Assembly: GCA_003138815.1 (NCBI GenBank) | Contig: PLHD01000027.1 | Location: 1 to 48,260, forward strand | Length of the DNA: 48,260 nt | Reading direction: 5' to 3' | Source of the DNA: Acidimicrobiaceae bacterium | GTDB lineage: Bacteria; Actinomycetota; Acidimicrobiia; Acidimicrobiales; RAAP-2 | In this document: positions 1 through 48,260 of the stretch, one piece after another | Layout of the letters: each line of letters opens with the position of its first letter | How positions within the stretch are numbered: position 1 is the stretch's first letter | Position numbers and translations under genes: made by a program | The notes under the pieces: model-generated | Seen by the model: the letters and a program-made list of their open reading frames with translations, nothing else | What the model was told of the DNA's origin: nothing | Database searches by the model: none

Positions 1-133
1 TAACCAGTATGTGTGTCACAGGCCAGAGGCATTATGGCAGAGACCTCTACTGATTTGGTCCCCGACACATAGGTATTACGTGAGCAATTCCGCAGCCCCG
101 GCGTGTCACACGCGCGGCAAGACCAAGAGCCCG

Positions 134-2056
134 ATGGGCAACTGGCGACGTCCCCCAGACCAGGCGACGACGACGCTCGTGCTGAACCTCGACACCACGG
201 CGCCCGGCGTCGCTGGGCGCCTGGGGAACCTCTACTTCACCATGTTCAACCTTCGACGGGCCCTTCAACGCGACGCCCAGTCGCTCGCCAAACAGTACTG
301 GGGCGCTAAGGACGAGCGAGACGCCCTGGGCTGGAAGGCCGTAGCCGAACGGCTCGGCATCAGCCGCTCGAAGTTCGAGGCCCGAGCCCGGAGGCACTTC
401 CAGTCCGCGGGCTGGGCCAGTGAACATGTCTCGGCGGCCCTCGTCTCGCACATGGCCGATGGTGTTTTCGAGAACCTGACCCGCCACCTCTGGTCCGACG
501 CCTCGGGCAAACGTCACGGCCCCTTGCACGTGACCCCCTACCACGAGTTCGCGACCATCACCGGTCGTGCTCGCTCGCACACCACCGCGAACAAGTGGGA
601 GACCTTCCGGCTCTACGGCTCTCTCCAGGGACACCTCGACGCCTACCGTCACCCCAACCTCGCAGCCGGGACCAGCGTCGAACAAGTCCTCGCCATGGGC
701 GCGGGACACCAAGTGGCGCGCCAGCGTCGCTCGCGCCCGCCCGCGCCCCAGCGCTGGCCGCACTACCAAGGACCGCTCGTGATGGTCTTTGCCGGAGGAC
801 CGACCTCGACACAACCCGAGATGGTCCTACCCGTGCTGGTCCCCACCGGCTCGAGCAGGTGGGGACGTCTCGCGCACTTCCTTAACGATCCCGACACCTG
901 GCACAAGATCGACCTGGTGCGGCGTCCCGACGCCAACCGTCCAGGCGGTTGGCGTTATGAGATGCACCTGCTGGTCCTTAACGACGGCTACCACTCGCCA
1001 CGGGTGCGCGACCAGCTCGCGAGCGCCCCTCGCGACCGCGTGGCCTGCGTGGACGTGAACGTCTCCAACCTCTCCGTCGCCTCGCGCAATCTCACGATGA
1101 CCTCACTCAAGTCGACCGTGGTGAAGGTCACCGAGATCGAACACGAGCGCCTGGTGCGAGAAGCGCTCCAGAATCGACGTCGCCAGCGCTCCCTCGACCG
1201 CTCTCGGCGCGCGACCAACGTCGCGCAATATCAGAAGTCCCAGGCCCAAGTGCGCCGCGACCAACGTCGCGCAGAACAGGGCCTCAGTGAGGTCACCACC
1301 CTGCCGAGAGGTGCGCGTCTTATGCGCACCAAAGAGAAGCCGATCCAGGCATACCGTTGCGACAGTCTCTCACATCAGTACGCCCATTTGCGCACGATCC
1401 ACGGCGCACGTGCCCGCGCGGCGAGCATCACCAAAGGCCAGGCCGCTTGGGCGATCTCTCGAGAACTGATAACTATCCACGGACCAAACTGGATTGTCGA
1501 GGACTGCCACCTGCCAACCTGGAGTCGCTCTTGGGGCAACGCCATGGCAATCAGCGCGCCGGGCATGGTCACGTCCGCGCTCGCGGCCACCTGCGCCGAA
1601 CTCAACGGCTCTTACACCAAGGTCTCGACCGCCACCACGGCGCTGTCGAGCACCTGTCTGTGCGGCGCCAGGGTGAAGAAGGACCTCGGCGAACGCGTCC
1701 ACCGCTGCGCGTCCTGCGGGCTCGTCGGCGACCGGGACCTGGTCTCGGCGGCGCTGGGCACTTGCGTGACACCGGCCACGACCGAGGACGAGCATGACGT
1801 AGTCGACTCCGCCATCGCCACCGCGATGCGCCAGATGATCGCAATAATTGGGTGTGAAGTCACCCTCGTGAGTCAAACGCAACCTCTGGAACTGGGCCGC
1901 CACGGCTCAGTCCAAGCTGCCAGGCCAGATCCCATGGGTTCGGGCTGCTCACGTGAACGCCCACCAAGGGCGCCATCGACCAAAGGGCGCGGGCGACCGC
2001 GACCGGCGAAGGTGGCGCGACTGCGTGGGCTGGCTCTTAGTCACCCGACTGGGTGA
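134..2056 (+). CDS. Stand-alone TnpB-related RuvC nuclease (large actinobacterial type)
   Basis: Predicted RNA-guided DNA endonuclease of the TnpB/Cas12 lineage, about 640 aa. The RuvC triad is visible: Asp307 in ACVDVNVSNLS, Glu456 in WIVEDCHLP and Asp535 in GDRDLVSA. A zinc ribbon lies between the last two (CLC at 508-510, CASC at 525-528). The N-terminal half has the NLRRALQRDA and GRARSHTTANKWETFRL segments I associate with large TnpB-related proteins of Actinobacteria. I chose ATG 134 because the conserved region begins about 12 residues later; the frame stays open upstream to GTG 80 and GTG 11. No tyrosine (TnpA) or serine transposase lies beside it, so it is either a stranded accessory gene or a domesticated nuclease. 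The last 60 or so codons are low in recognisable protein signal and could double as the guide RNA scaffold (inference). The family is confident; activity is not known. Confidence 0.8.
   Translation: MGNWRRPPDQATTTLVLNLDTTAPGVAGRLGNLYFTMFNLRRALQRDAQSLAKQYWGAKDERDALGWKAVAERLGISRSKFEARARRHFQSAGWASEHVSAALVSHMADGVFENLTRHLWSDASGKRHGPLHVTPYHEFATITGRARSHTTANKWETFRLYGSLQGHLDAYRHPNLAAGTSVEQVLAMGAGHQVARQRRSRPPAPQRWPHYQGPLVMVFAGGPTSTQPEMVLPVLVPTGSSRWGRLAHFLNDPDTWHKIDLVRRPDANRPGGWRYEMHLLVLNDGYHSPRVRDQLASAPRDRVACVDVNVSNLSVASRNLTMTSLKSTVVKVTEIEHERLVREALQNRRRQRSLDRSRRATNVAQYQKSQAQVRRDQRRAEQGLSEVTTLPRGARLMRTKEKPIQAYRCDSLSHQYAHLRTIHGARARAASITKGQAAWAISRELITIHGPNWIVEDCHLPTWSRSWGNAMAISAPGMVTSALAATCAELNGSYTKVSTATTALSSTCLCGARVKKDLGERVHRCASCGLVGDRDLVSAALGTCVTPATTEDEHDVVDSAIATAMRQMIAIIGCEVTLVSQTQPLELGRHGSVQAARPDPMGSGCSRERPPRAPSTKGRGRPRPAKVARLRGLALSHPTG
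2041..2056 (+). other. Perfect inverted repeat at the tnpB-like stop codon
   Basis: Six-base arms TCACCC and GGGTGA flank a 4-base loop, and the stop codon lies inside the right arm. With one G-T wobble the stem extends to about 8 bp. IS605-type elements carry small subterminal hairpins at their ends, and TnpB guide RNAs end in such a structure at the right end, so this may mark the element's right boundary. It could equally be a short terminator shared with the convergent Lrp-like gene, whose stop is 15 bases further on. Confidence 0.45.
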
Positions 2057-2070
2057 TTACGAGTCATCTC

Positions 2071-2307
2071 TTAGATATTGACGACGGGGCAGGTCAGCGT
2101 GCGGGTGATCCCCGGGACCTTCTGGATGGCTCCGACGATGAACTTGCCCAGATCGTCGACGCTATCGGCCGAGCAGCGCACGATCACGTCGTAGGGGCCC
2201 GTGACCTCGAAGGACTCCATCACGCCGGGCACGGCACGGGTCGCCAGGACCACCGCTTCGCTCGAACCGATTTCGGACTGAATCAAGATGTACGCCTGGA
2301 CCGCCAT
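2071..2307 (-). CDS. Lrp/AsnC-type effector-binding (RAM) domain protein
   Basis: Small 78-residue protein consisting only of the RAM (ligand-binding) half of Lrp/AsnC regulators. The start reads MAVQAYILIQSE, followed by a beta-alpha-beta pattern and the typical GPYDVIVRCSA and PGITRTLTC stretches. There is no helix-turn-helix, so it probably does not bind DNA alone. Stand-alone RAM proteins are thought to sense amino acids by oligomerising, sometimes together with full-length Lrp proteins. It converges on the TnpB-like gene with only 14 bases between stops. Confidence 0.85.
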   Translation of the reverse strand: MAVQAYILIQSEIGSSEAVVLATRAVPGVMESFEVTGPYDVIVRCSADSVDDLGKFIVGAIQKVPGITRTLTCPVVNI

Positions 2308-2337
2308 GAGGAACCTTTCGTTCTAATTCCCACCATT

Positions 2338-2355
2338 TTGCCCGGTCTCGGGCAA
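2338..2355 (-). terminator. Short GC hairpin after the zinc-ribbon gene
   Basis: A perfect 7-bp stem (TTGCCCG/CGGGCAA) with a 4-base loop starts 5 bases past the stop of the minus-strand gene at 2361-2579, in the gap before the Lrp-like gene. There is no convincing U-tract. Confidence 0.45.
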
Positions 2356-2360
2356 TTTCG

Positions 2361-2579
2361 CTAATCGTCGCGGAACTGCTTGCCGATATGCCACTGGTAG
2401 CAGTAGTCGCAGCGGTACGTGTTCAGGTCGACGCCGTGCAGCGTCCAGGCCAGCTGGGCGGCGCTCGCGGCCTCGGCTTGGGTCCGGTAGGCGTTCTTGG
2501 GCGTGCCCTCGCGAGTGAAGTGCGACGCCACGCGCCCGAGGGGAGGCGCGGGGACCTGGGGGCGGCGGCGTCTCTTCAT
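2361..2579 (-). CDS. Small zinc-ribbon-like hypothetical protein
   Basis: A 72-residue basic protein that starts with a run of arginines (MKRRRRPQ) and ends in a compact CxxC-x-WHIG motif (YRCDYCYQWHIGK, about residues 55-67). Small actinobacterial proteins with a Cys-x2-Cys and a following Trp-His are common and uncharacterised. The paired cysteines and the histidine could bind one zinc. It is divergent from the DUF3039 gene across 38 bases. A TAAGGT -10-like box lies 9 bases before the ATG, so the leader would be very short. Function unknown. Confidence 0.65.
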   Translation of the reverse strand: MKRRRRPQVPAPPLGRVASHFTREGTPKNAYRTQAEAASAAQLAWTLHGVDLNTYRCDYCYQWHIGKQFRDD

Positions 2580-2604
2580 GGCACTTCGACCTTACCCACT
2601 TCGG

Positions 2605-2610
2605 TATATT
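2605..2610 (+). promoter_or_regulatory. -10 box of a probable leaderless promoter (DUF3039 gene)
   Basis: TATATT ends 7 bases before the GTG start at 2618, and no Shine-Dalgarno sequence lies between. Transcription would begin at or next to the start codon. The -35 is weak. Confidence 0.5.
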
Positions 2611-2617
2611 TCTAGGC

Positions 2618-2902
2618 GTGAGCACGCGCAACGACACCGAACTCCTGGTCCGCTCCACCACGACCCTCGACGACGGCGACCACGACCGGTTCACCCACAT
2701 CGTGCTCGAGGGCTACACGCCCAAGGACGGCGAGTTCGTGGCGCTCGAGAACTCGGTCGTGGACGGCATGGTCAATTCGACCCCGGTGCGTGCGCTCTGC
2801 GGCAAGGTGTGGGTCCCGGGTCGCGACCCCCAGAAGTACCCGATCTGTCCGACGTGCAAGGAGATCGCGGCGAAGATGGGCTGGAAGCAGCCGGGCTCGT
2901 AG
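2618..2902 (+). CDS. DUF3039 family protein
   Basis: A 94-residue soluble protein. The signature is the central LCGKVWVPGRDPQKYPICP stretch followed by a second cysteine (CxxCK), a pattern I recognise from the actinobacterial DUF3039 family. Cysteines in LCGK and in PICPTCKE could form a zinc or redox site. The N-terminal DGDHDRFTHIV is also typical. The start is GTG, chosen because a -10 box sits just upstream and the frame closes soon before. The role of the family is unknown. Confidence 0.85.
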   Translation: MSTRNDTELLVRSTTTLDDGDHDRFTHIVLEGYTPKDGEFVALENSVVDGMVNSTPVRALCGKVWVPGRDPQKYPICPTCKEIAAKMGWKQPGS

Positions 2903-2992
2903 CGGCGCCCGACGAACTCCGACGGCGGCTCTGCCCGGGAGGCCGGCGAAGGCGCACGCCAATCGGCAAGTCTTTGTAGAGTCGTTGAGGTA

Positions 2993-3670
2993 ATGGCTCG
3001 CGTACTGATCATCCGTCACCACTCCGAGGACCGGCCGGGACTCGTGGGCGAGGCCTTCGAGGCGCGCGGCTTCGAGCTCGACGTCGTCATGATGGACGCC
3101 GAGAGCCCCACGCCGTCGGCGGCGGGCTACGACCTGCTGGTCGTGCTCGGATCGAAGCACGCGGTCTACGACGAGCGGATCGAGGCGGCGTGGTTCGGCC
3201 GCGAGCTCGAAGTGCTGGCCGAGGCCGACCAGCTGAAGGTGCCGGTGCTCGGGATCTGCTTCGGAGCCCAGGCGCTCTGCGTGCACTACGGCGGCGTGGT
3301 GAAGCCCTCCGGCGACCCCGAGATTGGTTGGTACAAGATCGAGCCGCTAGGCGAATCGGGGATCGACGAGGGGCCGTGGTTCGAGTTCCACTTCGACCAC
3401 TGCATCCCGCCGCCCCACGCCGAGCTGTGGGCCCGCTCGCCGCGCGCGGTACAGGCCTTCGCGATCGGCAAGAACGTCGGGGTCCAGTTCCATCCCGAGG
3501 TCGACGAGGTCCAGCTCGCCGAGTGGTTCGCCAGCGGCGACGACAACGGAGCGCGCGAGTTCGGCCTCGAGCCCGCCGACCTGCTGGCCCAGACCGCCCT
3601 GGAGACGCCCGGCGCCCGCGTGCGCACCGCAGCGCTCGTGGACCTCTTCCTCGCCCACGCCCTGGGCTAG
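2993..3670 (+). CDS. Class I glutamine amidotransferase-like protein
   Basis: A 225-residue protein with the class I amidotransferase fold. The nucleophile elbow is GICFGAQ (Cys89), and the catalytic His167 and Glu169 lie in QFHPEV, so the triad is intact. No synthase domain is attached. Free-standing enzymes of this GMP-synthase-glutaminase-like group hydrolyse glutamine or gamma-glutamyl compounds, or supply ammonia to a partner I cannot identify here. A TAGAGT box lies 10 bases before the ATG, with a weak GAGG in between. It is followed on the same strand by the RNA methyltransferase gene, 63 bases on. Confidence 0.85.
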   Translation: MARVLIIRHHSEDRPGLVGEAFEARGFELDVVMMDAESPTPSAAGYDLLVVLGSKHAVYDERIEAAWFGRELEVLAEADQLKVPVLGICFGAQALCVHYGGVVKPSGDPEIGWYKIEPLGESGIDEGPWFEFHFDHCIPPPHAELWARSPRAVQAFAIGKNVGVQFHPEVDEVQLAEWFASGDDNGAREFGLEPADLLAQTALETPGARVRTAALVDLFLAHALG

Positions 3671-3721
3671 TCGCACGGCGAGGGGCCCGCTGCGCCTCTT
3701 TGGGGCCGTGGCGGTCATCAG

Positions 3722-3727
3722 TAGGCT
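3722..3727 (+). promoter_or_regulatory. -10 box of a probable leaderless promoter (RNA methyltransferase gene)
   Basis: TAGGCT lies 6 bases before the GTG at 3734, and there is no Shine-Dalgarno sequence. The spacing puts the transcription start at the start codon. Confidence 0.5.
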
Positions 3728-3733
3728 GTAACG

Positions 3734-4957
3734 GTGAGTAGCGAGTTTCCAGTCCAGTCCCCGGTGAGCGTGCGCATCGAACGCCCCGCGACCGGCGGGG
3801 GAGTCGGCCACCTCGCCGACGGCAGGGTGGTCTTCGTGCGCCACAGCCTGCCGGGCGAGCTCGTCAGCGTCGAGGTCACCGAAACGACGAAGTCCTTCGC
3901 GCGCGGCGACGCCGTCGAGGTACTCGAGGCGAGCCCGGAACGGGTCAGCGCACCTTGTGAGTACGCGCGCCCAGGCGGCTGCGGCGGCTGCGACCTGCAG
4001 CACGCGTCGGCCTCCGCGCAGTCCTCGTGGAAGGCGGCTCTCGTGGCCGAGCACCTGAAGCGCATCGCCGGGGTCGAGCGCGAGGTCACGGTCACGCCCG
4101 TGCCGGCCCCGGCGGAGGGCTCGCGAACGCGACTTCGCTGCGCGGTCAACGAGGACGGTCAGCTGTGCCTTCGCGCGGCGCGTTCGCACGAGCTCATCGC
4201 GATCGAGGCCTGCTGGATCGCGGCCAGTTCCTTCGCTGCGGCCTTCGCCGCGTCGTGGGACGGCGCCGAAGAGGTGGAACTGCGCGCCATCGGCGACGCC
4301 GAGCCCTTCGCCGTTGTGAAGCGCGACACCCATCGCGGCATCATGTACGAGATCTGCTCGATGAACGGCGAGCCGCTCGAACCATCGACCCAGTCGCGCG
4401 TCTCGGTCCGGGGCCACTTCTTTTCCGTGTCGCCCAGGTCGTTCTGGCAGTCGCACCGCGCCGCGCCGGAGCTGCTCCTCGAGACGGTGCTGGGCTTCGC
4501 CGACGTGAAGCCCGACGACCGCGTCGTCGACCTCTTCAGCGGCGTCGGGCTGTTCGCGGTGCCGCTGGCCCAGGCCGTCGGACCCGGCGGCAAGGTCACC
4601 GCGGTGGAAGCCTCGGGGTACGCCGTGCGCGACGCGCGCCAGAACGGTGACGGGCTTCGCCAGCTGAAGGTGCGCGAATGGTCGGTCACCCCGCGCTCGG
4701 TGAACGACTCGGTGGCCCCGGGTGACGTCGTCGTGCTCGACCCGCCTCGCAACGGACTCGCCAAGGGCGTCGTCGACGCGCTCGCGCGCCGGGCCCCGCG
4801 GCGCCTGGTCTACGTCTCGTGCGACGCCGCCACCTTCGCGAGGGACCTGAAGGCGTTCCTGGCCGGAGGCTTCGTTCTGGGGGATTTGAAGGTCTTTGAC
4901 CTGTTCCCGATGACCGAGCACGTGGAACTCGTGGCGGTGCTTGACAACGCCCTCTAG
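3734..4957 (+). CDS. TRAM-domain, Fe-S RNA 5-methyluridine methyltransferase (RumA/RlmD-TrmA superfamily)
   Basis: SAM-dependent methyltransferase, 407 aa, expected to methylate C5 of a uridine in rRNA or tRNA. An N-terminal TRAM/OB domain (about 8-65) is followed by cysteines for a 4Fe-4S cluster (Cys75, Cys83, Cys86 in GGCGGCDLQH, and Cys160). The SAM-binding motif is DLFSGVG (266-272), the PP-loop is LDPPRNG (335-341), and the nucleophile is Cys363 in YVSCD with the following FPMTEHVE. All key residues are present, so it should be active. The start is GTG and looks leaderless. The exact RNA target cannot be read from the sequence; members of this group modify 23S rRNA U1939 or U747 or tRNA U54. 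Confidence 0.9.
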   Translation: MSSEFPVQSPVSVRIERPATGGGVGHLADGRVVFVRHSLPGELVSVEVTETTKSFARGDAVEVLEASPERVSAPCEYARPGGCGGCDLQHASASAQSSWKAALVAEHLKRIAGVEREVTVTPVPAPAEGSRTRLRCAVNEDGQLCLRAARSHELIAIEACWIAASSFAAAFAASWDGAEEVELRAIGDAEPFAVVKRDTHRGIMYEICSMNGEPLEPSTQSRVSVRGHFFSVSPRSFWQSHRAAPELLLETVLGFADVKPDDRVVDLFSGVGLFAVPLAQAVGPGGKVTAVEASGYAVRDARQNGDGLRQLKVREWSVTPRSVNDSVAPGDVVVLDPPRNGLAKGVVDALARRAPRRLVYVSCDAATFARDLKAFLAGGFVLGDLKVFDLFPMTEHVELVAVLDNAL

Positions 4958-5014
4958 AGGGAGGAAAGTGCTTAGGAGGGCAGAAGGCATCCGCCCTCGA
5001 TCGGGGGATTACAA

Positions 5015-5299
5015 ATGCCGTTCAAGTTGGATAGTCGCCATCGCGCTATTGCCCAGAAGATCTACGGGCACCCGCTCAACCACAACATCCAGTGGCACGA
5101 TGTATGTTCGCTCCTCGAGCGATTCGGCGATGTCTTCGAAACGCACAATGGCAACTGGGCCGTGAGCGTCGACGGCGACGTCGTCTCGTTCGGGTCGACG
5201 CGCACGCGCGACCTCACCGAGGACCAGGTGATCAAGGTTCGCCACTTCCTCGAGTCGGTGGGTGTCACGCGCGACACGCGGAAGTCGAGAGCCGCGTAG
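5015..5299 (+). CDS. Conserved hypothetical small protein (possible HicA-like fold)
   Basis: A 94-residue protein starting MPFKLDSRHRAIAQ. The segment HDVCSLLERFGDVFE, followed by a strand-rich NGNWAVSVDGDVVSFG and a final helix, is reminiscent of the small HicA/dsRBD-like alpha-beta-beta-beta-alpha fold. I do not see a HicB partner, and the HicA catalytic histidine pattern is unclear. It stands between the RNA methyltransferase and YaaA genes in the same direction, with a GGGGGA ribosome-binding site about 7 bases before the ATG. No function is assigned. Confidence 0.65.
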   Translation: MPFKLDSRHRAIAQKIYGHPLNHNIQWHDVCSLLERFGDVFETHNGNWAVSVDGDVVSFGSTRTRDLTEDQVIKVRHFLESVGVTRDTRKSRAA

Positions 5300-5313
5300 C
5301 AATTCGGGGCCAG

Positions 5314-5319
5314 TACCGT
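5314..5319 (+). promoter_or_regulatory. -10 box of a probable leaderless promoter (yaaA)
   Basis: TACCGT ends 7 bases before the GTG at 5327, and no Shine-Dalgarno sequence lies between. Confidence 0.45.
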
Positions 5320-5326
5320 AGGGTGC

Positions 5327-6109
5327 GTGCCTCGCGCCTTCTCCATCCTGTTGCCGCCATCGGAGAGTAAGAGGCCGGGCGGTTCGAGGAGCGCCGGGCC
5401 AGGCCGCTTCGACGCCGCCCTGGGCGCCGCGCGAAGCGAGGTCACCGGGGCGCTCGGCGAGCTGCTGCGCACGGCCCCGCCGCGGACACTGGAGAAGGTC
5501 CTCAACGTCCGCGCGGCGCTGCTGGAGCGCGCTCTAGGCGCGACCAGCGACCTGGTCGCCGGACGGGCCGCCGTGCTGCCGGCGTGGCAACGCTACAGCG
5601 GCGTCGTGTGGGCGCACCTGGAGGCCGGTACCTTGTCGGTGGCGCAGCGCCGCCGCCTGCTCGTGCCTTCGGGCCTCTACGGGATGACCACGGCCCAGGA
5701 CCCGATCGGCGACTACCGCCTGAAGATGGACGTATCGCTCGTCCCGCTGGGCAACCTCGCCGCGTACTGGCGCCCGGTGCTCACGCCGGTCCTGGCCGCG
5801 CACCTGGGAGGAGCCACGGTGGTGGACCTGCTGCCCAAGGAGCACGAGGCGGCCCTCGATCTCGCGGCGTTGGCCACGACGTGCCGGGTCGTGACGGTGC
5901 GCTTCGTGAGCGCCGACGGGGTCGCGGCCGCCGGTCACGGCGCCAAGGCGGTCAAGGGCATCCTCGCCCGCCAGGTGCTGCTCGAAGGCTTGGACGTACT
6001 CGACTCGTTCAGCTGGGAGGGATGGCGCAGCCATCGCCGCGGCGATATCACCCGGGTCGTCGCCCCGCTCCTGGCGGCCCTCGACGGGCGCGGTGTTCGA
6101 GAGAACTGA
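5327..6109 (+). CDS. yaaA: YaaA/DUF328 peroxide-stress family protein
   Basis: A 260-residue member of the YaaA family. E. coli YaaA lowers free intracellular iron during peroxide stress and has been described as a DNA-binding protein. Diagnostic features are the N-terminal LLPPSESKR motif, the central PSGLYGMTTAQDPIGDYRLKM-type segment (split here by my reading limit), the VVDLLPKEHEAA stretch and the C-terminal GHGAKAVKGILAR. Length matches the family. The GTG start has no Shine-Dalgarno but a -10 box at leaderless spacing. Confidence 0.88.
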   Translation: MPRAFSILLPPSESKRPGGSRSAGPGRFDAALGAARSEVTGALGELLRTAPPRTLEKVLNVRAALLERALGATSDLVAGRAAVLPAWQRYSGVVWAHLEAGTLSVAQRRRLLVPSGLYGMTTAQDPIGDYRLKMDVSLVPLGNLAAYWRPVLTPVLAAHLGGATVVDLLPKEHEAALDLAALATTCRVVTVRFVSADGVAAAGHGAKAVKGILARQVLLEGLDVLDSFSWEGWRSHRRGDITRVVAPLLAALDGRGVREN

Positions 6110-6111
6110 CG

Positions 6112-6117
6112 TAGTCT
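6112..6117 (+). promoter_or_regulatory. -10 box of a probable leaderless promoter (membrane protein gene)
   Basis: TAGTCT lies 7 bases before the ATG at 6125; it follows the yaaA stop codon by 2 bases. No Shine-Dalgarno sequence is present. Confidence 0.5.
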
Positions 6118-6124
6118 CGGCGCT

Positions 6125-6640
6125 ATGGGCACCGGCGAAATCGTCATCGAAGAGCGACTTCGTTCGACCGGCCTGGCCGTGGTCAATGCGCTCCTCGTCG
6201 TCGTCGTGGTCAGCGTGTGCGCCATTGGCGCGAGCATGCGACCCGCCGGTTCGGCCTCCCTGGTGATCATCGTCGTGGGCAGCCTGGCGACGCTGTTTCT
6301 TCTCTGCGCATTCCTGCTGGCCCTGCGAATCGTGGTTCGGGTCGTCGAGACCGCGCAGGGTCGCGAACTCGTTGTCGTCTACGGGCCGGGCGGATTGGTG
6401 CGCCAGGTCTTCGGGCCCGAGCAGATCGTGTCGGCATCGGTGCAGGGGCTTCCGCGGCTGATGGCTGGCTGGGGGTACCAGGGCAGTCTCAAACTCCTAC
6501 GCCAGGCGGCGGTGATCACCCGGCGCGGTGCGGCCTTGCGGGTGGTCTTGACCGGGAGACGACGCTTCAGCGTCTCCGTTGACGACCCGGACGCGTTCGT
6601 CGCCGCGCTGCAGCCGGCCGTCGGGGGCATCCTCGGCTGA
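6125..6640 (+). CDS. Two-helix membrane protein with PH-like C-terminal domain
   Basis: A 171-residue protein with two hydrophobic helices (about 15-38 and 43-67) and a cytoplasmic C-terminal half of alternating strands with a closing helix (VDDPDAFVAAL). The phrase RFSVSVDDPDAFVAAL is typical of small bacterial PH-like (bPH) domains that follow two membrane spans in actinobacterial proteins of unknown function. It directly follows yaaA but appears to have its own leaderless promoter. The function is unknown; the topology is well supported and the PH-like assignment is tentative. Confidence 0.7.
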   Translation: MGTGEIVIEERLRSTGLAVVNALLVVVVVSVCAIGASMRPAGSASLVIIVVGSLATLFLLCAFLLALRIVVRVVETAQGRELVVVYGPGGLVRQVFGPEQIVSASVQGLPRLMAGWGYQGSLKLLRQAAVITRRGAALRVVLTGRRRFSVSVDDPDAFVAALQPAVGGILG

Positions 6641-6863
6641 GCGGGCGTCGATCTCGACCAGGGTCTGGCCCCGGGACCGATCCTCGTTGATCAGCCGAAG
6701 CGCCTGGACCGCCCCACGCCAGCGCTCGCCTTCACCTCGCACGTCGGGCGGGACGACCCGTTCGGTGCGGCGCCCACCACGACGGGCCGGTCATCTACTG
6801 GCTCCACCAGACGCTCGTATGCTCTGAATGACGCCGCGCGACCGTGGTGATGGAGGGAGTACC

Positions 6864-8501
6864 GTGACGAACGATTCGTATGACATCTGGAGCGAGGCCT
6901 TCAAGAGGTCGCACCTGCGCGACGCGACCTTCGCCACGATGTCGGGCATCCCCCTGGACCCCGTCTACGGACCCCACGACGGCGAGTTCCCGGGCGTCTT
7001 CCCTTACAAGCGCGGTCCTCACGCCTCGATGTACCGCTCGAAGCTCTGGACGATGAGGATGTTCGCCGGTTTCGGCACGGCCTCGGACACCAACGAACGC
7101 TTCAAGGAGATCATCCGCTCCGGCGGCGACGGTCTGTCGACGGCCTTCGACATGCCGACGCTCTTGGGCCTGGACTCCGACGACCCGATGGCGCTGGGCG
7201 AGGTGGGGCGCTGCGGGGTGGCCGTGGATTCACTCGCCGACATGCGCGATCTCTTCGCCGGGATCGACCTGGGCGCCATCACCACCTCGATGACCATCAA
7301 TTCGCCCGCCGCGGTGATCTTCGCGATGTTCATCGCGGCCGCCGAGGAGGGGGGCGTGGACCGTTCGCGCCTCGGCGGGACCCTGCAGAACGACATCTTG
7401 AAGGAGTACCAGGCCCAGAAGGAGTTCGTCTTCCCCCCGCGAGCCTCGATGCGGCTGGTGCGCGACACCATTGCTTTCACCGCGGCGAGCATGCCGCGCT
7501 GGAACTCCATCTCTGTCTCGGGCTACCACATCCGCGAGGCCGGGGCGACGGCGGCTGAGGAGTTGGCCTTCACGCTCGCGAACGGCTTCGCCTACGTCGA
7601 GCTCGCGAGAGAGGCCGGACTCGAGGTCGACGCGGTCGCCCCGCGGCTCTCGTTCTTCTTCAACGCCCACATCGACTTCTTCGAGGAGATCGCCAAGTAC
7701 CGCGCCGCGCGGCGTATCTGGGCGCGCTGGACGAAAGATCACTACGGGGCCAAGAGCCCCAAGAGCCACCAGCTGCGCTTCCACACCCAGACGGCGGGCG
7801 TGTCGCTCACCGCCACCCAGCCCGAGGTGAACATCGTGCGAACGGCCATCGAGGCCCTGGCGGGCGTGCTCGGTGGCACCCAGAGCCTCCACACCAACTC
7901 CATGGACGAGGCCCTGGCGCTGCCCACCGAGAAGGCGGCCAGGATCGCGCTGCGCACCCAGCAAGTGATCGCCTACGAGACCAACGTGGCCCACGTCGCG
8001 GACCCATTGGGCGGCTCGTACTTCGTGGAGTCGCTGACCGACGAGATGGAACGTCGGGCCGAGGAGATCTTCGCCCAGATCATGGAGATGGGCGGCGGCT
8101 CGATGCTCGAGGGCTGCATCGCCGGCATCGAGTCGAACTACTTCCAGGGGCGCATCGCCGACTCGGCTTACGAGCTCGAGCGCAGCTTCAACAAGGGGGA
8201 CCGGGTCGTCGTGGGCGCCAACCGGTTCTTAGAGGGCAACGACGACGCGGACTTAGAGACGCTGAAGATCTCGGGCGAGGACGAGAGCAAGCAGCGCGGC
8301 CGCCTGGAGCAGGTGCGAAGAGATCGCAACGACGACGACGTGCGCCGGTGCCTGGCGATTCTGGCCGCCGAGGCCGCCGACCCCGAGGTGAACCTCATGC
8401 CCGCCCTGATCGAGGCGGCGAGGAACTACGTGACGGTCGGCGAGATGATGGCGACCATGGCCGGCGTCTTCGGGCGCTACGTCGAGAGCGTGTCGATATG
8501 A
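6864..8501 (+). CDS. Methylmalonyl-CoA mutase-type large (acyl-CoA mutase) subunit
   Basis: Catalytic TIM-barrel subunit of a B12-dependent acyl-CoA mutase, 545 aa, which would interconvert methylmalonyl-CoA and succinyl-CoA or a related pair. Landmarks are [62 protein letters not shown] and the Tyr and Arg in SMYRSK and RASMRL. The family literature links that Tyr/Arg pair with the methylmalonyl-CoA enzyme, and Phe/Gln with isobutyryl-CoA mutase, which favours methylmalonyl-CoA here. I chose GTG 6864, preceded by GGAGGG with a 6-base spacer, over GTG/ATG codons further upstream. The B12 domain is a separate gene, overlapping by ATGA. No MeaB-like chaperone or epimerase is in the window. Confidence 0.9.
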
Positions 8502-8902
8502 CGCTGCGCGTGCTGGTCGCCAAGGTCGGCCTCGACGGCCACGACCGGGGCATCAAGGTCGTGGCGCGCCTGCTGCGCGACGCCGGGATGGAGGTTGTCT
8601 ACACCGGGCTGTTCCAGACCCCCGAGACGGTCGCGGTCGCGGCGATCCAGGAGGACGTCGACGTCGTGGGGCTCTCGATGCTCTCGGGGGCGCACATGAC
8701 CCTCGTGCCGCTGGTGGTGGCAGCGCTTCGAGAGCGCGGCAGCGACATCCCCGTGGTGGTGGGCGGGATCGTGCCGCCCTCGGACATACCCCTGCTGATC
8801 GAGGCCGGGGTGGCCGGGGTGATGGGGCCGGGCGCGAGCGCGGAGTCGGTCGTGGCCACCATCACTGAGGCGGCCGGGCACGCGCAGCGCGCGACTCCTT
8901 GA
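8498..8902 (+). CDS. B12-binding small subunit of acyl-CoA mutase
   Basis: A 134-residue cobalamin-binding domain, the partner of the preceding mutase subunit. The B12 motif DGHDRG (13-18) contains the histidine that ligates cobalt (His15), followed by the usual [12 protein letters not shown] and VVVGGIVPP segments. The ATG overlaps the stop of the large subunit as ATGA, so translation is coupled and the two subunits are probably made in equal amounts. The arrangement is like the two-protein hydroxyisobutyryl/isobutyryl-CoA mutases and archaeal methylmalonyl-CoA mutases, so the substrate is not settled by gene order. Confidence 0.9.
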
Positions 8903-9220
8903 ATGCGCCAGGCGTTTTCACGCCGAGGTAGCCGTCGTGGTCGGCTTGCGCCAACCTGGGGATACGGTGCTGGATGTCGGCGGGCGACGGTCGTCGGCCG
9001 ATCGAGTTGGTGTCGGGCACCGCGCAACCCCTAGTGGCGGCCGAGATCCTTCACGGGTGACCATCGCCAGGCACGCGACCCGGGTGGAAAGGGCTCTTCG
9101 GATTTCAGCGGGGTCGAGCGGGCTCCGGCTCCTTCGAGCTCGCAAGAGTCTCCTGCCCAGATCGGTACCTTCGCCAAGCACGCCAAGAAGCCAGCGGTCG
9201 CGTGGTACGCCCGGAGGATT
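8903..9220. other. Gap of 318 bases without a recognisable gene
   Basis: Between the stops of the mutase small subunit (plus) and the P-loop gene (minus). I find no frame with family-like signal on either strand, no RNA gene and no long hairpin. It may be worn-out coding sequence. Confidence 0.4.
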
Positions 9221-9751
9221 TTACGTACGCAGGAATGAGTCGGTGATCGTGGTCACGATATCTCCGACGCTGCTCCTCGTCGTATCGAACGTCCATTCGC
9301 ACACTTCAATGTTGGGTAGCAGGTGGAAGAAGCGTTTATACGTCGATCGAAGAAATGTTGGGTCCTTTGAAAGCCCACGACTGGGATCCGACGCAACGCG
9401 GTCGAGGGCCACTTCATAGGTGGCAAGAAGCATCACTCGTCGAACAGCGATGCCGGTTGGGACGTGCCGCGACAAGACGGAAGTTTCGCTCGGAGAATAG
9501 AAGGGGCCGTGTGCAATCACTGCTTCTACCCCAGAAGACAGCCACTGGCCCACGAGACGTCCGTGTACCTCCCGAGCCCTGTCCCACGTCCGTTCAAGTT
9601 CTTCGGGCGGAGCGTGCACCATCGCGACTGTGGCGTCGAGGTCCACTACGGCCGCCGAGAGACCCGCGCCGCTCAGACGATCGGCAAGCGCGGTTGCCAC
9701 CACACTCTTGCCCGATGCAATGGGCCCAGTGATGACGACAAGTTGCGGCAT
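9221..9751 (-). CDS. P-loop kinase-like NTPase
   Basis: A 176-residue small P-loop protein with Walker A GPIASGKS (9-16) right after the first strand, an Asp-rich second strand (VVDLDATVA) like small-molecule kinases such as shikimate or adenylylsulfate kinase, and a predicted lid region with arginines (RVASDPSRGLSKDP). I do not recognise the substrate. It is transcribed away from the DUF3494/sortase pair across the AT-rich island, which may therefore hold promoters in both directions. ATG 9751 has no strong Shine-Dalgarno sequence. Possible roles are nucleoside, sugar or antibiotic phosphorylation. Confidence 0.75.
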   Translation of the reverse strand: MPQLVVITGPIASGKSVVATALADRLSGAGLSAAVVDLDATVAMVHAPPEELERTWDRAREVHGRLVGQWLSSGVEAVIAHGPFYSPSETSVLSRHVPTGIAVRRVMLLATYEVALDRVASDPSRGLSKDPTFLRSTYKRFFHLLPNIEVCEWTFDTTRSSVGDIVTTITDSFLRT

Positions 9752-9889
9752 TGGCGTTGACTCTAACCCTCGCTGGTGAGGGGCAAGGTTCGCGTCAGCG
9801 GCACACGATTGCCCTCGAACGCCGGGTCGGTGGGCACAATCTGGCCCACGCAGCGTCAGATGCTTGGTATCGCGAGCACTGCACCCCGC

Positions 9890-10075
9890 TGATTTCCGAA
9901 GTCCCGTGCAAAGAAATTATTTTATTCTCGGCGAATAATAAATACATGACGAAACTTAAGAATGAATCCATTCTTATGAAATTATGTCGCAATCGTCAGA
10001 TTTATAACCTACAATATTGGTTCAATTTTGACAATTGCCGGTTGCAGAACCTAGTAAAATTGCGATTGAGGCTTG
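9890..10075. promoter_or_regulatory. AT-rich intergenic island with two hairpins
   Basis: About 185 bases that are mostly A and T inside GC-rich surroundings, in the 379-base gap between the divergent P-loop and DUF3494 genes. It contains a 6-bp hairpin (9922-9938, TTATTC/GAATAA) and an 8-bp perfect hairpin (9957-9976, TAAGAATG/CATTCTTA). Such islands are the usual targets of Lsr2-type silencers in actinobacteria and can mark acquired genes; no silencer gene is in the window. Confidence 0.6.
10028..10057 (+). promoter_or_regulatory. Promoter of the DUF3494-sortase operon
   Basis: A consensus -35 TTGACA (10028-10033) and a -10 TAGTAA (10052-10057) are 18 bases apart, at the downstream edge of the AT-rich island. 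The untranslated leader would be about 65 bases. Confidence 0.6.
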
Positions 10076-10130
10076 GTGCCACGGCGTTGTCAACGTCGCG
10101 GTGAACCCGACGCCGAAGGAAGTTTTCGCA

Positions 10131-11207
10131 ATGTCCGAGTCCACCACTTCCGCGCACTGTCGATCGTTGCGCTCTGCCCTCTTGCTGAGCCGCGGCGCTC
10201 ACCGCCGCCCGCGCTCCTACTCGCGTGGACGGGTCGGTTTTGGCGCCCTCGCCGTGAGTTCGCTCTGTTTCCTCACGGTGGCCGCGTTCGGCACCGGCGC
10301 CGCGGTCGCCGCGACGACCACCGTCAATCTCGGTTCGGCGTCCACCTTCGCGGTGCTGGCCGGCTCGACGATCACCAACACGGGCTCGTCGGTCATATCG
10401 GGGAACATCGGACTCTACCCGGGGACCTCGATCACCGGTATCCCGCCGCTGGTCCAGAGTTCGGGCGTGGTCGACCGGACCAATGACACCGCGCTGCTGG
10501 CGGAAAATGACACCACGACGGCCTATCTCGACGCCGCGGGACGCACCCCGTTCACCACCGTCGCGGCCGACCTGGGTGGAACGACGTTGACGCCTGGCGT
10601 GTACGCATCCTCGACCAGCATGGCCCTGACGGGCGCGGTCACCCTCAACGGTGAAGGCGACGCGGATGCCGTCTTCATCTTCCAGATCGGATCGACGCTG
10701 ACCACGGCCTCCGGCAGTTCGGTCGTGCTCGAGAACGGTGCGCAGGCGTGCAACGTGTTCTGGCAGGTCGGCACGTCGGCCACGCTCGGCACGACGACAA
10801 GCTTCGCCGGCACCATCCTGACCCTGTCGTCGGCAACGCTGAACACCGGCGCGACGGTCAATGGCCGAATCCTCGCGCGCAACGGCGCCGTGACGCTCGA
10901 CGACAGCTTGATCACGGTGCCTACATGCTCGGCGGCGGCCGCGACCTCCACCACCAGCTCCACGACCAGCTCCACGATCAGCTCGACGACCAGCTCGACG
11001 ACCAGCCCGACGACCAGCACGGTGCCCGTCGCCACGACGACCAGTTCGGTGGTTCCGATTGGTTCACCGCAGACCGGCTTCGGTGGAACGGCCGGGTCCG
11101 GCTTCTCGCCTCGGGGCCTCATTGGCTGGATCGCACTCTCGCTCGCGGTCGGCGCGGCCACGATGGCCGTGTGGACACGTCGCCGCTCGGTAAATGGGCG
11201 AGGTTAA
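10131..11207 (+). CDS. Secreted DUF3494 (ice-binding-like) protein with sortase-type anchor
   Basis: A 358-residue exported protein. A long basic N-region leads into a hydrophobic signal segment (about 38-60) ending GAAVAA. The DUF3494 beta-solenoid domain follows: VNLGSASTFAVLAGSTITNT, a GNIGLYPG stretch, LTPGVYASS, ADAVFIFQIGSTLTT and CNVFWQVGTSATLGT are all hallmarks. After the domain come a Thr/Ser-rich linker, a GSPQTGFGG motif like a relaxed LPXTG signal, a membrane helix (LIGWIALSLAVGAATMAVW) and a positive tail. The domain occurs in ice-binding proteins and in surface adhesins, so cold life is not proven. ATG 10131 has GAAGGA 10 bases upstream. The sortase gene overlaps its end. Confidence 0.9.
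   Translation: MSESTTSAHCRSLRSALLLSRGAHRRPRSYSRGRVGFGALAVSSLCFLTVAAFGTGAAVAATTTVNLGSASTFAVLAGSTITNTGSSVISGNIGLYPGTSITGIPPLVQSSGVVDRTNDTALLAENDTTTAYLDAAGRTPFTTVAADLGGTTLTPGVYASSTSMALTGAVTLNGEGDADAVFIFQIGSTLTTASGSSVVLENGAQACNVFWQVGTSATLGTTTSFAGTILTLSSATLNTGATVNGRILARNGAVTLDDSLITVPTCSAAAATSTTSSTTSSTISSTTSSTTSPTTSTVPVATTTSSVVPIGSPQTGFGGTAGSGFSPRGLIGWIALSLAVGAATMAVWTRRRSVNGRG
10948..11030 (+). repeat. Tandem 12-base repeats coding for a Thr/Ser linker
   Basis: Imperfect repeats of a 12-base unit resembling AGCTCGACGACC encode alternating Thr and Ser between the DUF3494 domain and the anchor. Such tracts vary in length by slippage and probably form a stalk through the cell wall. Confidence 0.75.
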
Positions 11208-11874
11208 CCCGGCGACCACCTCCGTGGATCGTCGGAGGCACTCGCTTCGACATCGGTGGTGGTGGTTCGTCGCTCTGGCGGCACTGCTGGTCGCCGCGGG
11301 TATCTTCGCGGGCCTGGGAGCGTCAAAGCAGCCGAACACGGTCGTGTTGGCCCGAAGCCCGTCGGGGTCCAAGGCCCGCGCGTCAGCGGCGCCGAAGCTG
11401 GCGCCGCTGAAACGGTCCCGGCCCACCGAGTTGACGATTCCCGCTCTGAGTGTCGCCACGAGCCTGGAGACCCTCGGCCTCCAGGCCGACCACCAGGTCA
11501 TGGTGCCGACGACCGTGCACATTGCGGGCTGGTACATCGACGGTCCGGCCCCCGGGCAGATGGGCTCGGCGGTCATCCTCGGGCACGTCGACTCGCTCCG
11601 GGGCCCCGGCATCTTCTTCGGGCTGAAGACCCTGAAGGCCGGCGACGTCATCAGGGTGGCGTTGGCTGACGGCGAGGTCACGCGCTTCGTCGTGACCAAG
11701 GTCGTCGAGTACCCCAAGGCCACCTTCCCCGACCAACTCGTCTACGGGACCCACGGCACCGAGTCGCTGCAGCTGGTGACCTGCGGCGGGGCCTTCGACC
11801 GCGCCACCGGCCACTACCTGGCCAACATCGTCGTCTACAGCCACCTGGTGGGCACCTCGCGATCCAAGACCTGA
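11194..11874 (+). CDS. Class F-like sortase
   Basis: A 226-residue membrane-anchored transpeptidase. One N-terminal membrane helix (about 22-42) is followed by a spacer and the sortase beta-barrel from about residue 78 (ELTIPALSV). The catalytic His131 lies in VILGHVDS and Cys197 in LQLVTCGGAFD. The third residue, usually Arg, is most likely Arg203 in FDRATGHY; the Arg often seen a few residues later is replaced by Leu. The gene starts 14 bases inside the DUF3494 gene, a strong sign that this sortase anchors that protein. Class F enzymes are often housekeeping-like in actinobacteria, so other substrates are possible. Confidence 0.88.
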   Translation: MGEVNPATTSVDRRRHSLRHRWWWFVALAALLVAAGIFAGLGASKQPNTVVLARSPSGSKARASAAPKLAPLKRSRPTELTIPALSVATSLETLGLQADHQVMVPTTVHIAGWYIDGPAPGQMGSAVILGHVDSLRGPGIFFGLKTLKAGDVIRVALADGEVTRFVVTKVVEYPKATFPDQLVYGTHGTESLQLVTCGGAFDRATGHYLANIVVYSHLVGTSRSKT

Positions 11875-11900
11875 GCGGCCTTGCGCGAACGCGTCGCCGC

Positions 11901-13424
11901 CTACAGGTCGTTGCCCGCGTAGGAGAGGTTGAAGCTCTTGTTGACGAGCGGGAAGTCGGGCACGATCGTGTCGGCCAGCGCCACCGGCAGCGCCGGCCAT
12001 CCGTGGAACGACGGATCGACGATCTTCGCCCGCGACAGGGCTCCGTCGAGGTCGAATTCGACCCGGTGGACGATCGTGCCGCGCCATCCCTCGACGATGC
12101 CCGAACCGTGGCCGGTGCTGAGCGCGCGCGGCTCGCTCTCGCGCACCTCGAGCGCTCCCTCGCGCGATGCGTAGTTGGCCAGCAGGTCGAGCGACGAGTC
12201 GACCTCGTCGCAGCGCACCTGGAACCGGGCCAGCACGTCGCCGGTGTCGTGGCGCGATGGGCGGAACGTCTCGGGCAGGTCGACGAAGGGGTTCGAGACG
12301 CGCGCGTCGAGCTCGAGGCCCGAGGCGCGCGCGACGACGCCGAGGACCCCGATGTCGCGCGCGGCGGCGGTGCTCAGGATTCCGGTGCCCGTGAATCGGT
12401 CCATGACGATGCTGTTGGCGTTGGCCAGCGCGACCAGTTCGTGGAACTGCTCGCCGATCTCGCGCAGTTCGATCGGGCCCGGCAGCGACCGCAGGGCCGC
12501 GCCGCCGAAGGTGAGTCCTCCGCGCAGCAGGCGGTGCCCGGTCACCCTCTCGTTGAGGCGCAGGAGGCGCTCGCGCAGGGTCAGCGCGTGGGCGTTGGCC
12601 AGCGCGAAGCCGCTGTCGTTGCAGAGCGCGCCGACGTCGGCGACGTGGTTGTAGAGGCGTTCGAGCTCGACCAGCACCGCGCGCAGCTCGCCAGTGCGGT
12701 CATCGGTGACGATTCCCAGGGCCTCTTCGACCGCGAGGCAGAAGGCGAGCGAATGGCCGACGGCCGTGTCGCCTGAGACCCGTTCGGCGAGCGCCATGGC
12801 CGAGTCCAGGTCGCGACCCTCGAAGAGGCGCTCGACGCCCTTGTGGGTGAACCACAGGCGGGCCTTCATGCGCACGATCGTCTCGCCGACCACCCAGAAG
12901 CGGAAGTGACCGGGTTCGATGACGCCGGCGTGCACGGGTCCGACCGGGATCTCGTAGACGCCCTTCCCCTCCACCTCGGCGAAGGGGAAGGGCAGCGCGT
13001 CGAGGTTCATGACCGTCGGCGCCACCGAGCCGGCTCGCATGGGGTGCCAGCCCTCGGGCCAGTGCTGGTGTAGCACCAGCGGGCGCAGCTGGAAGTGGCC
13101 GACGGGCTCGATGCCGAACAGATCGCGCATTTCGCGCTCGAAGCGCCCCGCGGGGAACGAGAAGTGCGAGAGCGACGGGATCCGGGGGTCGTCGCCGCTG
13201 ACGCGCACGTGCAGCTCGACGCGCTGGTCGGGAGGGCCGTCGACGAAGAGGTAGACCACGCGCAACGCCCCGGCCTCGTTGTGGGCGCTGACGAGCATGA
13301 GGCGGAACCCGCCGGCCATCAGCACGCTGGTGGCGTCGCAGAGCTCCTCGGGCACGAGCTCGAGCACGGCGCGCCGCGGCCGCTCGACGAGGAGTCGCTG
13401 GGCGGCCGCGTGGATCGCGCTCAT
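11901..13424 (-). CDS. Ehr/hydrogenase-4-like large subunit (HycE/HyfG-like, no Ni-Fe ligands)
   Basis: A 507-residue fusion of a NuoC-like domain (about 1-130, with FPAGRFEREMRDLFGIEPVGH) and a NuoD/HycE-like catalytic domain (about 150-507). In true group 4 hydrogenases two CxxC pairs hold the Ni-Fe site. Here the first reads RVSGDTAVGHS, with Ser217 and Thr220 where the cysteines belong, and the C-terminus (KSFNLSYAGNDL) has no cysteine. It therefore cannot bind Ni-Fe in the known way and fits the 'Ehr' group described between complex I and energy-converting hydrogenases. It is the last gene of a six-gene operon and overlaps the previous gene by 4 bases. The electron donor or acceptor is unknown. 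Confidence 0.9.
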   Translation of the reverse strand: MSAIHAAAQRLLVERPRRAVLELVPEELCDATSVLMAGGFRLMLVSAHNEAGALRVVYLFVDGPPDQRVELHVRVSGDDPRIPSLSHFSFPAGRFEREMRDLFGIEPVGHFQLRPLVLHQHWPEGWHPMRAGSVAPTVMNLDALPFPFAEVEGKGVYEIPVGPVHAGVIEPGHFRFWVVGETIVRMKARLWFTHKGVERLFEGRDLDSAMALAERVSGDTAVGHSLAFCLAVEEALGIVTDDRTGELRAVLVELERLYNHVADVGALCNDSGFALANAHALTLRERLLRLNERVTGHRLLRGGLTFGGAALRSLPGPIELREIGEQFHELVALANANSIVMDRFTGTGILSTAAARDIGVLGVVARASGLELDARVSNPFVDLPETFRPSRHDTGDVLARFQVRCDEVDSSLDLLANYASREGALEVRESEPRALSTGHGSGIVEGWRGTIVHRVEFDLDGALSRAKIVDPSFHGWPALPVALADTIVPDFPLVNKSFNLSYAGNDL

Positions 13425-14881
13425 CGCACCACCACCATGGCCGCCGCGCGCAGCAGGCCGTCGAGGGGCCACGCGAGCACCCCGAGCGCCCCGCAGGCGC
13501 AGAGTGCGCCGATCAGCGGGGCCGTCACCACGGCCGGGGTCCGGTGCACCGGCTCGGCGTCGTCGCGCGCGCCGAAGAGCATCCGCCGGGCGTAGGTCAT
13601 CATGGCGGCGAGCACGACCACGAGGCACCCCAGGGTGATGAGTGCGACCCACCCGAGGCCGACCTGGACCTCGGCGCGCAGCATGTTCAGCTCGCTGATG
13701 AACAGGCTGAAGGGCGGCAGCCCGAGCAGCGCCACGAGCCCGAAGGCGAAGACCCCACCGAGCGCGGGGCGGCGCACGAGCAGGGCCTTCACCTGGGCGA
13801 TGTCGCTGGTGCCCTCGACGTGCAGGATCTCGCCCGACGTCAGGAAGAGCACGCCCTTGGCCAGGCCGTGGCCCATGATGTGCAAGAGCACCGCCGCCAC
13901 GGCCAGCGGCGTTCCCGCCGCCGCCCCCAGCGCGATGAGGCCCATGTGCTCCATGGAGGAGTAGGCGAGCATGCGCTTGTAGTCGTGCTGGCTGAGCAGC
14001 AGGGACGTGGCCACGAGCAGCGTGAGCAGTCCCACCGCCACCAGCAGCGCGCGGGGGAAGGCGGTGCCGAGCGCACCGTCGGCGATGGCCTTGAAGCGCA
14101 GGAGCGCGTAGAACGCCACGGTCAGCAGGACACCCGACATCAGCGCCGAGACGGGCGCCGGCGACTGGCTGTGGGCGTCGGGCAGCCAGCTGTGCATCGG
14201 CGCGAGGCCGACCTTCGTGCCGTAGCCCAGCACGATGAGCGCGAAGGCGAGGCGCATGTCGCCGGGGTTGAGCCGGTGCGACACCGACATCAGCGACGTC
14301 CAGTCGAGCGTGGCGTGCGTGCCCGCCCCGGCGTGCTGGGCGGCGAGGTAGACCAGCACGGTGCCGAGGAAGGCCATCGCGATGCCCACCGAGCAGATGA
14401 TGACGTACTTCCACGAGGCCTCGAGCGCCCCGCGGGTCTGGCGGTGGCCCACGAGGAACGTGGTGATGACCGTGGTGGCCTCCACCGCCACCCACATGAC
14501 CCCGACGTTGCCGGCGAGTACGGCGAGCAGCATGGCGGTGATGAACCCCTGGACCAGCACGGCGTAGAGCGTTCCGTGGCGCGCGCTGGAGCGCTTCGAC
14601 GCGATCTCGTTGTCGATGTAGCGCACGCCCTGCCACGTGGCGAGCACGCCGACGGTGCCGATCACGATCACCATGAACGCGCTCAGCGCGTCCACGCGCA
14701 GCGACCCGCCGAGCGCCAGGATCGGCCTCTTGTTGACGACCTGGGCGGCGAGCACGACGCCGCAGACGAGCACGACGCCGACCGCGCCGGTGCACAGCCA
14801 GCCGACCCAGCGCTTCCAGGCCACCGTGGCCGCGACGCCGCCCGCCGCCGCCGGAACCGCCAGCACCATCACGGCCCACAT
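13421..14881 (-). CDS. NuoN/HyfF-like proton-channel subunit of the Ehr complex
   Basis: A 486-residue, almost wholly hydrophobic antiporter-like subunit with about 13-14 membrane helices. Family marks are the LGYGTKVGLAPMHSWLPDAH loop with its lysine and the Pro-rich helix, SPAPVSALMSGVLL, the KRMLAYSSMEHMG segment and HIMGHGLAKGVLFL, which carry the conserved charged residues of proton-translocating antiporter subunits. It is expected to move H+ or Na+ when the complex turns over. Its ATG overlaps the preceding stop by one base and its stop overlaps the next ATG (ATGA). Confidence 0.88.
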   Translation of the reverse strand: MWAVMVLAVPAAAGGVAATVAWKRWVGWLCTGAVGVVLVCGVVLAAQVVNKRPILALGGSLRVDALSAFMVIVIGTVGVLATWQGVRYIDNEIASKRSSARHGTLYAVLVQGFITAMLLAVLAGNVGVMWVAVEATTVITTFLVGHRQTRGALEASWKYVIICSVGIAMAFLGTVLVYLAAQHAGAGTHATLDWTSLMSVSHRLNPGDMRLAFALIVLGYGTKVGLAPMHSWLPDAHSQSPAPVSALMSGVLLTVAFYALLRFKAIADGALGTAFPRALLVAVGLLTLLVATSLLLSQHDYKRMLAYSSMEHMGLIALGAAAGTPLAVAAVLLHIMGHGLAKGVLFLTSGEILHVEGTSDIAQVKALLVRRPALGGVFAFGLVALLGLPPFSLFISELNMLRAEVQVGLGWVALITLGCLVVVLAAMMTYARRMLFGARDDAEPVHRTPAVVTAPLIGALCACGALGVLAWPLDGLLRAAAMVVVR

Positions 14882-15540
14882 CAGTCGTGCAGCTCTCTGA
14901 GCTGGTCGAGGTCCAGTACCCCGAACCTCGACCACAGCTGGCCGGCGAGGGCCCGCAGCACGACGATGACGAGCAGCACGTCGAGCGTGGCGCCCAGCTC
15001 GACCAGCAGGGGCACCCCCGCGGTGGCGAGGAACGCCACCAGGGCGATGCCGTTGTCCACGAGCAGCAGCCCGACGATCTGCGAGGCGGCCTTGCGCCGC
15101 ACCACCATGGCGAAGAACCCCACGAGCAGCGTCGCGAAGCCCAGCGGGATCAGTCGCCCGGGCGTGGTTCCCACCAGGTCCACGACGGGGGCGGTCGCGC
15201 CGTAGGCGAGGAAGATCAGCGCCCCCGCGCCCACCAGCGACGCCGGCACGTTCACGAGGGGCGAAGTCTCGCGGCTCTTGGGCTCGCTCGCGAGGACCCG
15301 CCCGAGCAGGGTGGGGATGAGCGCCCCCTTGGAGCAGATGACCAGGCAGCCCACGGTGATGAGCACGTCGTCGTGCTGGTGCAGGCCCAGGGTCAGCGCG
15401 ACCACCCCGAGGGCGATCCCCTGGACCGCGAGGGTCTTGACGATCGCGCTGAGCGAGCGGCGCCACAGGGTCACCACGGCGCAGACGATGACGAGCCCGG
15501 CCGCGAGCTCGAGGACGTTGGCGTAGGTCGATGCGCTCAC
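14881..15540 (-). CDS. HyfE/NuoK-like membrane subunit of the Ehr complex
   Basis: A 219-residue membrane protein with about six helices and a HyfE-like layout: an N-terminal NuoK-like part (VLELAAGLVIVCAVVTLWRR) and a C-terminal part ending in FGVLDLDQLRELHD. It corresponds to HycP/HyfE in related operons, including Rv0085 of M. tuberculosis. The GTG start overlaps the previous stop as GTGA. The role is presumed to be part of the ion-conducting arm. Confidence 0.85.
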   Translation of the reverse strand: MSASTYANVLELAAGLVIVCAVVTLWRRSLSAIVKTLAVQGIALGVVALTLGLHQHDDVLITVGCLVICSKGALIPTLLGRVLASEPKSRETSPLVNVPASLVGAGALIFLAYGATAPVVDLVGTTPGRLIPLGFATLLVGFFAMVVRRKAASQIVGLLLVDNGIALVAFLATAGVPLLVELGATLDVLLVIVVLRALAGQLWSRFGVLDLDQLRELHD

Positions 15541-16499
15541 CTCGACACCACCGCCGTCACGACGCCGAGCACGGCGAGGATGAACCCGCCGGCGAGCAGT
15601 TCGGGTAGGCGAAAGAGGCGCAGCTTGGCCGTGAAGACCTCGAAGACGGCGATGGCCGCGCCGGCGACGGCGACCTTGGCCGCCAGCACGACGATTCCGA
15701 CGCCGAACAGCAGGGCCCCGGGTCGGTTCGCCACGCCCCACGGGATCAGCAGGTTCACGAGGAGCCCGAGCAGCAGCATCAGCCGCATGGATTCGCCGAG
15801 GATGGTGAGCCCCAGGTCGGGACCGGCGTATTCGAGGACCATGGCCTCGTGGATCATCGTGAGCTCGAGATGGGTGTTGGGGTTGTCGACCGGCAGGCGG
15901 CCGCTTTCGGCGAGGATCACCACGAGGAAGGAGCCGAGCGCCAGTATCCGGGTCGGACTCACCAGCACGGCGGGGTGCACGAGCCCGAGGCGCACGAGGG
16001 CCGGCAGGTTCGAGGTGTGCGCCGGAATCGACATGGCCAGGATCGCCACCAGCAGGGCCGGCTCGGCCAGTGCCCCGATGGTCATCGCCCGGCTCGAGCC
16101 CATGCCACCGAATGGGGCTCCGGTGTCGAGCGCGCCCAGCGCGATGAACACCGAACCGAGCAGCAGCACGAAGACGATGGCGAAGAAGTCCGAGCTCTGC
16201 CCGAGCGGCGGGTGGGTCGTGGCCAGCGGCGATATGGCCGCGACGGCGACGGCCGTCGCCACGAGCACGACGGGGCCGGCGGGGAAGATCCAGCTCGACT
16301 GCTCGGGGCTCACGCGCTGCTTGGCGAAGAGCTTTCGCAGGTCGAGCAGCGGCTGATGGACCGGGGCCCCGGTGCGGCCCTCGAGCCGGCTGCGGACCTT
16401 CCGCATGAGACCGAGCAGCAGCGGCCCGCCGACGCATACGACGCCGACCTGCACGACGCCCGCGACGACGGCCGAGATCACGTGGGCGAGGGTGCTCAC
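15537..16499 (-). CDS. HyfC/NuoH-like membrane subunit of the Ehr complex
   Basis: A 320-residue NuoH/HycD homologue with about eight helices. It anchors the soluble redox arm to the membrane arm in all relatives. The cytoplasmic loop after the first helix has the expected RLEGRTGAPVHQPLLDLRKL, and the second loop has LPVDNPNTHLELTMIHEAM, with the acidic residues that line the quinone/coupling cavity of NuoH. It lies between the HyfB-like and HyfE-like genes with 4-base overlaps on both sides. Confidence 0.9.
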   Translation of the reverse strand: MSTLAHVISAVVAGVVQVGVVCVGGPLLLGLMRKVRSRLEGRTGAPVHQPLLDLRKLFAKQRVSPEQSSWIFPAGPVVLVATAVAVAAISPLATTHPPLGQSSDFFAIVFVLLLGSVFIALGALDTGAPFGGMGSSRAMTIGALAEPALLVAILAMSIPAHTSNLPALVRLGLVHPAVLVSPTRILALGSFLVVILAESGRLPVDNPNTHLELTMIHEAMVLEYAGPDLGLTILGESMRLMLLLGLLVNLLIPWGVANRPGALLFGVGIVVLAAKVAVAGAAIAVFEVFTAKLRLFRLPELLAGGFILAVLGVVTAVVSR

Positions 16500-18514
16500 G
16501 CGATGACCACCAGTATCACCACGAGCGCGACGAGCCCGTAGGCGAGGTAGCGGTGCACGCTGCCGTTCTGGAGCGACCGGGCCTGCTGGCCCCAGCGGCG
16601 CATCGTCCTGATGAGCGGTCGGTAGAACACGCGCTCGATGATGTCGTCGCTCGAAATCCGGTAGGCCACCCTCTCGATGTAGTACCGCGACTCGGTGGCG
16701 TGGCTCACGTCGAGGTCGCGGCTCGGGCGGATTACGTCATCGAAGACCCGCTGCAGGGGCTCGGCGAACGAGGTCGCGGTGTACTGCATCCTCGCCGTCT
16801 GGAGCTCGCGGCCCGAGACCCACGGCTCGGTGCGGCGCAGCGCCGACCACGCGTGCGAGGGCCGGTGCGACGCTCGACGGAGCATCGCCACCACGAGTGC
16901 GGTCCCGACGAGACCGGCGAAGAGCAGCACCGGCGCCAGCACGCCGCGCAGCCCCGTCAGATGGAGGGTGACCCAGCCGTCGACCGAGGCGCTCGGCGCG
17001 GCGCGCAGGACGCTCCTCGCGGCTCGCTCGAGGGACGGCAGGACCACCATCGGGACGAGTCCCAGCACCACGCAGAGCGACCCGAGCACGACCGACCCCA
17101 GGCGCATGGTGGTCGGCACCTCGTGCGCGGCGACGGCTTCGGACGAGCGGGGACGCCCGAGGAATCCAATCCCGGTGGCCTTGACGAACGCCGCGACGGT
17201 GAGGCCGCCGGTGAGCGCCAGCGCGGCGACCCCGATCGCGAGGGCGATCACGACGGCGGTGTTGGTCGCCGCCAGGCCGTGCAGCAGGCTCTGGAACAGC
17301 AGCCACTCGCCGACGAACCCGTTGAATGGCGGCAGCGCGGAGACCGAGAGCGCCCCGACGAGGAAGACCGCGCCGGTTACCGGCATCCGGCGCATCAGCC
17401 CGCCGAGCTGGTCGAGGTCACGGGTGCCCGTGGCGATCTGGACCGAGCCGGCCGCGAGGAACAGGGCCCCCTTGAACACGGCGTGGTTCACCATGAGCAG
17501 GAGCGCGGCGACCATGGCCAGCGACGCCGTGGTCTGGTGGCCAGTGGCGGCGAAGAGGCCCGAGACCCCGACCGCGATGAGCACCAGGCCCATGTTGTCG
17601 GCGGTCGAGTAGGCGAGCAGACGCTTCAGGTCCGAGCTGGTCGCGGCGTAGAGGGCGCCGAAGAGCGCCGAGACGATGCCCAGGGCCACCACCACGAGCC
17701 ACCACCACACCGGCCCGCCGCCGAGCAGCTCGTTGCCGACCAGCACGATCCCGTAGATCCCGAGATTGACCATGGCGCCCGACATCAGCGCCGAGGCCGG
17801 TCCCGGCGCCTCGGCGTGGGCCTTGGGCAGCCAGACGTGGAACGGCACCGCGCCGGCCTTGGATCCGAAGCCCACCACGGCGAGCAGGAACGCCGCGGCG
17901 CGCACCGGCGCCGAAAGGTGGTGGGCGTGCGACGCGATGTCGGCGAAGGTCTGGCCCCCGGCGTGCGCCGAGAGCAGCACCAGGGCGAAGAGGATCGCCG
18001 CCGCGCCCGAGTGGGTCATCGCCGCGTACCACTGGGCGGCGCTGCGGGCCTCCTCGCGCCTCGACTGCTCGCTCAGCACGAGCACGAGCGAGGACAGCGC
18101 CATCAGCTCCCACAGCAGCAGAAAGGTCGACACGCCTCCGGCGGCCGGAACGAGCAGCATGCTGGTCACGAACAGCGGCAGCGCCGCCGAAGCGGTTCGC
18201 GTGGACAGGCCGTGGCTCGCGTACCCGATCCAGTAGAGGGTCGAGGCGACCGCGACGACCGCGGTCGCGATGATGAACACGGCGCCGAGCGGGTTGAGGA
18301 CCATCGTCACGCCGGTGAACGGGATTATCTGCGAGGAGTGCAGCGCCAGGGGGTGCCCGCCGTGCAGCACCGAGACCGCGCCGACGAGCGCCGAGGCGCA
18401 GGCGCCCCAGGTGAGCGCGACGGCGCCGCCCACGCGCGAACCCCGGGGCAGCGCTCCACCGGCGATCGCCGCGGCGAGACCGAAGATGGCCGTGAGCGTG
18501 AGCGTGACGCTCAC
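16496..18514 (-). CDS. HyfB/NuoL-like subunit of the Ehr complex
   Basis: A 672-residue antiporter-like subunit with about 14 core helices. Conserved features are LLLWELMALSSLVLV (Glu in helix 5), GFGSKAGAVPFHVWLPKAH, SALMSGAMVNLGIYG, SSDLKRLLAYSTADNMG and VNHAVFKGALFL. A C-terminal extension (about 560-672) includes a soluble stretch and a last helix (LAYGLVALVVILVVIA), as in HyfB/HycC and NuoL. I chose GTG 18514, which overlaps the preceding stop as GTGA and gives a normal N-terminus (VSVTLTLTAIFG). With the HyfF-like subunit it gives the complex two antiporter modules. Confidence 0.9.
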   Translation of the reverse strand: MSVTLTLTAIFGLAAAIAGGALPRGSRVGGAVALTWGACASALVGAVSVLHGGHPLALHSSQIIPFTGVTMVLNPLGAVFIIATAVVAVASTLYWIGYASHGLSTRTASAALPLFVTSMLLVPAAGGVSTFLLLWELMALSSLVLVLSEQSRREEARSAAQWYAAMTHSGAAAILFALVLLSAHAGGQTFADIASHAHHLSAPVRAAAFLLAVVGFGSKAGAVPFHVWLPKAHAEAPGPASALMSGAMVNLGIYGIVLVGNELLGGGPVWWWLVVVALGIVSALFGALYAATSSDLKRLLAYSTADNMGLVLIAVGVSGLFAATGHQTTASLAMVAALLLMVNHAVFKGALFLAAGSVQIATGTRDLDQLGGLMRRMPVTGAVFLVGALSVSALPPFNGFVGEWLLFQSLLHGLAATNTAVVIALAIGVAALALTGGLTVAAFVKATGIGFLGRPRSSEAVAAHEVPTTMRLGSVVLGSLCVVLGLVPMVVLPSLERAARSVLRAAPSASVDGWVTLHLTGLRGVLAPVLLFAGLVGTALVVAMLRRASHRPSHAWSALRRTEPWVSGRELQTARMQYTATSFAEPLQRVFDDVIRPSRDLDVSHATESRYYIERVAYRISSDDIIERVFYRPLIRTMRRWGQQARSLQNGSVHRYLAYGLVALVVILVVIA

Positions 18515-18999
18515 TGGGTCGTGAGACCTCTCAGGGCTTCGATGATCGCCTCGGGGTGCGGCGGGCAACCCGCGATGTGCACGTCCACCGCCAGCACGGC
18601 GTCCACGGCGCCCTCGACGCCGTAGCCGCCCCGGAAGACGCCGCAGTCGCGTGCGCAGTCACCCAGGGCGATCACGATGCGCGGTTCGGGGGTGGCCTCG
18701 TAGGTCTTGATCAGCGGACCGACCATGTTCTTCGTGACGGGCCCGGTCACGAGCAGGGCGTCGGCGTGGCGAGGCGAGGCGACCAGCCGGACTCCGAAGC
18801 GTTCCGCGTCGTAGACCGGGCCGAAGGCCGACGTGATCTCGAGCTCGCAGCCGTTGCAGGACCCCGCGTCGACGTGGCGTATCTGGAGCGATCCGTGGAG
18901 CGACGCGGCCAGGTTTTCGGTCGCCGCGGGGGCCGGCCCGAGGTCCTCGGTGACGTGGTGGGGGTGCACGACTGCCTGCAGAACGGATCGAATCGTCAT
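18511..18999 (-). CDS. NuoB/HyfI-like Fe-S subunit of the Ehr complex
   Basis: A 162-residue small subunit with one 4Fe-4S cluster site of N2 type: Cys48 and Cys51 in GSCNGCELEI, Cys115 in GDCARDCG and Cys145 in AGCPPHPE. These ligands are intact, so electron transfer through this subunit should work even though the partner large subunit lacks Ni-Fe ligands. It is the first gene of the operon. Three TAG-type -10-like boxes lie in the 50 bases upstream, the nearest (TAGAGA) 10 bases before the ATG. No 2[4Fe-4S] ferredoxin-like subunit (HyfH/NuoI) or formate dehydrogenase gene is next to it. Confidence 0.9.
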   Translation of the reverse strand: MTIRSVLQAVVHPHHVTEDLGPAPAATENLAASLHGSLQIRHVDAGSCNGCELEITSAFGPVYDAERFGVRLVASPRHADALLVTGPVTKNMVGPLIKTYEATPEPRIVIALGDCARDCGVFRGGYGVEGAVDAVLAVDVHIAGCPPHPEAIIEALRGLTTQ

Positions 19000-19248
19000 T
19001 GTTTTGTTGCTCTCTACGCGTGAAGGGCCTACGATTCACCCTACTGCCAGAGGGTCGCCACCCCGATTGGGCGTTCCAGGCGTCGCCGACGCCGACGCGA
19101 GCGAGGTAGCGCCGACGTCGCTCGGCGACGCGGGTCGTCGGGCGTAGGTCCATCGAGTCTTTCGCCCTCGCGACGCCCGGGTCCGCAGCCAATTGGCGGT
19201 GCCGGACCGGCGTTTGACCGCGCAAGGCCTTTGGGCAAGAGTGGCGCC

Positions 19249-20049
19249 ATGGACAAAAAGACAATCTTGATAACGGGCGCGTCGTCGGGCATCGGTCTCG
19301 CGTGCGCCGACAGGTTGAGCCAGCGAGGATGGACGGTGATCGGGGCGAGTCGTCGCGGTACGTCGGGGGGCGCCTGGCAGGGCGTCGCCATGGACGTCGA
19401 TGACGAGGGGTCGGTTAGCGAGGGGATCGCCGGTGTCGTCGCGGAGCACGGGCGCGTCGACGCGGTCCTCGCCAACGCCGGATGGGGGCTCGCCGGTTCG
19501 GCGGAGCAGACGTCAATGGTCGACGCCCACGCCCAGATGGAGACGAACTTCTGGGGGGCCGTTCGGGTGGTGCACGCGGTGCTGCCCGTCATGCGCGCCC
19601 GAGGCGGGGGGCGCCTCGTCCTAACCAGCTCGATCGGCGGAGTCATCGGCATCCCGTTCCAGGCCTTCTACAGCGCCAGCAAGTTCGCCCTCGAGGGATA
19701 CGGTGAGGCGCTGGCCTACGAGGTCGAGCCCTTCAACGTCCACGTGACGCTGGTGGAGCCGGGAAACTTCAAGACCGGCTTCACCCGGAGCCGTCGCCTG
19801 GTGTCAGTACCCAACGACGATCCCTACGCCGGCGCGCGCGAGAAGGCGATCGGGCTCATGGAGCGCGACGAGGAGCACGGTGCCGCGCCCGGGGACGTCG
19901 CGAAGGTCGTCGAGCGGGTGCTCGCGGCGCGCCGGCCGCCGCGGCGCGTCTCGGCGGGGAAGTTCGATGAACGGATCGGGCTCATCGCCAAGAGGCTCAT
20001 CCCGTTTCGGGTCTTCGAGCGCGCAGCGCGCAGCAGCCTCGGCGTCTAG
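19249..20049 (+). CDS. Short-chain dehydrogenase/reductase
   Basis: A 266-residue classical SDR with NAD(P)-binding TGASSGIG (9-16), the LANAG motif (75-79) and a catalytic Ser128, Tyr141 and Lys145 (YSASK). SRRG after the second strand suggests a preference for NADP. The substrate cannot be told; the PGNFKTGF segment after the active site is common in SDRs acting on lipophilic alcohols or ketones. I chose ATG 19249 over TTG 19231. It is divergent from the Ehr operon with about 250 bases between them. Confidence 0.88.
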   Translation: MDKKTILITGASSGIGLACADRLSQRGWTVIGASRRGTSGGAWQGVAMDVDDEGSVSEGIAGVVAEHGRVDAVLANAGWGLAGSAEQTSMVDAHAQMETNFWGAVRVVHAVLPVMRARGGGRLVLTSSIGGVIGIPFQAFYSASKFALEGYGEALAYEVEPFNVHVTLVEPGNFKTGFTRSRRLVSVPNDDPYAGAREKAIGLMERDEEHGAAPGDVAKVVERVLAARRPPRRVSAGKFDERIGLIAKRLIPFRVFERAARSSLGV

Positions 20050-20202
20050 GGACCCCTCGCCGGTCGAAGCTCGTGCCCGACGTTCGCCGGTCCCCTTGGG
20101 CGCCCGGACCCGCCGCGGGGTCTGGGCAAAGTGACTTTTGGCTCCGCCGGCCGCGGGCCTTCCGGTGTAAGAAAGACACGAGGCCGGACCAGGGGAGCGA
20201 GA

Positions 20203-21720
20203 ATGAGCCAGGCGGGCGAGGGTCCCGGAGGAGCGGACGACGCTCAGCGTGCCGACTCCGACAGCGGCGTCGAGATCGTCGCCCAGGCCGGCTACCGGCC
20301 CGAACTTCGGCGCTCCCTCAGGTCCTTCTCGATCTTCGCCATTGCCTTCTCGGTGATCTCGATCACCACGGGCATCTTCCTCAACTACGGCTTCGGCCTG
20401 AGCTGGTTCGGGCCCGCGGCGATCTGGACGTGGCCGATCGTCGCCGTCGGCAACATGCTGATTGCGCTGATCGTGGCCGAACTCGGCACCCGAATCCCGC
20501 TGGCGGGCTACGCGTATCAATGGAGCTCTCGTCTGGTCAACTCGAGCTACGGGTGGTTCGTGGGCTTCGCGGGGCTGCTCTACATGGCCGTCGGTGGAGG
20601 CGCCGTCATGCTGGTGGCGGCCGGCCCACTGCTGCTCAGCGAGTTCGGCGTCGACAGCGCGACGCACCCGCACCTGAACCTCGCCGTCTCCATCGTGCTC
20701 ATGCTGATCGCCACGGTCGTCAACATTGTCAGCGTGCAGTTCTCGGCCCGGGTGAACAACATCGCGGTCTTCACCGAGATACTGGGCACGGTCCTGTTCA
20801 GCGTGCTGCTGATCGTCTTGTGGGGGCTGCAGACCAAGCACACGCCGTACGGGTTCTCGATCCTCACCACGACCACCCGCCTGTCGCACAGCCCGGGTCT
20901 GTACTCCTTCGGTCTGGCGGGCATGCTCGGCATCTTCACGCTGATCGGCTTCGAGCTGGCCGCGGACATGTCCGAAGACGCCGTGAACCCGCGCCACTCG
21001 GTTCCACGCGGCATGATCTACGGACTGGCGATCTCGGCCGTCCTCGGGTTCGTGGCGCTGCTCGGGTTCACCCTGGCCATCCCCAACCTGAAGCTGGTGG
21101 AGCACTCCTCGCTTCCGCTGCTCACCATCGCCAAGTTCTGGCTCGCGCCGTGGCTGGTGAAGGCCTTCGTGGCCTTCGTGGTCTTCTCGATGTTCGCCAT
21201 CGCAGTGGTCGGCGCCGGAGCGCAGTCGCGGCTGGCCTTCTCCATGGCGCGTGACAACATGCTGCCGGGATCGAGGTTCCTCAGGAAGGTGGATCCGCAC
21301 ACCCAGACGCCGATCGTCGCGCTGCTCGTGCTGGCGGTGATCGACATCGCAATCCTGGTCTACGGCTACACCCAACCGAACTCGTTCGGCACGCTCGTGG
21401 GCGCGACGGCCATCATCCCGTACCTGATCTACTTCGCCATCACGGTGGCGTACGCCGTGCGGCGCAACCAGATCGACTCGTTCCCCGGGGCCTTCAGCCT
21501 CGGGCGCTGGGCCACGCCGGTCATCGCGGTCGTGCTGGTGTGGACGATGCTGATCATCGGCGTGCTCACTCTCTCGTCGGCCTTCAACGGCGCCGACCAG
21601 TTCCTCGCGCTGGCCGCGATCCTTGCCCTGTTGTGGTACGGCATGGTGCTCTTTCGCCGCCTGCAGCGCGGCGAGGCCGGCGTCGAGACGATCGAGGAGC
21701 TCTCGGAACATCCGCGCTGA
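20203..21720 (+). CDS. APC-superfamily amino acid/amine permease
   Basis: A 505-residue transporter with 12 predicted membrane helices. The first helix has the APC-type FAIAFSVISITTGIFLNYG break, and helix 6 has FTLIGFELAADMSEDAVNPR, typical of the GABA/choline-like (BAT1/ACT) branch. The cargo is probably an amino acid or amine taken up with protons. ATG 20203 is preceded by GGGGAG at 5 bases. It converges on the FGGY kinase/PLP enzyme operon and could supply its substrate, but that link is only positional. Confidence 0.88.
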   Translation: MSQAGEGPGGADDAQRADSDSGVEIVAQAGYRPELRRSLRSFSIFAIAFSVISITTGIFLNYGFGLSWFGPAAIWTWPIVAVGNMLIALIVAELGTRIPLAGYAYQWSSRLVNSSYGWFVGFAGLLYMAVGGGAVMLVAAGPLLLSEFGVDSATHPHLNLAVSIVLMLIATVVNIVSVQFSARVNNIAVFTEILGTVLFSVLLIVLWGLQTKHTPYGFSILTTTTRLSHSPGLYSFGLAGMLGIFTLIGFELAADMSEDAVNPRHSVPRGMIYGLAISAVLGFVALLGFTLAIPNLKLVEHSSLPLLTIAKFWLAPWLVKAFVAFVVFSMFAIAVVGAGAQSRLAFSMARDNMLPGSRFLRKVDPHTQTPIVALLVLAVIDIAILVYGYTQPNSFGTLVGATAIIPYLIYFAITVAYAVRRNQIDSFPGAFSLGRWATPVIAVVLVWTMLIIGVLTLSSAFNGADQFLALAAILALLWYGMVLFRRLQRGEAGVETIEELSEHPR

Positions 21721-21792
21721 CCGCGAAGTTCCACGGTCCAGGACGCCCTCTCGTCTCGAGAGACGTCGCGCCGGCCAGCAGCAGAGTGCGTC

Positions 21793-23334
21793 TCAGCGGT
21801 GCTCGCGTCGCCACCGGCGGTCGCGCCGGTAGAGGCTCGCCAGGTCGTTCCTCCTCGCGAGGTACGACCCCGCGACGCGGGGGTCCGGCTGGAAGGTCCT
21901 TCCGGGCACCCGTAGGGCGTCGAGGTCGCTCAATCGGCGCTGGCCGAGCGAGACCGACGCCATGAGCGCCATCCCGCGCAGCTGGGCCACCATCGGATCG
22001 CGAACCTGCTCGACCTCGCGGCCGAGGGTGTCGGCGTAGATCTGGCACCAGAGGTCCGACTGGGCTCCCCCGCCGATGAGCCGCACCGGCGACAGCCTGG
22101 TGCCCGCGAACTTCTCGACGTAGCCGAACAGCCAGTTGCTGTTGGCGGCCACGCCCTCCATGACCGCTCGTATCAGGTCGGCGGTGCTCGAGGTCATCGA
22201 GAGGTTGGTGAATCCGGCCCGGGCCCGCTTGTCGTCGACGGGGGAGCGCTCACCCGACAGCCAGGGGGTGAAGATGACGCCGTTGGCCCCGGGCGGCGAC
22301 GTGGCCGCGAGCGCGGTCATCTCCGGGAAGTCCATCGGGTCGCCCCCGGCGGCGAGAACCCCCTGGAACCATTCGAGCGCCTTGGCCCCGGTCTCCTGGT
22401 TGTTGATGACGAGGTACGAGTCATTGGTGAGCCCGGGCACCGCCGCGATCGAGTGGGTGACGTCGGTCTTCTTCTTGGGCACCGGGCAACTGATCCACGA
22501 GGTCGTCGACAGCGCCAGGTGCGTGGCGTAGAGCCCGGTGCCCCCCGAGCCCACGGCGGCGGCGTGCAGATCGGGCAGCCCGGTGATCACCTGCGTGCGC
22601 GGCGACAGGCCGAGCTGCGAAGCGACCGGCGCGCTGACGTTTCCGATGATCTGACCAATGGGGACCAGGGGCGGCAGCTTGTCGCTCGTGAGCCCCACGC
22701 TGGCGAGCAGCCGGGCGTCGTAGCCGTAGTGCGCGAGGCTGCGGTTGTCGGTCATCCACATCGCCAGGCGCGACGCGTGCGTCGCCGACGCGACGCCGCT
22801 GAAGCGCATGGTGAGGTAGTCAACGGGCTCCATGAACCAGCGGGTGCGCGCCGTGATCTCGGGCTCCTCGCTCATCAGGTAGAGAATGTGGCCCAGGGGG
22901 TCGCCCGCCGTCACCGAGGGCGCGCCGGCGCTCTTGCGGATGAAGCGCAGCACCTTGGCGGGGCTGTAGCCCTGCACGGGGCCGCCGAGGGCCTCGCGGT
23001 TGAAGCGCACCCCGCGCGTGTCGAGCCAGGTCAGGCACGGCCCGGTGGGCAGGCCGTTCTCGTCCACGGGAACCGTCGACGCGTACTGGCCCGTCACGCA
23101 CACCGCCTTCACCTGCTCGGAGGTGACCTCGGGGTGCGCGAGGAGTCGGACGGTGGCCCCGCAGATGATCGACCACCACAGTGCGGCGTCCTGGACCGCT
23201 CCACCGTCGTCGCTGAAGACGGTGGGGACCTGGTGGATCTCGTGGGCGACGACCTCGCCGTCGAGCGTCACCAGCCCGACCTTCGGACCGCCAGTCCCCA
23301 GATCGACGCTCAGGCAGAGCCCTGGTTGGCTCAT
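21793..23334 (-). CDS. FGGY-family carbohydrate kinase (xylulokinase-like)
   Basis: A 513-residue sugar/polyol kinase with two actin-like domains. The N-terminal phosphate loop is SVDLGTGGPKVG, the substrate region has CVTGQYASTVPVDENG and LTWLDTRG, a middle GLPDLHAAAVGSG holds the catalytic Asp, and the C-terminal RLIGGGAQSDLWCQI binds ATP. The loop has Gly-Gly where Ser-Ser or Thr-Ser is usual. The start codon lies 1 base after the stop of the PLP enzyme gene, so the two are certainly co-transcribed. The substrate is unknown. Kinase plus a phospho-substrate lyase is the suggestion I draw from the pair. Confidence 0.88.
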   Translation of the reverse strand: MSQPGLCLSVDLGTGGPKVGLVTLDGEVVAHEIHQVPTVFSDDGGAVQDAALWWSIICGATVRLLAHPEVTSEQVKAVCVTGQYASTVPVDENGLPTGPCLTWLDTRGVRFNREALGGPVQGYSPAKVLRFIRKSAGAPSVTAGDPLGHILYLMSEEPEITARTRWFMEPVDYLTMRFSGVASATHASRLAMWMTDNRSLAHYGYDARLLASVGLTSDKLPPLVPIGQIIGNVSAPVASQLGLSPRTQVITGLPDLHAAAVGSGGTGLYATHLALSTTSWISCPVPKKKTDVTHSIAAVPGLTNDSYLVINNQETGAKALEWFQGVLAAGGDPMDFPEMTALAATSPPGANGVIFTPWLSGERSPVDDKRARAGFTNLSMTSSTADLIRAVMEGVAANSNWLFGYVEKFAGTRLSPVRLIGGGAQSDLWCQIYADTLGREVEQVRDPMVAQLRGMALMASVSLGQRRLSDLDALRVPGRTFQPDPRVAGSYLARRNDLASLYRRDRRWRREHR

Positions 23335-23335
23335 C

Positions 23336-24718
23336 TCACAGCGGGGGGATCGAGAGCTGTGAGTCCATCATGTCGGCCATGACGGCCTTGATGAACTCAT
23401 CGGCTTCGTCGCTTGGTCCTCCCTCGACGCCTCCGTAGATGGCTCCCGACCTTGGAGCCTCGGACCGGTGGGCGAGTGCGTAGGACACTGCGTCGGCGAG
23501 GTCGGTGGCCCAGCGCTCCACGACGCCCGGCTGGGTCTGGGGGCGGGTGACCGCCATGTGGATGGCGTTGGGATACTGCTGGCCGTTCATGCGCCATCCC
23601 CGCGTGCGCAGGAAGTCGTTGACGTGGTAGATGTCGAACTCGTCGGAGGTGAACGAGAAGAGAAAGCTGGGCTTGCCCATGATGCGCAGCGACGGGTGCG
23701 AGCGCACCGCGTCCTGCATGGCGGCCGAGGTGGAGAAGATGGCCTGGGCGTAGCGCCGGTAGCCGGACCTGCCCAGGTGCACCATGGCGGCCCACGTCGC
23801 CGCGAGCAGTCCGCCGGAGCGCGACCCGTCCATTCCCGGCGAGCAGTACTTGCCGCCCGACCAGTCGGTCAGGTAGAAGTACTGGTCGTTGCGCAGCGCC
23901 CGGTCGGCGAAGCACAGGACGCTGGTGCCCTTGAGCGCGTAGCCGTACTTGTGGGTGTCGGCCGAGATCGTGGTGACGCCCGGCACCGAGAAGTCGAACG
24001 GCTCGATGTCGTAACCGAGTTCGCGTCCGAAGGGCAGGATGAAGCCCCCGAGGCAGCCGTCGACGTGCAGGCCGATGCCGTGCTCGAGGGCCAGGGCGCC
24101 GAGCTGGCCGATCGGGTCGACGGTCCCGTAGCCGTAGTTGCTGGCCGATCCGATCAACGCGACGGTGTTCTCGTCGATGTGGATCCTCACCCAGTCGAGG
24201 TCCACCTGGGTCGTGACCGGGTCGACGGGCGCGATCCTCATCTCGACGCCGAAGAGATGCCCGGCCTTGCTGAAGGCGGGGTGCGCGGTCTCGGGCTTGA
24301 TCATGTTCGCCCGACCCGCGACCGCGCGCCCGTGCTCGCGGTAGGCGAGCACCGCGTGCGCGATCGATCCGGTGCCCCCGGTCGTCACGAGTCCGGCAGG
24401 CTCAGAGCCCTTGATGCTGCCCGCTCCCAGCATGTCCAGGGTCATTGCGATGATCTCGGCCTCGAACTTCGTCTGGCTGGGGCACATGTCGCGCTGGAGG
24501 GCGTTGACGTAGGAGAAGTGGGAGAACGCCTCGTTCAAGAAGTCATAGTGGTCGTGGTCGCCGCAGTACATGGTGCCCGAGCACTGGCCGGTCTCCCACA
24601 CGGGATCCTCGGCCCGCGACATTGCCTCGAGCATTGACAAGATGGCGCCGCGGTCGGTGCCCTCCTCGGGGAGCCCACGATGGATCTCGTACTGGTCGGC
24701 GTAGGGGAACTCACTCAC
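23336..24718 (-). CDS. Sphingosine-1-phosphate-lyase-like PLP enzyme
   Basis: A 460-residue PLP-dependent group II decarboxylase-fold enzyme. The PLP lysine is Lys257 in ISADTHKYGYALKG, almost the exact motif of sphingosine-1-phosphate lyases; glutamate decarboxylases have a different sequence there. His146 (AHPAF) and Asp220 (LHVDGCLGG) stack on and pair with PLP. The C-terminal GGLLAATWAAMVHLG is also SPL-like. Such enzymes split a phosphorylated amino-alcohol by retro-aldol cleavage. I chose GTG 24718 because GGAG lies 5 bases upstream and family similarity begins at once. An FGGY kinase follows in the same operon. The true substrate is unknown; a decarboxylase role remains possible. Confidence 0.87.
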   Translation of the reverse strand: MSEFPYADQYEIHRGLPEEGTDRGAILSMLEAMSRAEDPVWETGQCSGTMYCGDHDHYDFLNEAFSHFSYVNALQRDMCPSQTKFEAEIIAMTLDMLGAGSIKGSEPAGLVTTGGTGSIAHAVLAYREHGRAVAGRANMIKPETAHPAFSKAGHLFGVEMRIAPVDPVTTQVDLDWVRIHIDENTVALIGSASNYGYGTVDPIGQLGALALEHGIGLHVDGCLGGFILPFGRELGYDIEPFDFSVPGVTTISADTHKYGYALKGTSVLCFADRALRNDQYFYLTDWSGGKYCSPGMDGSRSGGLLAATWAAMVHLGRSGYRRYAQAIFSTSAAMQDAVRSHPSLRIMGKPSFLFSFTSDEFDIYHVNDFLRTRGWRMNGQQYPNAIHMAVTRPQTQPGVVERWATDLADAVSYALAHRSEAPRSGAIYGGVEGGPSDEADEFIKAVMADMMDSQLSIPPL

Positions 24719-24810
24719 GGTGTCTCCAATCGGAAGTTGTAGAGAGTGTAGAACTCGCCGCACCCGGGACCTTCGCCCCTGGTGGGCTAGAACTGGAGGG
24801 TGGATACTAG

Positions 24811-26037
24811 ATGTGTGAAACAGGCGAATCGGTGACCCCGCACGACACGACAGGGCATCACGGTGCCCTCGGTGAGGTGGATCCGCGCAGCGGGCTGGTC
24901 GACGGGAAGGCCGACCGTCCGCGCCAGTTCGACGACCGGCCGCTGCTGGTCTTCTGGGAGATGACCAAGGCCTGCGATCTCGCGTGCTTCCACTGTCGCG
25001 CCTGCGCGCAGCCCGACCCGGGGCCGGACGAACTCACGAGCGCCGAGGGGCGCGCTCTCATCGACGAGATGTCGGCGATCGGCCGTCCGCGTCCGATCCT
25101 GATACTCACCGGCGGCGACTGCCTGAAGCGCCCCGACGTCATCGAACTCGTCGCCTACGCCAAGGAGCGCAGCGTGCCCGTGGCGCTGGCGCCCTCGGTG
25201 ACGCCCCAGCTCACGGACTCGAACCTCGAGGCGCTTCGGGCCAACGGCGTCAAGACGGTGTCCCTCAGCCTCGACGGTGCCAGCGCCTCGACGCACGACA
25301 GCGTGCGAGGGATCGCCGGGCACTTCGACGACACCCTCAAGGCGATTGCGACCCTGCAAGGCCACGGCTTCACGGTGCAGATAAACACCACGGTCATGGC
25401 TCCCAATCTTGAGCAGCTCGCCGACATCGCCGCCCTGATGCACGACACCGGCATCGACATATGGGAGGTCTTCTTTCTGATCACCACTGGTCGCGGCACC
25501 GACGTGATCGCGTCCACTCCCCAGCAGAACGAGGACATCTGCCATTTCCTCGTCGACGCCTCTCGCCACGGCTTCACCGTACGCACCGTCGAAGCGCCGT
25601 TCTTTCGCCGGGTGACGGCCCAGCGTCGCGCCGCCGTGGCCGTGGACTCGTTCCCCGCGACCGGCGAGCTCTACGAGCGACTCCATGCCCGTCTGGTGAG
25701 CCTGCTCGGCGAGCCGAGCGCGCCGGTACGCGCGCCCAGCGCGGCGACCCGCGACGGCAAGGGGATCATCTTCGTGGCCGCCAATGGCGACGTCTACCCT
25801 TCGGGCTTCCTGCCCATGCGCCTCGGCAACGTCCGCGACCAGAGCCTGGTCGAGATCTACCGGGACAACCCCGTCCTGCGAGCCATCCGCGATGCCTCGT
25901 TCAGCGGCGTGTGCGGAAGCTGCACGTACGCCCAGCTGTGCGGGGGGTCGCGCGCCCGAGCGTACGCGACGTCGGGCGATCCCCTCGGCTCCGACCCGGG
26001 TTGCGTCCTGGTGGCCTCGCTCGTCGAGTGCCGCTGA
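24811..26037 (+). CDS. Radical SAM/SPASM protein (TIGR04053-like)
   Basis: A 408-residue radical SAM enzyme. The SAM-cleaving cluster cysteines are Cys55, Cys59 and Cys62 (ACDLACFHCRA), with the GGD motif LILTGGDCLKRPD after them. The C-terminal SPASM-type cysteines are in GVCGSCTYAQLCGG and DPGC. The flow RPLLVFWEMTKACD, QINTTVMAPN, FFLITTGRG and TVEAPFFRRV matches the family I know as TIGR04053, which is related to the haem-modifying (AhbD/NirJ-like) enzymes. The reaction is unproven. It is divergent from the SPL-like gene across 92 bases and has GGAGGG 11 bases before the ATG. Confidence 0.87.
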   Translation: MCETGESVTPHDTTGHHGALGEVDPRSGLVDGKADRPRQFDDRPLLVFWEMTKACDLACFHCRACAQPDPGPDELTSAEGRALIDEMSAIGRPRPILILTGGDCLKRPDVIELVAYAKERSVPVALAPSVTPQLTDSNLEALRANGVKTVSLSLDGASASTHDSVRGIAGHFDDTLKAIATLQGHGFTVQINTTVMAPNLEQLADIAALMHDTGIDIWEVFFLITTGRGTDVIASTPQQNEDICHFLVDASRHGFTVRTVEAPFFRRVTAQRRAAVAVDSFPATGELYERLHARLVSLLGEPSAPVRAPSAATRDGKGIIFVAANGDVYPSGFLPMRLGNVRDQSLVEIYRDNPVLRAIRDASFSGVCGSCTYAQLCGGSRARAYATSGDPLGSDPGCVLVASLVECR

Positions 26038-26150
26038 CCAGCGGTTCGAAGGTTGCCGCGCGGCCAACGCACCAAGGCCCGCACGTCACGCCGCCCCCAC
26101 ACCTCCTACCTTGCCTCGAGCCTGGTGACCGCGGGAAAAGCGGGGGGTAC

Positions 26151-26188
26151 TTGACAAGGGGAGTATTCCTACTTAATCTATAGGAATA
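26151..26188 (+). promoter_or_regulatory. Promoter with operator-like inverted repeat (cysteine dioxygenase gene)
   Basis: A near-consensus promoter: TTGACA at 26151-26156, a 17-base spacer and TAATCT at 26174-26179. A perfect 8-bp inverted repeat, TATTCCTA and TAGGAATA with 9 bases between (26164-26188), encloses the -10 box. A repressor bound there would block RNA polymerase. The sequence is locally AT-rich. Confidence 0.7.
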
Positions 26189-26217
26189 GATGAGAATACA
26201 ACCAGCGAGGGGTCACC

Positions 26218-26802
26218 ATGGCACTGAAGTTTGAAGAGAGGATCAGCGAGGCGCCTCACGGCCGAGCCCGGCAGTTGGGCGAACTGATCGAGGGTCTCGT
26301 GCTTCTTGACGGTCGTCTCTCGATCGACGAGTTGGAACGGCTGGTCCTGACCGTAGCCGCAAGGCCGGACCTCTTCGAGGACCTCATCGTGGCCGACGAA
26401 CAGAGTCGCTGGTGGCTCCTGCTCTACCGGACGCCGAGCTTCGAGGTGAAGCTGCTGACGTGGGGGAACGACCAGTCATCGGACTGGCACGATCATGGCG
26501 GCTCCTCGGGTGTGTTCGCGGTCACCGCGGGCTCGCTGCTCGAGAGGCACCGAGCCGCCGACGCCGTCAGCGTCGACTCGGCCCGCTTCGGCGTCGGCGA
26601 CCACGCCTCGTTCGGCACCGACTACGTGCACGACGTCGTCTTCGAGTCGGGGAGTCCGGCGGTGAGCATTCACGCCTACTCACCGCCGTTGAGCGGCCTG
26701 ACGTACTACGACCGCTCGCCCTACGGTTTCGTCGCTCGCGAGTTCATACCCGAAGAGCGCCGTTCCAGCTTCCGAACATCGCAGCCGAACGTCGGCGACT
26801 GA
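26218..26802 (+). CDS. Cysteine dioxygenase type I (cupin)
   Basis: A 194-residue non-haem iron dioxygenase converting L-cysteine to cysteine sulfinic acid. The iron ligands are His91, His93 (DWHDHGGSSGVF) and His138 (DYVHDVV). The Ser150-His152-Tyr154 triad typical of cysteine dioxygenases is present (SIHAYSPPL), and the Arg71 of LYRTPSFEVKL is a candidate substrate-carboxylate ligand. GAGGGG lies 5 bases before the ATG. It stands alone between its own operator-like promoter and a strong hairpin, so it is a single-gene unit. Regulation by cysteine or thiol level would make sense but is inferred. Confidence 0.92.
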   Translation: MALKFEERISEAPHGRARQLGELIEGLVLLDGRLSIDELERLVLTVAARPDLFEDLIVADEQSRWWLLLYRTPSFEVKLLTWGNDQSSDWHDHGGSSGVFAVTAGSLLERHRAADAVSVDSARFGVGDHASFGTDYVHDVVFESGSPAVSIHAYSPPLSGLTYYDRSPYGFVAREFIPEERRSSFRTSQPNVGD

Positions 26803-26901
26803 GCAGACCGTTGAGTCCGTTCCCCGGGTCGCCGGCGAACGTGGCGGCGAGGAAATCTCGCCCGAACACGTCGACCCCCCCCACGTGCTCGGGCTAGGAG
26901 A

Positions 26902-26940
26902 ACAGCGAGACCCCGCCGCCAGTCGGCGGGGTCTCGCTGT
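26902..26940 (+). terminator. Long perfect hairpin terminator
   Basis: A perfect 17-bp stem (ACAGCGAGACCCCGCCG and its complement) around a 5-base loop, 100 bases past the cysteine dioxygenase stop. There is no U-tract. It may serve both strands, but the only upstream gene pointing at it on the minus strand is the pseudogene beyond. Confidence 0.8.
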
Positions 26941-26979
26941 GGCGCCGCCGTCGTCGAGCGAACGGGGACCGGTCAGGTC

Positions 26980-27792
26980 ATCACCCGCGAACGGGCGATG
27001 ACCCACGTGAGGGTGGACCGCACGAATCTCTCGTCGCCGGGCCTGCCCTCGCGACCGATCTCCAGGCGCATCGACGCGAACAGCACGGCCCATCCGAGCG
27101 CTCTCCTTTGGAGCCGCGCGCCGATTCCGCCGTAACCGTCGGCGAAGATCGCCGTGAAGCCGCACCGGGGCGTCGGGCCACGCCGGCGCAGCGACCGCGA
27201 CGTCCCAGACGCGCCGCGTCGCGTCGACGTCGATGGTGTGCGCCAGATTGAATGCTCGTTCGTCGAACGTGGTCTCTCTCTCGATGAGTGCAACGCCGCG
27301 CCAAGCGTTGCGTGGGGCGTCTGGCGGGGCAGGCGCGTGCAACGAGCGCAGGAACCGCCCGAGGGACGGTGCGGCGACGTCGGGCCGCACGGGGGGCCTC
27401 GTGGGCGGGCGCGCTCCAGCCGCGGCACGATTGACCAGGCCACCGGAAGTTCGCGTTCGGGGATCCGACGCGGACCGGGACGGGGACCGGTGGGGGCAGG
27501 CGAGGGGTAATTGCGGGCAGCCAGCGCCGCTCGTTGAGAATCAACTGCGCCGCGACCGCCCTTCGCGGCAGGCGGACGAGCTGATTGTCTCCCGGGCGCC
27601 ACAGCTCATTGTCAAGACCCGCGTCGATCAAGGCGAGAGGCAGGTGCGCCAGGTCGGCGGGCTGCTCCTCGAGAAGGAAGCGGGCCATCGGCTCGATCAC
27701 GGCAATCTCTGGCTGGGGTCAAATCACGGATCGAGCTTGCGGGGCGTCGGGCGGGGGACGGAGCCTTCGAGGCGGGTCGTGGCGTCGTTCAT
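26980..27792 (-). pseudogene. Decayed aminoglycoside-phosphotransferase-like gene
   Basis: Recognisable pieces of an APH-family kinase are spread over all three minus-strand frames, in the right order: ALIDAGLDNELWRPGDNQLVRLPRR (read as two parts, nucleotide-binding lobe), then SIVPRLERARP, then LGRFLRSLHAPAPPDAPRNA and PVRLHGDLR, then ALGWAVLFASMRLEIG at the end. At least three frame changes are needed, a further one is likely near the start at 27792, and the catalytic HGDxxxxN loop is cut short after HGDL. Sequencing error could explain one shift but not this many, so I call a pseudogene. Confidence 0.75.
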
Positions 27793-27931
27793 CGCCGGAT
27801 CTCAGGCGTTTCTTCAGGGTCCGTTAGCGCCTAGGTTCGATGATGGGAGTTGTGACGGCTGACGTTGAACCCGTTGCGTTCTCGTGACTGGCACGGTGCC
27901 ATTCGAAGAACTTGCATTGCAGGAGGCAGCC

Positions 27932-28984
27932 ATGAAAGCACTCGTCTACAAGGGTCCCGGGAAGAAGAGCTGGGAAGACGTACCCGATCCCGTCATCAAG
28001 GAGCCGACGGACGTGATCGTGAAGATGGTGGCCACCACCATCTGCGGCACGGATCTGCACATCTTGAAGGGCGACGTGCCCGAGGTGGAGATCGGGCGGA
28101 TACTCGGACACGAGGGCATTGGCGTGATCACCGAGATCGGCAACGGCATCACGCAACTGGCCGTCGGCGACAAAGTCATCCTTTCGTGCGTGAGCTCGTG
28201 CGGGCGTTGCTCGAACTGCCGTCAGGGCCTCTACAGCCACTGCCTCGATCCGGAGGGAGTGGCGGGCATCGGATGGATCTTCGGGTACATGATCGACGGC
28301 ACACAGGCTGAGTACGTGCGGGTTCCCTTCGCGGAGAACTCCGTCTACAAGATGCCCAAGGGAATGAGCGACTCCGAGGGCATCCTGCTGTCCGACATCC
28401 TGCCGACCGGCTTCGAGATCGGCGTCCAGTACGGGCGCGTAAGCCCGGGCGACGTGGTCGCCGTGATCGGATCAGGTCCGGTCGGACTGTCCGCGGTGAT
28501 GACGTCGCGCTTGTACGGTCCCTCCAAGGTCATCGCGATCGACCTGGACGAAGCCCGACTCAAGAGGGCTCACGACTTCGGCGCGACCGACACGGTCAAC
28601 TCGGGCGACAAGGACTGGAAGAAGCAGGTGCTCGCGCTGACCGACGGCGCCGGGGTCGACGTGGCGATCGAAGCCGTCGGCGTTCCCCAGACCTTCACCA
28701 TGGCGACGGAGATCGTTCGCCCCGGTGGCAGCGTGGCCAACATCGGCGTGCACGGCAAGCCGGTCGAGTTGGCGCTCAACGAGCTCTGGATCAAGAACAT
28801 CGACATCTCGATGGGACTGGTGAACACGAATACCCTCGGCATGCTGCTGACCCTGGTCACCGAGCACAAGCTTCCCGTCGAGCACTTCGTGACCCACGAG
28901 TTCTCGTTCGACCAGATGATCGAGGCGTACGAGGTCTTCGGCAATGCCGCCAAGAACGACGCGCTGAAGGTCCTTCTCCACTAG
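27932..28984 (+). CDS. Zinc-dependent alcohol dehydrogenase
   Basis: A 350-residue medium-chain dehydrogenase. Catalytic zinc ligands are Cys38 (TICGTDLH) and His60-Glu61 (GHEG). The four structural zinc cysteines are Cys90, Cys93, Cys96 and Cys104. The Rossmann motif is GSGPVGLSA, and the acid after the second strand (IAIDLDEARL) points to NAD. The sequence style (KALVYKGPGKKSWEDVPDP) is that of broad-range bacterial alcohol dehydrogenases. ATG 27932 has AGGAGG 5 bases upstream and is preferred to an upstream GTG. It is a single-gene unit. Confidence 0.9.
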   Translation: MKALVYKGPGKKSWEDVPDPVIKEPTDVIVKMVATTICGTDLHILKGDVPEVEIGRILGHEGIGVITEIGNGITQLAVGDKVILSCVSSCGRCSNCRQGLYSHCLDPEGVAGIGWIFGYMIDGTQAEYVRVPFAENSVYKMPKGMSDSEGILLSDILPTGFEIGVQYGRVSPGDVVAVIGSGPVGLSAVMTSRLYGPSKVIAIDLDEARLKRAHDFGATDTVNSGDKDWKKQVLALTDGAGVDVAIEAVGVPQTFTMATEIVRPGGSVANIGVHGKPVELALNELWIKNIDISMGLVNTNTLGMLLTLVTEHKLPVEHFVTHEFSFDQMIEAYEVFGNAAKNDALKVLLH

Positions 28985-29213
28985 GTCGCAGCGCCCTGGC
29001 GACGTTCTCTCCTCGGAGGCGGGTTCCCGCTGCGAAGACCGGCGAGACGATCGTCTTGAGGGTGCACGCGTACCACCCGCAGGGGACCCGACGGTACGAG
29101 TACTCGTCCACCGACGGGGGCCGCCTGTAGACCTTGAGACCATGAGAAAGCGACAAGACAGCGAGAGCGTGAACCCATCCCCAGCAATGTCCGAAGCGAA
29201 CCTCGGGCATCCT

Positions 29214-29560
29214 TGGAGATGCTGGGAATCGAACCCAGGTCCGTCAGCTTCTTAGTGATTCTTCTCCGAGCGCAGCTAGCAGCGAATTGTCGGGAACGAC
29301 GCTACTGCTAGCACCGATGCCATCCCTTAGTTAGCTAAGTTGTCCCGACGGAACCACTAACGAGTTCCATTGGTAAGCCCTACTTTTATGACGTCCGAGA
29401 TCTAAACCGCAGGGCTGGGTCTAGGCGAACGTTGCTACCTAAGCAGCAAGCGCAAATTGAGGCGTTGCGTTTATTTTTGTTTCCGGCTCTTTAACGTGGC
29501 TCCGGAGACCACGGCTCGCTTCTTTCACCTCGACGACTGACGTCGAAACCAATCATCCCC
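29214..29560 (-). ncRNA. ssrA: tmRNA (ssrA)
   Basis: Transfer-messenger RNA that rescues stalled ribosomes. The 5' end GGGGATGATTGG pairs with the 3' acceptor strand, and the T-arm GGTTCGATTCCC and ATCTCC-A end are tRNA-Ala-like. CCA is not encoded. The tag frame starts at a GCA resume codon after an AAATAAAC-type stretch and reads ATPQFALAA followed by TAG. That is a 9-residue tag, close in style to the Thermus tag. Pseudoknot-like GC blocks lie between the tag and the 3' end. The smpB gene is upstream on the same strand. Confidence 0.95.
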
Positions 29561-29593
29561 TCGTGTCCTGGCAGCCGCTTTGGCTGCATAACC

Positions 29594-29622
29594 AGCGTAG
29601 CGCCTCAGGACGATTTCGCCAA
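29594..29622 (-). promoter_or_regulatory. Promoter of ssrA
   Basis: On the minus strand TTGGCG (29622-29617) and TACGCT (29599-29594) are 17 bases apart. Transcription would start about 25-30 bases before the mature 5' end, leaving a leader with a small hairpin for RNase P to remove. Confidence 0.65.
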
Positions 29623-29949
29623 CCCTTGGTCGTGCGGCGTACCGGGTCGCGATGGCCGGGCCTCTAGCGGTCTTCCGGTGGGGAGCTCAACGAGCTCCTC
29701 TTGGGCAAGAAATGGGACTCGCTGCAGCTCTCGAAATTCAAGGCACGGCGTCGATTGCCGCGTACGCGCAGCGACGAAGTTTCGTGGTCAAAGGGGTGAG
29801 CAATCCTTACCGAGTGGCAGGGGACAGGGGAGAAGCGGAACATTGGAATCCTCTCGATTCGAACAGCAACTCCATCTTGGAAGAGATCGAGGTGACCGCG
29901 AGGCAACGTTGGCAACTTCTCGGTGACGACCGCATGAACTCCTGGCCCG
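29623..29949. other. Gap of 327 bases without a recognisable gene
   Basis: It lies between smpB and the ssrA promoter. Open frames exist on both strands but none has family-like signal, a good start or a ribosome-binding site. It is a little less GC-rich than its surroundings. It may be the remnant of a lost gene. Confidence 0.4.
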
Positions 29950-30471
29950 TTAGGCGAACTTCTCGGAGTTGCGAACGCTGCGTGCGATTTCGCGCACGGC
30001 GTCACGTTCCTTGATCGCCTGGCGCCGGTCGTGCTGCTGGCGGCCCTTGGCGAGGGCGATCTCGACTTTGGCGCGGCCGTCCTTGAAGTAGAGCTTGAGC
30101 GGGACGATCGTCAAGGGCTGCATCCGCGTCTTCTCGTGCAGTTCGTTCAGTTCACGCCGGTGCACCAGGAGCTTCCGCTTGCGGTCGGGCTCGTGGCTCC
30201 CAAAGCCAACCGCGAACGCCCAAGGCGGGATGTGCATGCCGAAGAGCCACAGCTCGTTGTCGTCGACCCGGGCGTAACTGTCGACAATCTGGGCCTTGCC
30301 CTCGCGCAGCGACTTCACCTCCGAGCCGCTCAGCATGATGCCGCATTCGAAGGTCTCGAGGATCTCGTAGTCGTGACGGGCCCGACGGTTCGTGGCGACC
30401 ACCCGGTCGCCGTTGGTGGCGTCTGACTTGTTCTTGGCGCGCTTTTCCTGGATCTTCTTTGCTCGAGCCAC
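29950..30471 (-). CDS. smpB: SmpB, tmRNA-binding protein
   Basis: A 173-residue partner of tmRNA in trans-translation. Signature parts are ATNRRARHDYEI, TFECGIMLSGSEVKSLR and the basic C-terminal tail with KGRQQHDRRQAIKERD, which enters the ribosomal mRNA channel. The start is GTG 30471; a TACGCT -10 box lies 6 bases upstream, so the message is probably leaderless. The N-terminal 20 residues are Lys/Arg-rich. It is divergent from mec across 57 bases. Confidence 0.95.
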   Translation of the reverse strand: MARAKKIQEKRAKNKSDATNGDRVVATNRRARHDYEILETFECGIMLSGSEVKSLREGKAQIVDSYARVDDNELWLFGMHIPPWAFAVGFGSHEPDRKRKLLVHRRELNELHEKTRMQPLTIVPLKLYFKDGRAKVEIALAKGRQQHDRRQAIKERDAVREIARSVRNSEKFA

Positions 30472-30477
30472 GCTTCC

Positions 30478-30483
30478 AGCGTA
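30478..30483 (-). promoter_or_regulatory. -10 box of a probable leaderless promoter (smpB)
   Basis: TACGCT on the minus strand, 6 bases before the GTG at 30471, with no Shine-Dalgarno sequence. Confidence 0.5.
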
Positions 30484-30516
30484 CTGACCGTGCCGTGGCC
30501 CGCCCGGGCCGGTCGG

Positions 30517-30522
30517 TAGGGT
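30517..30522 (+). promoter_or_regulatory. -10 box of a probable leaderless promoter (mec)
   Basis: TAGGGT, 6 bases before the ATG at 30529, with no Shine-Dalgarno sequence. It mirrors the smpB box at the other end of the 57-base divergent gap. Confidence 0.5.
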
Positions 30523-30528
30523 GTTCGG

Positions 30529-30927
30529 ATGTTGACCCTGACGACGGCGCATCGCGACGCCATGGTGGCGACCTGCATACGCGCCCTGCCAAACGAGGGA
30601 TGCGGGCTGCTGCTCGGCAGCTCCGACGGCGTGGTCAGCGAGGTCGTGGCGAGCGTGAACGTGGCCGACTCGGCCAAGGTCTACGAGATCGACAGTCGTG
30701 TCCTTCTGAGCACCTACCGCCGGGCCGACGACGAAGGGACGTCGGTCCTGGGCGTCTTCCACTCGCACACGCACTCCGAGGCCTTGCCGAGTCCCACGGA
30801 CATCCGCCAGGCTCCCGATCCCCAGTGGCACTACGTGCTGATATCGCTTCGTGAAGCGCAGGCCGAGGTGAGGAGCTTCCGGATTGCCGACGGAGCCGTG
30901 GTTGAGGAAGCGGTGGTTGGCTCATAG
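30529..30927 (+). CDS. mec: Mec: JAMM/MPN+ metallopeptidase of the CysO pathway
   Basis: A 132-residue zinc peptidase. The JAMM motif is complete: Glu23 (PNEGCGLLLG) and His78-x-His80-x7-Ser88-x2-Asp91. In M. tuberculosis the homologue (Rv1334) releases cysteine from the CysO-cysteine adduct. The neighbourhood here also contains cysO and cysM, which supports the same job, although a DoxX gene intervenes. A strong hairpin follows the stop, so it is probably its own transcription unit. Confidence 0.9.
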   Translation: MLTLTTAHRDAMVATCIRALPNEGCGLLLGSSDGVVSEVVASVNVADSAKVYEIDSRVLLSTYRRADDEGTSVLGVFHSHTHSEALPSPTDIRQAPDPQWHYVLISLREAQAEVRSFRIADGAVVEEAVVGS

Positions 30928-30932
30928 GATTC

Positions 30933-30963
30933 GCTGGTCGGCTCTTCCTTCGAGCCGACCAGC
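30933..30963 (+). terminator. Perfect 12-bp hairpin between mec and the doxX gene
   Basis: GCTGGTCGGCTC and its complement around a 7-base loop, 6 bases past the mec stop and 14 bases before the doxX start. There is no U-tract. It may also act as a leader structure of the next gene. Confidence 0.7.
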
Positions 30964-30977
30964 CCCTAGGAGAAACC

Positions 30978-31532
30978 ATGTCGCACGCTCCGGCCCTCGC
31001 GGCCTTAACCAATTCCGGGTACCCGCTCCCGTTCAATCTCGTCCTGCTCGCCGCACGGCTCTGGTTGGGAGTCTTGATCTTCTCGCACGGCTTCCGCAAG
31101 GTCTTCCGGGGCGGCAAGCTCGCCGGCACCGCGGGCTGGTTCGAGAAGATCGGCATGAAGCCGGGCAAGATCAACGCGGTCGCGGCGGCCGGCACCGAGC
31201 TGGGAGTCGGGGTCCTCATGGTCCTGGGGCTCCTGACGCCGCTCGCGGCGGCCGGACTCATCGCCCTCATGGTCGTGGCGATCGTCACCGTGCACGCCAA
31301 GAACGGCTTCTTCATCACCAACCCGGGCGGTGGCATCGAGTTCTGCTTCTCTCTCGCGGTGATGGCGCTGGTGCTCGGAACGTTCGGCGCGGGGAAGTAC
31401 TCGCTGGACAACGCGTGGAGGGTGTTTGCGGGCTGGACCCACACCACGGACCTCATCGTGTGCCTGGTGCTCGGCGTCGGTGGGGCCCTTGCGCAACTGG
31501 CCGCCTGTTATCGACCCCCGAAGAAGGCGTAG
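30978..31532 (+). CDS. DoxX-family membrane protein
   Basis: A 184-residue membrane protein with four to five helices. DoxX hallmarks are LAARLWLGVLIFSHGFRKVF in the first helix, GTAGWFEKIGM, and the glycine-rich second and third helices. DoxX relatives take part in redox or thiosulfate chemistry and, in mycobacteria, in a membrane oxidoreductase complex with superoxide dismutase and a rhodanese-like thiosulfate sulfurtransferase. It lies inside the mec-cysO-cysM neighbourhood, where a membrane redox protein is suggestive but unproven. AGGAG lies 5 bases before the ATG. Confidence 0.85.
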   Translation: MSHAPALAALTNSGYPLPFNLVLLAARLWLGVLIFSHGFRKVFRGGKLAGTAGWFEKIGMKPGKINAVAAAGTELGVGVLMVLGLLTPLAAAGLIALMVVAIVTVHAKNGFFITNPGGGIEFCFSLAVMALVLGTFGAGKYSLDNAWRVFAGWTHTTDLIVCLVLGVGGALAQLAACYRPPKKA

Positions 31533-31534
31533 CG

Positions 31535-31599
31535 GTCACAATCCGGGGCGCGCCTGCTAAATTCGACTCAGTTGGTCATGAATTGATAACTCAGTCGAA
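31535..31599 (+). promoter_or_regulatory. cysO promoter with inverted repeat at the transcript start
   Basis: GTCACA (31535-31540), 17 bases, then an extended -10 TGCTAAATT (box 31558-31563). A 12-base inverted repeat with one mismatch (31562-31573 and 31588-31599, TTCGACTCAGTT and its near-complement) begins at the -10 and ends 9 bases before the cysO ATG. It could be an operator or a 5' hairpin. Confidence 0.5.
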
Positions 31600-31608
31600 A
31601 GAGCAGCT

Positions 31609-31890
31609 ATGTCCGCAGTGGTTCGAATCCCCACCGTCCTTCGCCCCGCCATGGCGGGTGCCACCACCGTCACCGTCGAGGGCGTCACGATCGGTGAAGT
31701 CCTTCGCGCCTTGACGACCTCGTACCCGTCGGTCAAGGGCCAGTTGCTCAACGACGACGGTACACTGCACCGGTTCTTGAACGTCTACGTCAACGACGAC
31801 GACGTGCGCTACCTCGGGGGAGTCGACGCCGCGGTCGCCGGCGACGACGAAATCACCTTGTTGCCCGCCGTGGCTGGTGGCGCGCGGTAG
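31609..31890 (+). CDS. cysO: CysO sulfur-carrier protein (ThiS/MoaD fold) with a Gly-Gly-Ala-Arg end
   Basis: A 93-residue ubiquitin-like sulfur carrier. The C-terminal stretch ITLLPAVAGG is that of CysO, whose terminal glycine is turned into a thiocarboxylate to feed CysM. Here two extra residues, Ala92-Arg93, follow the Gly-Gly before the stop. A carrier with blocked glycine would need trimming; Mec is a candidate, because a JAMM protease trims the carrier QbsE in Pseudomonas. The stop overlaps the cysM GTG by one base (TAGTG), so the two are coupled. Confidence 0.9.
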   Translation: MSAVVRIPTVLRPAMAGATTVTVEGVTIGEVLRALTTSYPSVKGQLLNDDGTLHRFLNVYVNDDDVRYLGGVDAAVAGDDEITLLPAVAGGAR

Positions 31891-32855
31891 TGGCGCGTTA
31901 CGCGTCAATCCTCGAACTCATTGGCAACACCCCCGTCGTTGACGTCAGCGCGCTCTCGCCCAAGCCCAACGTCACGGTCCTCGCCAAGCTCGAGGGCCGC
32001 AATCCCGCGGGCTCGGTCAAGGACCGCGTGGCGTTGTCGCTGATCGAGGCGGCTGAGCGCGACGAGATCCTCGTGCCCGGCCGGCCCGATCAGGTGCTTA
32101 TCGAACCGTCGTCGGGCAACACCGGGATCGCCCTGGCTATGATCTGCCGCCTGCGCGGTTACCACCTCAAGGTGGTCCTGCCCTCGAACGTCTCGCCCGA
32201 GCGCCGCCAGCTGCTGCTCGCGTGGGACGCGGAGATCATCGACTCGCCCGGCAGCGAGGGCTCGAACGGCGCCGTGCGCATGGCCCAGAGGCTCAGCAAC
32301 GAACACCCCGAGTGGACCTTCCTCTACCAGTACGCGAATCCGGCCAACCCCTTCGCGCACTACACCACCACCGGACCTGAGATCCTGGCCGACGTCCCCG
32401 AGATAACGCACTTCGTAGCGGGACTGGGCACTTCGGGAACGTTGATGGGCGTGGGCCGGTACCTGAAGGAGAACAAGCCCGGCGTGCAGATCTGGGCCGT
32501 CGAGCCGCCCAGCGGCGAGATGGTCGACGGCCTGCGAAGCCTCGAGGACGGTTACATCCCGCCGATCTTCACCGACAACCGAGGCGCCGAGATGCTGGAC
32601 CGCAAGGTGGTCGTGCGGCCCAAGGAGTCGATCGAGTGGACCCGCAGGATGACCGAAGCCGGGCTCTTCGTGGGAATCTCGTCGGGGGCGGTCATGGCCG
32701 GCGCCGTCAAGTGCGCCAACACGATCCCCGACGACGAGCAGGCCACGATCGTGACGATCGCCAGCGACGACGGCTGGAAGTACCTGTCGACGGGCGCCTG
32801 GAGCGACGACATCGACCTGGTCGTCGAGCGGGCCAAGAAGATCATCTACTTCTAA
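31890..32855 (+). CDS. cysM: CysM, CysO-dependent cysteine synthase
   Basis: A 321-residue PLP enzyme of the fold II cysteine synthase family. The PLP lysine is Lys44 (NPAGSVKDR) and the substrate loop is SSGNTG (74-79). Length and the C-terminal GWKYLSTGAW segment fit M. tuberculosis CysM, which uses O-phosphoserine and thiocarboxylated CysO. The adjacent cysO supports that reaction and not the ordinary O-acetylserine route. The start is GTG, overlapping the cysO stop. Confidence 0.92.
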   Translation: MARYASILELIGNTPVVDVSALSPKPNVTVLAKLEGRNPAGSVKDRVALSLIEAAERDEILVPGRPDQVLIEPSSGNTGIALAMICRLRGYHLKVVLPSNVSPERRQLLLAWDAEIIDSPGSEGSNGAVRMAQRLSNEHPEWTFLYQYANPANPFAHYTTTGPEILADVPEITHFVAGLGTSGTLMGVGRYLKENKPGVQIWAVEPPSGEMVDGLRSLEDGYIPPIFTDNRGAEMLDRKVVVRPKESIEWTRRMTEAGLFVGISSGAVMAGAVKCANTIPDDEQATIVTIASDDGWKYLSTGAWSDDIDLVVERAKKIIYF

Positions 32856-32918
32856 GAGCCCCTCTCCGGGATTCTCCACTACCGTTAACAGGCGACTTTG
32901 CTGCGCTAGAGGAGATGT

Positions 32919-33665
32919 ATGCCACAACTACGGGCCGATGGCCGTACCCCTGATCAGGCCCGCCCGCTCACGTTCGAGCGCGACTTCACCGAGATGGCGG
33001 CGGGCTCGGTGCTCGTGAGCTTCGGAAGGACGCGGGTGCTCTGCACCGCGTCGGTGGAGGAGGACATTCCGCGCTGGCTCAAGGGCAACGGCAAGGGCTG
33101 GGTCACCGCCGAGTACTCGATGCTGCCCGGCTCCACGCCCGAGCGAGCCAACCGCGAGGCCGCCAAGGGCAAGCAGTCGGGGCGCACCCAGGAGATCCAG
33201 CGCCTGATCGGTCGCTCGCTGCGCACCGTGACGCGTCTGGAGATGATGCCCGACGTCCAGATCACCGTCGACTGCGACGTGCTCCAGGCCGACGGGGGAA
33301 CCCGCACCGCGGCGATCTGCGGGGGCTACGTGGCGCTGCACGACGCCATCACCCGGCTGGTGCAGTCGGGCACGCTGCAAGAGCACGCCCTGAGCGACCT
33401 CGTGGCGGCGGTGTCGGTGGGCATCATCGGCGGCGTGGCGATGCTGGACCTGCCCTACGAAGAGGACTCGCGCGCCGACACCGACATGAACGTCGTGATG
33501 ACGGGCTCGGGCCAGTTCGTCGAGGTGCAGGGCACCGCTGAGCAAGAGGCCTTCACCCGAGCCGAACTGGACGCCCTGCTCGACCTCGCCGCGGGCGGCA
33601 TCGCCCAGATCCACGCGGCCCAGCGGGCCGTGCTGATAACGCCGCCGGCCCCGCGGCCCCGGTGA
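32919..33665 (+). CDS. rph: Ribonuclease PH
   Basis: A 248-residue phosphorolytic 3'-to-5' exoribonuclease that trims tRNA ends. Typical segments are [49 protein letters not shown] and [20 protein letters not shown] lies 4 bases before ATG 32919. It is followed by rdgB with a 4-base overlap, a pairing common in bacteria. Confidence 0.95.
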
Positions 33666-34246
33666 GCACCTTCGTCCTCGCCACCGCCAATCCCGACAAG
33701 GCCACCGAGATGCGAGAGATACTTGCACCCCTCGGCGTCGAACTCTTGGCCCGTCCCGACCACGTCGCGGACGTCGACGAGACCGAGGACACCCTCGAGG
33801 GTAACGCCCTGCTCAAGGCCCGAGCGCTCGTCGAGGCGACCGGGCGAGCGGCCATCGCCGACGACACGGGGCTCTTCGTCGACGCGCTCGGCGGCCGTCC
33901 GGGCGTGCATAGCGCGAGGTACGCCGGTGAGGAGGCGAGTTACGCCGACAACGTCGACCGGCTGCTCAGCGAGCTCGCGTCGGTCGAGGCGCCGCGCACC
34001 GCGCGCTTCGTGACGGCAATCGTTGTCGCCTATCCCGGCGGCGACTGGTTCGGCGTCGAGGGGGTGCTCGAGGGAACGATCACGACCAGCCCCCGGGGCG
34101 GCGGTGGGTTCGGGTACGACCCGGTCTTTTCGCCCAGCGACGAGGACGGTCGCACGCTCGCCCAGATGACTCCCGAGCAGAAGAACGCCGTGTCGCATCG
34201 GGGCCGGGCCCTTCGGGCGCTGGCTGAGAAACTTGGCGCAGAATAA
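33662..34246 (+). CDS. rdgB: RdgB/HAM1 non-canonical purine NTP pyrophosphatase
   Basis: A 194-residue house-cleaning enzyme that removes ITP, dITP and XTP. Family motifs are [12 protein letters not shown] at the start, [28 protein letters not shown] with catalytic Asp and [21 protein letters not shown] and the final [14 protein letters not shown] 33662 overlaps the rph stop, so translation is coupled. Confidence 0.95.
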
Positions 34247-34249
34247 GTC

Positions 34250-34276
34250 AGTTCACCCAAAGTTCACCTTTAGGGT
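34250..34276 (+). promoter_or_regulatory. Direct repeats and -10 box before the Lon-domain gene
   Basis: AGTTCACC occurs twice, 11 bases apart (34250-34257 and 34261-34268), about one helical turn. A TAGGGT -10 box (34271-34276) follows and ends 6 bases before the GTG start. The repeats occupy the -35 region and could bind an activator or repressor; transcription would be leaderless. Confidence 0.5.
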
Positions 34277-34282
34277 GGAAGA

Positions 34283-34924
34283 GTGATCAGTCGAGAGTTG
34301 CCAATGTTCCCCCTGGGGATGGTGGTCTTTCCCCATCAGCAGGTTGGTCTCTGCGTCTTCGAGCCGCGCTACCAGCGCATGTTGTCCGACCTCGACGGCG
34401 AGCGCCGTTTCGGCACCAGCCTCATCGCCCGCGGTTCGGAGGTCGGTGGCGGCGACGAGCGTCTCCCGATCGGCACCATCGTGGAAATACTGGCGTCCCA
34501 GGTGCTCGCCGACGGAAAGACGCTCTTGCTGGTCGAAGGGGTCAGCTGCGTCGAAGTGACCCAGTGGCTCCCGGAGACCCCGTATCCGCGCGCCGTCGTG
34601 CGTGAGCGCAGGTGCCTGCAGTGCGAGCTGGAGCCGGCTCTGCTCAAGTCAACCCAGTCGGCGGTACGCGCGCTGCGCGCGCTCCAGAGCGAGTTCAACG
34701 CCGATGAGTGCATCCGGACGAACTGCGAGATGGACGCCGATCCGCGGGTGCGCAGCTGGCAGCTCTGCTCGATGACGCCGATGTCGACGCTGGACCAGTT
34801 CAAGGTCTTGAGCCTGGTCAACCCCAACGACCGCCTGCGGCTGCTCGCCGAGATCTGCTGCGAGCGCTACGGCGACTACCAGCGGATGCTGGCGTTGGAC
34901 CTGGCGCCCGGGCCGATGAACTAA
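34283..34924 (+). CDS. Lon substrate-binding (LAN) domain protein
   Basis: A 213-residue protein consisting of the N-terminal domain of Lon proteases without ATPase or protease parts. The start ELPMFPLGMVVFPHQQVGL and FEPRYQRMLSDL are diagnostic. The second half is helical with several cysteines. Such proteins are widespread and probably bind protein substrates; no partner is known. The stop overlaps the convergent FKBP gene by 4 bases. Confidence 0.88.
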   Translation: MISRELPMFPLGMVVFPHQQVGLCVFEPRYQRMLSDLDGERRFGTSLIARGSEVGGGDERLPIGTIVEILASQVLADGKTLLLVEGVSCVEVTQWLPETPYPRAVVRERRCLQCELEPALLKSTQSAVRALRALQSEFNADECIRTNCEMDADPRVRSWQLCSMTPMSTLDQFKVLSLVNPNDRLRLLAEICCERYGDYQRMLALDLAPGPMN

Positions 34925-35292
34925 CGGAGCTCGATCAGGTCGACCACGAAGATCAGCGTCTCGCCGGGCGCGATGACACCGCCGGCGCCCTGGTCGCCGT
35001 AGCCCAGGTGCGAGGGAATGACGAGGCGACGTCGCCCGCCGATCCTCATTCCGATCACGCCCTGGTCCCACCCGGAGATGACGTAGCCGGCGCCGAGCGG
35101 GAATGAGAACGTGTCGCCGCGATTCCACGAGGCGTCGAACTCCTCGCCCGTGGACGCGGCGACGCCTACGTAGTGGACGACGGCGGTCTGTCCGGCCAGC
35201 GCCTCGGAACCCGTTCCCACGACGATCTCTTCGATGATGAGGTCGTCGGGAGCGGAACCGACGTGGGGTTCGACAAGTGGCTTTTCGGTCAT
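34921..35292 (-). CDS. FKBP-type peptidyl-prolyl isomerase
   Basis: A 123-residue cytoplasmic FKBP domain with GQTAVVHYVGVAASTGEEFDAS (read as the family's first strands), FPLGAGYVISGWDQGV, GGRRRLVIPSHLGYGDQG and TLIFVVDLIEL. The aromatic pocket residues (Tyr, Phe, Trp, Tyr) are all present, so isomerase activity is expected. No signal peptide. A TAAGGT box lies 8 bases before the ATG. Confidence 0.93.
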   Translation of the reverse strand: MTEKPLVEPHVGSAPDDLIIEEIVVGTGSEALAGQTAVVHYVGVAASTGEEFDASWNRGDTFSFPLGAGYVISGWDQGVIGMRIGGRRRLVIPSHLGYGDQGAGGVIAPGETLIFVVDLIELR

Positions 35293-35369
35293 GGTGAAAA
35301 ACCTTAGTCCGCTCCGCGAACTGGATTTTTCCGACGGGGGACCGGCGCACCGCGGGCTCCGGGCGTTCG

Positions 35370-36671
35370 CTACAGCAGTCCGAGGGTCGCGGGGAGCAGG
35401 AAGAGGCCGAAGATGATCACGCCAAGGCAGAGAGCGGTCGATACGAAGCGCCGCGCGCCACGCATGCGGTACTCGCTCGGGAGCGCGCGCCTCTCGAGGA
35501 CGAGCAGGAAGCCCAGCACGATGGGCAGGACCAGCGTATTCATCACCTCCACGTCGATCACGAGGTTCACCAGGTTGAGGCTCAGCAGCACGACGACCGC
35601 CCCGAGGACGTGGGCCAGGCCGTAGGTGACGTAGAACTTCGCGGTCTGGCGGTTGGGTCGCTCGTTGAGCGAGTGCTTCCACCCGAACACCTCGGAGATC
35701 CCCCACGCTCCGGCCAGCGAGGCCACCAGCGCCGCCACCAGCGCCGCGCCGAGGACCGCCGCGCCCAGGAGCACCTTGGCCCCGAGCGCCCCGAGGTACG
35801 GGTTGAGCGCCGTGGACATCTCGGTCACGGTCGCCAGGGGAGCGCCCGGATGGGTGCGTCCCACCGTGGCGGCGAACAGCACGACCATGAAGATCATGAT
35901 CAGTTGGGTCAGGACCGCTCCGAACGCCGTGTCGCGGCGCTCGGAGCGCAGATCGATCGGGCGCAGTCCCTTGTCGACAACGGCACCCTGCTGGTAGAAG
36001 ATCATCCACGGCATGATCACCGCGCCGACGTTGGCCGCCAGCAGCAGGACGTAGGAGCTCTTTTCCAACGGCATGTGAACGAGGCCATGGGCCATGGCGT
36101 GCAGGTTCGGGTGGGCCATGATCACGGCGGGTATGAAGATGAGCTCGGCCAGACCCAGGGCGATGCCGATTCGTTCAACGCGCTGATAGCTGCCGGTGAG
36201 CGCGATGCCGATCAGGAACGCCGTGGCCACCGGAACGCTCAGCGAGCGGGGGATTCCGAAGAGTTCGCCGACCCCGGCCACACCGGCGAACTCGGTCAGC
36301 AGCGCCCCGACGCTGCACGCGAAGAGGGTGCCGGCCGAGAGGAGTGCCCACCTCGGTCCGAAGTGCTCACGGATGAGCGCTCCGTGACCCTTGTGCGTCA
36401 GAATTCCCAGGCGAACCGTCATCTCCTGGACGATGTACAGGATGGGGATGAGGACCAGTTGCGGCAGCACCATCTGATAGCCCCACCGCGAGCCGGACTG
36501 CGCGGCGGTGATCAGGCTCCCGGCGTCGGTGTCGGCCAGCATGACGACCAGGCCCGGCCCGGCGATAACCAGCGCCAGGCCAATCACGCGTCGACGAACT
36601 TTTCGGCTTGTGGGCGTCTCCGCGCTGCTCAGAGCGCTTCGCGTCTTGTTGACCTCGTTGTCATGCTCCAT
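35370..36671 (-). CDS. NRAMP-family divalent metal transporter with divergent metal site
   Basis: A 433-residue membrane protein with 11 predicted helices, related to MntH. In known manganese/iron NRAMPs helix 1 has DPGN and helix 6 has MPH. Here helix 1 reads DTDAGSLITA (Asp49-Ala50-Gly51-Ser52) and helix 6 reads VIMPWM (Met220-Pro221-Trp222). The Asp and Met that touch the metal are kept but the Asn and His are lost, so metal choice or proton coupling may differ. GAGG lies before the ATG. It is a single-gene unit between two minus-strand genes. Confidence 0.88.
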   Translation of the reverse strand: MEHDNEVNKTRSALSSAETPTSRKVRRRVIGLALVIAGPGLVVMLADTDAGSLITAAQSGSRWGYQMVLPQLVLIPILYIVQEMTVRLGILTHKGHGALIREHFGPRWALLSAGTLFACSVGALLTEFAGVAGVGELFGIPRSLSVPVATAFLIGIALTGSYQRVERIGIALGLAELIFIPAVIMAHPNLHAMAHGLVHMPLEKSSYVLLLAANVGAVIMPWMIFYQQGAVVDKGLRPIDLRSERRDTAFGAVLTQLIMIFMVVLFAATVGRTHPGAPLATVTEMSTALNPYLGALGAKVLLGAAVLGAALVAALVASLAGAWGISEVFGWKHSLNERPNRQTAKFYVTYGLAHVLGAVVVLLSLNLVNLVIDVEVMNTLVLPIVLGFLLVLERRALPSEYRMRGARRFVSTALCLGVIIFGLFLLPATLGLL

Positions 36672-36723
36672 CGACCTCGATCAGTCTGACAGACGGGTTC
36701 CCCGGCGTGGTCCCGAATCCAGA

Positions 36724-36767
36724 AACGTGGCCCCGGCGCCACTGGATCGCTGCGCCGGGGCCACGTT
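36724..36767 (-). terminator. Perfect 16-bp hairpin terminator after the helicase gene
   Basis: Arms AACGTGGCCCCGGCGC and its exact complement enclose a 12-base loop, 80 bases past the helicase stop. The minus-strand exit is TCTGGATTC, so there is no real U-tract. Confidence 0.75.
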
Positions 36768-36847
36768 CATGGTGACTCACGACTTGACTGGACCGCCTTG
36801 GCTGGTCGATTCCCGGCGTTCAGTCTTTCACCGGCCGCGGTTGTCCG

Positions 36848-38557
36848 TTAGCGACGCTGGCGGCCGCCACCGACGACGCGGACGTGGCGCGCTTCGCGAC
36901 CCTTGGGACCCGAGGCCTCCTCGAAGGTGATCTTCTGGCCCTGGGTCAGTGACTTGAAGCCGTCTCCCTCGATGCTCGAGAAGTGAATGAAGAGGTCGTC
37001 GCCCTTCTCGTCGCTCGCGAAGCCGAAGCCCTTGGAGTCGTTGAAGAAACTGACGACGGCTTCCTTGCCACCTTGGCTGGAGCGCGGAGTCGTGCCCCGG
37101 TCGTTGAAGCGTGGCTCCTGGCGTTCGTTGCCCCGCTCGGGCCGGGCCGTGCGCTCGGTGCGGTCCACGGAGGTGCGATCGCTGCGAGGTGCGCGGTCGG
37201 CGAAGGTGCGCTCGGGACGCGCGCCGCGGTCGGGCGCGGCGCCACGGGGGGCGAAGGTGCGCTCGGGACGCGCGGCGCGGTCTGGACGCTCGGAGTAGCT
37301 GCGCTCGCGCGGCTCTCGACGCTCAAAGCTGCGCGGACCACGGTCGTGGTCGCGCGGCGTGGAGCGCTCGGAGCGACCCTTGCCGCCTCGGTCGTCCAGG
37401 CGCTCGGAGGCGACGGCGTCGTCGACGGCACCCAGGCGAATGGCCGGGGCGTCCTCTCTCGATTCGATCGACATGGGCACGCCGAGGGCCCTCTGGAGGC
37501 GCTTGACCTGGCCGATGACGTCTTCGCCCACGAGCGAGATGACCGCGCCCGTCGCACCGGCGCGGCCTGTGCGGCCGGAACGGTGGAGGTAGTCGGTCGC
37601 CTGGGCCGGCGGGTCGTAGTGCACGACAACGGGCATCAAGTCGATGTGGATCCCGCGGGCGGCGACGTCGGTGGCGACCAGGACGCGGACCTGACCGCTC
37701 TTTACGCTGCGCAGGGCGCGCTCGCGCTGGGCCTGGGTGCGGTCACCGTGCAGCGGCACCGCGGAGATGCCGCGCTCTTCGAGCTGGCGCGCGAGCCGGT
37801 CGGCCCCGTGCTTGGTGCGGGTGAAGATGATGGCGCGGTCGTACTCCTCGGCGATGTCGGCCGTGAACTGGGGACGCTGCTCGCGTGGCACGCGCCAGAA
37901 GTAGTGGTCGACATCGCTCGGGGCCTCTTCGCCCACCACGTCGTGAATGGCGGCGTCGTGGGTGAACTCCTTGACGAGCGACTTGATGTCGGGGGCCATG
38001 GTGGCCGAGAACAGCATCACGTGACGGTCACGGTTGGTCGCGCCGATGATCCGCCGCACGGCGGGCAGGAAGCCCATGTCGGCCATGCGGTCGGCTTCGT
38101 CGACGACCACGGTCATCACCGACGAGAGGTCGAGGGCGCGCTGTTCGAGCATGTCTTCGAGGCGTCCCGGGCAGGCCACGACGACGTCGACGCCGTAGTT
38201 GAGAGCCTTGCGGGCGATGTTGTACGAGGTGCCACCGTAGATGCAGATGACGCGCCGACCACGGTCGTCGGTGAGGTTGGCCAGTTCCTTCTGGACTTGG
38301 GCGGCGAGCTCGCGCGTCGGCACGAGCACCAGCGCCACGGGCTTGCGGGGCTGGGCCTTGGTGAGACGGGCCATCAGCGGCAGGCCGAAGGCCAGGGTCT
38401 TTCCCGAGCCGGTGACGGCTTTGCCGACGACGTCGCGTCCGGCGAGGGCGTCGGGAATGGACGCCTCTTGAATGGGGAATGCTTCGGTGATGCCGCGGGC
38501 AGCGAGGCGTTCCACGAGGTTCTGGGGCACGCCGAGGTCGGCAAAGGACATAGACAT
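36848..38557 (-). CDS. DEAD-box RNA helicase fused to a cold-shock domain
   Basis: A 569-residue protein with three parts. Residues 1-375 are a DEAD-box helicase: Q-motif Gln30, Walker A AVTGSGKT (47-54), DEAD (153-156), SAT (184-186), HRSGRTGRAG (325-334). Residues 385-495 are an Arg/Glu/Pro-rich linker with repeats like RPERTFA. Residues 498-562 are a cold-shock domain with the RNA-binding motifs KGFGFA and DLFIHF. The combination would unwind and hold RNA, as CspA and CsdA do as separate proteins in E. coli. ATG 38557 has TAGGAG 4 bases upstream, behind a hairpin. It stands downstream of tRNA-Leu on the same strand. Confidence 0.93.
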   Translation of the reverse strand: MSMSFADLGVPQNLVERLAARGITEAFPIQEASIPDALAGRDVVGKAVTGSGKTLAFGLPLMARLTKAQPRKPVALVLVPTRELAAQVQKELANLTDDRGRRVICIYGGTSYNIARKALNYGVDVVVACPGRLEDMLEQRALDLSSVMTVVVDEADRMADMGFLPAVRRIIGATNRDRHVMLFSATMAPDIKSLVKEFTHDAAIHDVVGEEAPSDVDHYFWRVPREQRPQFTADIAEEYDRAIIFTRTKHGADRLARQLEERGISAVPLHGDRTQAQRERALRSVKSGQVRVLVATDVAARGIHIDLMPVVVHYDPPAQATDYLHRSGRTGRAGATGAVISLVGEDVIGQVKRLQRALGVPMSIESREDAPAIRLGAVDDAVASERLDDRGGKGRSERSTPRDHDRGPRSFERREPRERSYSERPDRAARPERTFAPRGAAPDRGARPERTFADRAPRSDRTSVDRTERTARPERGNERQEPRFNDRGTTPRSSQGGKEAVVSFFNDSKGFGFASDEKGDDLFIHFSSIEGDGFKSLTQGQKITFEEASGPKGREARHVRVVGGGRQRR

Positions 38558-38567
38558 ATGACTCCTA

Positions 38568-38629
38568 CGAGTTGAGATGAGCCCAACTCGATATGTCATG
38601 GTCGAATCGGTCTCCACCGCAATATGCGG
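38568..38629 (-). promoter_or_regulatory. Structured 5' leader of the helicase gene
   Basis: A 7-bp stem (CGAGTTG/CAACTCG, 38568-38590) ends right before the TAGGAG ribosome-binding site, and a second small palindrome (CCGCA/TGCGG, 38617-38629) lies further upstream. Such leaders occur on cold-induced helicase and csp genes; regulation here is inferred. Confidence 0.4.
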
Positions 38630-38694
38630 CAAAACAGTGAATACAACGCTAGCAGAGGACCCGCACATTAGCGAATCTATTCTGGAGAACTTCG

Positions 38695-38774
38695 TGCGGG
38701 CGGAGGGACTCGAACCCACACTCCTTAGAACTGGTACCTAAAACCAGCGCGTCTGCCAATTCCGCCACGCCCGC
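38695..38774 (-). tRNA. trnL: tRNA-Leu (anticodon UAG)
   Basis: The acceptor stem GCGGGCG pairs with CGCCCGC, followed by discriminator A. The anticodon loop TTTAGGT sits in a CTGGT/ACCAG stem, giving UAG, which reads CUN Leu codons. The T-arm is GGGTTCGAGTCCC. A variable arm is present, but at 80 nt this is short for a class II tRNA. CCA is not encoded. Confidence 0.95.
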
Positions 38775-38784
38775 AAGTGTGCCC

Positions 38785-38790
38785 ATTCTA
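38785..38790 (-). promoter_or_regulatory. -10 box of the tRNA-Leu promoter
   Basis: TAGAAT on the minus strand, 10 bases before the tRNA 5' end. The -35 is poor. Confidence 0.4.
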
Positions 38791-38824
38791 CGCGCTCTGG
38801 TGGGGGCTTCGCAGTCCCGCACGG

Positions 38825-38830
38825 TAGATT
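38825..38830 (+). promoter_or_regulatory. -10 box of a probable leaderless promoter (clpP)
   Basis: TAGATT ends 6 bases before the ATG at 38837, without a Shine-Dalgarno sequence. Confidence 0.5.
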
Positions 38831-38836
38831 GGTCGC

Positions 38837-39424
38837 ATGATTAACTCCTCCATGGCCGAAGGATTCGGCGCCAACGATCTAAACCAACGTCTCTTGCGCG
38901 AGCGCATCGTCTTCCTGGGCTCCGTAGTGGACCAGAACACGGCGAACCGGATCTGCGCCGAGCTGCTGCTGCTCGAAGCCGAGGACCGTGACCGGGACAT
39001 CAGCCTCTACATCAACTCACCTGGTGGCTCGGTCTACGACGGCCTGGCCATCTACGACACGATGCAGTACGTCAACTGCGACATTCGCACGATCTGCCTG
39101 GGCATGGCGGCCTCGATGGGGCAGTTCCTGCTCTGCGCGGGTACCCACGGCAAGCGCTTCTCGCTGCCGCACAGCCGCATCCTGATGCACCAGCCCTCGA
39201 TGGGCGGCATGCAGGGGCAGGCCTCGGATATCGCGATCCAGGCCGAGCAGATCGGCTACTCGAAGCGGATGCTCGCCGAGCGCATCGCCTTCCACACCGG
39301 ACAGGACGTCGAGCGCATCGAGGCCGACTCGGACCGCGACCGCTGGTTCACGGCGCAGGAAGCGCTGGAGTACGGCTTCATCGATGCCGTCATCGACCGT
39401 TCGGCGCTGCGCCAAGGAGCCTAG
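38837..39424 (+). CDS. clpP: ClpP, ATP-dependent Clp protease proteolytic subunit
   Basis: A 195-residue serine peptidase with the triad Ser93 ([11 protein letters not shown]), His118 (RILMHQP) and Asp168 (DSDRDRW). The oxyanion/tetradecamer motif INSPGGSV is intact. clpP usually neighbours clpX, tig or a second clpP; here none of these is adjacent. Instead its stop overlaps, as TAGTG, the start of an ABC-2 permease gene. It appears leaderless. Actinobacteria often have two ClpP types; the other is not in this window. Confidence 0.95.
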
Positions 39425-40362
39425 TGAGCGACGCTACGTCGACGGGAGTCGAACGACGCCCAATTGAGGACTACCCGGTGCGCGTGGTCAGCGCTCGGCC
39501 GGGCCTGTCGACCCGGCTGCGCAATCTCGCGGACCGCCGCGAGCTGCTGACGAGCCTCGTCTCGTCGGACATCCGCATCAAGTACAAGAACTCGGCGCTG
39601 GGCATCTTCTGGTCGATGCTGTCGCCGGCTTCGACGCTGGCGATCTACTACCTAGTCTTCTCCTTCTTCTTGAAGAACGGCATCCCGAACTTCGTGATCT
39701 ACCTCTTCTCGGGACTGCTGGTCTGGAACATGTTCCAGAACTCGATCAACGCGGCGACCGGCGTCATCGTCGACCGGGCCCAGCTGGTGAAGAAGGTTTC
39801 GTTCCCGCGCGAGATCCTGGCCCTGGCGAACGTGGGCGCCGCGGTCGTCTACTTCGCCATCCAGCTCGGCGTGCTGGCGATCTTCCTGCTCGCCGTTGGC
39901 CACCAGCCGGCGTGGGGCTACCTGTGGATCCTGCCCATCTCCTTCGTGGCGCTCTACCTCTTCACCGCGTCGGTGGCGATGGTGATGTCGGCGATCACCG
40001 TGTACCTGCGCGACATGAAGCACCTGATGGAGGTGCTGTTGATGCTGTGGTTCTGGCTGACGCCGGTGGTGTACACGTACGAGAACTCGCTGGCGGCTCC
40101 GCTGCACCGCCACGGGATAGCGGCCATCTACTTCCTCAACCCCATCACGATGATCGTGCTCACGTTCCAGCGGGTCTTCTACGTCTCGACCACCGTCCGT
40201 TCGACCGTGTCTCCCACCACCGTTCTGCACATCCTGCCGACCTGGCCGGTCTCGACCTACTTCTACTTCAACCTCGCGCTCGCCGGGCTCATGATCGTGC
40301 TCTTCTTGGTGTCGGTGACGATCTTCGGCCGCCTCGAAGGAAACTTCGAGTCGGAGCTCTGA
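39424..40362 (+). CDS. ABC-2 type polysaccharide export permease (Wzm-like)
   Basis: A 312-residue permease with six membrane helices and a cytoplasmic N-terminal helix. Features are LTSLVSSDIRIKYKNSALGIFWSM (read as the family's opening in two parts), VKKVSFPREILALANV and the loop ITVYLRDMKHLMEV, as in exporters of O-antigen, teichoic acid and other cell-surface glycans. GTG 39424 overlaps the clpP stop, and its stop overlaps the ATPase ATG (TGATG), so three genes are translationally coupled. Confidence 0.92.
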   Translation: MSDATSTGVERRPIEDYPVRVVSARPGLSTRLRNLADRRELLTSLVSSDIRIKYKNSALGIFWSMLSPASTLAIYYLVFSFFLKNGIPNFVIYLFSGLLVWNMFQNSINAATGVIVDRAQLVKKVSFPREILALANVGAAVVYFAIQLGVLAIFLLAVGHQPAWGYLWILPISFVALYLFTASVAMVMSAITVYLRDMKHLMEVLLMLWFWLTPVVYTYENSLAAPLHRHGIAAIYFLNPITMIVLTFQRVFYVSTTVRSTVSPTTVLHILPTWPVSTYFYFNLALAGLMIVLFLVSVTIFGRLEGNFESEL

Positions 40363-41513
40363 TGACGACCGTTATCGACGTCGAGAACGTCTCCAAGAAA
40401 TTCAAGATCCACCACGAGCGCAACCAGTCGCTCAAGGAGCGCCTGCTGCACCCCAAGACGGGCTCCACCGAGGTGTTCCACGCCCTCTCCAACATCAACT
40501 TCAAGGTCTCGGACAACGAGACCGTGGGCCTGATCGGCCACAACGGTTCGGGCAAGTCGACGCTGCTCAAGACGATCTGCGGGGTGCTGCAGCCGACCAC
40601 GGGGGAGATCCGGCTGCGCGGCAACCTGGCGGCTCTCCTGGAGTTGGGCGCGGGCTTTCAGGTCGAGCTCTCGGGGCGCGACAACATCTACCTCTACGGC
40701 GCGATGCTCGGCTTCTCGCGCCGGGGTATCGACGCGATCTTCGACGAGATCGTGGACTTCAGCGAGCTCGAGAAGTTCATCGACACGCAGGTGAAGTTCT
40801 ACTCGAGCGGGATGTACGTGCGCCTGGCCTTCGCCGTAGCGGTCAGCGTGAGCCCCGACATACTGGTCGTCGACGAGGTGCTCGCCGTCGGCGACGAGAG
40901 GTTCCAGAAGAAGTGCATCGACCGGATCCGCCTGTTCCAGGAAGAGGGGCGTTCCATCCTTCTGGTCACTCACAGCGCCGACCAGGTCCGCCAGATCTGC
41001 GACCGCGCGATCGTGCTCGACGGCGGCGAGCTCATCGCCGACGGGCCGGTCCAGGAGTCGCTGCGGATCTTTCGCGAGCACCTGCTCGGTGACGCCATTG
41101 AGCACGACCACAGCGGCGTCCAGTCCAACATCACCATCGACGCCATCTCATCGCCGACGGGCTCGTTCGACGTGCGTTGCGGCGAGGCCATGCACCTCGA
41201 CGTCGAGATCAGCTCCGCGACCGCGTACAGCGGGAACTTCGTACTCGAGGTCTTCACCCGCAGCGGACTCCTCGTGAGCCGCAGCGACGCGCAGGGTTCC
41301 CCCGTGAACCTCGTGCCGGGCCGTAACCGGCTCGGGGTGGACTTCACGAAGATTCCCTTGCTCGACGGGATCTACGACATCAACGCTGGGATCGTCGACA
41401 CCCGCGGCAACACGGTCATCGCGTGGCGCGAGGGGGCGGCGTCGATTCAGGTCCTCTACGACGGCCGCGAGGACGGCATCGTGGAGATGGACGCCCTGAT
41501 CCGCCAGCAGTAG
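40362..41513 (+). CDS. ABC transporter ATPase with Wzt-like C-terminal domain
   Basis: A 383-residue ATPase partner of the preceding permease. Walker A is GHNGSGKST (59-67), the signature region is KFYSSGMYVRLAF, Walker B is DILVVDEVLAVGD, and the switch His lies in LLVTHSADQV. A C-terminal domain (about 265-383) of beta-sandwich type resembles the glycan-binding domain of Wzt, which recognises the finished polymer end. No glycosyltransferases are next to it in the window. Confidence 0.92.
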   Translation: MTTVIDVENVSKKFKIHHERNQSLKERLLHPKTGSTEVFHALSNINFKVSDNETVGLIGHNGSGKSTLLKTICGVLQPTTGEIRLRGNLAALLELGAGFQVELSGRDNIYLYGAMLGFSRRGIDAIFDEIVDFSELEKFIDTQVKFYSSGMYVRLAFAVAVSVSPDILVVDEVLAVGDERFQKKCIDRIRLFQEEGRSILLVTHSADQVRQICDRAIVLDGGELIADGPVQESLRIFREHLLGDAIEHDHSGVQSNITIDAISSPTGSFDVRCGEAMHLDVEISSATAYSGNFVLEVFTRSGLLVSRSDAQGSPVNLVPGRNRLGVDFTKIPLLDGIYDINAGIVDTRGNTVIAWREGAASIQVLYDGREDGIVEMDALIRQQ

Positions 41514-41522
41514 CGCCGAGCG

Positions 41523-42191
41523 CTACTCGCCGGTGAAGCGAGGAAACCGGCGCAGCGAACCGATCCGGCCAAGTTGGCCCACGTTGAACGGATACGTGGC
41601 CCGGCTGAGGAGCCGGCGGTCGCCCCGGGAGTTGCCGTAGGCGTAGACCACGGGACCTTCGGGGTAGTGACGCTGCTCGATCCACTCGTCGAGCCGGTGC
41701 ATCTTCTCGCTGCCGCGGCAGTTGCGGCCCAGGTAGCCGCCGGTCAGCTTGCCGCGGGCGTCGATCGCCAGGCGCGTTCCCAGGGCGCCGTGGGCGTGAA
41801 GCGCCTCGGCGATCACGTCCACGTAGATCTGGGGCGACGCCGACACGACGACGACGTCATGACCCTGCTCGAGGTGCCAGGCGAGCCGAGCCACGATCGG
41901 CGGCCGTCCCTCGCTGGCCAGGTGCTCGAGCGCGAAGGCGCGCGACGACGCGGTGAGCTCGCCCAGGTCGCGCCCGCGCAGCAGCGCGTGGAAGAGCCGC
42001 TCCTTGGCGTTGTCGGCCGACCGGCCGCTTCGGATCGCGCCGATGATCAGGGGCACGGCCAGGCGCAGGGCCGCTCGATTTGCTCTGGAGGTGCCGGCGA
42101 CGAAGCGCAGCCACGCGAAGACGCTGCCACCCTCGGTCAGGGTCCCGTCGAGGTCGAACGCGGCGACGACGGGTGGTGGGGAATCGGCCAT
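41523..42191 (-). CDS. HAD-IB family hydrolase
   Basis: A 222-residue haloacid-dehalogenase-type phosphatase. The nucleophile and acid/base are Asp13 and Asp15 (FDLDGTLTEGG), the second motif is VVVVSASPQIYVD, and the third is YAYGNSRGDRRLL. This is the SerB-like subgroup that in actinobacteria acts on phospholipid-type or amino-acid phosphates; the substrate is unknown. A TAGAGC sequence directly precedes the ATG. It converges on the wzt-like gene with 9 bases between stops. Confidence 0.9.
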   Translation of the reverse strand: MADSPPPVVAAFDLDGTLTEGGSVFAWLRFVAGTSRANRAALRLAVPLIIGAIRSGRSADNAKERLFHALLRGRDLGELTASSRAFALEHLASEGRPPIVARLAWHLEQGHDVVVVSASPQIYVDVIAEALHAHGALGTRLAIDARGKLTGGYLGRNCRGSEKMHRLDEWIEQRHYPEGPVVYAYGNSRGDRRLLSRATYPFNVGQLGRIGSLRRFPRFTGE

Positions 42192-42331
42192 GCTCTAGTT
42201 TCACAGGCCTGGCGCGCGCGCGACTCAAAAACCAATAACTCTTATGGTGATTTGCAACAATCCGGATTCTGGCCGATAAACTTCCGACGTTCAGTCAAGG
42301 GACTGGCGACATGAATGCAAGGAGCAGACAC

Positions 42332-42967
42332 ATGGCGATTCGCCTTGGTGACGTGGCCCCCGACTTCTCGGCGGATACCACTGAAGGACCCATCAACTTC
42401 CACGAATGGCTGGGCGACAGCTGGGGCATTCTCTTCTCGCACCCGAAGGACTTCACTCCGGTGTGCACGACCGAGCTTGGCGCCTTCGCCGCGCGCAAGC
42501 CCGAATTCGACCAGCGCAACACCAAGATCATCGGAATCTCCGTCGACGACGTCGCCTCGCACGAGAAGTGGAAGAGTGACATCGCCGAGACCCAGGGCAC
42601 CGCGCTCAACTTCCCGCTGATCGGCGACGAAGGCCGCAGGGTCGCCGACCTCTACGACATGATCCACCCCAACGCGAACGACACGTTGACCGTGCGCAGC
42701 GTCTTCATCATCGGCCCGGACAAGAAGGTCAAGCTGACCCTCACGTACCCGGCCTCGACCGGGCGAAGCCTCGACGAGATCGTGCGGGTGCTCGACTCGC
42801 TGCAGCTGGTCGCGAACTACCCGGTCGCGACGCCGGTCAACTGGGTCGACGGTGGCGACGTCATCATCGCCAACTCGGTCACCGACGAAGAGGCCAAGAC
42901 GAAGTTCCCCAAGGGCTTCAAGAAGGTGAAGGACTACCTGCGCATCACGCCTCAGCCGAACAAGTAG
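42332..42967 (+). CDS. 1-Cys peroxiredoxin (Prx6 type)
   Basis: A 211-residue peroxidase. The peroxidatic Cys45 lies in HPKDFTPVCTTELG. The C-terminal half (PASTGRSLDEIVRVLDSLQL, NWVDGGDVII, DYLRITPQP) is the Prx6 extension. No resolving cysteine is seen, so an outside thiol must reduce it. I chose ATG 42332 because AAGGAG lies 7 bases before it; an ATG 21 bases upstream lacks one. A GC hairpin follows. Confidence 0.93.
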   Translation: MAIRLGDVAPDFSADTTEGPINFHEWLGDSWGILFSHPKDFTPVCTTELGAFAARKPEFDQRNTKIIGISVDDVASHEKWKSDIAETQGTALNFPLIGDEGRRVADLYDMIHPNANDTLTVRSVFIIGPDKKVKLTLTYPASTGRSLDEIVRVLDSLQLVANYPVATPVNWVDGGDVIIANSVTDEEAKTKFPKGFKKVKDYLRITPQPNK

Positions 42968-42980
42968 TCGCGCGCACTTC

Positions 42981-43012
42981 GCAGGGCGGGCGCCGTCGAG
43001 CGGCCGCCCTGC
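42981..43012 (+). terminator. GC-rich hairpin after the peroxiredoxin gene
   Basis: A 9-bp stem (GCAGGGCGG/CCGCCCTGC) with a 14-base loop, 13 bases past the stop. No U-tract. Confidence 0.55.
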
Positions 43013-43048
43013 GCCACGGCGCCCCTAGGGTGTGAGCAAAGGAGCGTC

Positions 43049-43891
43049 ATGTCCATCCCCACCACATTCACGTACGCGAACCAGACCGTCAACCGCCTCG
43101 GCTACGGGGCGATGCGCATCACCGGCGCCGGCGTCTGGGGCTACCCCGATGACGTCGCCGAGTGCCTCGACGTGCTGAGGCGCGCGGTCGAGCTCGGCGT
43201 CAACTTCGTCGACACGGCCGACTCGTACGGTCCCAACGTCTCCGAGGAGCTGATCGCCCGGGCGCTGCATCCCTACGGCGACGTCAAGATCGCCACCAAG
43301 GCGGGGCTGCTGCGCACCGGCCCGGGCGTCTGGGTCGCGTGCGGGCGCCCCGACTACCTGCGCCAGCAGTGCGAGCTCTCGCTTCGCCGTCTGGCTCAGG
43401 ACTCGCTCGACCTCTTCCAGTTGCACCGCATCGACCCGACGGTGCCCGCCGAGGAACAGTTTGCCCTCCTGCGCGCGCTGCTCGACGAGGGCAAGGTCCG
43501 CGCTGTCGGCCTCTCGAACGCCTCCGTCGATCAGATCGTCGCGGCCCGCGAGATCGTCCCGGTCTCGACGGTGCAGAATCTCTACAACATCACGAACCGC
43601 ACGAGCGAGGACGTGCTGGACTACTGCCAGGAGAACCGCATCGGCTTCATACCCTGGTACCCGGTCGCGTCGGGCGACCTGGCGCGCGCCGGTGGACCGC
43701 TCGACGCCCTGGCCAGCGCCCAGGGCATCACCGTCGCCCAGCTGTCGCTGGCGTGGCTGCTTCGCCGGTCGCCGGTGATGCTGCCGATTCCGGGCACGTC
43801 CAAGCTCGCCCACGTGGAGGAGAACTGCGCCGCCGCCCACATCGAGATCGATGACGCGACCTACGAGGCGATTGACGCGCTCGGCGCCTAG
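43049..43891 (+). CDS. Aldo/keto reductase
   Basis: A 280-residue NADPH-dependent oxidoreductase with a TIM-barrel. The catalytic tetrad is Asp55, Tyr60 (FVDTADSYG), Lys84 (IATKAG) and His126 (FQLHRID). The cofactor end has [21 protein letters not shown] lies 5 bases before ATG 43049. It shares a CTAG stop overlap with the convergent acyl-CoA ligase. Substrate unknown. Confidence 0.92.
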
Positions 43892-45651
43892 GCCGGCTTG
43901 TCCATCAGCTCGAGCAGCGACTGGCGCAGCTCGCGCTTGAGGATCTTGCCCTGCGGGTTGCGCGGCAGGGGAGCGGAGCGAAAGAAGATCCGTGTGGGCA
44001 CCGAGTACTTCGCGATGCGGTGGGCCACGTGGCGCTGGATCTCTTCGGCCTCGATGACCCTTCCCGGCCGCAGCACGATGATCGTGGCCACCTCCTCGCC
44101 CAGGATGGCGTGGGGGACTCCCACGACGGCGCAGTCGGCGACGTCAGGGTGCTCGAAGATGGCCGCCTCGACCGCCAGCGAGTAGACGTTCTCACCGCCG
44201 CGGATGATCATGTCCTTGGCGCGGTCGACAATGTAGATGAACCCCTCGCCGTCGATGCGTGCGATGTCGCCGGTGTGCAGCCAGCCCTTGGTGAAGGACT
44301 CGCGGGTGGCCTCGGGCTTGTGCCAGTAGCCGCGCACCACGTTCGGTCCCTTGACCCACAGCTCGCCGACTACGTCGGGCCCGGCCGCCAGGTCCGGCGT
44401 CGGCTCATCGCCCTCGAAGCCCTCGGGGACGATCGCCACCTCGCACACCGGCACGGCCGGACCGCAGCTTTCGGGCTTGGCCACGTAATCGGGCCCGAGG
44501 TTGAGCGCGACCGCGGCCGACGTCTCGGTGAGTCCGTAGCCGTTGCCGGGCTGTCCGGCGGGGAACGCGGCACGGATCCGCTTAACGAGTTCGGGCGGCG
44601 CCGGCGCGCCGCCGTAGGAGACGCTGCGCACGCTCGTCGTGTCGTACTGCTTGAAGTCGGGGTGGTCGATGATCTGCATGGCGATGGTGGGGACGCCCCC
44701 GATGCTCGTGAGGCGCTCGGCGCTGATCAGTTCGAGCGCCTTGGTGGCGTCGAAGTGGTGCATCATGACGATCTTGGCGCCCGCCGCGGCGTTGACCACC
44801 ATCACGGCCAGGCAGCCGGTCGCGTGGAAGAGCGGGATGTTGAGCAGGTTGGCGGTGGGCACACCCGCGTCGTCGAGCTTGGCGCCGGCGAACCTCAGCG
44901 TGCTGCGCTGTCCGATGAAGAACAGGTTCATCAGATTGGTGATCACGTTGCGGTGCGAGCCGACGGCGCCCTTGGGCCTGCCGGTCGTGCCCGACGTGTA
45001 GAACATCGTGGCGTCGTCGTCGGCACTGAGTTCGACGTCGGGCGGCGTCGCCGACGCGTCCACGTCACCCAGGAGCTCCTCGAAGCCCACGATGGCGACG
45101 CGCGGGTGTGCGGCGCCGAGCTGGGGCGCGCGGCCCGGCTCGTCGCTCAGGACGACGACCGTCGTGAGCTCGGTGAGAGCGTCGAGCATCGGTCGGATTC
45201 GCTCGAGTCGCTCCTCGTCGACGACGACGACCGACGACCCCGAGTCGCTGAGCCCGTAGGCCAGCTCGTCGCTGGACCACCACGCGTTGAGCGGCACGAC
45301 GACGGCTCCGCTGACGACGGCCCCCCAGAAGCTGCTCACCCAGTGGGGGAGGTTGCGAGCGGCGATGGCGACGCGGTCGCCCTTGGCGATGCCCAGACGC
45401 GTGAAGCGTCGGCTGAGCGTCGAGGCGACGCGGTAGTGCTCCTCGAACGTGAGCCGCTGGCCCTCGTAGACAAGGAAGTCGCGGCCGGCGTGAGCGAGCG
45501 ACATGTCCAGGATCTGGCGCAGGTTGGCGGGCGCGTGCTTCCACACCATCATCTCGACGCCGTTGACGGTGGCCCGTTCGGTCTCGAACATCTGCCCGGC
45601 AGCGGTCAACTGCTGCGTGGCGTCGTCAAGGGAGAGTGGTCTGTCGCTCAT
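43888..45651 (-). CDS. Acyl-CoA synthetase (AMP-forming, long-chain fatty acid type)
   Basis: A 587-residue adenylate-forming enzyme that activates a carboxylic acid to its CoA ester. The P-loop is [11 protein letters not shown] (218-228), followed by GYGLTETSA, the hinge [13 protein letters not shown] and a C-terminal lysine in [11 protein letters not shown], so both half-reactions should work. Chain length cannot be read with certainty; the sequence style is that of medium- to long-chain FadD proteins. A wax ester synthase gene that would use acyl-CoA lies nearby. Confidence 0.92.
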
Positions 45652-45662
45652 CGGGGGTGAGG

Positions 45663-46211
45663 CTAGCTGGGATCGGCGGAAGGCTGGAAGAGGGTGGTGC
45701 GGTAGTGCACGAGCTCGGCGATCGACTCGCGGATGTCGCCGAGCGCCCGGTGGGACGTCTCCTTTTCGGGCAGCGCGCTGAGCACCTCGGGGTTCCAGCG
45801 GCGCGCCAGCTCCTTGATCGTCGACACGTCGACGTTGCGGTAGTGGAAGAAGGACTCAAGCGTCGGCATGTACTGCTGGAGGAAGCGGCGGTCGGTGCCG
45901 ATCGAGTTGCCGCAGAGCGGGACCGATCCCTCCTCCACGGCGTGCTCGCGCAAGAACGCGAGGGTTGCCACTTCGGCCGCCTCCACGGTGACGGTTGACG
46001 CCTCGACTTCGGTCAGTAGTCCGGACTTCGTGTGCATCTCGGTGACGAATTCGCCCATCTCGGCGAGCTGCTCGGGCGTGGCGTGAATCACCAGATCGGG
46101 GCCCTCGGCGATGATGTTCAGGTGGTCGTCGGTCACGACCGTGGCGATTTCGATGATCACGTGCCGTTCGGGTTCCAGGCCGGTCATCTCAAGATCCATC
46201 CACACGAGCAT
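45663..46211 (-). CDS. orn: Oligoribonuclease
   Basis: A 182-residue DEDDh exonuclease that degrades 2- to 5-mers of RNA, including pGpG. Catalytic residues are in WMDLEMTGL (Asp6, Glu8), GNSIGTDRRFL and SHRALGDIRESI. The length is standard. The ATG is preceded by TAGTCT at 6 bases and looks leaderless. It is divergent from dut across 61 bases and lies 11 bases upstream of the acyl-CoA ligase on the same strand. Confidence 0.96.
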   Translation of the reverse strand: MLVWMDLEMTGLEPERHVIIEIATVVTDDHLNIIAEGPDLVIHATPEQLAEMGEFVTEMHTKSGLLTEVEASTVTVEAAEVATLAFLREHAVEEGSVPLCGNSIGTDRRFLQQYMPTLESFFHYRNVDVSTIKELARRWNPEVLSALPEKETSHRALGDIRESIAELVHYRTTLFQPSADPS

Positions 46212-46217
46212 GTAGCG

Positions 46218-46223
46218 AGACTA
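46218..46223 (-). promoter_or_regulatory. -10 box of a probable leaderless promoter (orn)
   Basis: TAGTCT on the minus strand, 6 bases before the ATG, no Shine-Dalgarno sequence. Confidence 0.5.
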
Positions 46224-46259
46224 CCGAACTCCGCCCCGTGCGAATGCGCATCCGACGGG

Positions 46260-46265
46260 TAGCCT
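46260..46265 (+). promoter_or_regulatory. -10 box of a probable leaderless promoter (dut)
   Basis: TAGCCT, 7 bases before the ATG at 46273, no Shine-Dalgarno sequence. Confidence 0.5.
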
Positions 46266-46272
46266 TCGGGAA

Positions 46273-46707
46273 ATGGAAATCCTCTCCAAAATGATGCACC
46301 CCGATGCGGTCGTTCCCAGCTACGCCCACGAGGGGGACGCCGGCTGCGATCTGGTCGCGGTGGAGCGCTGCACCTTGAAGGCCGGCGGAGGACGGGCCAT
46401 GGTGCCCACCGGGCTCGCGGTCGCGATTCCCGAGGGGCACGGGGGCTTCGTCCTGCCGCGCAGCGGGTTGGCCGCCAAGCACGGGGTCACCTGTGTGAAC
46501 GCCCCCGGTCTTATCGATCCCGGCTACCGGGGCGAACTGAAGGTCGCGCTCGTGAACCTGGACCCCGAGCGGGACTACGTCGTGCATCCCGGGGACCGCA
46601 TTGCCCAGCTCGTGGTGCTGGCGGTGACCTCGGCCAGTTTCCGCGTGGTCGCGGACCTTCCGGCGGCGCCGCGCGGCCACGGCGGCTTCGGCAGCAGCGG
46701 TATATGA
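46273..46707 (+). CDS. dut: dUTP pyrophosphatase
   Basis: A 144-residue trimeric dUTPase that keeps uracil out of DNA and supplies dUMP. All five motifs are visible: AHEGDAGCDL, the second with Gln replaced in GDRIAQLVV, PRSGLAAKHGV, APGLIDPGYRGELKVAL and the C-terminal RGHGGFGSSG that closes on the substrate. The stop overlaps the start of the wax ester synthase gene (ATGA). Confidence 0.95.
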   Translation: MEILSKMMHPDAVVPSYAHEGDAGCDLVAVERCTLKAGGGRAMVPTGLAVAIPEGHGGFVLPRSGLAAKHGVTCVNAPGLIDPGYRGELKVALVNLDPERDYVVHPGDRIAQLVVLAVTSASFRVVADLPAAPRGHGGFGSSGI

Positions 46708-48140
46708 ACCGGTTCCTCGATCCGCTCGACAGCGCGTTCGTGCTTCTCGAAGTCCCGGGGTCGGCGATGAACATCGGAGCCGTGATCGAGTTGGACTCCG
46801 GGGACGTAGAGGACCCCGAGGAGCGTTACGAACTCATCTGCCGCAACATCGGCGCGCGTCTCCACGAGATTCCCGTACTGACCCAGCGCATCGTGCGTGC
46901 GCCGTTCGACATGACGTGGCCGATCCTGGTTCCGGACAGGAAGTTCGACCTCAGCCGTCACGTGGTGCGCGTGGCCCTGCCCGCTCCCGGGACCGCCGAC
47001 CAGTTCGACGCGCTGGTCTCGGAACTGCTGTCGCGGCCGCTGGTGTCCACGCGTCCGCTCTGGCAGATGCTCATCATTGAAGGGCTGCAGGATGGTCGAG
47101 CGGCCGTGGCGCTGAAGGTGCATCACGCGCTGGCCGACGGGGTTTCGGGTGCGGAGACCTTCGCGAGCCTCTTTGACGTCTCGCCTGAGGTGCGCCTGCC
47201 CGCGCCGAGGCCCGAGCCGGTCGATGACGATGAGCGGATCGTGACCACGTCGCTGGGCCTGCTTCGCCAGGGATTCGCCAGAATCCGTGAGCGACCCGAG
47301 ATGGTGCTCGAGAACGTGGGCTCGTGGGTGGCGCGCTTGTTCGAGATCGCGCGCGCCGTCGCGCGCACCCTCGTGGTACGGGGGCGCAGGCGTGCCATCC
47401 CCGGCCAGCCCTCGATGTTCGACGCAAGACGCACGTCGCTCAACGGGGCGGCGGGAATCGAGAAGTCGTACCACCGGCTACGGGTGCCGTTGGCCGACGT
47501 GAAGCGGGCGGCCAAGAGCCGCGGGGCGTCGGTGACCGACTTCGTTATGGCGACGTCCAGCGGGGCGCTTCGGCGGCTGCTGGACGATCGCGGCGAGGTC
47601 CTGAGGAAGGACCTGATCGCCTTCGTGCCGATCAACGTGCGCGGAGGCGGCGACACCGCGGCGATGGGCAACCAGTTCTCGGGAATGCTGGTGAGGCTCC
47701 ATTCGAACGTCGCGGACGCCGAGGAGCGGCTCGCGGCAATCTCGAGTGACGCGGCCAAGACCCTGGACATCCAGCGCGCGAGCGCCGCCCAGATCCTCCA
47801 GGACGTGCCGCGAGTGCTGGGACCGACGCTCCTCTCGTTCGGCGGACGCCTGATCTCGGAGTTCGGTCTCTTCAACCGCATGCCACCCGTCGCGAACCTG
47901 ATGCTGTCCTCGGTGCCGGGACCGCCGATTCCACTCTGGCTCAGCGGTCACAGAATCGCCTCGGCGGCCCCGGTGGGGCCGCTCTTCGGGAGCTTCTCGC
48001 TGAACATCACCGTGCTCGGATTCGAGGAGTACCTGGAGTTCGGGCTCCTTGGGTGTGCCGAGCGAATGCCCGATTTGGAGTCATTGCGCGACTACCTGCT
48101 CGATGAGGTGACCGCACTGATTGACGCGACGCCTTCGTAG
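46704..48140 (+). CDS. Wax ester synthase/diacylglycerol acyltransferase (WS/DGAT)
   Basis: A 478-residue acyltransferase that makes triacylglycerol or wax esters from acyl-CoA, a storage-lipid trait common in actinobacteria. The active-site motif is HHALADG (His140-His141-x3-Asp145). The second family mark is the C-terminal NLMLSSVPGPPIPLWLSG region. The N-terminal PLDSAFVLLE is typical as well. Coupling to dut by an ATGA overlap looks accidental in function. Whether it prefers diacylglycerol or fatty alcohol cannot be told. Confidence 0.92.
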   Translation: MNRFLDPLDSAFVLLEVPGSAMNIGAVIELDSGDVEDPEERYELICRNIGARLHEIPVLTQRIVRAPFDMTWPILVPDRKFDLSRHVVRVALPAPGTADQFDALVSELLSRPLVSTRPLWQMLIIEGLQDGRAAVALKVHHALADGVSGAETFASLFDVSPEVRLPAPRPEPVDDDERIVTTSLGLLRQGFARIRERPEMVLENVGSWVARLFEIARAVARTLVVRGRRRAIPGQPSMFDARRTSLNGAAGIEKSYHRLRVPLADVKRAAKSRGASVTDFVMATSSGALRRLLDDRGEVLRKDLIAFVPINVRGGGDTAAMGNQFSGMLVRLHSNVADAEERLAAISSDAAKTLDIQRASAAQILQDVPRVLGPTLLSFGGRLISEFGLFNRMPPVANLMLSSVPGPPIPLWLSGHRIASAAPVGPLFGSFSLNITVLGFEEYLEFGLLGCAERMPDLESLRDYLLDEVTALIDATPS

Positions 48141-48147
48141 GTACGGT

Positions 48148-48175
48148 TTGCACGGCTGACCGGGTCGGCTATCAT
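48148..48175 (+). promoter_or_regulatory. Promoter of tRNA-Gly
   Basis: TTGCAC (48148-48153), a 16-base spacer and TATCAT (48170-48175); transcription would begin 2-4 bases before the mature tRNA. Confidence 0.6.
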
Positions 48176-48184
48176 TAGCAGGAC

Positions 48185-48260
48185 GCGGACGTAGCTCAGT
48201 TGGTAGAGCGCGACCTTGCCAAGGTCGAGGTCGCCGGTTCGAGCCCGGTCGTCCGCTCCA
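48185..48260 (+). tRNA. trnG: tRNA-Gly (anticodon GCC)
   Basis: The acceptor stem GCGGACG pairs with CGTCCGC, followed by discriminator T and an encoded CCA that ends the window. The anticodon stem CGACC/GGTCG holds TTGCCAA, giving GCC for GGC/GGU codons. The D-arm is GCTCAGTTGGTAGAGC and the T-arm CCGGTTCGAGCCCGG. All four arms pair. Confidence 0.96.

What the first reader, a model, noticed from the sequence alone, without database searches (positions are those of the whole stretch)
134..2056. Lone TnpB-like RuvC nuclease without a transposase partner
The RuvC triad and zinc ribbon are intact in a gene of about 640 codons, longer than ordinary TnpB (about 400). No TnpA or serine recombinase is beside it, although only 133 bases precede it here. 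TnpB proteins cut DNA guided by an RNA made from their 3' end, and some stand-alone forms have been domesticated. The N-terminal 300 residues are large enough for an unfamiliar guide- or target-recognition lobe.
Basis: partly seen in the sequence, partly recalled or inferred. Interest (0 to 1): 0.6.

Follow-up and report, generated by a model that had tools for sequence, protein, structure and literature searches.

The report
IS5-like transposon carrying TnpB nuclease
The supposedly lone gene is the right half of a bacterial jumping gene that pairs an ordinary DDE transposase with a large nuclease of the RNA-guided TnpB kind and a conserved RNA at its end, a partnership that in bacteria is usually described with other kinds of transposase.

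Summary
The gene is real: 640-660 codons, RuvC residues D307/E456/D535 and a four-cysteine ribbon conserved. "Lone" is wrong. The window is a whole contig that starts inside a mobile element. Contig C60 of the same genome ends with the missing left half: a matching inverted repeat and an intact 258-aa IS5-like DDE transposase, divergent from tnpB. The two flanks lie together in 19 of 19 relatives read, at a YTAR site (CTAG in 10).

Genus copies and elements on finished plasmids of Mycobacterium, Mycobacteroides and Euzebya share the layout: CTAAG-type inverted repeats, insertion in CTAG, divergent IS5-like transposase, ~650-aa TnpB-like protein. In the genus a ~235-nt right-end RNA has 24 of 64 pairs with two-sided changes; in the plasmid copies only a short RNA motif was shown.

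Best reading: a DDE insertion sequence that uses TnpB and an end-derived guide RNA to cut its own empty site and be copied back. Nuclease activity, guide and TAM are inferred; AlphaFold failed. Ten searches of an open-access library (listings, plus passages of five papers) showed no bacterial DDE-TnpB element; the 2023 survey I recall was not held.

The parts
11..2056 (+). Open frame of the long TnpB-like nuclease; start probably GTG 80 or ATG 134 (640 aa from 134)
   Evidence: purifying selection; start by comparison with relatives (inference)
1052..1054 (+). RuvC-I Asp (D307)
   Evidence: invariant in A2 and in 21 of 21 rows
1499..1501 (+). RuvC-II Glu (E456)
1736..1738 (+). RuvC-III Asp (D535, second D of DRD)
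1655..1717 (+). Zinc ribbon C-x-C ... C-x2-C (C508, C510, C525, C528)
1836..2074 (+). Right-end structured RNA (candidate guide-RNA scaffold), overlapping the 3' end of the open frame
   Evidence: covariation; model R1 match 1836-2074 (the window is one of the sequences it was built from); no Rfam family
1850..1879 (+). First hairpin of the RNA and conserved AGTCAAACG motif (1871-1879)
   Evidence: motif [AC]GTCAA[AC]CG in 15 of 16 loci of this family scanned; the hairpin before it by my reading, least clear in L168
2056..2071 (+). Right terminal inverted repeat (reads AGAGATGACTCGTAAT on the - strand)
   Evidence: matches the left end on C60
2072..2073 (.). TA of the target; target-site duplication within CTAG
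   Evidence: empty sites in relatives; other copies
2074..2093 (+). Predicted guide: flanking DNA directly after the right end (position and length inferred)
   Evidence: inference from TnpB biology and the position of the RNA
2071..2307 (-). Lrp/AsnC-like host gene whose stop codon lies at the insertion site (name by my reading of the translation)
1..12 (.). Contig-edge bases not present in the G016 copy; probable end of a nested or repeated element that broke the assembly

Best explanation
The gene is the nuclease of a ~2.8 kb insertion sequence with an IS5-like DDE transposase. Shown: inverted repeats of the form (C)TAAG...GTAA; insertion in CTAG/YTAR with a TA on both sides; a transposase gene at the left end and a divergent TnpB-like gene reading toward the right end; a conserved folded RNA (in the genus) that overlaps the tnpB 3' end and stops at the right end. 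Inferred: TnpB binds this RNA with the right-hand flank as guide. The transposase moves the element out of CTAG. The re-formed empty site carries the guide match next to a CTA(G) motif, TnpB cuts it, and recombination with an element-bearing copy restores the element. The target motif of the transposase would thus double as the TAM, as proposed for IS605/IS607.
For: Left half with intact DDE transposase on C60; flanks together in relatives; shared ends of copies; IS5-type assignment and D, D, E in 6 of 6 aligned transposases; same layout in four plasmid loci and, for the gene pair, in three further genomes of the phylum; RNA covariation and shared motif; selection on tnpB; RNA whole in one deletion derivative; 21 and 18 bases of the predicted guide matched in empty sites of two relatives.
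Against: No expression, cleavage or TAM data. In this genome a repeat seems to sit between transposase and tnpB, so this copy may be impaired. Several genus copies have broken transposase or tnpB frames. The left TA is now TG in this copy. The NCBIfam TnpB cut-off is not reached. R1 does not find the RNA in the four Mycobacterium/Mycobacteroides/Euzebya loci; only the short motif recurs there, and their alignment A6 was not folded. G958 and G1015 have partial genes with no transposase hit in the stretch held. Of two deletion derivatives one keeps only the last ~165 nt of the RNA. Low synonymous change over the RNA was seen only in the closest pairs.
Confidence: 0.72

Rival explanations
1. Passenger or decaying TnpB: the DDE element captured the gene, but the nuclease is no longer RNA-guided and only hitchhikes.
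For: Broken frames in G016:C9 and G007:C164; degenerate transposases; protein outside the curated TnpB cut-off.
Against: dN/dS 0.29-0.44 over the protein in six pairs of intact copies, RuvC residues kept in 21 of 21 rows, compensatory changes in the RNA, persistence of the pair across actinobacterial classes.
Confidence: 0.13
2. RNA-guided binder or regulator rather than a cutter (as TldR): the RNP binds the flank or the element's own promoter.
For: Known for other TnpB relatives (an abstract in the listing describes TldR as RNA-guided transcription factors).
Against: RuvC residues intact; TldRs are recalled to have lost them; the element is mobile and multi-copy.
Confidence: 0.07
3. TnpB RNP assists the DDE transposase in choosing or modifying target sites (RNA-guided transposition).
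For: Recurrent co-occurrence of the two genes; end-derived RNA.
Against: By eye the insertion sites share only CTAG and no longer flank recurs; CTAG specificity alone can explain site choice.
Confidence: 0.05
4. Truly stand-alone or domesticated TnpB without a transposase.
For: No transposase within the window; no transposase was found in the G445 and G440 copies.
Against: C60 left half, inverted repeats and empty site.
Confidence: 0.03

Closest known systems
TnpB of IS200/IS605 and IS607 elements (ISDra2, ISFba1)
   Same: RuvC D-E-D, zinc ribbon, RNA at the 3'/right end in tnpB sense, adjoining the flank that would serve as guide
   Different: Here ~650 aa instead of 340-489 (PMC9956272, passages); C-x-C instead of C-x2-C in the first zinc knuckle; partner is a DDE transposase with inverted repeats and a TA on both sides, not Y1 HUH or serine recombinase
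Eukaryotic Fanzor1
   Same: Long TnpB homologue captured by DNA transposons, DDE ones included (Mariner, IS4-like, MuDr, Sola; PMC3627910 and PMC10711439, passages read); one described element has a 633-aa protein, inverted repeats and putative TA duplications
   Different: Bacterial, and the partner is IS5-like; relationship to Fanzor1 by tree was not tested
IS5-family insertion sequences (target groups YTAR, TNA, TA recalled)
   Same: HTH_Tnp_4 plus DDE_Tnp_4 transposase of ~258 aa, short inverted repeats, YTAR target
   Different: About 2 kb of extra DNA: a TnpB-like gene and a structured right-end RNA; scores under the NCBIfam IS5 cut-off

Membership tests
TnpB / OMEGA RNA-guided nucleases | RuvC D-E-D plus four-cysteine ribbon (PF07282) | tested here: met
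   PF07282 27.6 bits over 26.3; residues in 21 of 21 rows. The plasmid relatives score 20.5-25.4, under the cut-off
TnpB / OMEGA RNA-guided nucleases | Score above NCBIfam guided_TnpB cut-off (100 bits) | tested here: not met
   36.9 bits; not filed as an NF040570 member, only as a divergent relative of TnpB
TnpB / OMEGA RNA-guided nucleases | Structured RNA at the right end, sense with tnpB, ending at the element boundary | tested here: met
   that it is transcribed and processed was not testable
TnpB / OMEGA RNA-guided nucleases | RNA-guided DNA cleavage with a TAM | not testable with these tools
   needs biochemistry
IS200/IS605 | Y1 HUH transposase and hairpin ends without inverted repeats | tested here: not met
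   partner is DDE and the ends are inverted repeats
IS607 | Serine recombinase partner, no inverted repeats | tested here: not met
IS5 family | HTH_Tnp_4/DDE_Tnp_4 transposase with D, D, E | tested here: met
   PF13613 33.7, PF13359 30.9, PF01609 40.2 bits, all over cut-off; residues in 6 of 6
IS5 family | Score above an NCBIfam IS5 model cut-off | tested here: not met
   NF033581 30.8 bits against 140; hence 'IS5-like'
IS5 family | Short inverted repeats and YTAR-type target with duplication | tested here: met
Fanzor1 | Member of the eukaryotic Fanzor1 clade | not tested
   no Fanzor rows in the tree

The most novel reading that the evidence does not exclude
A sparse but phylum-wide actinobacterial lineage of DDE insertion sequences has joined a ~650-aa TnpB nuclease and a ~235-nt end-derived guide RNA, with the transposase's YTAR target motif serving as the nuclease's TAM. 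RNA-guided retention would then have arisen with a double-strand DDE insertion sequence in bacteria, in parallel with Fanzor1 in eukaryotes. The cousins with GGGTATCCATC-type repeats hint at a further coupling.
Probability: 0.55. Interest if true: 0.8.

Novelty: new variant of a known kind. Interest (0 to 1): 0.68.

Why it matters
The papers I could read passages of tie bacterial TnpB to Y1 (IS605), serine recombinase (IS607) or transposase-less IS1341 elements (PMC9956272, PMC10711439) and name DDE partners for eukaryotic Fanzor1 (PMC10711439, PMC3627910). A bacterial DDE element with TnpB and a covarying end RNA would give a tractable system to ask whether TnpB-driven retention works with DDE excision, and adds a group of long TnpBs that can be tested as RNA-guided nucleases.

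Tried and rejected
By sequence, solved structures match only weakly and in the C-terminal part (phmmer E 0.075; profile E 8.4e-4 to an AI-designed RNA-guided nuclease); the transposase has no match at E 0.1. Two viral-contig scans found no relatives, and phage records none. Rfam had no match for the RNA. R1 found the RNA in a Streptomyces plasmid locus (30.1 bits, E 9e-8), but not in the four Mycobacterium, Mycobacteroides and Euzebya loci, and not convincingly in cousins (L136, E 0.28) or next to an ordinary TnpB (L063, E 0.0064, not followed up). The order-wide transposase search matched only the own genome, 1 of 298 at E<=1e-25.

A preference for stop codons was considered. Right-hand open frames of 80 or more codons end exactly at 12 of 14 sites and left-hand ones at 5 of 12, but CTAG is itself rare and often at ORF ends in this window: 26 sites against 145 expected, 18 of 26 at an ORF end, 21 of 52 sides. 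I treat it as a by-product of CTAG targeting; the right/left difference is unexplained and rests on few sites.

Domestication was rejected because of the copies in relatives and the empty site. A Y1 or serine recombinase partner was rejected by the ends and the transposase found.

Literature: ten searches of an open-access library, seen as listings, showed no bacterial DDE-TnpB element. Absence there is weak: the 2023 PNAS survey of TnpB diversity (recalled) was not held.

Full report
Observation. The ORF 134-2056 (+) exists and is open from GTG 11. It carries the TNB ribbon above Pfam's cut-off (27.6 against 26.3 bits) and aligns with guided_TnpB over 303-539, though far below that model's cut-off (36.9 against 100). 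In a 21-row alignment with cousins and five ordinary TnpBs, D307, E456 and D535 are kept in 21 of 21 rows; the first zinc knuckle is C-x-C in this clade and C-x2-C in the five ordinary ones. NG86 dN/dS over the whole protein is 0.29-0.44 in the six pairs of four intact copies; by segment it ranges from 0.16 to 0.78.

Not lone. The window is the whole contig C51. blastn among copies from related genomes showed that the shared segment runs past the tnpB start by several hundred bases to a sharp left edge. In L042 a divergent gene with a weak DDE_Tnp_4 match lies there. The search of the own genome with it hit the end of contig C60. C60 ends with a left repeat GATGACTCGTAATCAC, the complement of the window's right end, and a 258-aa transposase with HTH_Tnp_4, DDE_Tnp_4 and DDE_Tnp_1 all over cut-off. 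The joined C60 and C51 flanks matched in 92 of 99 genomes of the genus. I read 19 junctions, one genome each: in all 19 the two flanks lie together, 2-9 bases apart in the alignments, and the site is CTAG in 10, TTAG in 8 and CTAA in 1 (my count from its printed rows). The open frames of two facing host genes end there. Hence C60 and C51 are most simply two sides of one insertion. The left TA reads TG in this genome.

A gap remains. C60 ends in a 20-mer also found at the ends of contigs C17 and C20, and with 1-2 mismatches inside C1 and C18; the G016 copy lacks this and the first 12 bases of the window. A repeat nested between transposase and tnpB is likely (inference).

Element anatomy. Ends of the copies: left (C)TAAGCGTTGAGTCGTAAG, right its near complement ending CTTAG. 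In the ten genus copies with both ends bounded (window with C60 counted as one), the left flank gives C-TA in nine and C-TG in one (C60), and the right flank gives TA-G in nine and TA-C in one (L045). Bounded lengths: 2555-2917 bp with transposase sequence (L042, L043, L044, L045 with an N gap, L048, L131), 2263 and 2119 bp in G445 and G440, which have tnpB and RNA but gave no transposase hit, and 730 bp in G446:C148, which keeps both ends and the whole RNA but little else. G016:C1 is another internal deletion; it keeps only the last ~165 nt of the RNA. Of 13 genus copies with sequence upstream of tnpB, nine have transposase sequence (window/C60, L042-L048, L131), one deletion derivative (L053/L074) has part, and three (L129, L130, L132) gave no transposase hit. 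Several of these transposases are degenerate or split.

Distribution. Genus: 14 of 99 genomes have a match at E<=1e-8 to the family profile; seven hold close members (G000, G007, G016, G408, G440, G445, G446) and seven only cousins. Class: 6 of 395. Order, with the single protein: 12 of 397, of which two hold close members. Phylum: 7 of 396 at E<=1e-20. Of these, G1062, G891 and G861 have near full-length members with an IS5-like transposase beside them, in pieces in G1062; G958 and G1015 have partial genes and no transposase hit in the stretch held. Plasmid records: 12 of 72,556 with a match, 5 covering at least 80% of the protein. In four of these five (two M. intracellulare, one Mycobacteroides abscessus, one Euzebya) a divergent 'transposase family protein' with DDE_Tnp_4 adjoins the gene, truncated in L160, and both ends are CTAAG-type repeats. 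In the fifth (Streptomyces, unannotated record) only a transposase remnant about 3 kb away was seen. In the phage records there was no match.

RNA. Aligned right ends of nine copies gave a 64-pair consensus with 24 pairs changed on both sides. None of 500 shuffles reached the observed paired cells, double changes or covariation; for further pair types 45 did. With three further copies: 94.2% of cells paired, covariation 0.292 against 0.137 shuffled and at most 0.066 when slid; 9 of 500 shuffles reached the pair types. The structure was derived from nine of these twelve rows, so it leans to them. Left out of the alignment: L053/L074 (165 nt only), L131 (N gap) and the plasmid copies. The RNA overlaps the last ~70 codons. 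In the two closest pairs synonymous difference is lowest in the last 95 codons: 0.013 between window and G016 (0.08-0.27 elsewhere) and 0.152 between two G408 copies (0.23-0.36 elsewhere). In the other five pairs it is not consistently lower; in the three with the window it is 0.59-0.66, highest or near highest. The motif [AC]GTCAA[AC]CG is near the right end in 15 of 16 loci of this family scanned (not L166, where I did not locate the right end) and in none of five cousins scanned; before it I read a hairpin, least clear in L168. The 9-mer occurs three times in the 48-kb window, both strands, this one included. Two ordinary TnpB loci of this genome also hold it near the tnpB 3' end: a shared core of TnpB RNAs, or chance.

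Phylogeny. The DDE clade is one side of a branch with 100/100 support. Its neighbours are ~640-aa proteins in elements with a different repeat (GGGTATCCATC) and no transposase seen inside, then hairpin-ended elements of G069 with two ungrouped rows. The tool warns of long branches, so deep placements are unsure.

Mechanism. Shown: architecture, target site, conserved protein and RNA. From published TnpB work (PMC11870625 and PMC11061315, passages read): TnpB uses an RNA from the element's end with the flank as guide, the TAM equals the transposase's target motif, and cutting of the empty site lets recombination restore the element. Inferred here: the same with CTA(G)/YTAR as TAM. In two relatives the empty site matches the first 21 (L082, CTAG) or 18 (L076, TTAG) bases after the window's right TA (read).

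Literature. Ten searches. Passages read: PMC9956272, PMC10711439, PMC3627910, PMC11870625, PMC11061315. Others were seen only in search listings. Bacterial TnpB is tied there to IS605, IS607 or IS1341; DDE partners are named for Fanzor1. IS5 subgroup targets and the loss of RuvC residues in TldR are recalled.

Verdict.

Noticed in passing
G000:C47:12177-12743 (L051): A second copy in this genome, truncated upstream but with an intact right end and RNA; it could supply a second guide.
   Followed up: partly
L136, L137, L052, L133 (G454, G008, G435): Cousin ~640-aa TnpB-like genes in elements with GGGTATCCATC-type end repeats and no transposase seen inside, with shorter deletion derivatives; the mobilising transposase was not found.
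   Followed up: partly
L054, L055, L056 (G069): Three copies of another long TnpB-like gene whose ends carry hairpins like IS200/IS605 elements.
   Followed up: partly
L063:4923-6608, L064:3800-5665, L065:5480-7219: Conventional TnpB genes in the same genome; two of them (L063, L064) were scanned and hold the GTCAACCG motif near their 3' ends.
   Followed up: no
L046:9519-10198: Transposase split into two frames overlapping by 4 bases; could be a programmed frameshift as in some IS5 groups (recalled) or a mutation.
   Followed up: no
Ends of G000 contigs C17, C20, C60: Shared 20-mer GATGCTCCTATGTTTGTCAA marks a repeat that breaks the assembly, probably nested in this element.
   Followed up: partly
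L163:1003-5981 (Streptomyces plasmid): Left-end-like sequence and a transposase remnant lie about 3 kb from tnpB, suggesting inserted cargo or a nested element.
   Followed up: no
window 29213-29560, 38695-38774, 48185-48257: tmRNA and two tRNA genes; ordinary.
   Followed up: no
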